From the NCBI RefSeq assembly GCF_030704535.1, contig NC_081820.1, positions 23,616,001 through 23,680,000 on the forward strand: a stretch of 64,000 nucleotides of DNA, given 5' to 3'. This DNA comes from Vitis vinifera (taxonomy: Eukaryota; Streptophyta; Magnoliopsida; Vitales; Vitaceae). This document shows, piece by piece, positions 1-64,000 of the stretch. The stretch's first letter is position 1, and every line of letters starts with the position of its first letter. The translations under genes and the position numbers were made by a program. The notes below the pieces were generated by a model. That model was not told where the DNA came from. It ran no database searches and saw only the letters and a list, made by a program, of their open reading frames with translations.

Positions 1-1019
1 ATCAGAGAAATTTCCAACCTATCAAGTACTCGTATTCACAATTAAAGAATATGACCAATAATTTCAAGAATAAATTAGGCCAAGGAGGTTTTGGTTCTGT
101 ATATAAAGGAAAGCTTCAAAGTGGTCGTGCTATAGCAGTAAAAGTGTTAATCATGTCAAAATCTAATGGACAAGATTTCATTAGTGAAGTCGCTACAATT
201 GGAAGAATTCACCATGTTAACGTGGTAAGACTTGTTGGGTTTTGCGTAGAAGGATCAAAATGGGCCCTTATATATGACTTTATGCCAAATGGGTCTCTTG
301 ATAAGTTCATCTTCATTGAAAGAGAAAAGGGAATTCATTTGAGTTAGGATAGATTATATAAGATTGCAATTGGAGTAGGACGCAGGATTGAATACTTACA
401 TGAAGGGTGTGACATGCAAATTCTACATTTTGATATCAAGCCTCACAATATTCTTTTGGATGAAGACTTTACTCCAAAAGTTTCAGATTTTGGCCTTGCT
501 AAATTGTATTCAACATATGAAAGTATTGTGTCTCTCACTGTAGCTCGAGGAACCTTAGGATATATTGCTCCAGAGTTGTTTTATAAAAATATTGGAGGTG
601 TGTCGCATAAAGCTGATGTTTATAGTTTTGGAATGTTATTGATGGAAATAGTGGGAAAACGGAGACATGTGAGTGTACATGAAGAGAATCTAAATGAAAT
701 TTACTTCCCATCATGGATTTATGACAAAATCAAGCAGGGAAAAGCCATTGAAATTGGAGATGCCAAAGAAGAGGATATGAAATATATATTGAAGATGGTC
801 ATAGTTGCATTGTGGTGTGTGCAGATGAAGCCCATGGACCGTCCTTCCATGAGCAAAGCACTAGAGATGCTAGAAGGTGATGTTGAGCTCTTGCAAATGC
901 CTCCTAAGCCTACTCTTTATTCTCATGAAATGTCAGCTGAGGATCGGGAGAACAATCCAGTTGATGTATCAATTTCCTCATGTAATGCTAATATTACAAT
1001 TAGCCTAGATGGAAGGTAA
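1..1019 (+). pseudogene. LRK10L2-type receptor-like kinase, C-terminal kinase part, one nonsense codon
   Basis: The reading frame is open from base 3 and enters from outside the window, so the extracellular and membrane parts lie off the left edge. Visible kinase elements in order are the glycine loop [11 protein letters not shown], the AVKVL lysine, the catalytic loop HFDIKPHN (HFD instead of HRD, usual for LRK10L2/PR5K-like kinases), [15 protein letters not shown], and a C lobe ending near [14 protein letters not shown]. The frame is interrupted once, at 345-347, where TAG replaces the tryptophan codon usual in this family; the same frame resumes and runs to the stop at 1017-1019. No frameshift is seen. 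The family are membrane Ser/Thr kinases related to rust-resistance Lr10 kinases. The allele is probably a pseudogene that would stop before the catalytic loop, unless the TAG is a sequence error. Family call is strong; loss of function is inferred. Confidence 0.88.
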
Positions 1020-1696
1020 CTTAACATTGTATCCACTTGCAAACTCTCTCTTGTTCTCTCTATGGATATTAATGCACTAGCTAGGCAGAACAAAGTTCCC
1101 TTTCTTTATACATTCTATGGTATACCCAGAGAATGGAATTGATCAAAATGAATAAGTGATGAACATAAAATATGGAAACTAATGTTGAATTTTTGTTCAT
1201 GATAGAATTCTTCGAAACCATCCCTCATTTGTTTTTTATTTTTATTTCTTCACATATATAGTCATCTTCTGTATGCATTATGACTGCTGGAAAATGAATT
1301 GAGAAGTTGTAATGTTCTTCTCTCTACCTGAAGACAGGAAACAGAGAAATGCTGTTTGCATCATTAATTCATAAGGAGAAACAAAGAGGAACTCTATGGG
1401 ATTTGATAGAGGTCGTATCTCATCCATTTGGTTGTTTCGATAATTTAGAAAAACATAGAAAGAGAAGAAATCAGAGCTCTGAATTCTAATAGAACACTAG
1501 GTTTGACTGAGTTCAACTTGACTCAAACTTTGTTTTTCCTACCTGCATTTCCCATGTTTTCTCTGCACCCAAATCCAGGAAAAGGTGATATTAACTTCTC
1601 CATAATTTCACAAGTACATTAGGCTCTTAAAGAAGGATCTTTTTCTAACTCCAGATGATTAAAATTCAGTTGGACCCTCATCGGATGGCATACATG

Positions 1697-1698
<2 letters not shown>
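1020..1698. other. 3' flank of the kinase, no gene
   Basis: AT-rich sequence following the kinase stop. It probably holds the 3' UTR, but I see no convincing coding or repeat structure. Confidence 0.5.

Positions 1699-1747
<49 letters not shown>
1699..1747. repeat. (TC)n microsatellite
   Basis: About 24 uninterrupted TC units, likely length-polymorphic. Confidence 0.97.
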
Positions 1748-1749
<2 letters not shown>

Positions 1750-2708
1750 AACTTAGCCAAAAAAACTTTCATATTCTAATTTTTGAAGCTATATTCCCAT
1801 TCTTATTTTTTCAGCATCCACCCTTCTGTTAATGTTCAATTCTCAAAAACTTGATTAAAGATTTGATTCACAAGCTAATATGTAGGCTAGCTTTATTCTA
1901 TTTTACTTTAATGAAGGCTAAGATGGCTATAAAAGATTCTCCACCACAAATTTTAGGAAAATACTAAGATTACGAAGTGGTACCTTTTAAACTCCAAATT
2001 TGTGAACCATTGAATGTATATGATAAAATTTAGATTGTAAATAAGGATACAAACAAAAAAAAAAATGTATAAAGGTATAAACAAATGAGACCGATGTATA
2101 AACAATGGGGCATGGCACCACCTAATATATATGAGCCATTTATACGTATAAAAAAATATATATATACACTTTAGTATTGTAATTGGATCTTATTTTTTAT
2201 AAGCTTAAAAGAATCCTAAAAGGATTTGTTATTAAAATAATTGTTGGATTCTTGCTGATCATGTGGAGTACATAACCTTTGTTCCATATTCATATGGCTT
2301 CATATATTGTAGGGAAATATCTGCAGGCTCCCATAAATAATTACAAAAAATCAACAAAAATATTTCATGCAAATATTAAAAATGAAATCACAATACCATA
2401 ACTAGAAAATATTGCAAATAAAATAGTAAAAAAATAATACAAACTTATGCTATGTAAATATATTATCACACATCAAATGCACAAATAATAAAACTCACAA
2501 TCAAACATTACTAAATAGAACCCAAAATAAAAGGGACCAAAAACTAGAATCGAATGGGCGTCTTAACCAAGAAATATCTGGGGTCTTCAACAAAAAAACA
2601 CTCAGCATCGGACCATAACGGTGAACTACTCAATCCAAACGAAGTAAGGCCCAGCCCCTTTCTCATCCTCAAAGCCACATATGTCGTGAGAGGGAGCAAA
2701 TTGGGCTC
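1748..2708. other. AT-rich intergenic stretch
   Basis: No gene recognised. The short open frame that begins at 2554 only reaches RLP-like sequence after about 2709; its first part matches nothing I know. Confidence 0.5.
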
Positions 2709-4099
2709 GTACTGGGTTCCCCAGTTTCAACTTTTACAATCTTAGCCTCCTGCAAATTGGGCCCGACGTTTCCAGGTCGGTTTCGAACTCAAAAGGGTGT
2801 TGGTTGGCTTGACATCTCAAATTGTGGAATTTCAGATGTCATTCCCAATTGGTTTTGGAATTTCAGTTCCAACATTTATTGGTTAAATATTTCCAATAAT
2901 CAGATCATTGAAATTGTGCTGAATTTCTCATTAGGATTTGCTCATTTCGCTCAAATGGATATGAGTTTGAGGGCTTAATACCACTACTTTTTTCGAGCTG
3001 CATGATTGGATTTGTCTAAAAATATGTTTCAGGGTCAATTTCTTTATTGTGTGCAGTTAGTTCTGGAGCTTTGACCTATCTCGACCTCTAAAATAACCTA
3101 TTGTTGGAGAGCTACCTAATTCTTGAGCACGCGCAGAGTAGTTCTTAATTTGAAAGAACAAATTTTCCGGGAAAATTGATATCAGACAAACTCCTTGCAT
3201 AATATAAATTTATTGGGAGAATTGCTTGTCTTTGAAGAATTATACAAATTAAGGGCTATTGATTTGGCAAAAATGGATCAACAGAGAAAATACCATCTTG
3301 GATAGGAAGACGTCTATCAAATTTGATTATTCTTAATTGAAGATATAATAGATTTAATAGAAGTATACTTTTGGATTTGTGTCAACTCAAAAGTATTCAC
3401 ATAGCAATAATATCTCAAGAATGATATCAGGATGTTTTAACAATTTCAGTGTCATGGATAAGAATGAGAATTTAGTCATTAGATATAATTATACAATCCC
3501 TTATTTTAAAGAGTTGTAATGCTAAGGCTCTTATAAAAAGTATTGATCTTTCAAACACTAAACTAAGAGGGGAAATTCCTAAAGAAGTAAGTAATCTTTT
3601 AGAATTGATTTCATTGAATTTATCATGAAATAATTTGATAGAATTAATCCGTCTTGCAATTGGTCAATTGAAAGTATGAGATGTTCTTGATTTGTCTCAA
3701 AATCAGCTTATTAGTAAAATTCTTGCCGGCCTTTCTCAAATACCTCACTTAAGTATCTTAGACCTATCAAATAACAATTTATCTTGTAAAATTTCATTGG
3801 GCATGCGCACTTATCTACAAGGCTTCAACTCTTCCACATAAGAGGGAAATCCACAACTTTGCGGACTACTCTTGAAAAAGTGTTCAAAAGATCAAATAGG
3901 GGAAGATTCCCTCACCATTAAAGGAGATATACAAGAAGTGACAGATGACTAATGATTTTATACTAGCATTATTCTTGGATATATAATTGGATTTTAGGGA
4001 ATCTGTGGTAGTTTACTACTCAAAAAATCATGGAGAAATGCCTATTTTGGATTTTTGAAGAAAACAAAAGATTACCTACTAAGGAGTGCATGAAACTGA
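2709..4099 (+). pseudogene. Decayed 3' half of an EIX2-like receptor-like protein (RLP copy 1)
   Basis: Base-level similarity to the RLP at 26232-29329 starts abruptly at a WVPQFQL-like segment (about 2709) and continues through GVGWLDIS, PNWFWNFSS and LNISNN segments, then through decayed LRRs, the proline-rich C-terminal cap and the short cytoplasmic tail ending near 4099. It corresponds to about 27810-29329 of the better copy. Many stops and small indels interrupt every frame, and the N-terminal half (signal peptide, LRRNT and about half the LRRs) is absent. RLPs are membrane LRR receptors without a kinase. This copy cannot encode one. It sits in the same orientation as the other two RLP copies, as expected for an eroded tandem duplicate. 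Confidence 0.9.
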
Positions 4100-5345
4100 A
4101 TGGTAACATCTATCTCCTTTCTCTTAGTGTCTATTTTATCTACACAATTTTCAAGAAGAAATCATTTTTAAAGGAGGTTAATGATTGTATTATTATTGAA
4201 GTCCCTTTTTATCAATGCTAATTAACATCCCTATGTCTCTTTATTTACATAATTTTCAAGAAAAATCATTTTAAGGGGAGGCTAATTAATGACTGAAAAA
4301 GAAAAGTACACATGTTCTATTATTACGTACTCAAGTCCCCTTTTATTAATTGCTAATTAGCATCCACGGTCTTGTGGTAAACTAAGATTTGTAAATGAAA
4401 GAAGAAAAAGAACAAGAACAAGAAAAGTTTATTTTGTAATTAGTAACATAAATGTTGAGAATAAGAAAAAAGAAAAGAACAAGAAGAAGAAACAGAAAAA
4501 GAAGAGTCAGAGGAAGAAGAAGAAGAAGAGCCTATTTTGTAATTAGTAAAAAAAATGTTGAGAATAATAAAAAAGAAGAAGAAGAAGAAGAAGAAGAAGA
4601 GTTTATTTTGTAATTAGTAATAAAAATGTTAAGAATAAGAAATATAAGAAGAGAAGAAAGATGAACAAAAATATTGGATTTTCTAGTCATTCTGTAATTA
4701 GTAACAAAAATATTGAGAAGAAGAAGAATAAGTGAAAAAGCAAACAAAAATGTTGAATTTTTAAATCATTTTGTAATTAGTACTTTTATCCCTTGGTGTG
4801 GTTGAATTCACTTTAGTTCTTTTTAAATATCATAAATGTATTTAAAGTACTGCATTAAGTAATATATGAAACAGTACCTTGTCTAAAAACCAAGAGCAAT
4901 AGTTCCAAATTTCCTTCCAACTTTTTCAAACTAATGAATATGATTTTACCTTTGTGTTGTAGGACTCCAACTTGCCTTCTTCTCATTTGTCTTAGGGGCA
5001 TTAGGTGTATTTAGTTCACCAAAATTTCTATGACTTCTCATTTCTCTATAATCTAGATGAAAATTGAAACATAATCATCTTCTCTTAAACTCTTATTTTT
5101 TTGGGTTATTAATGCAAAATTAGGACAATCCTCAAGCTCTTTGGCTTATTGAGTATAAAAAGAGTGTTGATATAATGAATAAAACAAAATTTTAGAAAGT
5201 GCAGTTAATTATCTCTTGTGACATTTTTTATTAAAAGGTACTAAAATATTTTGTGGTGGAATCTATTTAGTTTTACTTTTAGTGGAGTGCTATAAAAGTT
5301 AAAACCCAAAAGGGTGCCATGAATAGATCTTATAACATTAGTACA
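4100..5345 (+). other. RLP downstream spacer, duplicated with 29333-30500
   Basis: The 3'-flank of RLP copy 1 aligns with that of the intact RLP. A GT after the stop region at 4103 and an AG near 4970 bracket a likely 3'-UTR intron like that at 29333-29547. The following text, including a GTGGAGTGCTATAAAAG motif near 5283, reappears at 30358 and at 19566. The alignment is interrupted by the AAG-rich minisatellite at 4432-4785. Confidence 0.7.
4432..4785. repeat. AAG-rich minisatellite with repeated TTTTGTAATTAGTA boxes
   Basis: Five imperfect copies of a box close to TTTTGTAATTAGTA start near 4432, 4535, 4606, 4690 and 4769. They are separated by variable AAG/AAAG-rich tracts and an AAAAATGTTGAGAATAAG-like segment, so unit length varies from about 70 to 100 bp. 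Confidence 0.85.
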
Positions 5346-5750
5346 ATAACCTTGTACATAATGTGGACATGTAAAGAAAATGAATATAACATGTTTGCAA
5401 ATGAGCAGATGGTATTTTTCAAAAGTCTAACAAGAAATTCAAACAACTTTTAAGGGGGAAAAATGATAGGACATTCATAATAAGATACCTTGTACAACTA
5501 GTACAATTGCCTAGAACAATATTTAATACAAATGTCTCATATATAATGTGAAAATATAAGAAAAAAAAATGAGTGTAACATATTTGTAAATGTGTAAACA
5601 ATGTTTTTCATTTATTTATTATGAAATTCTGTTAGCAAAAATAGGATGAGAGGATACTTACAATAAGATATCTTCAGTCATATTCAAAAGTCTTAAATCA
5701 AATGTTATATTGATAAATAAACTATTATATCAATTATCAATAATAATAAC

Positions 5751-5788
<38 letters not shown>

Positions 5789-6724
5789 TTTAATAAACTA
5801 TTCATTATCTTTATATGTGAAAAAAAAAAATTAATGTCGGTCATCTAACATGTGTCTAGGTTATATATTATTGCATGATGTAAAGCACAATTGTCCCTTA
5901 ACATAAGTCTATTTGTAAATTATCTTAGGCTTTAATTTGTACATGCTACCATTCTAAAAAAGTTCATAGGGTTTGATTTCACGTTTAATATACTGGTAAA
6001 AAATTGACAGTATTTGTTTCTTTTAATGGTAAGTGTCTAGACATGCCCGACAACCAAACTTGGGATCATAGCTAATCTTAAGTAGATTTTGAAATCTTGA
6101 GCAAAAATAATATATTTGAAGAAAAAAATCTACAAAATAGATTTTTTATCAAAATAATTCTTAAATTAGTGCATCTCAACTACATAGGCATCATGTGCCC
6201 TGAGATTTTTTATTTTTTTAGGTCACAAAACTATAACTGCTAACCACGAGTATGAATTTTTTTAATACATAAAACCATAAATGATGCCAGAGTTTTAAAT
6301 TTATCTTTGAGATCGTAGTTGTCAGCTATGTTTTAAACTTAAATTTAAAGTCTTAATTGGTAATTATGGTTTAGAAAAAAATTCAAAACACTTGATTACC
6401 TACGATTTTGTGAAGTGGATACCCACTTGGATGAGAAACACTAGTTTAGAGATTATTTTGGGAGGTTCTACTTCATGGAATTTTTTTGTCAAATAAATTA
6501 TTTTTACTCAAAACTCTAGATTTAGACAACCTGGCATTTCAATGTTTTTATTGATTTAAAAACAAGAAGTCAGAGCCACCAGAGGCATATGGGAAATATG
6601 TCTTTCAAGAGATATTAATATTCAATAAAGATGTCCAATATCACACCATCATCCTCTGAAAGCAATCAACGATACATCAACAACCTTACAATTAGAAAAC
6701 CCATCTTTTGAAGGGCCAAGGAAA
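5346..6724. other. Intergenic AT-rich stretch upstream of the disrupted LEA2 gene
   Basis: No coding sequence recognised. The last 130 bases should hold the 5' UTR of the LEA2 copy at 6725, because a GAAGGGCCAAGGAAAATGG context precedes its ATG as in its paralogs. Confidence 0.45.
5739..5785. repeat. (TAA)n microsatellite
   Basis: About 15 TAA units with one interruption near 5750. Confidence 0.95.
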
Positions 6725-6783
6725 ATGGCAGAGAAGGACAAACAGGTTCATCCCATGGAGGCAACCACAGTTAAAGCCAATAC

Positions 6784-7054
6784 TGTTCAATTGCTAGCAT
6801 TCCGGATTCCAAGCCTTGAAGACTTAGTCTTTGCTAAAGATTAGCTCAAGTTTGTTATGACTTCATTTGTTTTAAATTTCAAAAACAGGTGTAATAGCCT
6901 AAATAAATATGCAGGAAAGATATGAAGAATTTGTTATTTTTCTTATATAAATATCTCATCTCAAATGGAATAAAATTCATCAGCTTCTCTCTATCATATA
7001 TGTAGTTTTTTTCTTCATTATACTTGCAGTTTCATGCTTGTAATTTCTACAACA
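6784..7054 (+). repeat. Copia-1 5' LTR
   Basis: TG...CA bounded, preceded by target duplication AATAC and followed two bases later by the primer binding site. Confidence 0.95.
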
Positions 7055-7056
7055 AG

Positions 7057-7068
7057 TGGTATCAGAGC
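7057..7068 (+). other. Copia-1 primer binding site
   Basis: TGGTATCAGAGC, complementary to the 3' end of initiator tRNA-Met, directly after the 5' LTR. Confidence 0.93.
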
Positions 7069-7150
7069 CATAGTTGGTCTTACAAAACTTGTGTTTTGAG
7101 AGAAAACCAAGAAAGTTCACTTCATAACCCATTTGAAACCACACTAGAAA

Positions 7151-10100
7151 ATGGCAACCAACAACATCACTTTGTTAGCTCCTCAAATCTTTGCGGGAGA
7201 AAACTATCAAATTTGGTCCGCAAAGATGCAAATGTACCTGGAAGCATTTGATCTTTGGGAAGTTGTAGCTAAAGACAAACCAATAGCTCCATTTTCGGCG
7301 AATCCTACCTTAGCACAAATCAAAGCTCATACTGACAAAAAGACCAAAAAGTTTAAAGCTAAGACTTTAATCCAAAATTCAGTTGCTGACTCAATATTTC
7401 ATAGAATTATGAATTGTAGGACAACCAAAGAAGCCTGGGACAAGCTTAAATTGGAGTATCAAGGAAGTGATAGAACCAAACAAATGCAAGCGTTGAATTT
7501 GAAAATGGACTTCGAGTCTCTAACCATGCAAGAAAATGAAACTATCACCAAGTAGTCTGACAAAATTACTTTGATTGTTAACAAAATCAGGTCGCTTGGT
7601 GAAGAATTTCCTGATACAAGGATCATGGAGAAGGTTCTTGTGACACTTCCTGAGAGGTTTGAGTCCAAGATTTCATCTCTTGAAGAATCTGTGACCTTTC
7701 ACAAATTTCACTTGTTGAACTAATGAACTCATTCCAAGCACAAGAGCAAAGAAGAGCTTTGAGGCAAGAGAACGTCACATAAGGTCCTTTTCAAATGCAA
7801 ACCCTACAATCTAATAAAGACAAAAACTAGTTCAGCAAGAAGAAAAGTAAAAGTAAAAGTAGAGAGAAGTGCAGCAAAGAAAGGCCCTAACAGAAGAAAT
7901 ATCCAACCTATTCACATTGCAAGAAGACTATGCATCTAGAGAAATACTATTGGTGGAGGCCAGATGCAATGTGTGGCAACTGCAAATAGCTTGGGCATGT
8001 TACCAAAGTCTACAAATATAAAAATAAAGGTCCTCAATCTCAGCAAGCATAAGTTACTGATGCAGATTCGCAGAAAGAGAAACTCTTTGTAGCATCATGT
8101 TTCTCAAGTCAAGACTCTTATAATGCTTGGCTCATTGATAGTGGATGCACACACCACATGTGTCACAATGCTACAATATTCAAGGACCTTGACAAAACCT
8201 ACAACTCTACGGTGAAAGTTGGCAATGGTGGATACGTGGATGTCAAGAGAAGGGGCACGATTGCTGTCAAAACAAATTTAGGTATCAAGCTCATCTATGA
8301 TGTGTTATTTATACCTGATATTAGTTAAAATCTATTGAGTGTAGGTCAAATACTTGAAAAGCAATATTCCCTGCAATTCAAAGACAACTAATGCATCATC
8401 TTTGATCCCTATGGAGAGAAATTGCTTTGTATGAAGATGAAAAGCAAGAGTTTTGCCATCAATTGGGAGACTACTGAATATGCATATGTTGGAGTTACTC
8501 AAAGTGTTTCAGACCTATGGCATAAACAGTTTGGACACTATAACCAAAGGAGCTTAGTAGAGCTAAAAAAACTTGAGCTAGTGGAAGACATGCAAACGTA
8601 TTTGATGAAGCTCAAATATGTTAGATTTGTCAACAAAGCAAACAAACAAGGTTGCCATTCAAAAATAATCAAGCATGGAGAGCCATCAAAAAGCTTCAAC
8701 TCATACACACCGATGTTTGTGGTCCCATGAAAACAACTTCTTTGAGTGGTAACAAATACTTCATTCTCTTTATAGATGACTATGCCAGAATGTGTTGGGT
8801 ATATTTTATCAAACTAAAGAATAAAGTTTTCTCTGCTTTCAAACAATTCAAAGCCCTTGTAGAAAATCAAAGCAACTTGAGCATTAAAATCTTAAGGTCC
8901 GACAATGGTACAGAATGTACCTCCGATCAATTTGTTGAGTTTTGTAGCACTACAGGCATCAAACATCAGCTAACAACTCCATACACTCCACATCAAAATG
9001 GTGTCTCAAAGAGAAAGAATCAAAATGTAATAGAGATGGCCATGTGTCTTTTATTTGAGAAAAAAATGCCAAGTAATTTTTGGGCAGAGGCAGTTAACAC
9101 CTCAGTATATTTGCTGAACAAATTGCCTATAAAATCCTTGAAGAACAAAACACCATATGAAGCATGGTATGGTGTCAAGCCCTCTATTAATCATCTTAAA
9201 ATATTTGGAAGCATATATTATTATCATGTACCAGAACCTAAAAGAAGCAAACTGGACAATAGAGCTCAAAAGGGCATTCTCATTGGCTATGGGACATCAA
9301 CTAAGGGCTATAGAATATTCTGTTTGCAAACCAACAAAGTTGTCTTGAGCAAGAATGTAAAAGTTGATGAAATGACAACGATTGGCAAAATAAAAAAGAT
9401 GCGCAATCTGATGTTGGCTTCGATAATCATGAAGATTTTCAAACTTCTAAATTTGTAGATGATTTTCTAGTGAGAGTCACAAGAAGCTTGGAGGACATCT
9501 ATCAAAGGTGCAGTTTAGTAATAATTGAACCAACAAGTTATGTAGAAGCCAAAGATTCTGAAGCATGGAGAAGAGCAATGCAAGAAGAAATGAAGATGAT
9601 TAACAAGAATGAAACCTGGCAACTTGTGGAGAGACCCAAAAATCACAAGGTGATCAGAGTGAAATGGGTTTTCAAAACAAAACCCAATCCTGATGGTTTG
9701 ATATGCAAGCACAAAGCTAGGCTAGTGGTGAAGGGATATGCTCAATAGTATGGTGTTGATTATCAGGAGACTTTGCTCCTATGGCAAGGTATGACACTAT
9801 CAAGCTACTTTTTGTACTTGCTGCTCAAAATTCTTGGCATATTCATCAGTTAGATGTTAAATCTGCCTTCTTAAATGGATTTGTTGATGAAGAGATATAT
9901 GTAGAGCAACCAGATGGGGTTGTGGCTCCAGGCAAAGAGGACTATGTGTACTTTCTAAGGAAGGCATTGTATGGCTTGAAAAAAGCCCCTAGGGCTTGGT
10001 ATGAAACCATGGACAAGCATCTGACTAAACTTGGTTTTGTTAGAAATCAGAGTGAAGCAACCTTATATGTAAAAACTGATGATGTCCAGATTTTAATAGT

Positions 10101-11094
10101 CTCTCTTTATGTAGACGACATGCTTGTAACAGGAAATCAGCCCGGGTTAATTCAAAGCTTCAAGGATGAGATGAATAAAGTCTTTGAAATGACCAATCTT
10201 GGAGTCATGAAGTGTTTTTTGGGAATGGAAGTGATGCAGTCATGTTCAATAATTTTCATATGCCAATTGAAGTATGCTATGGATATGATGAAAAATTTTA
10301 AAATGCAAGATTGCAAGCCTGTGTCTACTCCTATGACAACTAGCGAGAAGTTAAGCAAGGATGACGACTCCGAGAAAATAGATGAAGGCTTAATTAGTAG
10401 CCTTTTATACCTAACAGCTAGTAGACCTGACATACTGTTTGTTGTTAGTGTGCTTTCCAGGTTCATGCACTCACCAAGTGAGAAACATTTTTCGGCAACT
10501 AAAAGAGTATTAAGGTACATCAAGGGAGCTATTGCTCTTGGAGTTCAATTTTCAAAATCTACAGAAAGTGGTTTGAAGCTGCTAGGTTACTCTGACAGCG
10601 ATTGGAAAGGTTGTGTTGATGATTCAAGAAGTACTTCAGGGTACTTATTCTCCCTAGGCTCAGGTTTTTTCACTTGGAGCTCAAAGAAACAAGAAACCAC
10701 AACCCAATCCACAGCAGAGGCAGAATACATTGTTGACGCATCTGTTGTAAATCAAGATTTATGGTTAAGAAAAATACTGAAAGACTTGGGGCAAGAGCAA
10801 GTTGAAGCAACCAACATTATGTGTGACAACATTTCTGCAGTATCAATTTCAAAAAATCCTGTGTTTCATGGTCGAACAAAGCATATTAAGATCAAGTACC
10901 ATTTTATTAGAGAAGTTCAACAATCCAATGAAGTGTTACTTGTTCATTGTTCCTCTGAAAATCAACTCGCAGATATATTCACAAAGACTTTACCAATGGA
11001 AAGGTTTGAAGCTCTTAAGCAGAAGATAGGTGTTTGTCATCCGGATGCCAAGGAGGAGTGTTCAGTTGTTGGCATTCCAGATTCCAAGCCTTGA
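7151..11094 (+). pseudogene. Copia-1 gag-pol, degenerate
   Basis: Gag starts at 7151 (MATNNITLLAP..., the usual copia gag opening) and hits TAG at 7553. A zinc knuckle remnant near 7975 has lost its last cysteine and contains a stop. Protease WLIDSGCTHHMC is near 8130, the pre-integrase LWHKQFGH near 8515, integrase LIHTDVCGP to TPYTPHQNG at 8690-9010, then reverse transcriptase with YVDDML near 10110 and RNase H with YSDSDWKG and AEAEYI. The integrase shows VSKRKN where copia enzymes normally have VAERKN, so the third catalytic acidic residue (E) is K. Frame changes and stops interrupt gag, the pre-integrase region and the start of RT (9746). The element could not move on its own. Confidence 0.93.
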
Positions 11095-11328
11095 AGACTT
11101 AGTCTTTGCTAAAGATTAGCTCAAGTTTGTTATGACTTCGTTTGTTTTAAATTTCAAAACAGGTGTAACAGCCTAAATAAATATGTAGGAAAGATAGGAA
11201 GAATTTGTTATTTTTCTTGTATAAATATCTCATCTCAAATGGAATAAAATTCATCAGCTTCTCTCTATCATATCTGTAGTTTTTTTCTTCATTATACTTG
11301 CAGCTTCATACTTGTAATTTCTCCAACA
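11059..11328 (+). repeat. Copia-1 3' LTR
   Basis: Direct repeat of 6784-7054, about 95% identical, followed by target duplication AATAC at 11329-11333. Confidence 0.95.
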
Positions 11329-11966
11329 AATACTGATGTAGAGTCTGTCGGGGTCCAATCTGAAGAACTTCGCCTCAAGAAGCGCAAGAAAATCTTAGCA
11401 TTTGTGATTGCTTTTGCCGTGTTCATGACTGTTGTTATATTAACTTTCGCACTTACTGTGATGCATGTCAAAATTCCCAAGTTCCGGTTGGCCTCCATCG
11501 AGGTTGAGAATATCAACTTTAGCTCATCCTCCATATATCCATCATTCAGCATGAGATTTGATGTAGGGCTTGCCATCAAGAACATGAATTTTGGTAACTA
11601 CAAGTATGAAGACAACACCATTACATTGGCCTATAGGGGCGCTAAGGTTGGAGAGGCCTTGGTTTCAGAAGGTAGAGCAAACACAAGATCTACCGAAGAG
11701 ATTGAGTTAGCTGTGGATGTGACTTTAAGGAATGTTTCGAGTAACACAATCATGGCCAGTGATATAAATACCAGGATTTTGACGCTGACCAGCCATGGCA
11801 GACAACACGGGGAGGTGCATCTGCTGAAGGTGTTCAAGAAGAAGAAATCTCCACAAATGAAATAGCACCATTAATATTAATTTGGTGAACAAGAATATCC
11901 AAGATAGGACATGCCATTGAGTCTTTCTGAGAATCTCAACAGGGAAAGACTAAAATAAGAAAAAAC

Positions 11967-12419
11967 TGATAGAATAAATGTGGACCGACAATATATTAAA
12001 CATTGTCCAGGATTAATCTATCTTTTCACATGCAATTTATGATTTAATCTTGAGTATGGGCCACCTAATGTGTAGAGCCCAATGCCATCACGGGCTTTAG
12101 ATGATGGGCCTAAGGCCCGTGAGGCCCAATAACCAATGGGTATGGTCCCTAAGGCAGGAGGGTATAAAAGGGCTTTGGCTTGTGTCTTTTGTAATAATCA
12201 CATCCTTTTGAAAGAACTAAACCGCTCTCTCTCCCGCTCCCATTGCCTGAGAGAATCCAGAGAAAGGTGGTGCCCTCCATCAGCCTTAGAAGATCGATAC
12301 CTCTTCATCAAAAGCGTCAAAAATGGATTCAGGTTGGTTCCTATCCAAAGACTGATTGTTGAATATATTCTGTATGTGTGTTTTGGTGTTAATGGAGAAG
12401 ACATGAAATTTTATTAACA
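11967..12419 (+). repeat. Copia-2 5' LTR
   Basis: 453 bp, TG...CA. It contains a likely TATA box (GGGTATAAAAGGG near 12160) for transcription of the element. An open frame of 93 codons here is repeated in the 3' LTR and is not a gene. Confidence 0.95.
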
Positions 12420-12421
12420 AT

Positions 12422-12433
12422 TGGTATCAGAGC
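12422..12433 (+). other. Copia-2 primer binding site
   Basis: TGGTATCAGAGC, three bases after the LTR end. Confidence 0.93.
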
Positions 12434-12564
12434 CATGGTTCCATTTTCACCAAAACCCACATTTTAGATCTTCCTTTTCTCGTTGGGAATTGATCTAAAT
12501 ACATTTGAGAACAAATGGGTATTGATACTTGCAATCGGGTTAGGAATTAAAAAAAAAAAAATTC

Positions 12565-13200
12565 TGGAGGTGCCGTTCAGGTGCGATTTTGTGGCGTTCA
12601 CTGCGACACCATTCAGGCGTCATACCAACCCCATTCAGGGCGCGCTTTAAGCGCCACTTCCGGCGCCGTTTTGGTGCCGCTGAGGCACCATTTCAGGCGC
12701 TATTTGCAGTGCGCTTTGGGCGATTGGAATGCGCCATCCCAGGCGCCACAGGAGGCGCCGTTCTGGAGGTAGTGGAGACACCGTCCCAGCGGCGTTCATA
12801 CGCCATTAAGACGTTGTTATGCAGTGCTCTTCAAGGCGCCTCTCCAAGCGCCGTGATGACGCCATTGCAGGCACCGTTTAAAGAGCCTCTTCAGGCGCCT
12901 ATCTTGGCGCGGTTTAGGGCGCTGCTTTAGGCGTCGTTTCTGACGCCGTTAAGGCACCAACGGAGGCGCCGTTATGGCGTCATTGCACCAACGGAGGCGC
13001 CGTTATGGCGTCATTGCAGCGCCGTTTAAGCACTTCAGGCGGCGCACTTCAGGCCGCGTGCTTCAGGCGTGGCCTATGCGCGCTGCAGGGATGGCCTCTA
13101 ACGCCATTCCGGGGTCATGCTCTGAGGCGCCACTTCCGGCATCGTCTCCAGCGCCATTTAGGGCGCACTGCTGTTGGAGGCCAACGCCATGAATGGCGTT

Positions 13201-13205
<5 letters not shown>
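12565..13205 (+). other. GC-rich, GGCGCC-studded leader of Copia-2
   Basis: About 640 bases of GC- and CpG-rich sequence in an otherwise AT-rich window. It is dense with near-palindromic GGCGCC and related AGGCGCC/TGGCGTC words spaced every 10-30 bases, with one near-perfect direct repeat (a CACCAACGGAGGCGCCGTTA unit at 12955 and 12986). Several overlapping open frames exist but look like by-products of GC content. Function unknown. Confidence 0.75.

Positions 13206-13206
<1 letters not shown>

Positions 13207-13249
<43 letters not shown>
13207..13249 (+). repeat. 43-base poly(A) tract
   Basis: Uninterrupted A run inside the Copia-2 leader. On the minus strand it is a poly(T) tract following the tRNA-like block. 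Confidence 0.97.
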
Positions 13250-13251
<2 letters not shown>

Positions 13252-13253
<2 letters not shown>

Positions 13254-13324
13254 GCACCAGTGGGTCTCGAACCCACAACCACAAGGTTTTCAACCTTGTG
13301 CTTGACCAACTAGGCTATGGGACT
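13252..13324 (-). pseudogene. tRNA-Phe(GAA)-like sequence, antisense inside Copia-2
   Basis: Read on the minus strand it shows a box A-like TAGCCTAGTTGG, a perfect anticodon arm (CAAGG, loop TTGAAAA, CCTTG; anticodon GAA), a perfect T arm (GTGGG, TTCGAGA, CCCAC) with box B, then poly(T). The acceptor stem has two mismatches and a wobble, and the D stem is weak, so it is probably not a functional tRNA. It may be a tRNA-derived retro-insertion or SINE head captured by the element. Confidence 0.6.
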
Positions 13325-13801
13325 CTTTATGTTTTTTAATATTGTACTATTATATAACTATAGTTTTGATGAATTTTTGTATTCTTTTTCTAGAATTTAT
13401 TATTTCTTGTTGCGTTTATGTTTAACGCTTCAAATTGAATAGATTATCTATATATTTGTTGCCAAAGTGACTTATATTACACAATTTTATTCATTTTGAA
13501 GTATGAAACATGGTATTATTGTATAAAATAATTGGCCCAAAGGAAGATTATTTTTTATATGATAATAAATAAAGAAATCATAAATATATGACATATAATG
13601 TTTATCTTGCATTCGATATGTTAGTCCAAAGACAAACATATTGTTTTTCGGTTTTATTGTCAATATTTATGAATTAATTTTGTATAAGGATATCAATTAC
13701 AAGTTAATATTTTTGTCCAAAGACTGAATATTAATGTTTGTGCTAGGTATCTTGCATGATGTATATTTATTCATGTATGTATGATGCTTATGTGACTAAT
13801 T
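13325..13801 (+). other. Copia-2 leader, AT-rich part before gag
   Basis: No gene. Ordinary AT-rich untranslated leader between the tRNA-like block and the gag start. Confidence 0.5.
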
Positions 13802-16800
13802 GTGAGCTTTATTATTATGAATTCAGCATCTTCTATATCTGCAAATGTTAATAACATTCCTGTGCTTAATGGCACAAACTTCAAGAAATGGAAAGAGCAC
13901 GTTATAATTGTGCTCGGGTGCATGGATTTAGACTTTGCATTAAGGGAGGATCGCCCTTCAGATCTTACTAGTGCCAGCACTGCTGAGCAAAGGTCTACTA
14001 TGGAAAAATGGGAGCGATCCAATCGCATGAGTCTAATGATTATGAAGCACTCAATTCCAGAAGCAATAAGGGGTGCAATACCTGAGGAAACCCAAGCCAA
14101 GACATTCTTGGACCAAATAGCAAACCGATTCGCTGCAAACGAAAAGGTTGAGACAAGCACTATTCTTAGTAAGCTTGTCTCTATGCGGTATAAAGGGAAA
14201 GAGAATATCAGGGAGTACATTATGGAAATGTCTAATCTTGTGACGAGACTCAAGGCACTAAAGTTAGAGTTGTCGGAAGACATACTCGTGCACTTGGTCT
14301 TGATCTCTCTGCCTACACAATTCAGTCCATTCAAAATCAGTTATAATACACAAAAGAAAAAATGGACTTTGAATGAGCTTATTGCTCAATGTGTGCAAGA
14401 GGAAGAGAGATTGAAGCAAGAAAAGATAGAAAGTGCTCACTTGGCTTCCACATCTCAGGGATTTGGTACCAACAAGAAAAGAAAGAGGGACAATAAAGGA
14501 AAACAAACTGCAGTTTCTGGGACATCAAAGCAAAAGGAGCAAAAGAAACAAGATAAGGAGATCACTTGTTTCTTTTGCAAGAAGGCTGGTCATATGAAGA
14601 AGACATGTACCAAATACGCTGCTTGGCGTGAAAAGAAAGGTACACTTCTCAACTTTGTTTGTTCAGAAATTAATTTAGATGTAGTGCCTACTGACACTTG
14701 GTGGATAGATACGGGTGCAACTACTCACATAAGTGTCACTATGCAGGGTTGCCTAAGGAGCCGAATGCCAACTGATGGTGAAAGATACATCTATGTGGGA
14801 AATGGCAACAAGGCTGCAGTCAAGGCTATTGGTCTTTTCAGATTATAGTTAGACTCTGGATGTACATTGGATTTGGAAGAGACTTTTGTAGTACCGTCGT
14901 TTAGACGGAATTTAATTTATGTTTCATGTTTGGACAAATTTGGATATTGTTGTTCATTTGGAAATGGAATGGTTAGTCTTTATCTAAATTCAAATATTAT
15001 TGGTACAGGTAGTCTAATAGACAAACTATATAAATTGAACATAAAGGCCACTAATGGAAATGAAACCTTGCATTCAAGTAATTATGGCATTAAGCGAAAA
15101 TTAATGAATGAGAATTCATCAATGTTATGACACAAGCGTTTGGGTCATATTTCAAATCAACAAATACAAAGACTTGTGTCAGATGGAATTCTCGATCCAC
15201 TTGATTTCTCAGACTTTCAAGTCTGTATAGAGTGCATTAAAGGAAAACAAACAAATATGAAGAAAAAGAATGCCAATAGGTGCAGTGACGTCTTGGAATT
15301 GATACATACAGACATTTGTGGTCCATTTCCTACCCCTTCTTAGAATGGACAACAATATTTTATCACTTTCATTGATGATTACTCGCGTTATGACTATCTT
15401 TATTTGATTCATGAAAAGTCTCAGTCATTAGATGTTTTCAAGAATTTCAAAGCTGAAGTTGAGAACCAACTAAGCAAGAAAATAAAAGCCGTCAGATCTG
15501 ACCGTGGAAGTGAATATTATGGTAGATATGACGGATCCGGAGAACAACGTCCAGGGCCATTCGCCAAATATTTGATGGAGTGTGGTATCGTTCCTCAATA
15601 CACCATGCCAGGGACTCCGAGCCAAAATGGTGTAGCAGAGAGGCGAAACCGTACTCTTAAGGATATGGTAAGAAGTATGATTAGTCATTCCACCTTACCA
15701 GAATCACTTTGGGGCGAAGCCATAAAAACTGCAGTTTATATTTTGAATAGAGTACCAAGCAAAGCAGTAGCCAAAACCCCATATGAGTTATGGACTAGCA
15801 AGAAACCTAGTATTAGGCACTTGCATGTCTGGGGTTGTCCAGCTGAAGCTAGGCCTTACAAGCCAAATGAAAAGAAATTGGACTCCAGAACAGTGAGCTG
15901 CTACTTTGTAGGGTATTCTGAAAGGTCAAGAGGTTTCAAATTTTATGATCCCTCAACTAGATCCTTCTTTGAAACGGGCAATGCTAAGTTCATTGAGGAT
16001 GTTGAGTTAAGTGGGAGAGAGCCATTAAGAAAGGTGGTCTTTGAAGAGGAATTTGTTAATATTCCTATTATTACGACTGGACATGGTCATATTATGTTTA
16101 ATGACACTATTCAGAATGTACAGTCGATAACAGGGATTCAAGACACACCTGAGATTCCTCCTGCTCAAGTTATGGAACCGATTCAAGTTCATCAAGAGGT
16201 AACTCAACAACCTCAAGTACAAGTGCCACTAAGGAGATCCACTAGAGAAAGGAGAAGTACAATTTCAGATGATTATGTTGTATATCTCCAAGAACATGAG
16301 TTTGACATGGGTCTGGAAGACGATCCAATTTCAGTAAGTCAAGTCAAACAAAGTTCTAATTCTGAAAAGTGGATAGAAGCCATGAAGGATGAGATGAAAT
16401 CAATGAAAGACAATGGTGTTTGGGACCTAGTAGAGTTGCCTAAAGGTGTAAAACCGATTGGTTGTAAATGGATTTTTAAAACCAAGCGGGATTCAAAAGG
16501 CAATATTGTTAGGTATAAGGCACGCCTAGTTGCAAAAGGTTTCACTCAAAAGGAAGGCATTGATTATAAGGAGACATTTTCACCAGTTTCATCAAAGGAC
16601 TCCTTTAGAATCATCATGGCACTTGTAGCTCATTATGATTTAGAGCTACATCAAATGGACGTTAAAACTGCGTTTCTTAATGGCAACATTGATGAGACAA
16701 TATACATGGTGCAACCGGAGAACTTTGAGTCTAATGATTCAAAGCAACTTGTATGCAGATTAAAAAGGTCCATATATGGTTTAAAGCAAGCATCCCGACA

Positions 16801-17905
16801 ATGGTACCGAAAGTTTGATCAAGTGATTACTTCATTTGGTTTTAAAGAGAACACTGTTGATCAATGCATATACCTTGAGTTCAGTGGGAGCAAATTCATT
16901 ATCTTGGTGTTATATGTTGATGATATTCTACTTGCAAGCAGTGATGTGGGACTTTTGCATGAAACCAAGCGATTTCTGTCTAGTAAATTTGACATGAAGG
17001 ATCTTGGTAATGCATCTTTTGTGCTTGGTATACAGATCCATAGGGATCGTTCAAGAGGTATACTTGGGTTATCACAAAAGGCCTACATCGATAAGGTGTT
17101 GAGTAGATTTGGCATGAGCAATTGTGCACCAGGAGACACGCCTGTAGCAAAAGGCGATAAGTTTAGTTTGCACCAATGTCCGAAAAATGAACTTGAGAAG
17201 AAAGATATGGAGAGATTTCCCTATGCCTCGGCAGTAGGAAGTCTCATGTATGCACAAGTTTGTACGCGTCCGGATATTGCGTACATTGTTGGAATGTTAG
17301 GCAGATATTTAAGTAACCCAGGTATGGATCATTGGAAAAAGGCAAAACGGGTTATGCGGTATTTACAAAGAACTAAAGATTACATGCTCACATACCGTAG
17401 ATCAAGTCACTTAGAGATCGTGGGATATTCGGATTCCGATTTCGCGGGATGTCTTGATAGTAGGAGATCCACTTCAGGCTACATTTTCATGTTAGCTGGA
17501 GGAGCAGTTTCATGGAAAAGTGTTAAACAAACACTTGTTGCTTCTTCCACCATGGAGGCAGAATTCATAGCCTGTTACGAAGCATCAAACCATGGGATAT
17601 GGCTGCGGAATTTTGTCACTCAGTTACGAATAGTTGATGGGATTGAGAAACCATTGAGAATCAACTGTGATAATAAGGCCGCAGAATTATATTCTAAGAA
17701 CAACCGAAGTTCGTCAAAGTCCAAACACATTGACATCAAGTTCTTGGTTGTGAAAGAGAGAGTTCAGAGTCTTCAAGTATCGATTGAACACATAAGTACA
17801 AACTCCATGATTGCTGATCCACTCACTAAGGGTTTGCCACCCAAAGTATATCATGAGCACGTCACACATATGGGTGTTGTACACATTGATGATGTGTCAG
17901 AATAG
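13802..17905 (+). pseudogene. Copia-2 gag-pol, one frame with three in-frame stops
   Basis: A single frame covers gag (NVNNIPVLNGTNFKKWKEH opening; CCHC knuckle CFFCKKAGHMKKTC near 14570), protease WWIDTGATTHI (14700), pre-integrase RLGH (15140), integrase with [17 protein letters not shown] and QNGVAERRN (15300-15650), reverse transcriptase with YVDDILLAS (about 16915) and RNase H with YSDSDFAGC and [11 protein letters not shown] at 14846, TGA at 15128 and TAG at 15341 interrupt it, with no frameshift. The 15128 stop stands where LWHKRLGH would carry tryptophan. Catalytic motifs are otherwise intact, so its mRNA could have been mobilised by other elements. The latter half from 15404 alone is 833 codons. 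Confidence 0.94.
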
Positions 17906-18361
17906 TGGGAGTTTGTATTTAGATTTTGTGTTTATTTTCTTGATGTGATATTATGTTGTGTTATCTGTACAGACCTTGATTTTAAAGACTATTGTATTTG
18001 AACACTCTGAATTGAAATGATGACTTTCAGAAGCAGTTTAGCATCAAGTGTTGAAAGTGTTATTTGACTATCTTTTAGTCATAAAATAGGACCAATTGGA
18101 AATAGACATATTAAAGATCATATTCTATGTAATTTCCATGCTACACATCCATACTTGATCCATTTTGCTAATTTTGTTAATGTTGTGATTGATGATAGGT
18201 CAAGTTATAATTATGATTAACGAAGGCCTCTTTAATCCTATGTTAGCATAATTAGTAGACCGGATTGTTTAAGGATATTTTGAATAAGATAGCAAAGATG
18301 AGCTCAATAAAGTATTATCATGAACATTGTTTGTAATATATATGTGGTCCAAGTGGGAGAT

Positions 18362-18814
18362 TGATAGAATAAATGTGGACCGACAATATATTAAACATTG
18401 TCCAGGATTAATCTATCTTTTCACATGCAATTTATGATTTAATCTTGAGTATGGGCCACCTAATGTGTAGAGCCCAATGCCATCACGGGCTTTAGATGAT
18501 GGGCCTAAGGCCCGTGAGGCCCAATAACCAATGGGTATGGTCCCTAAGGCAGGAGGGTATAAAAGGGCTTTGGCTTGTGTCTTTTGTAATAATCACATCC
18601 TTTTGAAAGAACTGAACCGCTCTCTCTCCCGCTCCCATTGCCTGAGAGAATCCATAGAAAGGTGGTGCCCTCCATCAGCCTTAGAAGATCGATACCTCTT
18701 CATCAAAAGCGTCAAAAATGGATTCAGGTTGGTTCCTATCCAAAGACTGATTGTTGAATATATTCTGTATGTGTGTTTTGGTGTTAATGGAGAAGACATG
18801 AAATTTTATTAACA
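18362..18814 (+). repeat. Copia-2 3' LTR
   Basis: 453 bp, two differences from the 5' LTR. Confidence 0.95.
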
Positions 18815-19552
18815 AAAGCTTGATCTAAGACCAATAAAAAGATTCATATTTTGGTCTTCAAAGTCTATATGTTCTTGCACGACATCGTATTTGGGTGTTT
18901 ACTTATGAAATTGTGTCCTCGGTGATGTTTCCATCACGTGTAATTAATTCCAGATATAGTTTTTTTTTTTTTTTTTTGTTTATATATTTTCTGGAAATTG
19001 GATTTCAGATATCACCAAGTCTCCTAGCTAGTAAATCCGTTGGTAACTATCAGTCCTATTGCCTCACTATATCTGTTCACACAACACCAGAAACTTGACA
19101 CCATATAAATGGACTTATTATTTTGAGTTTTCTTAGATTTTCAAAGACTGTGAGTAGAAATGTCTTTACTAGTCCCCATAAGTCTTGTCTTTTTATCTAT
19201 GTATTCATTTTAGAAGTTTCAACGGGTTAGTTGCAGACACGGGTTTTAAACAAACCTAAAACAAGACATTGATTGAGAAGCTTTTGACAATTTGGACACC
19301 ATGAAACATATAAAGCTGCATGGTCTTACAACATGGTGAATAATTTAAAGATGGGAGAGTTTTTAATTTGAAAATAATTATACAGTAGAATGATTAAAAA
19401 TAAAGTATTATATAAAAATTATTTTTAAAACATATTTTAAAAAATTAAAAATAAATTAAAAACATTTCAAATTTTCAAACAGATTTTTGTTTTACAAAAC
19501 ATCAAAAAATGATTTACAAAAACTGTTACCAAATAGGACCTATTTAATTTTC
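18815..19552. other. LEA2 3' flank continued; MITE-like remnant
   Basis: The text near 19010-19080 resembles the 3' flank of the LEA2 gene at 33674 (around 34446-34500), so this is the original 3' flank of the LEA2 copy at 6725. A poly(T) run lies at 18960-18977. Bases 19370-19541 resemble the MITE-like units of the 52965-56006 array (AATGATTAAAAATAAA, TTTTGTTTTACAAAACATC, TACCAAATAGGACC). Confidence 0.6.
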
Positions 19553-20164
19553 TTTTCCTTATTGAGTAGGGTACTATAAAAGCGAGAACCCAAAAAACCC
19601 AAGATTCTAAAATAAAATCTTTTCTCTATCCATATTTCAATTACACATCCCATTGTTCTATCAAAGATCTAATCAATTACAAAAATGTCCATTCTAAGTC
19701 TAGAAAAAATTTTGTTTTATCTTTTGGGCAAACCCTCTTTCTTTTTCTTAAAAAATAGAGCTCGAATGCTCACTTCCAGTCAAACTTTTGAGGTTGCTTC
19801 ACTTGTTTGAGCAATGAACACAAAAAAGTATTGTTCAAGTTGGTTATCTTTCTTTTTTTACTGCAGACTTCAGACTATTAGAGAATATTGTTCATAGGCT
19901 GGCTTCAAGTTTCATAATTATTTTCTCAGTAACCTAAAAACTTTTCAAATAACAAAATTTATAGGACGGCATTAAATTAAGTTCTTGCGACCTCACCGTT
20001 CTTCTTTTTTGTTTTATTGTTATTATTTTAAATTTTCTCTCTCTTTTCTAGCATGGGAAATTTCTCTGAGGACATCATATTCTATAGGCCAGTGCTTAAT
20101 ATATTGAGAACTCAAAACCAGAAGTACTTGCAAATTCTCAATTATTTGTTAGTGTTTTTTCTTC
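19553..20164 (+). promoter_or_regulatory. Spacer and promoter region of RLP copy 2
   Basis: The first part (19560-19720) resembles the downstream spacer of the intact RLP (30340-30500). The last 400 bases resemble the promoter of that RLP (25965-26231), for example GAGGACATCATATT and CAGAAGTACTTGCAAATTCT, but with about 130 extra bases at 19860-19990. This is the expected join between neighbouring units of a tandem array. Confidence 0.65.
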
Positions 20165-20738
20165 ATGTTGGAGATGATTGGAGGGTCCTTTCAAATACCT
20201 TTGGGGTTCACTTTGCTTTTACTGTGTATTAAACTTGGCCTCAGATCCGGTATTGGCGAGGGCAATGCCCAAGTTGGGTGTATAGGGAGGGAGACACAAG
20301 CTCTCCTTAATTTTAAACAAGGCATTATGGATGATTTTGGATTTCTTTCTTCATGGGGGAATGAAGAGGACAAAACAGATTGTTGCAAATGGAAAGGGGT
20401 CCGGTGTAGCAATCTAACAGGTCATGTAGTTATGCTTGATCTTGGTGCGTATGGATACATGAGAGCCCATATTTTTGTGAAATTCCAGCTAATATTCTTT
20501 CTCAAGTAGATCATTTGAGTGTCCCAGACCTTGTTATGTGAAAGCAAGTGAGCAATGAACATGAAAGTAATTGTACAAAAATATAAGATTTAACATAATT
20601 CGATGTTATGTTACAATCATAAAATTTGATCTCAATTCTAAGTCTCAAATTACAAAAAAAAAAAAAATGGCTTACCAGTTCAAATTAAAATCTCATTCTA
20701 TATTCTTTCTAATTTCCTAAGAATAGGGATAAACTTGT

Positions 20739-20798
<60 letters not shown>

Positions 20799-21010
20799 AC
20801 TATAGGACATTTCTTTTACAATAATAGTAAAAAAATAAAAATATTATTAAAAAATAAAAATAAAAACTTAAAAATAGATAATAAAAAAAATTCAAAATAT
20901 TTTTCAAAGTCCTGTTAAAATAATAATTTATTTGTTAAGGTTTCATTTGACAATCAACCATAGAGCTTTAATTCTTCCACGCATGAGTCTCGACTTTGTG
21001 GTCCAATTCT
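20165..21010 (+). pseudogene. Internally deleted EIX2-like RLP (copy 2)
   Basis: The first about 100 codons closely match the RLP at 26232: a signal peptide ([12 protein letters not shown]) and an LRRNT domain ([51 protein letters not shown]). After 20455 similarity stops and the frame closes at 20507-20509. At 20965-21010 a short piece resembles the C-terminal cap of the same family (TTTAATTCTTCCAC, CTTTGTGGTCCAATTCT). The middle, with all LRRs, is gone and a (TA)n tract lies between. A product of 114 residues would be secreted without LRRs, probably non-functional. Confidence 0.85.
20741..20793. repeat. (TA)n microsatellite
   Basis: About 26 TA units. Confidence 0.96.
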
Positions 21011-21085
21011 TAAAAAGAAAAATTGAAAGAAAAGAAAAATATAATGTTCATCCAATGAAATAAAAAAATAAATAAAAAACTCCTA

Positions 21086-21332
21086 TGATAAAGTTTGAGA
21101 ATTTCTCAATAATGTATTACTGCTCTGTTTGAAAAATATTGCACAATCACAAGAGATTGTATGAGAAAAAATAAATACACGTTAACAAGGGCTATTCTAA
21201 GTAAGTTTCCTAAGGCTATCGGTTACAAGGAAAATAAGGGCTATTACATCCTTGAATGAAGGCTAAAAATCTGTAGTCATTTTTGTCGCTTGATTTGAGG
21301 GATTTTCTTGATTTGAGGATGCTTCCATTATA
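21086..21332 (-). repeat. Copia-3 3' LTR
   Basis: 247 bp. On the minus strand it starts TATAATGGAAGC and ends CTTTATCA. It begins directly after the TCCTA duplication. Confidence 0.8.
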
Positions 21333-21339
21333 CGCCCCC

Positions 21340-24300
21340 GCAAGATGGAGTTGCCATCGGCTAAGCCAATCTTGTCCCTTAAAATTTCTGTCCTTTGACG
21401 TGAGAGGCCTTTTGTGAGAAGATCAGCCAACTAGTCCTGGGTGTTAACATGATGAACATTTAGAACGCCACTTTGAACCATATCTCGGACAAAATGAAGG
21501 TCAATTTGAATGTGTTTCATTCGAGAGTGCTGGACTGGATTAAAAATGAGGTGAGTTGCACCCAAATTATCACAGAGCAGCTTGGGTTGTCTAGATAAAG
21601 GCAGACCTAGTTCCTTGAATAATGAGAGAAGCCATGATGTCTCGGAGGCTGCATTGGCAAGGGCTCTATATTCTGCTTTAGTGGATGAACGTGCCACTGT
21701 CCTTTGCTTCTTTGAACTCCAGGAGATAGGATTGACACCAAGAAATGAGATATATGCGGAGGTGGAGGTCCTATCATCATAGTTGCCCGCCCAATCTGCA
21801 TCAAAATATGTAATGAGTTCAAAGCTGGATTTTTATTTTTTATTTTTTATGTGAAGTCCATGAAATATAGTGTGCTTTAAATAGCGAAGAAGTCGCTTTG
21901 CAGCTGTCCAATGTGTCACCGTAGGCTTATGCATAAACTGAGAAAGTTTATTTACAAAGAATGAGATATCCGGTCTAGTGAGGGACAGGTATTGAAGAGC
22001 ACCAATGACACTTCAAAACTCTATACTGTTGGTAGATGAAGTACCATCAACCAATTTGAGGGACGTGGTGGTGGACAATGGGGTTAAGACATCTTTAGCA
22101 CCAATCATATTGGTTTTGGACAATAAGTCTCGAATATATTTATATTGAGATAAAAAAAAAAAAAAAACCCAGATTTCGTAGAAATAACCTCCATTCCCAA
22201 GAAAAAGTTGAGTTGTCTCATGTCCTTTAAGGAAAATCGATTACCAAGTTGTGCAACAATCTCAGACACAAAGCACAAGTTATTGTCAGTGATAACCAAA
22301 TCATCCACATATACTAATAAATAGCATATGATAAAGTTCTGACAATAGATAAAAAAAGATGAGTCAACTTTGGAATTTTGAAAACCAAGACCCATAATTG
22401 CCAGTTTAAGAGCTGAATACCAAGCTCTTAGGGCCTGTTTAAGGCCATAGATAGCCTTACATAACCTGCACACATGATTTGACTTGTTAACATCTTTGAA
22501 TCCTAGTGGTTGTGTCATATACATAGTCTCAGTCAAGTCACCATGCAAAAAAGCTTTGTTAACATCTAACTGTCTTAATGACCACCCTGTATTACAGCCA
22601 TTGTCAAGACAGTCCTAATGGTTGTAGGTTTTACAACTGGGCTGAAGGTTTCTTTGTAATCTAACCCTTCTCGTTGATTAAATCCTTTAGCGACAAGCCT
22701 CGCTTTGAAGCGGTCAACTGAACCATCCAAGTTTCGTTTCACACAAATACCCATTTGCACCCAACAGGATTACAATTTTTAGGCGGGGAAACAAGATCCC
22801 AAGAGCCATGACGCATGAGAGTAGTAGGTTCATTTGACATAGCATGTCTCTAGTGAGGTTCACGAAGTGCTTGGCCCACGCATGTTGGTTCAATGGTTGG
22901 TGGGAGTGGGTGTTTGGTCACGGAGTTGAACTATTTGGGTTTATGAATGTTATTCATTGACCGAGTGGTCATGGTGTGGATGCGGTGAAAATGAGGCAAT
23001 GAAGGGTCACTGTGATGGTCATCATGGACAACCATGGGTTCTAAGAGTGGATTGGTGTGTGAATTTGAGTTAGAGTGCAAGTGTTCATGTGATTGAGAGG
23101 AATTAGGGCATGAATTTAAGGATTGCATATCTCAAAAAGGAGAAGAAGAGAAGTCGAGGCAGTTACCTGGAGATGAGGCGAAAATGGCATTACCTCTCAT
23201 TGGAACTGGCGGTGGTTGCGGCAAAAGTGTGAGCGGCACAGGCAAAATGGACATGGCTAGTACCTGTGTTTCGACTTAACGGAGGAGAGGATGGGTTTGA
23301 CTTTCGTCAAACAGAACGTGCCTAGATAAATATAGTTTATGGGCTTATGGATCAAGACATTTATACGCATTCTGGGTTGGGGAATAGCCCATAAACAAAC
23401 ATGGTGTTGCCTTGGGTTGCAACTTATGTGTGTTATAGGGCTTAGTGAGAGGAAAACATAGACACCCGAATTTTTTTAGTTTAAGATAGTTGGGGGGTTG
23501 ATGAAATAATGCTTCAAAAGGGGATTTGTTATGAAGAAGAGGGGTTGGTTGTCTGTTGATGAGGTAAGTAGCCGTTGAAAAGGCATGAGGCCAATATGAG
23601 AGAGGTAAAGAAGCATCATGTAAAAGGGTAAGACCCGTTTCTACCAAATGACGATGACGACGCTCGAATACACCATTTTGTTGTGGTGTGTGAGGAGCTG
23701 TGGTGTAATGACTTATGCCATGTATAAAAAAATATTTTTTTTAAGGCAACCAATTCACCACCATTATCTGAGTAGATACTTTTGATTTTTGATTGAAATC
23801 GATTTTCAACGAGATGTTTAAATTGAGGAAATATCATGCTTACTTGAGATTTGGTTTCCATTGGATAAAACCAAATATACTTTGTAAAATGATCAACCAA
23901 AATCAAATAATACTGTGATCCATCAATACCAATTGTATTTGAGGGACTCCAAACATCAGTATAAATTAAATCAAGAGGTGCATGGCTTTGAAGGCTATTG
24001 GTCCGAAATGGTTGTTTGTGCGCTTTACTAATAGAACAAGAGGTACAAAGATGAGAACTATGTTCTTCTTGTATTATTGGAAGAGAAAAATTCTTAACAA
24101 GGTGATGAACTATTTTTTGAGAGGGATATCCAAGATGCTTGTGCCACCCATTGATTGAGGTACGTTCATGCACATTGGCAACCATTTTTGGAGAAGCTTG
24201 CACCAGCAATTCCGGGAGAGTGTAAATGTCATTTTCACACGCACCTTTGAGTAGAACCGTCCTCGTGATCTTGTCCTTCACAAGGAAAAACAAGGGATGA

Positions 24301-25513
24301 AATTCAACAAAAACATTGTTTTGTGAGGTGAAGTGATGGACATAAATGAGACTTTTGTGAATATTAGGAACACAAAGAGTATCATTTAAATGAAAGTACG
24401 TGTGGGTGATTTGAGAACCAATGAGCCAACATGCGAGACATGCAAACCTGAACCGTCACCTATGACAACTTCATCAATGTCGTCATACTTAGAATGAATA
24501 GATAAATTGGCTAAATCACCAGTAATGTTGTGTGAAGCTCTAGAATCAATAAGCCATTTTGGGTTTGTTGCAGGTGAAGTGGCAACATAATTGGCAGTGG
24601 ACTCAGCAAAGCGCAGACGTGGACAATGTTTTGCAATGTGGCCCAGTTCATCACAGATTTGGCACTTTGGAGTGTATTTGCACTACCCATTAGATTTCTT
24701 GGAATTATTTAGGCCTTCAGATGGGCGATAAGAGCCCTTATTGGAATCTTGGCGTGAGGAACCCTCATTTCGGCCATACCCATTTTTGAAGTTACCTTTA
24801 GAGTGTTGGCCACCGAATGAAGAAGCAGGACGCCAATTAGAGTAGTTGGCCGATGCAACCAGTTGTTGTGTGGTGGTTTCAAGGCGTCAAAGGTAGGCAT
24901 CATGGCCTATGAGCAGATCATGCAATTCTTCAAATGTGAGTGGCTTTTCCTTTGCTCGTATAGGTGCCGCGATTTCTTGAAAATCACTACCCAGTCCATT
25001 GAGAATGTATAAGGTGAGATCATCATCTACAATGGGATGATCAATAAGGGAGATTTCGTCAACAAGAGCCTTGACAGTGTGCAGGTATTCTTGAACTGTC
25101 TGATTCCCTTTCTTAATCATTGTGAGTTCCTCCTTCAATTGCATGGCCCGAGTACGAGATTTGCTCGCATACATGGTATGCAATTTTTGCCATGCCTGTT
25201 GTGATGTTTGTGCAGCGGAAATGAATGGGTGATTGTGGAGGTGGTGGATGCCAAAATGGCACTGAGGATAAGTTTATCTTGTCTTATCCAATGGGTTTTC
25301 TGTGGATTGGTAGTGGAGGAATCACTCGGAGGAGGAGGAAGAGGATTGTCACCTATGACATAATCAAGTAGATTGTAGGCAATTAAGAGGGCTTCAAACT
25401 GGGCACACCATTGAGGGAAGGTTGATGGTGTGAGTTTTTCATTTATTTGAGCAGAGATGTTGAGAGCAATGAGAGGAATATTGGTTAGGGATGGTGGAGT
25501 GGAAATCGGGTTG
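21340..25513 (-). pseudogene. Copia-3 gag-pol, degenerate
   Basis: On the minus strand: gag (LTPSTFPQWCAQFEALL, 25460-24900), a CCHC knuckle CQICDELGHIAKHCP near 24640, protease WLIDSRASH near 24550 where the usual DSGA is DSRA, pre-integrase GWHKHLGY (24150), integrase DVWSPS to SIYSDNGGEL, a frameshift near 23740, then integrase and RT up to YVDDLVIT near 22290 and RNase H (SSTKAEYRALA, LLCDNLGATHL). Frameshifts and stops occur between all of these blocks, and the protease motif change would also inactivate it. Confidence 0.92.
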
Positions 25514-25602
25514 TTACATCCTTGAATGAAGGCTAAAAATCTACAGTCATTTTTGTTGCTTGATTTGAGGGATTTTCTTGATTTGAGGATGCTTTCGTTA
25601 TA
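25514..25602 (-). repeat. Copia-3 partial 5' LTR
   Basis: 89 bp matching 21244-21332 with few differences. Confidence 0.88.
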
Positions 25603-25605
25603 TCC

Positions 25606-25890
25606 TAGGCCACTCATGGTGAAGAATCTAAGCTACTCATAGAGTCTCGACTTTGTGGTCCAACTCTTTGGGAAAAAAAATGGAAAAAAAATATATATAT
25701 AATGTTCATCGAATGAAAAAAAAAAGACTAGGTCACTCATGGTGAAGACTTCTAGATCACTCGTAGTGAAGACAAGATTTAAAAAAAGAATAAAAGAAAA
25801 AGCAATTGACTGAAGATTCCTAGGCCGCTCAGTGAAGACAAGAGTAAAAAAAAAAGAGCAATTGACTGACTCATGGTTTTATATATATTA
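25606..25890. repeat. Short repeats in the RLP promoter-proximal region
   Basis: A word close to TAGGCCACTCATGGTGAAGA occurs at 25606, 25729, 25753 and 25821. A second segment, GAGTCTCGACTTTGTGGTCCAA at about 25641, repeats 20985 on the other side of Copia-3, with a similar AATGTTCATC tail. The locus was therefore locally duplicated before Copia-3 inserted. Confidence 0.75.
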
Positions 25891-25964
25891 GCATTGCTAT
25901 TGAATTGAAGGCATATGGAACTTTACTCCTCAATTGCCCATGGAAGTATGCATATTTTAATGCC

Positions 25965-26231
25965 CACCTGCCAGTCAAACTTATGAGTGCTTCACTTGTT
26001 TGAACAAAAAAATGTGAAGTATCGTTCAAGTTGGTTATCTTTCATTTTTCTTTAATTTCTTGCGACCTCGCTGTTCTTTTTTGTTTTATTGTTGTTATTT
26101 TAAATTTTATCTCTTTTCTGGGAATTTCTCCGAGGACATCATATTATTTAGGTCAGTGCTTGCTGTATTGAGAACTCAAAACCAGAAGTACTTGCAAATT
26201 CTCAGTTATTTGTGAGTGTTTTTCTTTCTTC
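25965..26231 (+). promoter_or_regulatory. Promoter and 5' UTR of RLP copy 3
   Basis: Duplicated with the region upstream of RLP copy 2. The last 130 bases (GAGGACATCATATT, CAGAAGTACTTGCAAATTCT) are nearly identical between the copies. No clear TATA box assigned. Confidence 0.55.
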
Positions 26232-29200
26232 ATGTTGGAGATGGTTGGAGGGTCCTTTCAACCACTTCTAGGGTTCACTTTGCTCTTGCTGTGTGTTAAA
26301 CCTGGCCTCGGATCCAGTATTGGCGAGGGTGATGCTGAAGTTGGGTGTATAGGGAGGGAGAGACAAGCTCTCCTGAAGTTTAAACAAGGCATTGTCGATG
26401 ATTTTGGGATTCTTTCTTCATGGGGGAATGAAGAGGACAAAACAGACTGTTGCAGATGGGAAGGAGTCCAGTGTAGCAATCTAACAGGTCATGTAGTTAT
26501 GCTTGATCTTGGCGCGTATGGATACAATGAGAGCCGGTATTTAAGAGGTAAGATTAGTCATTCGTTGCTTGGATTGCAACACTTGCGTCATTTGGACCTC
26601 AGCGGCAACAATTTTGAAGGGGAGTCTATGCCTGAATTCATTGGTTCCTTCACCAAAATGAGATATCTCAATCTTTCTTCCACCCACTTTTTTGGAACTC
26701 TTCCCTGTCAACTTGGAAATCTTTCAAACTTGAATTCTCTTGATCTCAGCGGTAATTCCCATATGAGTTCTGAAAATCTTGACTGGCTTTCACACCTTTC
26801 TTCTTTAACACACCTTAACCTGAATGGCGCTAACCTCAGTAAAGTCATCCAATGGCCAGAAGCAATTACCAAACTTCCTTCTCTCATTGAACTACACCTA
26901 AAATCTTGTGATCTTCCTTCCCTCGCCACTCCATCTCTTTCCCTTGTTAATTCTTCTGCATCCCTTGTTCTCCTTGATCTCTCTTTTAATCAGCTCCATA
27001 CTGCTTCCATATACCCCTGGTTGTTCAACTTCAGTAACAGCCTTGTTCATCTTGACCTCTCTTATAATCTTCTACGCGGTTCTCTTCTGGGTGCTTTTGG
27101 GAACATGGTCTCTCTTGCATATCTCGATCTCTCCAAGAATCGACTGGGAGGTAGGATTCCAACACATTTCAGTGGCAGCCTCGTTCATCTTGAGCTCTCT
27201 AATAATTTTATACGAGGTTCAATTCCGGGCACTTTTGGGAACATGACCTCTCTGGCATCTCTTGGTCTCTCTAGGAATCGTCTTAAAGGTAAGATTCCAA
27301 AATCTTTGAGTAGTAGCCTTGTTTATCTTGACCTTTCTGGTAATCAGATACAAGGTTCAATTCCGGACACTTTTGGGAACATGACCTCTCTTAGAACTCT
27401 TTGCCTCTGTTCGAATCAACTTGAAGGTGAGATTCCAAAATCCTTCAACAATTTATGTAAGTTACAAACACTCGAGTTGTGTCGAAACAATCTTGATGGA
27501 GTGCTTGCAAAAAACTTGTTGCCTTGTGCAAATGACACATTGGAGATTTTGGATTTATCTCGTAACCGATTTATTGGATCATTCCCTGATTTTATTGGAT
27601 TTTCATCGTTGACAAGGTTGGAACTTGGATACAATCAATTAAATGGGAATTTACCTGAAAGTATAGCACAGCTATCTCAGCTTCAAGTTTTGAATATGCC
27701 TTGGAATTCATTGCAAGGCACTGTTTCTGAAGCCCACCTCTTTAATCTCTCCAAATTGCAACATTTTGACTTAGCTTTCAACTCCCTGTTGACTTTGAAT
27801 TTCAGCTCAGACTGGGTTCCCCAATTTCAACTCACTGAAATACTATTAGCCTCTTGCAAACTGGGACCACGTTTCCCAGGTTGGCTTCGATCTCAGAAAG
27901 GTGTTGGTTGGCTTGATATCTCAGGTTCTGGAATTTCGGATGTCATACCCAATTGGTTTTGGAATTTCAGCTCCCACTTGTATCGATTAAATATTTCCAA
28001 CAATGAGATCACTGGAATTGTGCCGAATTTGTCATTAAGATTTGCTCATTTTGCTCAAATGGATTTGAGTTCGAACCGTTTTGAGGGCTCAATACCACTG
28101 TTTCTTTTTCGAGCTGGATGGTTGGACTTGTCCAAAACATGTTTTCAGGGTCAATTTCTTTATTGTGTGCAGTTGGTTGTGGAGCTGTGGCCTATCTCGA
28201 CCTCTCAAATAACCTATTGTCAGGAGAGCTACCCGACTGTTGGGCACGATGGAAAGGAATAGTAGTTCTTAATTTAGAAGGTAACAATTTTTCTGGGAAA
28301 ATTCCAAATTCAATCGGCTCCTTACAAGCAATTCAAACATTGCATTTGCGCAATAACAATTTAATAGGAGAATTGCCTTTGTCTTTGAAGAATTGCACAA
28401 ATTTAAGGGTTATTGATTTGGGAAAAAACAGCCTGTCAGGAGAAATACCCTCTTGGATAGGAAGAAGTCTATCAAATTTGATTATTCTTAATTTAAGATC
28501 CAATAGATTTACTGGAAGTATATCTTTGGATTTGTGTCAACTCAAAAGAATTCAAATATTAGACCTTTCTATCAATAATATCTCAGGAATGATACCAAGA
28601 TGCTTCAACAATTTCACTGCTATGGATCAGAAGGAGAATTTAGTCATTGGATACAACTATACAATCCCTTATTTCAAAGAGTTGTCACGTCGAAGCTCTT
28701 ATATTGATGAGCAGTTGCTTCAATGGAAAGGAAGAGAACTTGAGTACAAGAGAACTCTTGGACTTGTAAAGAGTATCGATCTTTCAAGTAACAAACTAGG
28801 AGGGGAGATTCCTAGGGAGGTAACCGATCTTTTAGAATTGGTTTCATTGAATTTATCACGAAATAATTTGATAGGATTAATCCCTCCTACAATTGGTCAA
28901 TTGAAAGCATTGGATGTTCTTGACTTGTCTCGAAATCAGCTTTTAGGTAAAATTCCTGATGGTCTTTCTGAAATAACTCGCCTAAGTGTCTTAGATCTAT
29001 CAAACAACAACCTATTTGATAGAATTCCATTGGGCACTCAACTACAGAGTTTTAATTCTTCCACATATGAGGGAAATCCTCAACTTTGTGGTCTACCCCT
29101 TCTGAAAAAGTGTCCTGGAGATGAAATAAGGAAAGATTCCCCCACCATTGAAGGGTACATTCGAGAAGCGGCAAATGACTTATGGTTGTGTATTAGCATT

Positions 29201-29329
29201 GTACTTGGATTCATAATAGGATTTTGGGGAGTCTGTGGCACTTTAATACTCAAAACCTCATGGAGAATTGCGTATTTTGAATTTGTGACGAAAGCAAAAG
29301 ATTACCTACTAAGGATTGCACGAAACTAA
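26232..29329 (+). CDS. EIX2-like LRR receptor-like protein (RLP copy 3), one 1-base frameshift
   Basis: Signal peptide (residues 1-28, FTLLLLCVKPGLG), LRRNT (CIGRERQALLKFKQG...KTDCCRWEGVQCSN, about 38-85), roughly 25 plant-type LRRs (LxxLDLSxNxLxGxIP), a non-LRR island (TAMDQKENLVIGYNY to QWKGRELEYKRTL), last LRRs, a cap (NPQLCGLPLLKKC), one membrane helix (ISIVLGFIIGFWGVCGTLI) and a tail of about 25 residues without kinase. The family detects extracellular ligands such as fungal xylanase and signals through partner kinases. The frame changes at the A run 28134-28137, where one A is missing, so the first frame ends at 28262 and the C-terminal half continues in another frame from about 28118. 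As read it would give a secreted 676-residue fragment without anchor. This could be a young pseudogene or a sequence error; everything else is intact. Confidence 0.9.
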
Positions 29330-29332
29330 ATG

Positions 29333-29547
29333 GTAACATCCGTCTCCTTTCTTTCTTTGTCTCTTTATTTATCTACATGATTTCTAAAAAAAATCATATG
29401 TAGGGAAGGCTAATCACTAAAAAGGAAAGTACGTTCCATTATTACTCAAGCCCCCTTTTATTAACTACTGAAAACCAAGAGCAATAGCTCAAAATTTCCT
29501 TCCAACTATTTCAAATCGATGAATATAATTTTTCCTTTATGTTGCAG
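29333..29547 (+). other. Probable intron in the 3' UTR of RLP copy 3
   Basis: GT at 29333 right after the stop and TTGCAG ending at 29547. Both boundaries are conserved in the decayed copy 1 (4103 and about 4970). Splicing is inferred from sequence only. Confidence 0.55.
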
Positions 29548-29674
29548 GACTCCAGCTTGCCTTCCTCTTATCCGTCTTAGGAGCACTAGGTGTATTTAAT
29601 GATCATTGTGGCTGTAAGTTTCTTTGGTTATGTTTTACTATGTAATTGTTTGTTTGGTTTGCGCTATTATTCAT

Positions 29675-29962
29675 TTGGTACTTTAGTTTCCTTTTGGAAT
29701 TTCTCGGCTTTGCTGTGCTTTTATTGTATAATAAACCCTCCCTTGGATGCAGTGGTTGGGTAGTTCTCTTTTAGTTGTTTCCTTGTAGAACTTCTCGGCT
29801 TGGTTGTGCTTTTATTGTATAATAAACCCTGCCTTGGATGCAGTGGTTTGGTAGTTCTCTTTTAGTTGTTTCCTTGTAGAACTTCTCGGCTTGGTTGTGC
29901 TTTTATTGTATACTAAACCCTGCCTTGGAAGCAGTGTTTTGGTAATTCTCTTTTAGTGTCCT
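29675..29962 (+). repeat. 91-bp tandem repeat, about three copies
   Basis: A TTCTCGGCTT word recurs at 29701, 29792 and 29883, with TTTTATTGTATAATAAACCC and GTTCTCTTTTAGTTG in each unit. Lies in the 3' region of RLP copy 3. Confidence 0.93.
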
Positions 29963-30739
29963 TGTGCTGTATATCTTCCATCAAGTTATTGACCATACTA
30001 ATTTTTCTACTACTCTTTAATCAACTAAATACTTCAAAAGCTCAAGACAGAATCCACTTTAATAATATCTTCTTCTTTTTTTCTGTTATTTTTCTATGAC
30101 TTCTCCTTTCTCCATAATTGAGAAGAAAATTAAAATATAGTCATCTTCTCTTACACTCTCATCTTTTGGTTTATTAATGCAAAATTGGGGCAATCCTCAA
30201 ACTTTTTGGCTTATTAAATACAAAAAAAAAAAAAAAAAATGTCCAATAATACTAAATTTAAAAAAGTGCAGTTAATTTCTCCTGTGACATTTTCTCTTGG
30301 TTACAAGTACCGAAAATTTTATTACTGGAATCTATGTAATTTTACTTTTCCTTATTGAGTGGGGTGCTATAAAAGCTAAAACCCAAAAGACCTAAGATTT
30401 TAAAATAAAATCTCATATCTGCTAATAATTTAATTACATATCCCATTGTTCTGTAAAAGATCTAATCAAGTACAAAAATATCCATCACTGAGAAGTAAAT
30501 TCAGGCTTCTAACAAGGTAGTAGCTTGCATCCTAATTAATAAATTGTCATTCATGAAGATTTGGCACCAAAGGAGTGTGTTAACACATTGTGGAAATAAG
30601 GAATATAAGAGTGCAACTCAAACCATTAGAGATTAAGATATTTGAGTCCTTTTATATTCACTTCATCCTCAATTCACTCCAATTTTAAATATGAACCATT
30701 AAAAATTTCTTATAACAACAAATAAGAAAAAAAGTGTAT
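29963..30739. other. RLP downstream spacer
   Basis: No gene. 30340-30500 repeats the spacers near 5270 and 19560 (GGGGTGCTATAAAAGC, ATCCCATTGTTCT, AAAGATCTAATCAA). Confidence 0.6.
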
Positions 30740-31560
30740 CCATGGACTACTAGCTAGTTATGTGTGTGCAAGAGGAAGGGAGGTTGGATTAAGAAAGGAT
30801 GGAAAGTGCTCATAAAAAGAATACTATCGACTTTTATTGAAGTTGATAAGAGTGCTATTAAGTTCTTTTGCTACAAGAAGAAAGGACTTGAAAAGAAGGG
30901 TTACCCCAAATGAGAATTCTCTTGAGAAGATATGGAATCCAATCTCTAAGTGTGTTATGAATCTAATACGAGTTATATTTCTTACAACATATGTTGGATT
31001 GATTCTAGTTTTATAATTCATATTGCAAACCATACAAAACTTCATAAAACACTAGAAGTAAGGGAAAGTGAATATTTCATCTTTTTAAATATAGGATATA
31101 TTCACATTTTGAAGCTCTTGCAATCTACAAACTTGCTCTTAGATATGGTGTTGTTTGATTTAGACCGTAATAAGACATTTTATATTCCATTTTTCCCAAG
31201 AAACCTAGTTATCTCAATTTCTAAAATTCATCTCAGGGGTTTAGTTTAATTTCTTTGAACCTCTTTACATATGTTGAAAGACTGTTGTTGGTGATGGTAA
31301 TTTGGATGATGCCCTTTTTACATTTTATTTAAATTCCACCTTTGATTAACCTTATCACTATGCATGGTAATAATGTTGGTGTTAAACAAGTGTTATAAAT
31401 AAGAAATTAGTCTCTTTTGTGGCATGGAAGATTTGGTCGTAACTCCACTAAAAGGATTAAATAAAAAAAATAGATTAGTAAATGAATCAGCCCTTGAGCT
31501 TCTTGACTTTAATGACTAATTTTAGTACTTGCATAGGCAGCATTAAAGTAAAGTAAACCA
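30740..31560 (+). pseudogene. Heavily decayed copia gag-protease relic
   Basis: Scattered translated pieces line up in order with the Copia-2 type of polyprotein: a VQEE..RL gag end near 30765, a zinc-knuckle remnant FFCYKKKGLEKKGYPK near 30865, the DLDRNKTFYIPFFPRNLVI segment near 31160 (compare DLEETFVVPSFRRNLIY in Copia-2) and LLWHGRFG near 31410. Every frame has many stops. No LTRs were found around it. Confidence 0.7.
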
Positions 31561-33340
31561 ACATGACAAATAAAAGATGCTAGGAGTTATGACATTTTGG
31601 AGATCTTACACACTCATGTGTGCAATTCTTCATCTCCTTTATTGATAATCATTACATGTTTATTTGTTTTATCATAAAATTGAAGCACTAAAATGCTTTC
31701 AAATTTTGAAAAGTTGGGGTAGAGAAACAGTTTAAAAAACAAATTAAGATTATGAGATAAGACAAAGATAGAGAATATTATGGTAGACATTATGTTATTT
31801 TTTTCTCTTTACATATGGTGTATATAAAGATACAAACGTTGAAGTCTTTATATATTCTGCCTTTTAGCTCCATTCATGGAAATTGCATGGATTGTTGTTT
31901 AGTACTATTTCAACATAGTTTTCATTATAGATTTTATGTGGAAAATTTTTTGAAATTATTTTAAAATCTCATTTGAGTAAAAAAAATTTTCTATCATATT
32001 CTTATAAGGACTTTCTTATTATTATAAGAAAAATATTTTATCATAACATTCTCTTATATGAATAGGTATTTTTAATAATTAGTCAATTAGAAAATATTTT
32101 GACTGAAAAAAAAAAATAGGGCTTTGAGATTTAAGAATGCTAACCATAAATATATGTTTTAGGATCAAGCACAACAGGTACATGATTTCTTTATTAATTT
32201 TATTTTTGTTTTTGTTCTCTTATTTTCTTCTCTCTGTTATGATATTATTTATTTTAGTTTTTCCCAATCAAAAATACCAATGCTAGAATTACTAATATAA
32301 TTATTTACATTTAGCATAGTATTGAAACTTTTTCCTTAATCTAAACATTAAAAGCCCCAAACTCAAAAAAAATTCTTCTAAGACCTAGAAAAGGATTATT
32401 TTTAACTTGTTATCTCCACCAAATCCTATCATCCACAATTTGAATCTTATTATAGAAAACATTATGGTTATGTTTCGTTATAGGAAAATACTAAAGAACT
32501 AAAAAAAAATATTTTATTATATTTAGTTTTACTATAAAAAGTACAAAAATATAAGAAATAAGTTGATTTGAAGTTGAAATTACCTAATGACATAAACAAT
32601 TCATTGATTTTGGATCTATTTTTAATTTTTAATTTTTTTTCCTCTCTCTATTTTATTTCTTTTATATTTTCCTTCAAATTTTCAATAACCAAATATAGTC
32701 AATAGTCAATATGGAATAGAAATGAACATACACTACAGTTTTTTTTGAAGAAGTAAGAAAAATCAACATATAATATGGAATAACGAGAAATAAAATAATG
32801 CCTTAATTTTGAAGTTGTCGATCACAAATTGTAAAGAGATACAAAACTACTAGAAGCCTCAAAGTAGACATTTTCCTTGCTCATCATTTCTTTTAAGGCT
32901 TTATTTAAATATTCAAAAGTTTTATGGGAAAGTATTGGACAAAGAAAATAGTAATAAAAAATTTAAAAATAATAAAATATGGGTTTGAAATTGATAGACT
33001 CACATGGTTCTCCTTTTTTTTTTCCCTTATATATAAAAAAAAAAGAATAATTTAAAATTGTATAAATTTTCATTTAATTTTCTTTATATTTTGATTTACT
33101 TTCTTACTTCATATGCTAAACAGAATGCAAGATTTTAAGTTCTTTCCAATTTTCCTTCTCTCCCTGGCTGCGATAGGAAGAGAGTCCAACAGTTGATTGC
33201 CGAGAAACCATAACAAGGTAGAAGAAAAAAGCTCTATAAATGAAGATCACAAATGTGATTTCTCACCTGGCCCTGTACTTTATCGATAAGGTTTTCTTGT
33301 TACATCCTCCATCTAGAAATTTTGGTATACATTTTTTCAG
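31561..33340. other. AT-rich intergenic stretch
   Basis: I see no gene, repeat family or transposon end. Confidence 0.5.
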
Positions 33341-33349
33341 TCTGACAAC

Positions 33350-33673
33350 TCCACATCTTATCATTTATACAAAGCACGTGACACAATCCAACAAATAGAA
33401 GCTCCTGTGCTTATACGTATAAAAGTCCAAACTTGAGCCGAAAAGTCATGAATTGGACACGGTTGAGAAGGGTCTAGGAAGCCCACCAGCAGTCCTACTT
33501 TAGCCTCTTTAAGTATATCAGCTGCTCACAGGTATATATATATATAGCTCATTAGGTCATTGCCGCCCCCCCTACTTCCCATTATCTCCTTCACAATTGG
33601 TCTCCTCAAACCAACCAGTTCTCTCTCCAATAATCCCCATTTTCTTAACTTTTCAAGAGCCAAAGCAAAAAAA
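33350..33673 (+). promoter_or_regulatory. Promoter of LEA2 gene at 33674 (G-box and TATA box)
   Basis: A CACGTG G-box (33375-33380, in GCACGTGAC, the ABRE core) lies about 150 bases upstream of a TATA stretch (33533-33546). A GGACACGGTTGAGAAG box near 33457 recurs as GGACGCGTTTGAGA at 40764 and 63233. An ABRE suits a stress or ABA-responsive LEA gene; regulation is inferred. Confidence 0.6.
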
Positions 33674-34303
33674 ATGGCACAGAAGAAGCAACAGGTCCAT
33701 CCCATTGAACCCACTGGTGGGCCAGCCAAAACTGATGTAGAGTCTGAGGAGCTTCGCCGCATGAAATGCACAAGATATATAGCATATCTTTCTGCTTTTG
33801 CTTTGTTCGAGACCATTGTTATAATGGTCTGTGTAGTCACCCTGATGCGTATCAGGAGTCCGAAGTTTCGGTTCCGTGCTGTTTCTATTGAGAATCTCAA
33901 CTATACATCCGACACAACTTCACCCTCATTTAACATTAGATTCAATGCCAAAGTCGCTGTCAAGAACACCAATTTTGGACACTTCAAATTCAAGAACAGC
34001 ACCATTACTCTAGCTTACAGAGGTGATCATGTTGGGGATGCCAAGATTTCCAAGGCTCGAGCTCGGGCTAGATCCACCAAAAAGATGAATGTAACAGTTG
34101 ATGTTAATTCAGACCATGTATGGAGCCACTCAAACTTAGCCAGGGATCTAAATTCCGGGTTTTTGACACTGACCAGCCAAGGGAAGTTGAGTGGGAAGGT
34201 GCACTTGATGAAGGTAATGAAGAGGAGGAGATATGCAGAAATGAATTGCACTATCATCATTAACTTAGTACGTAGACGCATCCAAGATTTAAAATGCAGA
34301 TAA
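33674..34303 (+). CDS. LEA2/NHL protein, At1g64065-like
   Basis: 209 residues. The ATG at 33674 was chosen because MAQKKQQVHPIEP aligns with MAEKDQQV starts of the paralogs, although the frame is open 38 codons further upstream. It has a charged cytosolic N terminus, one membrane segment (about residues 35-58), then a LEA_2 domain (SPSFNIRFNAKVAVKNTNFGH, STITLAYRG, HVGDAKISKARARARSTKK, LSGKVHLMKVM) and a basic C terminus ending CR instead of the CN of the paralogs. The family are small single-pass membrane proteins like NDR1/HIN1-like proteins, linked to stress and defence. An old copia relic begins about 200 bases downstream. Confidence 0.92.
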   Translation: MAQKKQQVHPIEPTGGPAKTDVESEELRRMKCTRYIAYLSAFALFETIVIMVCVVTLMRIRSPKFRFRAVSIENLNYTSDTTSPSFNIRFNAKVAVKNTNFGHFKFKNSTITLAYRGDHVGDAKISKARARARSTKKMNVTVDVNSDHVWSHSNLARDLNSGFLTLTSQGKLSGKVHLMKVMKRRRYAEMNCTIIINLVRRRIQDLKCR

Positions 34304-34503
34304 AAATGAATTCTACTAATAAGAGGGATTGGATTAAAGTTTTGCTCTGTGTATGTATTTTTCCTATTGAAGATGTATGTTGAATGATGTTTCAACCATG
34401 TGTAATAATTTTTAGATGAAGTATATTTTATATTTTTTTCTAGGATAGATTTTAGATATCTAGGAGGAACCATCAATCCTATTTATCTCGCCATATTTAC
34501 ATA

Positions 34504-37129
34504 TATTGGTTTTTGGCTTAATTATTATTATTTTTTTATTCTCTCTTTGTCCTACCTCACCTAGATATTAGTTTTGCCTAGGCATGAGGGCTTATAAATA
34601 AGTCCGCATCCTTTTGCTAAGGTATCTTAGTGGCTTTAATCAACATTAATGTGGATTTGGAGAAGAAACTTTTTCACTACCAATACGAACCAAATTTGGT
34701 ATGAATGATCACATGCATACTTTTGACAAATAATAGTAGATTTGTTGAATGTGGATGAAAATATTTAAGATGAGAGTAAAGTTTGTCATTGTTAAATTAT
34801 TTTCTAAATGAATATGAACATCTCACCGTCACCTTATTTTATGGCAAAGATAAGGTGACTTTTCATGTTATGCATATTACTTTACTAAACTCTAAATACA
34901 AGAAGCTCCAAAAGGTTTATAGGAAAATTTCATAAGAAATATTAACAATGTGAAGTTGAACTCAAAGTCATAAACTTGGAAAAAGAGAACTCTTCATCTA
35001 AGGAAAACTTGTGAAAGAGGAATGTGCTTTTTGCCCTAAAAATAGGCATTGAAAGAAAGATTATCATAAACTACAAAAGAAGAATAAAGACAAGATAGTG
35101 TTTGATGCTTATGTAGTCAAGTATGGAGATGATAAGTAAAGCTTTGCTTTGATTGGCTTATCTTTGGTATGCAACTTAGATGAATGGATTTTTTATACTA
35201 AATCCACTTATCAAATGTGTTTCTTCAAGGAGTTGTTTTCTAACTTAGATGAAGTACATGGTGGAGTTGTTATATATATATATGGTGGAGTTATTAGTAA
35301 TAAATGCTTATAAGACAACAAGAATATGTACAATCCAATTAAAAACTCATACATGTCGGATCAATCAAAGCTTGATAGATGTTCAATATCAACCAAATTT
35401 AAAAAAAAAAAAATCTCAATAAAAGTATTAATTAAAATCCATGAGATGAAAGTAATTATGTTATGTGCACTTGTGGTGATGAAAGAAGTAAGAAAAAATT
35501 GTACTACTTTTAAGGAAGTATAATTATTGAACGAGTGGTTACAAACTCTAAAGTTGATGAAAGATTAGAAAGTACAAGGTTATGACATATGCGTTGGGGA
35601 CATATAGGTGAAAAGACTTCACCAATCAAGCTTGGTGAAGCAATTAAAGGTTATTAAAGAGTGAAAAAAACTTGTAGACTAGGATTTTGTAGCATTGCAT
35701 TTTCCGAAAACAAACAAGAATGAAATTTGAGACTACCAATCCATCATATTGAAGATATCTTGGATATACCCATAGAAATGTTTGGGACAAACCAATGTAG
35801 CTTTCTTGACAAGTATGTACTATTTTGTTACTTTTCATTGACCACTTCTCCAAAAGAATTTGGGTGTTTGTCTTGAAAACTTATTAGGATGAAGTTTTAA
35901 TTGAATTGTTTTTGGAATGAAATGGTTAAAACTCAAACTAGCTAGAAAATCAAATAGTTGAGACTAGATAATGGTGATGAATACAAAAGTAATCCATTTC
36001 CCAAATATGTCAAAATGAGGATATTATTTGAGACTTCATAGTTACAAGTGCACCACATTAGAATTGAGTAGCATAGTATATGAATTGAACTTTCTTGGAA
36101 AAGGTTTGATGTATGTTTTTAAATGTTGGATTTTGAGCGAGGAGCTTTGAGCCAAGGGAGTTGCTTATGCATGCCATTTCATCAATCATATAATATCAAC
36201 TGCAATTGAGAGCAAAAATTTTATAGAAGTATGGTCTACAAACCTACAAACAATTGTGACTACTAACACATTTTTTGCTCTAGTGCATTTTATTTTTTTT
36301 ATTTTTTTGTGAAGAAATATGGATTAGATTTTGTCTTCAAATGACCAATGAAGGTATCATAAGTGAAGAAGATGCATCAACTTAACTACTTTCACAATAG
36401 CAAATTTTGATTGCAATTGGTAGATTAAAAGGAGAGATTTGAATGCTTACTCGATTGATTGATATGGTGGCATATGCACATTTGGCAGTCAATGATGATA
36501 TTCCTTTTTCTTACTTTTTAGACTCAATTAATATCATGCGAGTTTGAACACCTTTAGGTGCATGTATGTGTGCATTTGAGGTGTATTTAGAGGAAGTGAT
36601 AGTTAGTTCACTTATCAAATAATACTTCAATTCTTGAAATTGGTAGTGGATAATTAGTTTCACTAAGGTGGAGATTTGTTGGGTTTTGGGTTACTTAGTA
36701 TTTTTTGATTCTATTGACTCTTTGTCCCACATCCATTATATGTTAGTGTTGCCTAGGCTTGTAGGCTTATAAACCAATGCATGTTAGTAACTTCAGCAAA
36801 CATTAGTGCAGAGAAGGCTCTTTGTCAAGTAAGAACCTCTAACTTTGATATTCTTCCAACTCTTGTAATTGTCTGATTTGAAGGTAATGAATTGGTTGTC
36901 ATTGCCTGATGACATGGGTAAGATATTCTTATCGAAACTGATAAATATGATATATCTCTCTTTTGTTGCTATTATTTTTTCTAATTTTTCTGTTTTTAGG
37001 AATTGTTTATTTTATATTGTATTACATATATTTTGTTAATTTTATTTGAATCCTGTAGGACTAGGACTTAGAACAAAACCAGTACTTAGTGCTAATTAGG
37101 TCCTGTGGGATGTAGTCCCCAGCACAACA
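34504..37129 (+). mobile_element. Old Tnt1-like copia relic with decayed LTRs
   Basis: The 3' LTR (36677-37129, TGTTGGGTTTTGG to CACAACA) follows a typical AAGGTGGAGAT purine tract. A decayed 5' LTR starts near 34504; shared text includes GTGTTGCCTAGGC and GGCTTATAAA. Between them are a zinc-knuckle remnant CAFCPKNRHWKKDYHK (35025), a protease-flank remnant GGVV..., ALVVMK (35470), RWGHIGEK (35595) and decayed integrase text to about 36240. RT and RNase H are mostly missing. Flanks ACATA and ACCTA form an approximate 5-bp duplication. Every frame carries stops. Confidence 0.82.
36677..37129 (+). repeat. 3' LTR of the Tnt1-like relic
   Basis: 453 bp, TG...CA, directly after a purine tract. 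Partial match to 34504-34700. Confidence 0.72.
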
Positions 37130-37421
37130 ACCTATACGCACAATCGAGCAGCTTGACTACATTAAAGTACTACTGTTTTCTTCTCATTGCAGTTCTGATC
37201 AAACATTCAATAAAGTTCATCAAGAACGGATATGCTGGATTAAGGCTTCCATTTTCGGGATTTGTACAATCTCTACTCTACTGATCTGGTTGCCCTTAAA
37301 ACTTCTACATCAAACTTGGGATTGGATCCGGCTGTGATTAAATTGGTCTTTTGCAACTTTTGAGCTCTTCTATGAGTGTTCTCAACCTTTAATTTGGATA
37401 TAACTAAAGAAAAGAAAAAAA

Positions 37422-37830
37422 TAATCATAGGAATCATCATGTTAATTTGGATCTTAAACTATGCATTGTATTGAAGAAGAAGAAAAAGAAGAAGAAGAAG
37501 AAGAAGACATACATTGGGATTGAAGAAGAAGAATCATAGCAATCATCATGTTAATTTAGATCTTAAAGCCATGCATTGGGATTGAAGAAGAAGAAGAAGA
37601 AGAAAATAATCATAGCAATCATCATGTTAATTTTGATCTTAAAGCCATGCATTGGGATTTAAGGAACTCGTCAAATATGACCTTGATATAGACATTTTCA
37701 CTAAGAAGAAAAAGAAGCAGCAAGCAGCCCAAGAAGAAGCAGCAAGCAGCCATGCATTGGGATTTAAGCAACTTGTGAAATGTGGCCTTGATATAGACAT
37801 TTTCACTAAGAAGAAGAAGAAGAAATGAAG
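37422..37830. repeat. AAG-rich minisatellite with two unit types
   Basis: Unit 1 (ATCATAGCAATCATCATG followed by TTAATTT and GATCTTAAA) occurs three times, near 37422, 37535 and 37608, each followed by an AAG tract. Unit 2 (CCTTGATATAGACATTTTC within a longer stretch) occurs near 37680 and 37783. The open frames here are artefacts of the repeat. Confidence 0.85.
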
Positions 37831-39218
37831 TGGAAAAAAAATCCCGGAAAAACCAAGAAGCTAGAAACAGAAACAGCAAAAGAAAAAATCCTAGAAAAAC
37901 CCAGGAAAAAATCCCAAAAGTGTACTGTATTTTTACTAAGAGGCTAGAAACAGAAAACCCCCATATGCTTCACTTTGATGTGGAGGCTAGGCAGCAAAGA
38001 AACCTGAAAAGGCAGCCTTTTCCAAACTAACTTCAAATTCTTTACAGCAGAGCTTTAAGAAGAGGAGAAATCTTCAAACCACTGCAATTTGATACAAGAT
38101 CTAACTGAGGGAAAAATCTTGATTTCAGAAAATGTGCCGCTGTGCAATTGAAAACCAATCAATACTTATGAAACCTTTTGGCCGGTCAGTCCATATTTTA
38201 GTATGTGCAGCAGAGTCATATTACTGAGGTTGAGAGCATCACTCATCATGACATTCCATACTGAGGTAGGCCTCAAGAACAAGCAATTTAGATGACTTAA
38301 AGTTTGACAACGGTACATGCAATTACATTATTAAGTTTTAGTGGTTTTAATATTTGAGAATGGGAAATGAAAATGACTATTTTGTTTTTGTACTTTTTTT
38401 TTTAATATGAATAAATTTGATGATTTCAATTATTGTATTTGAATACGTCTAAAAATATATGACTGGAATGCTTATTTGTTTTTATTTCAGTATTTGATAA
38501 CAATGAGAATATGAATATAAAAAATAAATTAATAATAATATGCTTACACATATTTTGTAGTTTTGCTAAATAATAAGATTAAGAAAAATAGAATTTACTT
38601 AATAAATAAAAATTAATCACAAAAAGTCATAAAAACCTAATAGAAATATAATGGTAAAATAATACTTCTAATAAATTTTCTATATCAAGAAAATCAAAAT
38701 ACTTCATCTTGGAAATCAATTGAAATCCTATTTATGGGTGAGATTTTTACTCAAATCGTTTTTAATTCCATTCTCATTGAATTTTAAGTTATTCAAATAT
38801 AGAAATAACTAAAAAAAGAAATGAGATGTTCATTTCCACTCATCATTAATTTCTTCATAATAAACATGTCCTAAGGTTAATGCAACTTCAAGAAAAATGT
38901 GTATATCTTGGCCAATAGCATAAACTCAAGGGGAATTTGACACAACTAGCTATGGCAAATTAAAAATCAATGTAAACGGACATTTATTGAGTAGTCCCCA
39001 TAAGTAAATATTTTTAGGTCCAATTTTTTCGGGTTTTAAACACAACTCCATCCTCTACCCAGGAAAGAAGTATAAATGAAGAGTATACAGAAACCTAGAA
39101 CGCGGGATTTTTTATCAATGGGCTTAGAAACTTCTAACAATGTGGAAACCGTGTAACAATATCTAACACTGCATTGTCTTGTACAGATGCTGAATAATCT
39201 AAAGATGGAAGCTTCAAA

Positions 39219-39219
<1 letters not shown>
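37831..39219. other. Intergenic stretch
   Basis: No gene or mobile element recognised. Confidence 0.45.

Positions 39220-39248
<29 letters not shown>
39220..39248. repeat. (TTA)n microsatellite
   Basis: About nine TTA units. Confidence 0.93.
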
Positions 39249-39249
<1 letters not shown>

Positions 39250-39429
39250 TGTTAGCTATGGTCGGAGATGATTTTGTGGAGAGAGATTTTGACTATGGAA
39301 GATACCAAGTTCACACAACTTTATTAGGTGCAAATCAGTGGAAACTTGTGCAGTGCGTGGAATTATTTTTTTTTGTAGAAGTTTGTATGCTTATACTTTC
39401 CTCAAAATGGTAGTTATACCATACCAAAA

Positions 39430-39636
39430 TCCACATATTCCAAGGGCCAAAAGCTAAAGCCAATGAACGCGATAGGAACTTTTCTACAAAGGCGTGCCAT
39501 ATCACTTAAGTCATCTATCATATTCTACCTTATATATACCCATCTCAATCTTCAAATCCCAGCATCATCTCCTCACTGAGCAATCAACACTGAACAATTA
39601 AAACCCTTGTTTGTGTTCTTTTCAAGAGCCAAAAGA
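39430..39636 (+). promoter_or_regulatory. Promoter of LEA2 gene at 39637
   Basis: TATA box TATATATA at 39531-39538, about 100 bases before the ATG. Further upstream AAAGCCAATGAACGCG and TCACTTAAGTCA are shared with the promoter of the copy at 45255. Confidence 0.62.
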
Positions 39637-40281
39637 ATGGCAGAGAAGGATCAACAGGTTTTTCCTATGGAGCCAACTAATGCTCAAGTCAATACTGATG
39701 AAGAGTCTGCCAGGGTTCATTCTGAAGTGCTTCGCCATAAGAAGCGCATGAGACGCCTAGGGTGTGTAGCTGCTTTCACCGTGTTGCTGACTGCTATTAT
39801 TCTAGCCTTTGCACTAACTGTAATGCATATCAAGAATCCCAAGTTCCGGTTTCGTTCCATTGAGATTGAGGATCTCAGCCTCCGCTCGTCCACCACGACT
39901 CCATCATTCAGCATGAGGTTCGATGCAGAACTCACTGTCAAGAACCAGAATTTCGGCCCATTCAAGTATGACAAAACTGCCATTCCAATGTCTTATGGGG
40001 GCACCAAGGTTGGTGAGGCTTTTATTTCTAACGGTGAAGCAAAGGCAAGATCCACAAAAGTAATTAAGGTAACTGTGGACGTGACTTCAAACAATGTATC
40101 AAGTAATTCAAACTTGGCCAGTGATATAAATTCGGGGTTTTTGACTCTGACCGGCCAAGGCAAATTGAACGGGAAGGTGCATCTGATGAAGGTGTTTAAG
40201 AAGAAGAAATCCCCCCAAATGAATTGCACCATCAAAATTAATTTAGAGAACAAAGTGATCCAAGAATGGAAGTGCAATTAA
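39637..40281 (+). CDS. LEA2/NHL protein, At1g64065-like
   Basis: 214 residues. Start chosen at MAEKDQQVFPMEP, ten codons inside the longest open frame, by alignment to its paralogs. It has a charged N terminus with a basic patch (RHKKRMRR), a membrane segment (about 42-63, CVAAFTVLLTAIILAFALTVM), a LEA_2 domain (PSFSMRFDAELTVKNQNFGPFKY, KVGEAFI, KLNGKVHLMKVFKKKK) and the conserved end MNCTIKINLENKVIQEWKCN. It is the most similar paralog of the disrupted copy at 6725 in the N terminus. Predicted single-pass membrane protein, plausibly plasma membrane. No lesions seen. Confidence 0.94.
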   Translation: MAEKDQQVFPMEPTNAQVNTDEESARVHSEVLRHKKRMRRLGCVAAFTVLLTAIILAFALTVMHIKNPKFRFRSIEIEDLSLRSSTTTPSFSMRFDAELTVKNQNFGPFKYDKTAIPMSYGGTKVGEAFISNGEAKARSTKVIKVTVDVTSNNVSSNSNLASDINSGFLTLTGQGKLNGKVHLMKVFKKKKSPQMNCTIKINLENKVIQEWKCN

Positions 40282-40679
40282 AAGCTTAGGAGTCCTTGTT
40301 AGTTTTCCATTAGAAATGGTACTGTGTACCAAATGCTGAGTTCAGTCTCTACATTTATTGAACCCTTACATTCATTTTCATTCCCTTATTCATAATGAAA
40401 CTGGTAGCACCACCTATTTCATCATTCCACTATAAAGATTATGTGATAAGAGGGGTGGTATTGAAGCTCGTCCCCTAAAGAGAGGAAGGCCAAAATGCTG
40501 CTTTTTGACTGCAAGTGTAGGAAACATAGAAATTTCAGGCCACTGCTTTCTGGGAGGCCCATTATATTCTTAAGCATAACGATTTCATTTCTAAAATATC
40601 TCAATCTAGAAACTTTGACTTGGGTTTCATTTGTTAATTTTTTATGATACAATTTTCGCGTCTTCTATTCTATAATCCT
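40282..40679. other. 3' flank of the LEA2 gene
   Basis: No feature recognised. Confidence 0.45.
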
Positions 40680-40900
40680 ATATAATAAGATCATAAGCCT
40701 CACAACCCACCAATAGACGCTTCTTTCCTGAGTGGAAGAGTCAAGAATCAAAGACATTGGACGCGTTTGAGAAGCCCAAAGGAAGCCCACTCGCTGTTCT
40801 AGATTAACAGATTTCCATGGACGTTTTCCACATCACTGAATTTTAACGTGGTCGTTAAATCAGCTGCTCCCATCTATAAATGGGTCCATATAAAGTGACA
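40680..40900 (+). promoter_or_regulatory. Orphan LEA2-type promoter without a gene
   Basis: Resembles the promoter at 33370-33550 through ordered shared blocks: CCAACAAATAGA/CCACCAATAGA, GGACACGGTTGAGAAG/GGACGCGTTTGAGAAG, GGAAGCCCAC, ATCAGCTGCTC and a TATA-like TATAAATGG at 40876. No LEA2 coding sequence follows. A copia LTR starts at 40942 instead, suggesting a lost tandem copy. Confidence 0.6.
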
Positions 40901-40941
40901 ATAGTCCAAAATTTCACATGCCTGTTTATTATTCAAATAAA

Positions 40942-42165
40942 TGTTGGGCTAGCCCATATATGAGTTCCAACCCATGAGAGTGGTCTTTTGAAAAGGCTCA
41001 TATTCTGGACTGCTCTTGTAACTGGTTTATGGGCCCGATTTGGCAGCATCTAAAGCTGCGTTTGGAGGTAGAGAAGACCAGATTTGAGGGCAGATTGTTG
41101 AAAATGAAAAAGAGAGAACGGAAGAAAATAAGGGCTGTTTTCAAGGCTCATGGGGGGTTGATCCAAGTGTGAAGGTCTTTAACTTCAACCATTATAGAAG
41201 CTCTTTTGTGATATCTTCTCTTCATTATCTTCCCTTTCTCTGTATTTATGAGATGAGGGTTTTCCATCTCAAGCATTGGTGCATTTCCACTCTTCTTTAT
41301 TGCCAAAGAAGCTAGTGAGGACTTTGTGTTCGTATTTTATTTGAAATGGAAGAAGGTTTCTTGTGGTTTTAATTTTACCTCCTTTGGCGAGTTTTTCCAC
41401 ATTGCAGCGATGACTCTTGGTTGATATATTTTTAGGCTATAATTGCTTTCTGTTCTGTTGCAGTTGTAAAGCGAATTGATTTGTACAGGTGACAAAGGCT
41501 ATATTCTGCCCATCAGTGAACTATCCCCCACTGTCGTTTGCAATCCCCCAGTACGGTTTAGCATTCCCAGCTCATCAGTTGTATATCCAACCACTGTCAT
41601 TGCATCACCTAAGTCCTAGCTTGCTTTGCTATCGTCTAAATGTTACTCCATCTCTCGTCATTCTCAACAAGCAGTATCAAAGCCTGTGTTGGTTGTGATG
41701 GAAGGATCTTCTAGCATAGTGATTAAGCTTACAAATACCAATTGGTTCATTTGGAAGCCAAAAATGGAAGACATCCCTTATTGTAAGGATTTATTTGAAC
41801 CCATTGAGGGTGAGAGTGCTAGACACTAAAATATGAATGATGATGGTTGGAATAGGTTGTGTAGAAATGCGCACTCTAGCTCCGGGGCAGAGTGTCGCTC
41901 CATAGCCTCTACAACTATTGAGTTGACTTGGATTTCATTTTTATTGAGAGAAAATGGCATTCCACTTCAAAAACTAGCTCAGTTATTTTGTGACAATGTT
42001 AGTGCACTTCATATGTCATTTAATCCCATGTTTCATGCTGGATCAAAATACATTGAGCTTGAATATCATCTTGTCCGAGAGAAGGTTGCCACAAGTTCCC
42101 TTGTCACTAGATGTATTTCCTATGGATATAAAAATCACCATCCTTTAAGCCCAATGAAAACTTGA
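40942..42165 (+). mobile_element. Internally deleted copia element (LTR, gag start, RNase H end)
   Basis: A probable 5' LTR (40942-41669, TGTTGGGC to CTCAACA) is followed by a primer binding site like CAGTATCAAAGCC (41672) and the gag start MEGSSSIVIKLTNTNWFIWK at 41699. After 41829 sequence jumps to RNase H (SSSGAECRSIASTTIELTWI, LFCDNVSALHMSFNPMFHAGSKYIE to 42090). The entire protease, integrase and RT are missing. A 3' LTR was not identified. Confidence 0.75.
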
Positions 42166-43369
42166 AACTCATCACCACTCAATGGAATCCTCCAAAGAGA
42201 TACAAGGTTTTTGAGAAATCACTCTGAATAAACTAAAGGTAACTTCTATTCAACTAGCCAAAAAACTCCTGATCAAGACAAGTTAAAAGACTTTACAGTT
42301 TCCACTTGGAACAAACCCTCCAAGCATAGGTTTCGAAAGCACCCATTGACATTCTCAATTTCACGTAGGAAATTGAGGAAAGTAAGAAATGGTGGTAAAC
42401 TAGGAATTTCCATAAGGTTTGAATGAAGCAAAACCATTTATAAAAATTTGTCATAACTTTACCTAGAAAATTCGGAATGAGGCATTGTAAATTAGAGTCT
42501 TGAGTTATAGGGATTTCCATGATACTTAAGTTGTTGATTAATTTTGACTAGATCAATAAAAGCTTCTCTTCAAAAGATGTCCAAAATCTCGTTCTAATGT
42601 TACCTAAGCTTTGGGAAATTAATGTGAGAATCTAAAGCTCATTCGACCATATATGGGCGTCTTGCCATGTAGACAGGTCAACACTGGTGGCCTTGAGATC
42701 CTAACTCTAACTTGAAGACCCTATAGAAATTGGGCCAGAGAAGTATGACGAAGTGAATTTAGGTTAAATTTTGGTGATCAGCACGTAGTAATGTGTGTGT
42801 GAGAGAATCACAGTTCATTGGACCCTATGTTCTTACATAGAGACAATGAAATGGATAAACTTCAATCAAATCTTTACAAAAGAGCTTGGAAAGGCGAAAA
42901 ATATTGTCACATTTATGGGTGGGGTGGCACTAATATGTTTCATTTTTGTTGTTTATCAACCTTTGTCATTTTGTATATTTTCTAAGTACTTGGATTCAGT
43001 CCCTTTTTTATTTGTGGTTTTCATAAAATCGTTCTTTTACCTCAAAAAGTTCTAAATGTCTTTTCGGAGAAACTGGCATAGCATGTGAATGTTTATGTGT
43101 ATAATTCAAAAAAGATTTTGGTAGAAACTAGCATATGAAAGACATCATTGTCTCTCTTAAAGAAACTAGAAATCTTATAATGCAGCAATGAAATAAAACT
43201 ATTGTAGCAGGAGATGAGACTACACTACTTTAAGACAAAGACTTCTTCCAAAAACTTTAGGGCAGTCCATATTCTAGGTTATGCGGCAGAGGAATGGCAT
43301 CATTTTCCATGTGGGAGTCTGTAGTTTATAGTTTATTCTTATTATAGCATACCAAAAGCCAAAGATTCC
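42166..43369. other. Intergenic stretch
   Basis: Nothing recognised. The 86-codon open frame at 42795 has no family features I know. Confidence 0.4.
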
Positions 43370-43454
43370 GTGAGTAAAAAATTAAGGCCATCAAACCCTT
43401 CAACAATGGTGGACTATATCTCTCAGTCCTCAATCAGGTGCTACTTTGCATCCA

Positions 43455-43460
43455 TATATA
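43455..43460 (+). promoter_or_regulatory. TATA box of LEA2 gene at 43589
   Basis: CATATATACC context, 130 bases before the start codon, equivalent to the TATA of its paralogs. Confidence 0.6.
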
Positions 43461-43588
43461 CCTATGACCCATTAAATTCCTCAAATCCCACCATCACCTC
43501 CTCACATTCTCGGACAGCAATCAGTAATCATCAACAAAATCTCTACAGAAACAAATCACTCTTTTCTCAACTTCTGAAGAGCCAAAAA

Positions 43589-44215
43589 ATGGCAGAGAAG
43601 GAGCCCAGCAATATTGCTCAACAGAAAAGTGATGTAGAGTCTACAACAATGCATTCTGAAGAGCTTCGTCCCAAGAAGAGCATGAAATGTCTAGCATATG
43701 TAGCTGCTTTTGCCGTGTTCCTGACGGTAATTATAATTCTATTTTCACTAACTATAATGCGAGTCAGAGATCCTAAGCACCGGTTGAGCTCCATCGGGGT
43801 TGAGGGTATCACCTTTAATTCCTCTACAGCATCTCCATCATTCAGCATGAGATTTGATGCAGCAGTAGCTGTCAAGAACACAAATTTTGGTCAATTCAAG
43901 TTTGATAATAGCACCATCAAACTCGCCTATAAGGGCACCAACGTTGGAGAGGCCATTATTGCCAAGGCTCAAGCTCGGGCTAGATCCACCAAACGGATTG
44001 AGGTACTTGTGGGTGTGAGTTCAAACAATGTATCAAGTAACTCAGCCTTGGCCAGTGATATAAACACCGGGATTTTGACACTAACCAGCCATGTCAGGTT
44101 GGATGGGAAGGTGCATCTACTGAAAATTTTCAAGACCAAGAAATCTCCAGAAATGAATTGCACCATCAACATTAATTTGGTGGATAAAGTGATCCAAGAT
44201 TGGCACTGCAATTAA
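43589..44215 (+). CDS. LEA2/NHL protein, At1g64065-like
   Basis: 208 residues. The ATG at 43589 in an AAAAAATGGCAGAG context matches the paralogs; the frame is open 73 codons further upstream through the 5' UTR and TATA box, which is unlikely to be translated. It has a polar N terminus, a membrane segment (about 36-57, YVAAFAVFLTVIIILFSLTIM), a LEA_2 domain (PSFSMRFDAAVAVKNTNFGQFKFDNSTIKLAYKG, NVGEAIIAKAQARARSTK, RLDGKVHLLKIF) and the conserved end INLVDKVIQDWHCN. Intact. A G-rich tract follows about 180 bases after the stop. Confidence 0.94.
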   Translation: MAEKEPSNIAQQKSDVESTTMHSEELRPKKSMKCLAYVAAFAVFLTVIIILFSLTIMRVRDPKHRLSSIGVEGITFNSSTASPSFSMRFDAAVAVKNTNFGQFKFDNSTIKLAYKGTNVGEAIIAKAQARARSTKRIEVLVGVSSNNVSSNSALASDINTGILTLTSHVRLDGKVHLLKIFKTKKSPEMNCTININLVDKVIQDWHCN

Positions 44216-44392
44216 AAGGCAATGTTCCATGTATACTTGTATATATGCTTGAATAACGTGTTCATATGTAATTGTTTTTAGATCTATAGTCATTTCGTTC
44301 ATTCAATTATTCTGAAATTGGATGACAACCTTGTTGCAAAAACCAATTTGGGGATTTTGGTTTTTGTAATTTTTCTTCTTTTTTGTTTTTTT

Positions 44393-44416
44393 GGGGGTGG
44401 GGGGAGTGGGTGGGGG
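44393..44416 (+). other. G-rich tract, possible G-quadruplex
   Basis: Four or more runs of three to six G within 24 bases, in the 3' flank of the LEA2 gene. Confidence 0.7.
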
Positions 44417-45054
44417 CGGCCCTGGATTTTCATATATATGTATAAGTCGGGACCATATGATAAAACCCCTCCTACAATGACATTTCTTAGTAGCTGCTTG
44501 CCTTGTATTAACCCCATGCATAGTCAGACTTGGGACTGCGCCTGTCTGCTACGTACTCAAACTACTTTTCAACCTTTGGACATTTTATGTGTGGTATTAT
44601 ACCTTTGATATTACTAACAACTAAATCTAATGTCAATACAACCATCAAAGCCACAAACAACCATAATTTTCATACAACCAGCATTGTAAGGAGAAGAAAC
44701 ATACAGGAAAACGTTCCATCTAGATTTGGACTAAATATATCTAGTCATCTTAATTTTAAAATTTCATTAAGTACATCTTCTTCTTTCTCATTTGTTATTT
44801 TTTTCTCTCTTTTTTAATTTAGAATAAAAAGGATATTTAACGAAATTTTAAACTCATTACAACAACGTAAATTTAACTCAAACCTTAAAAAAGATGAATG
44901 AAATTAATTTACCCTTATTTTTGTACTTCAGCTTCTTCCCACAAGACATGAGCATGGTGCCCACTAATTGTTTCAATAAAAATCTGTGTTCTTATACTTT
45001 TACCCAAACTATTAATTGCACCATATGAAAAGTCAAAAGATTGCTAGAGTCAAA
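44417..45054. other. Intergenic stretch
   Basis: No gene recognised. Short open frames here are without family features. Confidence 0.45.
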
Positions 45055-45254
45055 TGCTAAAAGCCGACTAACGCGTTTGGAACTTTTTCAGCAACGGTGT
45101 GCGGCATCACTTGAGTCAAATGAGTCATAGTTGGCTTCTACCTCACAAATAGCCATCGCAGCCCTCCCATCTCACCATCATCTCCTCGCTAAGCCATCAA
45201 CAATAGCTCCACAGCAAAAACCCTTCTTTCTGTACTTCCGAAGAGCCAACCACA
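45055..45254 (+). promoter_or_regulatory. Eroded promoter of LEA2 copy at 45255
   Basis: GCCGAC (45063-45068, DRE/CRT core) and AACGCGTTTGG are present. The position of the TATA box in the paralog at 39531 reads CCTCACAAATAGCC here (45141-45154), so the TATA box is lost or weak. Confidence 0.5.
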
Positions 45255-45902
45255 ATCGCAGAGAAGGATCAACAGGTCCACCCCATGGAGCCAACCACAG
45301 CTGAACCTAAAACCGATGTAGGGTCGGCCAGTGTGCAGTCTGAAGAGCTCCGCCGCCGCAAGAAGGGCATGAAATGCTTAGCATATGTAGCTGCTTTCGC
45401 CATTTTCCTGACTGCCATTATACTAGCCTTGGCAGTAACTGTCATGAATATCAAGAATCCTAAGTTTAGGCTCCACTCCATTGACGTTGAGGATCTCAGT
45501 TTGAGCCCCTCCACCACACCTCCATCCTTCAGCATGAGACTTGATGCAGAACTAGCTGTCAAGAACACAAACTTTGGTCACTACAAGTACGAAAACAGCA
45601 CCATTACACTGGCCTATAGAGGCACCAAGGTTGGAGAGGCCTTGATTTCCAAAGGTAGAGCAAGGGCAAGATCCACCAAAGAGATTGAGGTAACTGTGGA
45701 TGTGACTTCAAGCAACGCATCAATTAATTCAAACTTGGCCAGTGATTTAAATTCCGGGATTTTGACCCTGACCAGCCATGGAGAACTGAGTGGGAAGGTG
45801 CATCTGATGGAGGTGATCAAGAAGAAGAAAGCCCCACAAATGAATTGCAACATCAACATTGATTTGGTCAAGAAAGAGATCCAAGATTGGAACTGCAATT
45901 AA
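45255..45902 (+). CDS. LEA2/NHL protein with lost start codon (next ATG 45285)
   Basis: By alignment the start should be ATGGCAGAG, but the window reads ATCGCAGAG at 45255. The first in-frame ATG is 45285, giving 205 residues that lack the first ten (AEKDQQVHP type). The rest is intact: basic patch RRRKKGMK, membrane segment (32-54 counted from 45285), LEA_2 domain (PSFSMRLDAELAVKNTNFGHYKYENSTITLAYRG, KVGEALISKGRARARSTKE, ELSGKVHLMEVIKKKK) and end IQDWNCN. Because its TATA box also looks eroded and its 3' end is tandemly duplicated, it may be a decaying gene. Translation from 45285 is possible. Confidence 0.8.
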   Translation: MAEKDQQVHPMEPTTAEPKTDVGSASVQSEELRRRKKGMKCLAYVAAFAIFLTAIILALAVTVMNIKNPKFRLHSIDVEDLSLSPSTTPPSFSMRLDAELAVKNTNFGHYKYENSTITLAYRGTKVGEALISKGRARARSTKEIEVTVDVTSSNASINSNLASDLNSGILTLTSHGELSGKVHLMEVIKKKKAPQMNCNINIDLVKKEIQDWNCN

Positions 45903-46608
45903 AGCTCGTCAATGTCTGATTCTCAAGTGTAATATACTGTTTTAGAGTTTGGAGGGAAGGTGCATCTGATGGAGGTGTTCAAGAAGAAGAAAGCCCCACA
46001 AATGAATTGCAACATCAACATTGATTTGGTCAAGAAAGAGATCCAAGATTGGAACTGCAATTAAAGCTCGTCAATGTCTGATTCTCGAGTGTAATATACT
46101 GTTTTAGAGTTTGGTGGGAAGGTGCATCTGATGGAGGTGTTCAAGAAGAAGAAAGCCCCACAAATGAATTGCAACATCAACATTGATTTGGTCAAGAAAG
46201 AGATCCAAGATTGGAACTGCAATTAAAGCTCGTCAATGTCTGATTCTCGAGTGTAATATACTGTTTAGAGTTTTGTGTAGTTAGCTTAGAGTTTGGAGAC
46301 CGAAGCTCGCGGTTTGTGTGTGTGTGTGTAGAGATCCAAGATTGGAACTGCAATTAAAGCTCGTCAATGTCTGATTCTCGAGTGTAATATACTGTTTTAG
46401 AGTTTGGTGGGAAGGTGCATCTGATGGAGGTGTTCAAGAAGAAGAAAGCCCCACAAATGAATTGCAACATCAACATTGATTTGGTCAAGAAAGAGATCCA
46501 AGATTGGAACTGCAATTAAAGCTCGTCAATGTCTGATTCTCAAGTGTAATATACTGTTTAGAGTTTTGTGTAGTTAGCTTAGAGTTTGGTGACCGAAGCT
46601 CTCGATTT
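45792..46608 (+). repeat. 162-bp tandem duplication of the LEA2 gene tail
   Basis: GGGAAGGTGCATCTGATGGAG starts at 45792 (in the gene), 45954, 46116 and 46409. Each unit holds the last 37 codons or so, the TAA stop and about 50 bases of 3' UTR. The 46116 to 46409 step is longer because a partial unit and a TG-rich insertion lie between. Units differ by only a few bases, so the expansion is recent. The extra copies are untranslated, after the gene's stop. Confidence 0.95.
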
Positions 46609-46628
46609 GAGAGAGAGAGAGAGAGAGA
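46609..46628. repeat. (GA)n microsatellite
   Basis: Ten or so GA units ending the tail-repeat block. Confidence 0.85.
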
Positions 46629-48441
46629 TGATGATGTCTTGTGAGTGTTTAGCTAGGTTGGCAGTTCTAGACAAAATTCCTAAGTGTCCCCTAACTCTAT
46701 TTACCAATTCATCTTCAATTTAGTTGACTTTGAAGATTAAGACTTTGTTAAGGGGCCAAGGTGTGTAGCCGAGTATGTGGTGATTGAATGTGAATCAACC
46801 ATATTTTTTATCTTTAAATGAGTTAAGAAAGTTAGGAGAAACAGTTTTTGGTGCAAGGCTTTTATTCCCCTATTTCTGGATCGATTCAAGTGTAGGGGCA
46901 AATTGATCCAACTAATCTGATTCTAAGATCAATTTCCAACCCTTGAATTAAGAGTTTCATTTTCATTTAAAATCAAACTTTCTCCCATTTTTGGAAGTAG
47001 AGAGAGTTGCAACCGTGTGAGAGTTTTTCCTTCCTCTCCATTTTGAGTGTGTTTGCCTCCTAAGAAAATCCCATTAGTTTTCCAAGAAATTTTTCTTAAA
47101 ATGAATTTTCTGAAAATGAACATAGGTTGATTTTTGAAACATTCATCTTTCATTTTCTTGGATTTGTGCAAAAACTCATTTTCTTCTTGTGAGAATTCAA
47201 GAAAAGGCCAAGATTGAGCTTGGTGCAGACTCCAAGTGTGCTCTAGAAAATGAAGGTGAGAAACTAAAAGTGAAAGTACTAGTCAAGTGGTCCAAGAAAA
47301 ATTGGTTGGCTTGAGTTAGGTAAAACCTTGTACTCAGTTTTTATTCTTCATAGTGGAGTTTTTCAATCAATGGTAGGCCTGTGGTTTTGATCTCTTTAGA
47401 GATTTTCCACGTAAATTTGTGGTGTCACATTGTCTCTCTTTCTCTTCTTAGCATCCGTTTTTTAATTTCAGCAATTTATTAGAATTTTGATTGTCTACTA
47501 CTTGATTGATTGATGAAGAGAAATGACTATGAATCATCTTTGAAGTTGTTTTTTATTGTTGATCATTAACATTTTGAGGTATATTGATCTTGTATTTATC
47601 TTAATTTAGTTTAAGTTGATTTGAGTTTGGGAGTGTTGGATCATGTGCATGTGAATTGCATTTTAATATTGTTAGGGAGTGTTGTTGCATTTATATATGC
47701 ATGTGATTTATAATTTGAGTTTTTGAAAATGTGTGAAGAGAAGAAAAATATTCAAAAAGTTTCAAGGTTTGCTAATTTGAGTTGGGAATATTCTTTTAAT
47801 TGGTCAAAACACCTATTCAAACCCCAAACCCCCGCCCCCTCCTTTTCATGTCTTTCCCCTCTCATACAAATCTTTTGATATAATGAATTTCTTCTTTTGA
47901 TATAATAAATTTATTTCTCCTCTACATATAAGGTTTTCTATGTAAATCTATGTGTTCTTATTCTTTTTTTTTTTTTTTCTATTGTCGTTATTATGTAACA
48001 TTCAGAAATAGTGGAATAGAGATGCTTAGTGCAGTATGTATATGTAATTCTTTTTGCATCTTTGTATTAGAGATTTTATTCATTTATTTGTACTTGAAAG
48101 CTAGAAATAATGTGGATGGATATCATTTGAATTCTTTTCTATCATTCAGAACTTTGCATGTTCAAAAACACAATTGTATATATAGCTTAACACTTTCTAA
48201 AGATATATATATATAACTTATGTTGAAAAAGATGAAAACATTTTTTTTAAAGCTATGTTAATACTAAACATGTTTCGTTTATATTTTTATCTATTTTTTA
48301 AATGAAAATCAAATCATTTCTTGTGGTAAAAAGCCTCGGTAGCTACCAAAATGTCTCAAATGTATTTACATGATGGAGCATTGTTCTTAATATCAACTTC
48401 TATAAATCCAAAATAAGGTTTTAGTATAAAATAATGCCCTA
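46629..48441. other. Intergenic stretch
   Basis: No gene or element recognised. Open frames at 46929 and 47950 have no family features. Confidence 0.45.
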
Positions 48442-49727
48442 CACTACAAGGAAAAAGATATATGGTGACATTTATAATAAGTCACTATAAACATAGGGTG
48501 TCACTACAACATAGCGTCACCTTATCCACTGACACCATAGAGGGTATCAATTGGTGACGTATTTGGAAGCGACACCAAAGCAGATAAATGGTGACACATT
48601 CAGAAGAGACACCATATATTTTTAGTGATGCTTAATTTGATATAGAGTTGTATGAGATATATAAGGTGTCATATTAAATGCATCATCTTTGAGTTATGGT
48701 GTCACGTTAAATATATCACCTTTAATTTATGGTGTCACATCATTGTAAATGATTATGGAAGATATGGTTGTTTTTTGTTGATTAGTTTGTAGATTTTTGT
48801 AATGCTTATTAATAAATAAGACTAACCTGTGTAAATTGTCCATAAATATAATAATCATATTACATTTAACTTATATTTTCATAATGCTTATGAATTAATT
48901 TGTAACATATTACATCATCCAATAATATTTGTATATCAAATGTTCACAAAATGATAGTACATCAAATACATCAAACCCACCAAAACTAAAAAAGAAAAGT
49001 GAATACACATTAAAACATGATTTAGAAATGTTAAGTTTCCCAACATTCATGTATACTTGCATTTCACATGCATAAAACCGGCTAACCATAAAATGACACA
49101 AGAGTTGCATCCAAAAACCCAAAATTCTCAATTCCAAATAAAGTAACATTTATGTCCTATAATGTATGACATAAGAGTCATATCTAAAAACCTAAATCTT
49201 GTTGCCTCTTTCTCCTTTCTTTTTATTCTTCATATTGTCCTCCCAAGAGTGTATACCTGCATTTCATAATTTAATGAGTTTTAGAGTTCTTATTGAAAAT
49301 AAAAATGTGATGTTATAAACAATAAACAAATCTAAGTACTAATGTTTTCTTTTTCTTTTTTCTTTTTCTCATTTTGGTATAAAAATAGTTCGTAAAGAAT
49401 AAGTAATGTTATACAATATCAATGAAAAATTCAATCATATAACAACTAAGGGACTTACCATGAATGATCACGATACATCAATATGATTCATGATTAGTTA
49501 TAACACAAAAGTAATCTGTTTTTCTCTAATTTCATCAAATTCTACTTGAGAATATGTTTTATTTGTCATCAAACTGAAATCAAATGAGAATAACATTAAT
49601 ATCACAATAATTGAAAGTATGAAATTATGTACAATTCATTAAACGAGTAAAACCTTTGATGCAATAACTGTAAAATCAACAATTATTTCTTTAATGAATC
49701 TCATAACAAAGTAGTCATATTTGAACT

Positions 49728-50185
49728 CAGTATTATTTTTTTACTATTAAATTATTTTTAAACAAAATAACAATTATTAATATATTGGTTTATTTTTAAA
49801 TACTTTCATAAGAATATATTTTAACTACAAGTTATTTTAATTTATCAAAAGATTTTTAGGAAATGAGCTATTATCCATTTATTATTTTCTTATTTTTCAA
49901 AAAATATTTTCAGTCATTTCATACACGTTTTCAACTACTAAAATTATTGTTTTTATAGAATAAACAAAGAAGCATACACTTCTCCTCCACTCACTAAGTC
50001 AACTATTACAATCACCATAATATTTTATTCACCTACCAATATCTCATTCCATTTAGATAACTCTCTCAACAAAATCATTTCTACAATACTTTTTACTCTC
50101 CTATGATATTGAATATTTTATTCCATTTAGGTGACTCTCAACACAAAGAAAAGTAGGAATGTCTTCTTAGGTTAACTAAACAAAG
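49728..50185. repeat. Direct repeat inside the CACTA element, copy A
   Basis: Pairs with 50811-51320. Shared blocks include AACAAAATAACAATTATTAA, TTTTTAGGAAATGAG, CTACTAAAATTATTG, CATTCCAT and TTCTTAGGTTAAC in the same order, so it is one decayed segmental duplication. Confidence 0.85.
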
Positions 50186-50588
50186 ACTTTTTTTTTTTTA
50201 CTTTACAATATGTATAAAAAAAAACAATTATTTATTACAAGGAATGTGGTAGAAAGGTCATTTCATTTTTAAAGAATTTTTTAGAATTTCTTAAACATTT
50301 ACAAAAAATAGAATCTAACAATTTTATTTCTAAAAAAATTGATCAATTCAAAAAAGAAAGAAGAATGTTATTTTTTAAGAAAAGTTAATAAACCACTTTA
50401 TTCTTGAATTATCTAAACAAAACTTACTAAAAAAAATTTTATTCCAAATTTATTTTCAAAACTTTCTTATTGAAAACTATCTCATATATAAATTATTTTA
50501 TTATATAGAGAAATTCTTATTTTATTCTTTTTTTAGAGAAAAATTCACTTGTTTATTAAATATCAAAGAAGTCTATTTTTATGTCTAT

Positions 50589-50615
50589 TATATATATATA
50601 TATATATATATATAA
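50589..50615. repeat. (TA)n microsatellite
   Basis: About 13 TA units within the CACTA element. Confidence 0.9.
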
Positions 50616-50810
50616 ATTCTCTTATTTTCATACAAGAAATTTCCATTTATGCCTAAAATACTTTTAGAAAAATCATTGCCAACAAAATTTTATTTTTAAA
50701 ATTATTTTCAACATTCTTATTTAAAAAAATTATCATTGGATTATTTTCAAAAAGGACAATCCTAAAAAAATTAACCATTTATAACCCAATTTAAACTCAA
50801 AAATTATCCC

Positions 50811-51320
50811 CAATATTATTTTATATTCCTAAATTATTTTCAAACAAAATAACAATTATTAATATTTTGATTCATTTTTAAATACTTTCACAAAAATATA
50901 TTTTAACCACATATTATTTTAATTTATCAAAATATTTTTAGGAAATGAGTTATTTTCCATTTATTACAATCCTATTTTTCAAAACATATTTTCAGGCATT
51001 TCATTCACATTTTAAAATTTCAAATACTTAAATTATTGTTTTTATAAAACAACAAAGCACGTAAATTTCAACTACTAAAATTATTGTTTTTATAGAATAA
51101 ACAAAGCAACATACACTTATCTTCCATTTACTAATTCAACTATTACAATCACCCCAATATTTTGTTCACCTACCAATAATTCATTCCATGTAGGTGACTC
51201 TAAAAAAAAAAAAAGTCATATTTATAATACCCTTTACGACTCTGATACCCAATATTCTATTCTATTTAGGTGACTCAATACAAAGAAAGTGGGAATGTTT
51301 TCTTAGGTTAACCGAAGAAA
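50811..51320. repeat. Direct repeat inside the CACTA element, copy B
   Basis: Second copy of 49728-50185, about 50 bases longer because part of it (CAAATACTTAAATTATTG / CTACTAAAATTATTG) is duplicated again. Confidence 0.85.
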
Positions 51321-52148
51321 ACCCTAAATAACTTAAGTGCTTCTGGATTAATTGAGTATCATCTTGTAGTAGATGTCAATCTCTATTGTTAGACTTCACC
51401 AAAAAGCTCCTAGCAAGGTGGAAAAAAGTATCAAATATAGTCAAGTCTTCAATAAAATACTATTTCATGCGAAAAATTACTACAAACTAGTGTATCTCTC
51501 ATTCTCAATTAGACAAAATTTTTAAAAATAATTCATTTTTCTTGTTTTCATTTGTTTTGGGGCTTATTAGCAATGAAACAAAAAAATATGTTAGAATGTT
51601 AAACCTAGTTTTTACTTCCCTGGAACTCGATAAAAAACACCATTTACAAAACCCACATCATAGATATACTAAATCAAGAGATATAAAACAATTATACTAA
51701 CAAAGTTTTTTGCATTAATAAAAAAAATGAAGATGGTAGATAAGAGATTTTGACTTACCCGAGATTTTACGAAGCAAAGAATATCAATTATGGGTGTGCC
51801 GACCATGGGTGTGAGAAGAAGGAGAAGAAAACGATGGTTAGGGTTAAGCAATAAGATCTTTTATATTAGTTAATGTATATATGGAAACAATGGACTTTTC
51901 ATAAATTGTTCCTACTCACTATTTTTAAAAAGGGCCCATTAAGTTATAAAATTTAAAACTTTTTATTTCATATGGTGTCACTTCCAAAAAATGACACCGT
52001 AAATCTGAAATTAGCATCATCTAACTATCCTAATTGAAGATTTTTTATATGATGTGTCACCTTTATAAATTTTAAGTTCAATGGTGTCATTATTTTAAAT
52101 GCGACACCATAAATAGTGACATCATATATTATTTTTGTAGTAGTGCTA

Positions 52149-52761
52149 TTTGATAACTATTTTAAAAATATAGTTCTGAAAAATAGTTTTTGATAATATT
52201 TTTTAAAACTATTATCTTATGTTTTATAGAGAGAAAAAAAATTGTTTGGGAATTTGAAATATTTTTATATTTTTAATTTTGTTACAAAAATAAATTTTAT
52301 AATGTTTTATTTTTAATTGATCCTTCTCTATATTTGTATAAATATTTTTAAAAACAACTCTCATAAAAAAAGTAAAAATAATTAAAAATAACTAAAAAAT
52401 ATTCTTTAAAAGTATTATATTTTCCATTTTTAAGAATAAATTACTGTTTGCTAATTTATTAAAATTAATCACCTAACCCTCCTAAAGGGTGTATATTTCA
52501 TGAGACACAAGAGAACCGTATACTAGTACGTTAGAGGGTGCTCATGAAATACTACATCTTTAGGAGGAGAAATTCTAAACCAAATATTATCCTTTTTAAC
52601 CACAACTTTTTATATAAAAGTTTGTTCAAACATCAACTATCTCTCGGTAATGATTAATCCTAACATGAGTAAAAAATCGTTGTCCTATTTTTCTTTTTGG
52701 TTTCTATTATTTAAGCACAAATTATTTGTAGTAAACAAGGAGAAAACTAAGAAATTTGAGT
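52149..52761. other. Stretch between the CACTA element and Copia-4
   Basis: No gene. Bases 52150-52450 include AACTATTTT and TTAAAAATA words similar to the MITE-like units further right. Confidence 0.4.
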
Positions 52762-52967
52762 TGTTGAAATCCAAAAAAATTCAAAAAGAAAGAGAGAGAA
52801 ACGAAAATCTATAATTTCTTATTATGAATTATCTTAAAAAAATGGTAAAACATCATTAAAACTTAAATAGATCTTATAAAAGAAAAGAAAGACTAATTTA
52901 TCATTACTTCTAAAATGAAAGAAAATAATTCTAATATAGTAACTAAAAAAACAAAAGATATGGTACA
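52762..52967 (-). repeat. Copia-4 3' LTR, distal part
   Basis: Matches 57502-57710 (AATTTCTTATTATGAATT, AAAGACTAATTTATC, TAATATAGTAACTAAA). The match stops at 52967, where the MITE-like array begins. Confidence 0.8.
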
Positions 52968-53454
52968 TGTTTGGCAACTATTTTAGTGAACAGTTTTTTG
53001 TTCTCCATAACAAAAGAATCAAAAAAACATGTTTAGCAACCAAAACCAAATTTTTGTTTTCTGTTCTTAAAAATATAAAATATGGTGTTTTTAGATAACA
53101 TCTTTTACTTGTTTTTTGTTGTTTTCACTTCTTTTCTAATGGCTATTTTAAAAAATAATTATATAAACATCTAAAATGATTAAAAATAAAACATTAGACA
53201 TAAAAATTATTTTAAAATATATTTAAAAAATATTAAAAAGATGTTAAAAATATTTTAGGTTTTCAAACAAGCTTTTGTTCTACAAAACATCAAAAACCAT
53301 TCTCAAAAATTATTTTTTAGAACTATTTTTGAAAAGCTTACCAAGCAAGCTCAAGTTTTTTAAAGTTTAAGCAAACTATAATTAAAGGCTCTCTAGTGAC
53401 AAAGTCTGATAGGATTGCACAATAAAATTATTAATTGTGCAATCAAATAATATC

Positions 53455-53524
53455 TTTGTTGTAGTCTAATTGGTTAGGATATTCGGCTCTCATCGAAAGC
53501 CCAAGTTCAAGTCCTAGCAACAGA
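53455..53524 (+). pseudogene. tRNA-Glu(CTC) pseudogene, copy A
   Basis: Box A TAGTCTAATTGG, anticodon loop CTCTCAT and acceptor ends TTTGTTG/CAACAGA. The anticodon stem is broken by a deletion and mismatches, so folding is poor. Confidence 0.75.
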
Positions 53525-53887
53525 AAATAGGGTGTTTTTAGATGACATCTTTTAGTTGTTTTTTAAGACCTTTTTTAAAAAATAATTATAAAAACATATA
53601 GAATGATTAAAAATAAAACACAAGGCATAAAAATTATTTTTAAAATATTAAAAACAGGTTTAAAACATTTTAGGTTTTCAAACAAACTTTTATTCTACAA
53701 AATTTATTATAAAACAGTTTTCAAAAACCATTCTCAAAAATTGTTTTTCAAAACTCTTTTCGAAAACACTTACCAAACAGACCCTAAGGTTTTTAAAGTT
53801 TAAGCAAAGAATAATTAAAGGCTCTCTAGTGACAAAGTCTTATGGGATTACATAATAAAATTATTAATTATGCAATCAAATAATATT

Positions 53888-53959
53888 TCTATTGTAATCT
53901 AGTTGGTTAGGATATTCGGCTCTCACCTAAAAGGCTCGGATTCAAGTCCCGACAACGGA
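53888..53959 (+). pseudogene. tRNA-Glu(CTC) pseudogene, copy B
   Basis: Best preserved ends: acceptor TCTATTG/CAACGGA, T arm TCGGA-TTCAAGT-CCCGA. The anticodon loop CTCTCAC is intact, but its stem has one mismatch and one wobble. Confidence 0.78.
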
Positions 53960-54354
53960 AAAATAAGGGCCTATTTGGCAACTATTTTCGAAAATTGTAC
54001 CAAAACCTATTTCTGTTTTCCACTGCTTTCACTTGTTCTCTTAGAGTTGTTTTCAAAAATAATTATACTAACATGTGGAATGATTAAAAATAAAACACTA
54101 GACATCAAAAATATTTTTCAAATATATTTAAAATATAAAAAACAAGTTAAAAACATTTTAGATTTCCAAACAAACTTTTTGTTCTACCTAACATTAATGA
54201 ACAAATTTCAAAAAACAATTATCAAAAATTGTTTTTTAGAACTGTTTTCAAAAACACTTATCTAATATGTCATAAGTTTTTTAAAGTTTTTTAAGCAAAC
54301 TATAATTAAAATCTCTCTAGTGACAAAGTATGATAAGATTGCACAATAAAATTA

Positions 54355-55635
54355 GGGTTTATTACACTTTACCCCCCTAACCTATAGCTTATTTTGCACA
54401 TTGCCCCATTGAGTTTAAAATCAAATAATGTACCCTTTATGCTTTATAATTGCATGCAATATATATTTTTTGAGTGACGATGTTACTTTAATTAGACGGA
54501 AGGTGCAAATGCTCTCCATGTGAACTATTTAAATGAGGGTAAAAGGGTTATTTCATTTTTTAAAAACCCCAAAACCTTAACCCACCCTCTTCCTTCCTTC
54601 CTTCCTTCTTTCCTTCAATCTTCGACATCTATCTTGTCTTCCCTACCATTGGTGCTGCTGTGGATCCCTTCACTGACCACCCATCACACCACCACCTTAC
54701 CGTCACGGAGTCCCTCCTCAAATCCTACACTGTCACTCTCCCAATTAAACCCTAGCCCCAACATCTCCCCCAAATGCAATATCATTTCAATGATTAGCCG
54801 CCATAAAAAGCTTGACCTTGACCTCACTCTCCAAATATTCAACCACGCTTGAAAATCCCATCCTAATTTTGCCCACAATTATGAAACCTACCTTGCCATG
54901 ATAAAGCTACCAATTGCTTCAAACTCGCAAAATCTTATATTTTCCAGTTTCTTTAAATCCCAAAAAAAAAAAAAAAAAAATCATCGTGGAAATTCAAATG
55001 AGAGAAATGATTAAAAATGCTTAAGAAAAGTTTCCATTTTTGGATTTTTGTTTCTGAATCATTTTCATTGGATTTGGTAAAGTTTTCATTTGAATTTTGA
55101 ATTGATTTTCTTTTTAGATTTTTATATTGTTTTCCGATCATTTTTTGTTTGACAATTTGAATTTGGTTGTTTTGGATCATGATGGTGTTTTGATTCGGTG
55201 TTTTAACTTCTAGGTAAAAGAGATTTTGGATTAAAGTTGTATTAGAATTGATCAATATACAGTTTAGTTATGTTTTTTTTTGTAAATTTATCTATTTTTT
55301 AAAACACTGCAAATGTGTTTAGTCAAGCTTGTTTGGTTGTCAAGAAAATGTGGTGAAAGAAAATGAATGAAGGTTGAAGAATGGGGGTTAAGTCAGGGTT
55401 TTGGGGTTTTAAAATGAAATGACTATTTTGCCCTCATTAAAAATGATCGTTTTGCCCTCAATCATGTGGAAAGCATATGTCATTCTGTCAAAAAATGTAA
55501 CATCATGATTCAGAAAATGCACATTACATGCAATTATAAAGCATGGAGGGTATATTACTCGATTTTGAACTCAATGGGGCAATGTGCAAAATGCAATATA
55601 GGTTGGGGAAAGGGGGGGTAAAGTGTAATAAACCC
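54355..55635. mobile_element. Non-autonomous Mutator-like element (MULE)
   Basis: Begins GGGTTTATTACACTTTACCC and ends with its inverted complement. The inverted repeats extend about 200 bp with decay (TGCACATTGCCCCATTGAG and CTCAATGGGGCAATGTGCA). The 9-bp duplication ATAAAATTA flanks it at 54346-54354 and 55636-55644. Uninterrupted array units show the empty site ATAAAATTATTAATT, confirming the insertion. The interior has no transposase; a (CTTC)n tract lies at 54590-54616. Confidence 0.93.
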
Positions 55636-55668
55636 ATAAAATTATTAATTGTACAATCAAATGATATC

Positions 55669-55740
55669 TTCATTATAGACTAGCTGGTTAGGATATTCGG
55701 CTCTCACCCGAAAGACCTAGGTTCAAGTCCCAACAATAAA
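55669..55740 (+). pseudogene. tRNA-Glu(CTC) pseudogene, copy C
   Basis: Perfect anticodon arm TTCGG-CTCTCAC-CCGAA and box B GGTTCAAGTCC. The acceptor halves TTCATTA/CAATAAA and T stem CTAGG/CCCAA differ from a plant tRNA-Glu mostly by C-to-T and G-to-A changes. Confidence 0.78.
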
Positions 55741-56006
55741 AAAATAAGTTTTTTCCATTTTTTTTCTATTATTTTCACTTTTTTTATAAAGATTGTTTCA
55801 AACTATAATTATACAAACATATAGAATTATTAAAAATAAAATACTAGACATAAAAATTATTTTTAAAAATATTTAAAATAGGTTAAAACCATTTTAGATT
55901 TCCAAACAGACTTTTGTTCTACAAAATATTATAGAACAATTTTCAAAAACTGTTCTCAAAAATAGTTTTTCAGAATTGTTTTCGAAAACACTTATGAAAC
56001 ATGCCT

Positions 56007-56059
56007 ATAGTAACTAAATATATAATTCTAATATAGTAATATATTAATAACTTCTAACA
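56007..56059 (-). repeat. Copia-4 3' LTR, proximal part
   Basis: On the minus strand it starts TGTTAGAAGTTATTAATA, matching the start of the 5' LTR at 57753 (TGATAGAAGTTATTAATA). Confidence 0.8.
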
Positions 56060-56801
56060 TCCCCTCACAAACTCACGATGTGATTGCAAGAAGCATCAAA
56101 AGTTTGCCAACCAAAAATCAAAAACATGGAAGTGGGTGTAACTTTGTAAATAAATCTGCAATCTATTTGAAAAAGAAAAAAAAAACAAAAACAAAAGGCA
56201 AAGTGAGATTCTTATGCTAAAAGTGATGACCAGTGAGGTGACAATCAATCTCAATATATTTGGTCTTTTCATGAAAAACGAAGTTGTGAGTAATCTTAAT
56301 AGCACTCTTGTTATCATAGTACATCATACTATTGAGAAAATCTCTTAGCAACCAATTAAGCTTTGTATCACTTAATTAAAGTACCAAATACCAAGTATCA
56401 ATCTTATGCAAAGTAGAAAGTTCCTTAGTCATACCCTAGAAAAGACGTTGAGAATTAGAATGTGGGGGGAAAAATCCACAAATTTAGAAGGTGTTGGAGT
56501 AATCGTAGAAGAAGAGGGAAGAGCATGATAATCAAAAACCACAATACCAATATCTGCATGAAAACTATCTATATCATCAAAGAAATGTCCAACGCTAACA
56601 AGTTCAGACTTAGAGACATTATAAGATTCAATATGAATAGAAAAGAAAGGTATATGCTCAAGAAAGAAAACATGACGAGAAAATAAGACATATGCTCAAA
56701 GAAGTAGTAGAAGACATAAAAGTAAAACTATCAAGGAATGGGAGATCAAGAAATAGGGACAGGAGAAGACACAAAACCATAGAAAAAGAAAAGACATATA
56801 G

Positions 56802-56943
56802 AATTTGGATCCATATCCAATAGACAGAGATAAACAAAATTTGGATCATATCCAATAAACAAATTAAGACACACATAATTTGGATTCATATCCAACAAAC
56901 AGAGACAAGCAACTTTTTAGATTCATATCCAATAAACAAATAA
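56802..56943. repeat. Short tandem repeat in Copia-4, four units of 36-39 bp
   Basis: TTTGGAT(T/C)CATATCCAA followed by (T/C)AAACAGAG recurs near 56802, 56838, 56877 and 56914. Confidence 0.85.
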
Positions 56944-57501
56944 AAGAAATGCAAAATTAGATTGTATATACAATCTTTCCAATTATTCTCATAACTCTTT
57001 AGCAGTCTCATACTTCGCTAATTGTATGTCTATCAAATCATTAATGGAGTTATTAATCAAAGCAATAATTTTCAAATTGCTTACTTCCTAAACATCTAAC
57101 AGTTATGCATATTTTTCATCATTTTCATTCATAGGTTTGTGTAGAGTATCAATAATATAAGCCCACATTGTTTTGCCCTTTAGAGAAAAAAAAATCATCA
57201 CATAACTCCAATACAAATAATTTTTTCCATTCAATTTCACACTAATAGATCGAAAGAAATCTTCTCATTCACCCACCATGACAAATAAACAACAAATAAC
57301 CACCAAACAAAATAAAGCAAATATAAATTGAGCAAAACGAATACAAAATCAAATACTAGGATCAAACAAGAAAAGAACGATGTAATTACCTATTACGATA
57401 TCCCACGATCAAACAGATATAAAAGTAGTGTATGAGATTAAACTCTCTTCTATGATATCACAAATCAAAAGTCCCATTAAAGATCAATTTTGCTTTAATA
57501 C

Positions 57502-57753
57502 AATATTAAAATCCAAAAAAGATTGAAAGAGAAAAAGAGAAAAGAAAATCTAAGATTTCTTATTATGAATTCTCTTAAAAATAGGTACAACACTATTAGA
57601 ATCTAAATTGATCTAATAAAAGGAAATAAAGACTAATTTATCCTTACTTCTAAAAAAGTGAAAATAATTATAATATAATAACTAAATAAATAAGACATAT
57701 GGTAACTAAATGAATAAATATATAGTAACTAAATATATTAATAACTTCTATCA
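57502..57753 (-). repeat. Copia-4 5' LTR
   Basis: About 252 bp, direct repeat of the two separated 3' LTR parts. Confidence 0.75.
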
Positions 57754-58269
57754 AAGAAACACAAAATGAAAATCTAAATCTGCATATTCATCAATTTTAA
57801 AGTTGTAATAAGGACCAAATTTTTATTGGCGATTATGTACCTAAAAAAAATTACAAATCCTTGCTACAAAGTCGAAGGCTTTGAATTTATTGTAATGTGA
57901 CTTTCACAATCTCACCAGTAGCGTGATTACAACATTCGAAACAAAAATTGGAATCAGCATTTTTCTGCAAGCTTGACATTCACCTAACAAAATAAATATA
58001 CTTAAAAAACATAATTCAGATATTTGACTCCTAATAAGATGATTTCATGCAAAGAAAATTCAGTGCCGTGCAAGTACGGCACCATTGTCTTTGTAATTTC
58101 AACAGCTCACTGTAAGTTCCACGTTTAAAGAAGAAAATGCACAGTATAGTCTATTAAATAATGATAACGAAACAATTTTCCCGGAAAAAAAATATTTTTA
58201 AAAGTAGAAAGGATGATTGTTGACTAGAGAGAGTAGGTGAACCCCAAATAAATAATATTTACAAATGAA
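57754..58269. other. Intergenic stretch
   Basis: No feature recognised. Confidence 0.45.
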
Positions 58270-58343
58270 ATATATATATATATATTTATATAATAAAAAA
58301 TATTTATCCAGTAACTCACTACATACATAATATTATAAACTTC

Positions 58344-58385
<42 letters not shown>

Positions 58386-58440
58386 ATAAAAAATATTTAT
58401 CCAGTAACTCACTACATACATAATATTATAAACTTCTTTT
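58270..58440. repeat. 93-bp tandem duplication with (TA)n tracts
   Basis: ATAATAAAAAATATTTATCC to CATAATATTATAAACTTC occurs twice with a 93-base shift. A long TA tract starts the second copy (58349-58378). Confidence 0.93.
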
Positions 58441-59405
58441 CTTATCCAATCCAATGTGAGATATCACAACACACAAGGGAATAGATCATTATAGATATTG
58501 ATTAGAGAGAGAAGTTTTTCACACTTCATATTTAGTGTACTCCTATTAATTGTATCACATTTTATACATCATCTATACACAACAAAGAGAACTATTATAG
58601 ATGATATTAAAGTCAATCCCTAAGTAAGTGCATATGCACCTAAATGTGCTTGCCTATGCTGCAATCACATGAGATATGGTAAGAAGTTAGTAGCTATATG
58701 GAGGGTGATTGTAAACTTTAACAACAATTAGGGAAAGAAATTTGTAACATTTATGTAGTGGATACATCTTAACTATATAAATGTATTTTAAAGTCATGTG
58801 TCTTAAGCAAATAATATCAACACATGAAATAACAGGTTATAGATGATAGTATCAAAGTTGATACCGTACTATGAGTTTTAAGTATAAAGTTGACAATAAC
58901 TACACACCAAGGAGGGAGTTCTTTCAAATGGTATCAAAGTGGATCCTAAATCAAATGTTTTTAAATACATGCATCTAGTCCCTTGATTCACTCCTCTTAT
59001 TTGTGCATATTAAGTGCGTAGCTATGTTCTTAGTTGTATATAACAAAACGATTAATTAAATATTTGGTAGAAGCTTAAGCTCAAATTCGATGTGACATTC
59101 CTCTCTAGTTATATTTTCAAAGGTAAAAAATAGTTAAATTTCATAATTAAAAAATTCCAAAAATATTTACTAATTCAAAATTTTCTTAATTATTTTTAAA
59201 TCAAGTTATCCTCCACTTCTTTTTTCTTTTTTTTTTTAATAATTTTTCCACTAGATGATTGTTTCTCATAAATCCCACTTCTTTTCTTTTTCTTTTCTTT
59301 ATTTTAATAATTTTTCAGTTAAATGATCCCTTTCAATAAATCCCACTCAACTATGCATCGTCCTTCACAAAAAAATATATAGCATTTCTCAAGATCCTAT
59401 AGGTC
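58441..59405. other. Intergenic stretch
   Basis: No gene recognised. Confidence 0.45.
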
Positions 59406-59410
59406 GTAAG

Positions 59411-59820
59411 TGTTAGAACTCATGAGAGTTTACCTCTGAATTTTGAAAAAGTCTTAGTTAAACTTAGTCTTTGTTATTGTTTCATATCAGATTCTTGCTC
59501 CATAATTTTCTGTTTTCAGTTAGTAGAAGTAGTGCCAATAAAATCTTATAGTAGCTAAGAATATATATGTTGATGATGTGAGTTTGCAGTTTGTTCAAAC
59601 AGTGGATGGACCGGCAGTCTTGATAAGCACCTTTGAGCAGCTTGAGAAGTGGAGTGGGGATCCATGTCTCCCTAGTGACACCATATGGCAGTGGCTAAAC
59701 TGTATAGGCAATGACCCTCCAAGAGTAACCTCCCTAAATCTCTCAGGGTATGGACTAGATGGCTCTCTCCCTTACTTCAGCCAAATGCAGGCTCTAATAC
59801 CACTATCAAAATCTTTAGGT
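59411..59820 (+). repeat. Copia-5 5' LTR, truncated
   Basis: Matches 62246-62655. Many of its differences are A or T where the 3' LTR has G or C. The match ends at a T run, exactly where inverted gag sequence begins. Confidence 0.88.
59578..59799 (+). pseudogene. Captured LRR receptor exon fragment in the Copia-5 5' LTR
   Basis: Encodes about 73 residues: a pre-LRR junction typical of malectin-like LRR receptor kinases (LEKWSGDPCLPS, IWQWLNCIG, PPRVTSLNLSGYGLDGSLP) and the start of the next LRR (YFSQMQAL). There is no start, membrane or kinase part. It is a gene fragment and not a gene. The parent host gene is outside this window. Confidence 0.8.
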
Positions 59821-60143
59821 TTTTGTCTTTCTTAAGTTTCTCCTCCTCATATGCTTTCATCTGAGCAACTGTAGGATTTTCTCTTAATGGTGGTGGATCA
59901 GCTTCAGACATCACAACATTCCACAAACCTTGAGAACTTAAGTAAAGCCTCATCTTGACAGACCAAATGTGATAGTGTTCACCATTAAACACTGGAATTA
60001 TAGAGGAAATGTTGTTGGAAGTAGACATGTTTGCACCACAACTGCCTGAAAAAAAAAAAATCACTCAACCTCACTATGTTTAGTACTCAAAACACTTAAA
60101 GAAACTTCGTCTCACATCCCGTAGGAACAGAGCTCTAATACCA
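59821..60143 (-). pseudogene. Inverted Copia-5 gag start, leader and primer binding site
   Basis: On the minus strand: primer site TGGTATTAGAGC (60143-60132), a leader with an A run (T12 as read on minus), then gag from 60028 (MSTSNNISSIIPVFNGEHYHIW...EEEKLKKDKNLK), cut at 59821 where it meets the LTR. Orientation is opposite to pol. Confidence 0.85.
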
Positions 60144-60146
60144 CTA

Positions 60147-62241
60147 CAACATAATGGAGTCTTTGAGAGGAAGAACAGAACGCTAATGGAAATAGCAAGG
60201 CGCATGCTATTCGAGAAGAAACTACCAAAGCTTCTATGGGTTGAAGCAGTTAGCACCTTAGTAAATTTGCTTAATAGACTACCAACTAAGTCTGTTTAGA
60301 GCAAAACACCAATAGAGGCATGGTCTGGTGTAAAACCATTTGTCAAGAACCTAAAAGTGTTTGGCTCATTGAGTTACCTTCCTGTGCCATCTATCAAGAG
60401 AGGCAAGCTTGATGAAAGAGCTAAGAAAGGTGTTTTTGTTCAGTATCAAAAGGTTACATAATTTATAGCTAGAGTAGAATAAAAATTGTGATAAGTAGAA
60501 ATGTGCACTTTGATGAAAATTCCTACTAGAATTGGGACTTGAAGAAAGTCCATAAATGTGATCAAACCACTCCATCTATTCTTTAACCAATAGTAGAAAG
60601 TACAAGTATTGAAGATCCACTTGATGTTGAAGCAACTTCAAACACACCAGTGCTTAAGGTAAGGCCATTATCTGATGTGTATGAGAGGTGCAATCTTGTA
60701 CATGCTGAGCCTACATGTTACACAGAAGCTGCAAGATTTCCAGAATGGATTGAGGCTATGAAAGCTGAAATTGATGTTATTGAAAGAAATGGAACTTGGA
60801 AGTTGATAGAATTACCTGAAGCTAAGAAGGAAATTGGTGTAAAATAGGTTTTCATAACCAAATTCAATTCAGATGGTTCAATCTTCAAGTACAAGGCTAG
60901 ATTGGTTGTGAAGGGTTTTGCTCAAGTTGCTGGAGTGGACTATGGTGATACATTTGCACCAGTAGCCAGACATGACACTATAAGGCTGCTACTTGCACTT
61001 GCTGGTCAAATGGGATGGAAGGTGTACCATTTAGATGTCAAGTCAGCTTTTCTAAACGGTATACTTCTTGAAGAAATTTATGTTCAACAACCAAAAAGCT
61101 TTAAGGTTACTGGGCATGAACAGAAAGTGTACAAGCTACACAAGGCTCTCTATGGTTTGAAGCAAGCACCAAGGGCCTGGTATAGCAGAATTGACTCTCA
61201 CCTGATCCAACTTGGATTTAGAAGGAGTGAAAATGAAGCTACTTTGTATTTGAAACAAAATGAGGATGGTTTGCAATTGGTAGTGTTAGTTTATGTTGAT
61301 GACATGCTAGTGATTGGAAGCAATGTACGATTACTAGCTGAGTTCAAAATGGAAATGCAAGATGTATTTGAGATGTCTGACCTTGGCATCATGAACTACT
61401 TCCTTGGAATAGAAATATACCAATGCAGCTCGGGTATCTTCATTTCACAGAGAAAATATGTTGTTGATATTCTCAAGAAGTTCAAGCTAGAATCATGCAA
61501 AGAAGTAGCAATTCTGTTGGCACAAAATGAGAAAATTTCAAAGAATGATGGTGAGAAACTTGAAGAACCCTCTGCATATAGAAGCTTGGTAGGCAGCCTA
61601 CTATACTTGACAACAACCAGACCTGACTTGATGTTTCCAACTGGTTTGCTTTCAAGATTCATGAGTTCACCTAGCAATGTTCACATGGGAGTTGCAAAAA
61701 AGGTGTTGAAGTATGTTAGAGGTACAACAAATCTTGGCATCTAGTATTTAAAGATAGGATGAGTTAAGCTAGATGGCTATGCTGATAGTGATTGGGCAGG
61801 AAGTATTGATGACATGAAGAGCACTTCAGGTTATGTATTTACAATCGGTTTAGGTGTCATTTGCTGGAATTCAAGAAAGCAAGAAGTAGTGGCACAATCA
61901 GCTACAGAAACTGAGTATATCTCCTTAGAAGCTACTGCAAATCAAGGAATATGGTTAAGGAAATTGCTTGCTGATCTAGGCCAGGAACAAAGCTCACCAA
62001 CAGAGCTTTACTGTGACAACAAGTCAACCATTGTCATTACTCAAAATCCTGTCCAACATGGTAGGACCAAGCACATAAATGTAAAATTTCACTCTATAAG
62101 GGAAGCTGAAAAGAATTCACTTGTCAAGTTGCATTATTGCTCAACTGATGTGCAACTTGCTGACATAATGACTAAGACACTTCCTAAATCAAGGCTGGAG
62201 TTCCTAAGGTTGAAGCTTGGCATGTCCAGGGCAAATCTCAA
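60147..62241 (+). pseudogene. Copia-5 pol, truncated and degenerate
   Basis: Starts inside integrase at NGVFERKNRTLMEIARRML. Stops at 60298 and around 60460-60600 break the integrase C terminus. Then RT begins (LSDVYERCNLVHAEPT, 60665), has a stop at 60845, and continues VVKGFAQVAGVDYGDTFAPV, FLNGILLEEIYVQQP and YVDDMLVIG (about 61300) to 61742, where TAG interrupts, followed by RNase H (YADSDWAG, TETEYISLEA, LYCDNKSTIVI, LADIMTKTLP) ending at 62251 inside the LTR start. The protease and most of the integrase are missing. Confidence 0.9.
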
Positions 62242-62245
62242 GGAG

Positions 62246-62673
62246 TGTTAGAACTCATGAGAGTTTGCCTTTGAAGTTTGAAAAAGTCTTAGTTAGACTT
62301 AGTCTTTGTTATTGTTTCATATCAGATTCTTGCTCCATAATTTTCTGTTTTTAGTTAGTAGTAGTGCCAATAAAATCTGATAGTAGCTGAGAATATATAT
62401 GTTGATGATGTGAGTTTGTGGTTTGTTCAAACAGTGGATGGACTGGCAGTCTTGATAAGCACCTTTGAGCAGCTCGAGGGGTGGAGTGGGGATCCATGTC
62501 TCCCTAGTGACACCATATGGCAGTGGCTGAACTGTATAGGCAATGACCCTCCAAGAGTAACCTCCCTAAATCTCTCAGGGTATGGACTGGATGGCTCTCT
62601 CCCTGACTTCAGCCAAATGCAGGCTCTGATACCACTGTCAGAATCTGTAGTTTTTTTCCTACAGATTCTGACA
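62246..62673 (+). repeat. Copia-5 3' LTR
   Basis: 428 bp, TG...CA. Ends with a 15-bp perfect inverted repeat (62636-62650 and 62659-62673) around a T7C loop. Just before it, 62623-62634 is the reverse complement of a tRNA-Met primer site. Confidence 0.88.
62410..62628 (+). pseudogene. Captured LRR receptor exon fragment in the Copia-5 3' LTR
   Basis: Same fragment as at 59578-59799 with a better preserved sequence (LEGWSGDPCLPS, GSLPDFSQMQAL). The LRR homology ends at CAGGCTCTG, which overlaps the inverted primer site GGCTCTGATACCA. Confidence 0.8.
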
Positions 62674-62678
62674 ATAAG

Positions 62679-63329
62679 TAGATTCAACCACAAAAATCAG
62701 CTTAATTTTTCCCCCTCTATTCATATTTCTCTTTTATATCATTTTAATGGCTAACCATATAAACTTCTCTAACGGTATATTTCTATCAGAAAAAGTGATC
62801 TTTAAATTGTTGAATAACAGAGGGGGAAAACGAAGTGATGAAGATTAATTTTAGGAATACTTTAAGTGAACTAATTCCCATCATTAAATAATATCTATTC
62901 TAAATTTTTTCTCCTAGGCTCTTTCTCAGCACCTTCCATAATCACTCGGATTCTAAACAGCGTAGATAACGAAAGAAAGAAGCAGGAAAAGGCTTAACGC
63001 TGTAATTATCAATGAAGTTGACATAACCCCAAGAAAATTTTCATCTAGAAATGCCATTCTCCAATATACCCCTTCTGGATGCTGTCCAAACAGAACAGTC
63101 AGCAGATGTTTTGTCCACTTTTCAAATGGCTGACATGACTATTTCACAACAGAAGCTTCCCCCATTATTGTAATCCTCATAGCTTTGTTTGAAAGGCATC
63201 AAATACCTTAAAGTCAACATTCAAACCCCCCTGGACGCGTTTGAGATGTAAGAAAAAAACTACTACGCAAAAATGTTTGTTTAATTTCCACGAGAAAATT
63301 TACTAAGTGATGTATGCACCCGTCAATAT
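62679..63329. other. Intergenic stretch and distal promoter of the last LEA2 gene
   Basis: No gene. GGACGCGTTTGAGA at 63233 is the box also seen at 40764 and, as GGACACGGTTGAGA, at 33457. Confidence 0.5.
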
Positions 63330-63330
63330 G

Positions 63331-63340
63331 TATATATACA
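63331..63340 (+). promoter_or_regulatory. TATA box of LEA2 gene at 63455
   Basis: TATATATACA, about 120 bases before the ATG, matching the paralogs' layout. Confidence 0.65.
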
Positions 63341-63454
63341 GCTTCTGTCTCCCAACGATCCCTCCACACCCACCATTTCTTTTCATTCTCATGTGAAGTA
63401 AAACTAAGGAGAAAGAAGCAGAAAAAGCTATAAAACTCTCAATCGATTTCCACT

Positions 63455-64000
63455 ATGGCAGAGAAAGACGCATACCCCTTGGCACCAGCCAATGGCCACG
63501 CCCGGAACGATGCAGAATCAGCTGCAGTCCATGCTGATGAGCTCCGCCGCAAGAAACGCATAAAATGTATCATATATCTTATTATTTTCGTGGTGTTTCA
63601 GAGTATAGTTATATTGGTTTTCGCCCTAACTGTGATGAAAGTCAAGAGCCCTAAGTTCAGGGTGCGGGAAGCTTCATTCAGTAGCTTTGAGGTTAATCCA
63701 GGAACCCCATCATTCTCCATGAAAATGAATGCTCAACTTGGAGTGAAGAACACAAACTTTGGACACTTCAAATTCGATAACAGTACTATTGTCTTCTCCT
63801 ACATGGGGATACCAGTGGGGGAGGCTTTTGTTCCAAAGGCGAGAGCCCGAGCTAGAACCACAAAGAAGCTGACTGTAACAGTGGATCTGACCTCAACAGC
63901 TTTGGCAAGCATGAATTCACAGTTAGGGACTGATCTCAGTAGGGGGGTTTTGCCATTGACGAGCTCATCTAAGCTGAGTGGGAAGGTGCATCTGATGAAG
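63455..64000 (+). CDS. LEA2/NHL protein, At1g64065-like, cut by the window edge
   Basis: Starts MAEKDAYPLAPANGHARNDA, the most canonical N terminus of the family here. It continues through a basic patch (RRKKRIK), a membrane segment (about 39-61, IIYLIIFVVFQSIVILVFALTVM), and the LEA_2 domain (PSFSMKMNAQLGVKNTNFGHFKFDNSTIVFSYMG, PVGEAFVPKARARARTTKK, KLSGKVHLMK) without stop to the last base. About 30 residues are missing off the edge. It is the most divergent copy in sequence and the best candidate for the ancestral type. Predicted single-pass membrane protein. Confidence 0.93.
   Translation, partial: MAEKDAYPLAPANGHARNDAESAAVHADELRRKKRIKCIIYLIIFVVFQSIVILVFALTVMKVKSPKFRVREASFSSFEVNPGTPSFSMKMNAQLGVKNTNFGHFKFDNSTIVFSYMGIPVGEAFVPKARARARTTKKLTVTVDLTSTALASMNSQLGTDLSRGVLPLTSSSKLSGKVHLMK

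Follow-up and report, generated by a model that had tools for sequence, protein, structure and literature searches.

A grapevine Copia element carrying a partly spliced receptor-gene fragment in both LTRs and an antisense primer-binding-site hairpin in the 3′ LTR

The DNA analysed here, referred to as the window, is a stretch of 64,000 nucleotides from contig 16 of the Vitis vinifera genome (495.6 Mb in 21 contigs). In the region 33560-45902 it contains four open reading frames of 205-281 aa (33560, 39607, 43370 and 45285), which are alike by eye and may form a tandem gene cluster. The subject of this work is a Copia element of 3.26 kb, located at 59411-62673. The element is bounded by two direct repeats, the LTRs (59411 to about 59820 and 62246-62673), which are 94-95% identical and lie 2.83 kb apart. 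Its outer limits, TGTTAG...GACA, are the ends of ordinary family copies elsewhere in the genome: each LTR starts with TGTTAGAACTCATG, the outer end of the 3′ LTR is TTCTGACA, and the same ends are found in other copies. The TG...CA limits proposed in a first-pass annotation of this DNA are thus the true ends of the element. They are flanked by the target-site duplicates GTAAG (59406-59410, left) and ATAAG (62674-62678, right), which agree at four of five positions; with the ends fixed and at the local base composition, a match of at least 4/5 would arise by chance in about 3% of cases. Five other copies have both outer ends readable, and a perfect 5-bp duplication is present in three of them (L010, L017 and the LTR-only copy L019) and absent from L014 and L016. 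A further copy, L022, lies about 105 kb from L017 on contig 7, and the 3′ flank common to the two, TAATTGAA, points to a duplicated segment there.

Between the LTRs, on the forward strand, is a pol remainder (60147-62245) that is 91-94% identical to other copies and comprises the end of the integrase region, assigned by homology to those copies, the reverse transcriptase, and a 3′ part which we take to be the RNase H region. The Pfam family RVT_2, expected of a Copia-type reverse transcriptase, was found on 60902-61741 (4.6e-70), whereas a Pfam search of 61814-62248 returned no family. The pol is interrupted by at least one stop, its open reading frame ending at 61744. The assignment to Copia made in the first-pass annotation is borne out by this domain and by the pol identity, and the two LTRs, the TG...CA ends and the 5-bp duplicate (4/5) are those of a Ty1/copia element, with the reservation that the 5′ LTR lacks its last 23 bp. 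At 3.26 kb and with an RVT_2 domain, the element is not a TRIM, which would be very short and non-coding.

Each LTR is built, in order, of about 150 bp of ordinary U3, a piece of host sequence, an antisense primer-binding site (PBS) and an antisense U5 end, and the 3′ LTR then closes with a loop of seven T (T7) and a normal U5 end. The U3 part of the 5′ LTR (59411-59560, forward strand, 150 bp) is up to 96% identical to ordinary LTRs elsewhere, with 83-96% identity for near-complete matches in the fetched copies, and that of the 3′ LTR (62246-62392, forward strand) was delimited by homology to other copies. The host pieces occupy 59561-59795 and 62393-62627. The same receptor fragment had been reported inside both LTRs (59578-59799 and 62410-62628); it is indeed present in both, with slightly longer extents. 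Since it starts upstream of the family's TATA-like CCTATAAATAGG and replaces this box together with most of the downstream LTR sequence, the suggestion that it forms part of the element's promoter is not supported, and the LTR is predicted from its sequence to have lost transcription.

The donor is a gene on the minus strand of contig 6, the parent receptor gene for which the first-pass annotation had proposed a search. In the 5′ LTR, where all host parts are in forward orientation, the piece begins with 42 nt of retained intron (59561-59602), which end ...TTCAAACAG and correspond to the 3′ end of the intron preceding exon A, up to its CAG, just upstream of the splice acceptor. They are followed by the 133 nt of exon A (59603-59735); intron piece and exon A together are 97% identical to C6:4924267-4924441 (minus). 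The first 60 nt of exon B come next (59736-59795; 95% to C6:4924113-4924172, minus). The 3′ LTR contains the same intron end, exon A and start of exon B (62393-62627, forward strand), with 3 substitutions in 230 sites relative to the contig 6 gene, against 8/230 in the 5′ copy. The 94-bp GT-AG intron between exons A and B (GTATAC...TTGCAG) is exactly absent from the window, where the exons are directly joined. The precise absence of an intron in a match to one gene, as expected of RNA-mediated capture, indicates that the template was RNA, and since the preceding intron is partly retained, the source was a partly spliced transcript. On this sequence evidence, the host fragment in the LTRs is derived from spliced RNA of the contig 6 receptor gene. 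The original description of the fragment as a host exon therefore holds as to its receptor-gene origin, but not as to a single exon: it consists of 42 nt of intron, all 133 nt of exon A and the start of exon B, and is followed by antisense PBS/U5. The name malectin-like rests on a neighbouring exon of the donor gene, which encodes a malectin-like domain (7.3e-16), while the 63-residue reading of the insert itself gave no Pfam family; the LRR character of the donor is putative, as read from its sequence.

Downstream of exon B, GCTCTGATACCA, one base and TGTCAGAATCTGTAG are the PBS, the spacer and the U5 end of the family, all in antisense. In the 5′ LTR this block, identified against the PBS and U5 ends of other copies, spans 59791-59818 (minus strand) and overlaps the GCTCT of exon B; in the 3′ LTR, where tRNA-Met genes were also used for comparison, it spans 62623-62650 (minus strand). 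The T7 loop and the ordinary U5 end, ...CTACAGATTCTGACA, follow at 62651-62673 (plus strand), and with 62636-62650 they make up a perfect 15-bp hairpin. The complete tail of the 3′ LTR reads GCTCTGATACCA-C-TGTCAGAATCTG-TAG-T7-CCTACAGATTCTGACA. The stem is paired at 15/15 positions and the loop has 8 nt; none of 200 shuffles of the 76-nt stretch folded equally well, and the exact hairpin sequence has a single location in the genome. Elsewhere in the family, the PBS (TGGTATCAGAGC; L010 and L018 have variants) lies one base past the LTR end; after this spacer it begins TGGTATCAGAG in three of the five copies listed, the two variants being the exceptions. Regarding the U5 tails of other copies found by pattern, CTAG precedes a T-rich stretch in 11 of 13, seven of the 13 having CTAG with an unbroken T-run, and is lacking there in the other two.

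A tRNA-Met pattern search gave ten hits, nine of which end CCTGGCTCTGATA and one CCTGGCTTTGATA; all four fetched hits were recognized as tRNA-Met by ARAGORN. The tRNA-Met that matches the PBS is presumably of the initiator type. Exon B reads CAGGCTCTTGA at the joint and the tRNA-Met ends CCTGGCTCTGATA, so that GGCTCT is common to the tRNA 3′ end and the host mRNA. At the U3 joint, where other copies read ...AGCTGAGA and the host intron piece reads ATATATATG, zero or one base is in common. Common bases at joints inside the element, a feature of RNA-mediated capture, are present at the GGCTCT joint, with 0-1 base at the U3 joint.

The left half of the element is further rearranged. The 5′ LTR, which lacks its last 23 bp (T7 and U5 end), breaks off within the loop and continues into an inverted piece of the gag N-terminus and leader (59822-60146, minus strand; 89-91% identical to other copies, in reverse orientation) that ends in an inverted PBS. 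The joint sits in an A/T run common to the loop and gag (GACAAA), and most of gag and the start of integrase are missing between the inverted piece and pol. No PBS directly follows the 5′ LTR, where several other family copies have one; in the window a PBS is seen only in inverted form, at 60132-60143 and in the LTR tails. Because pol is 91-94% identical to family copies, several of them with a PBS, we read the missing sense PBS as damage to this copy. The inverted gag/leader may have arisen in the same aberrant synthesis or through rearrangement at a later time.

Searched against the genome, 59411-59850 yielded 44 matches (40 of 54 candidates scored): the two LTRs of the window, three pieces on contig 6, and 39 other LTR pieces that match only within the first 150 bp. 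The contig 6 matches are two parts of the donor gene and a nearby relative of 76% identity. Within 15 bp, 34 of the 39 other U3 pieces run into the ordinary R-U5 stretch (R-U5 search, 40 of 70 candidates scored). The remaining five comprise those on C1 and C9, each with a second U3 piece 200-300 bp away that does run into ordinary R-U5, those at C7:5075613 and on C18, which are only 73-78% identical, and one on C13, which is 93% identical. Both insert junctions were also searched genome-wide (3 of 3 candidates scored each) and were found only in the two LTRs of this element and, for the host sequence, in the donor gene. A spread of LTRs with the insert, which the first-pass annotation had envisaged, was therefore rejected.

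The divergence between the LTRs is K 0.054 over 408 sites (16 transitions and 5 transversions); at 6.5e-9 to 1.3e-8 substitutions per site per year, the insertion would be about 2-4 million years old. The changes are unevenly distributed, the 5′ LTR (59411-59818) having accumulated more of them after insertion than the 3′ LTR (62246-62650). When the 234 bp host piece is polarised by the donor, seven changes, five of them G to A, fall in the 5′ LTR and two in the 3′ LTR, with one site at which both differ from the gene. Private U3 changes number three in the 5′ LTR and none in the 3′ LTR, and the antisense PBS/U5 blocks differ from each other at 4 of 28 bases, more than the rest of the LTR. An excess of G-to-A changes in the window pol (24/453 G sites versus 6/316 C sites, p 0.02) was weighed as a possible sign of editing, a reading that was dropped because four of ten other copies are biased the opposite way (p<0.05). 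The strand bias of private C-to-T/G-to-A changes thus varies in the family pol, the window leaning to G>A and L020, L018, L012 and L016 to C>T.

In our interpretation, to which we assign a probability of roughly 0.7, a partly spliced receptor mRNA was captured by the Copia element while minus-strand strong-stop DNA was being made, and the locus is probably the direct product of that event. From the arrangement of the parts and the strand on which each lies, the absent intron, the hairpin, the common bases at the joints and the lack of a second copy of the junctions, we infer the following order of steps, which would fit within a single round. Synthesis primed by tRNA-Met would proceed through the U5 end and the T-run there, as far as CTA. 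The 3′ end would then fold back on the TAG in CTGTAG, leaving an 8-nt loop, and the fold-back strand would be extended over the U5 end and the single spacer base and for 12-13 nt into its own primer tRNA. At GGCTCT, the new end would jump to the receptor mRNA and be extended toward the mRNA 5′ end, past one splice junction and into the retained intron. A final jump would lead into the U3 of the element RNA, to a point that lies about 150 bp from the LTR start and precedes the TATA box, and from there synthesis would continue, the usual R-to-R first strand transfer having been bypassed. The tRNA-primed strand would then consist of the U5 end, an A-run and CTA, followed by that U5 end in reverse, the spacer, the PBS and antisense host sequence. 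The order of the 3′ LTR tail, spacer base included, is the product expected from a fold-back at CTA/TAG. Through plus-strand strong-stop synthesis, the other end would receive U3, the host piece and the hairpin, which accounts for the presence of the insert in both LTRs after one round, and a jump into U3 upstream of CCTATAAATAGG accounts for the loss of the TATA-like box and most of what lies downstream. The two events invoked have each been described elsewhere: self-priming of strong-stop DNA in HIV-1 (PMC4668388), and patches of host RNA acquired at short common bases in retroviruses (PMC4997597).

The proposed course is also supported by the ordinary R-U5 of 34 of the 39 other U3 pieces and by the host junctions being found nowhere else. 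Against it, this is a single case, the fold-back seed has only 3 bp, no more than one base is common at the U3 joint, and CTAG is lacking before the T-rich stretch in 2 of the 13 U5 tails. The target-site duplicates of the element disagree at one position, and duplicates are absent from two of the five other copies with readable ends. The lack of the second hairpin arm in the 5′ LTR, the 4/28 differences between the antisense blocks and the inverted gag/leader call for at least two more joins, which are outside the model. With neither the ordinary TATA box nor most of what follows it, and with no other copy found in the genome, the new LTR was probably dead on arrival, and the element is now probably inert.

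The antisense PBS/U5 could also have come, after the same RNA capture, from a second, separate tRNA-primed strong-stop molecule, with no fold-back within one strand. Used as a template, such a molecule would leave an identical sequence; two molecules would, however, have to meet exactly at TAG/CTA, and the 15/15 arms and a loop resembling the ordinary T-run are most simply explained by one folded strand, so that we regard this origin as unlikely. A receptor cDNA might instead have been placed in one LTR by break repair and copied to both LTRs in later rounds of transposition. Break repair with reverse-transcribed spliced mRNA has been reported in mouse zygotes (PMC4516963), but it leaves the antisense PBS/U5 block that adjoins the insert unexplained, an LTR without the ordinary R region could hardly pass another round, and the searches with both junctions revealed no parent element, all of which makes this course improbable.

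Two readings dispense with the capture during synthesis or give it a function. The first-pass annotation had named, as findings that together would speak against it, the absence of the insert from any other genomic LTR and outer limits arising by chance, for example in a local segmental duplication. The former is what was found; the latter is not. A duplicated segment carrying an LTR fragment and a pseudogene fragment would agree with the 5′ copy being incomplete as an LTR and with its different right end. The ends, though, are the same as in other copies, the element is flanked by 5-mers that nearly match, and pol lies between the repeats, again as in other copies; together these features identify a Copia element and not a local duplication. 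Nor do the flanks have a comparable second copy, the left one giving three weak partial matches elsewhere in the genome (70-118 bp, 76-77%) and the right one none, and the duplicated segment was rejected as very improbable. Finally, the host piece might have been kept for driving transcription, with ATATATAT of the host intron as a new TATA box in a working variant LTR. This run does sit at the U3/host joint, but no other copy of the junctions was found in the genome and pol is broken, and we give this idea almost no credence.

Capture of a partly spliced mRNA during strong-stop synthesis, our preferred reading, is a variant of a known gene-capture process, seen here in one copy that is inert as far as visible. 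Many gene captures by LTR retrotransposons are known, but rarely can the moment of capture still be seen, and the joints described here appear to record an intermediate in which the fold-back strand was still attached to its primer tRNA. If this is right, the self-priming of strong-stop DNA described for HIV-1 (PMC4668388) also occurred in a plant Copia element, and, with the help of a host mRNA, self-primed strong-stop DNA could still end up as an integrated product. An antisense PBS next to an inverted U5 end would be the mark by which such events could be counted elsewhere. A doubtful, wider proposition is that host exons enter LTRs by a general route, in which tRNA-primed strong-stop DNA folds back and the 3′ end of the primer then directs a jump to a similar site in a host mRNA; if true, this route would replace the first strand transfer, double the captured exon in one round, and leave a diagnostic antisense-PBS hairpin searchable in any genome.

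Among the literature matches listed, in a search mainly of freely accessible papers, there was no report of an LTR that combines part of a spliced host mRNA with an antisense PBS hairpin. A 2026 review of plant gene capture covers template switching and names BARE-2 and Veju, the term “strong-stop” being absent from it (PMC13317346). Host gene capture as such is well represented: Bs1 of maize is a gene-fragment capture (PMC13317346), at least 189 independent captures in LTR elements have been counted in maize B73 (PMC2774510), and a survey of TRIMs describes exon-only host pieces and internal regions similar to host genes (PMC4717578). The TRIM GmaRetroS15 shares with the present element intronless host exons between a short target duplication in an element with LTRs (PMC4717578), and Bs1 and the maize captures share with it a gene fragment taken up by an LTR element (PMC2774510, PMC13317346). 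The TRIM gene matches, however, are described for internal regions (PMC4717578), and for the maize captures the part of the element is not given in the available text (PMC2774510), whereas here the host piece is in both LTRs and is accompanied by an antisense PBS/U5 hairpin. Cassandra, too, has LTRs that contain host-derived sequence (PMC10853983, PMC4717578). It carries a 5S promoter, though, and is a lineage found across plants, while the present case is one broken copy with an mRNA piece, whose LTR is explained by U3, sequence of the contig 6 receptor gene and U5/PBS, apparently without 5S rRNA sequence. BARE-2 and Veju-L of the Triticeae were likewise altered by an abnormal template switch, in BARE-2 within the LTR (PMC13317346, PMC1950507), but the partner of the switch was another retrotransposon in BARE-2 and an unknown sequence in Veju, as against a spliced host mRNA here, and the available parts of these accounts mention no fold-back mark (PMC13317346, PMC1950507). 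There is also a likeness in mechanism to HIV-1 and other retroviruses, with fold-back on strong-stop DNA and host RNA patches at short common bases (PMC4668388, PMC4997597). There the two are described in separate papers, whereas here both seem to be combined in one plant element, at the LTR.
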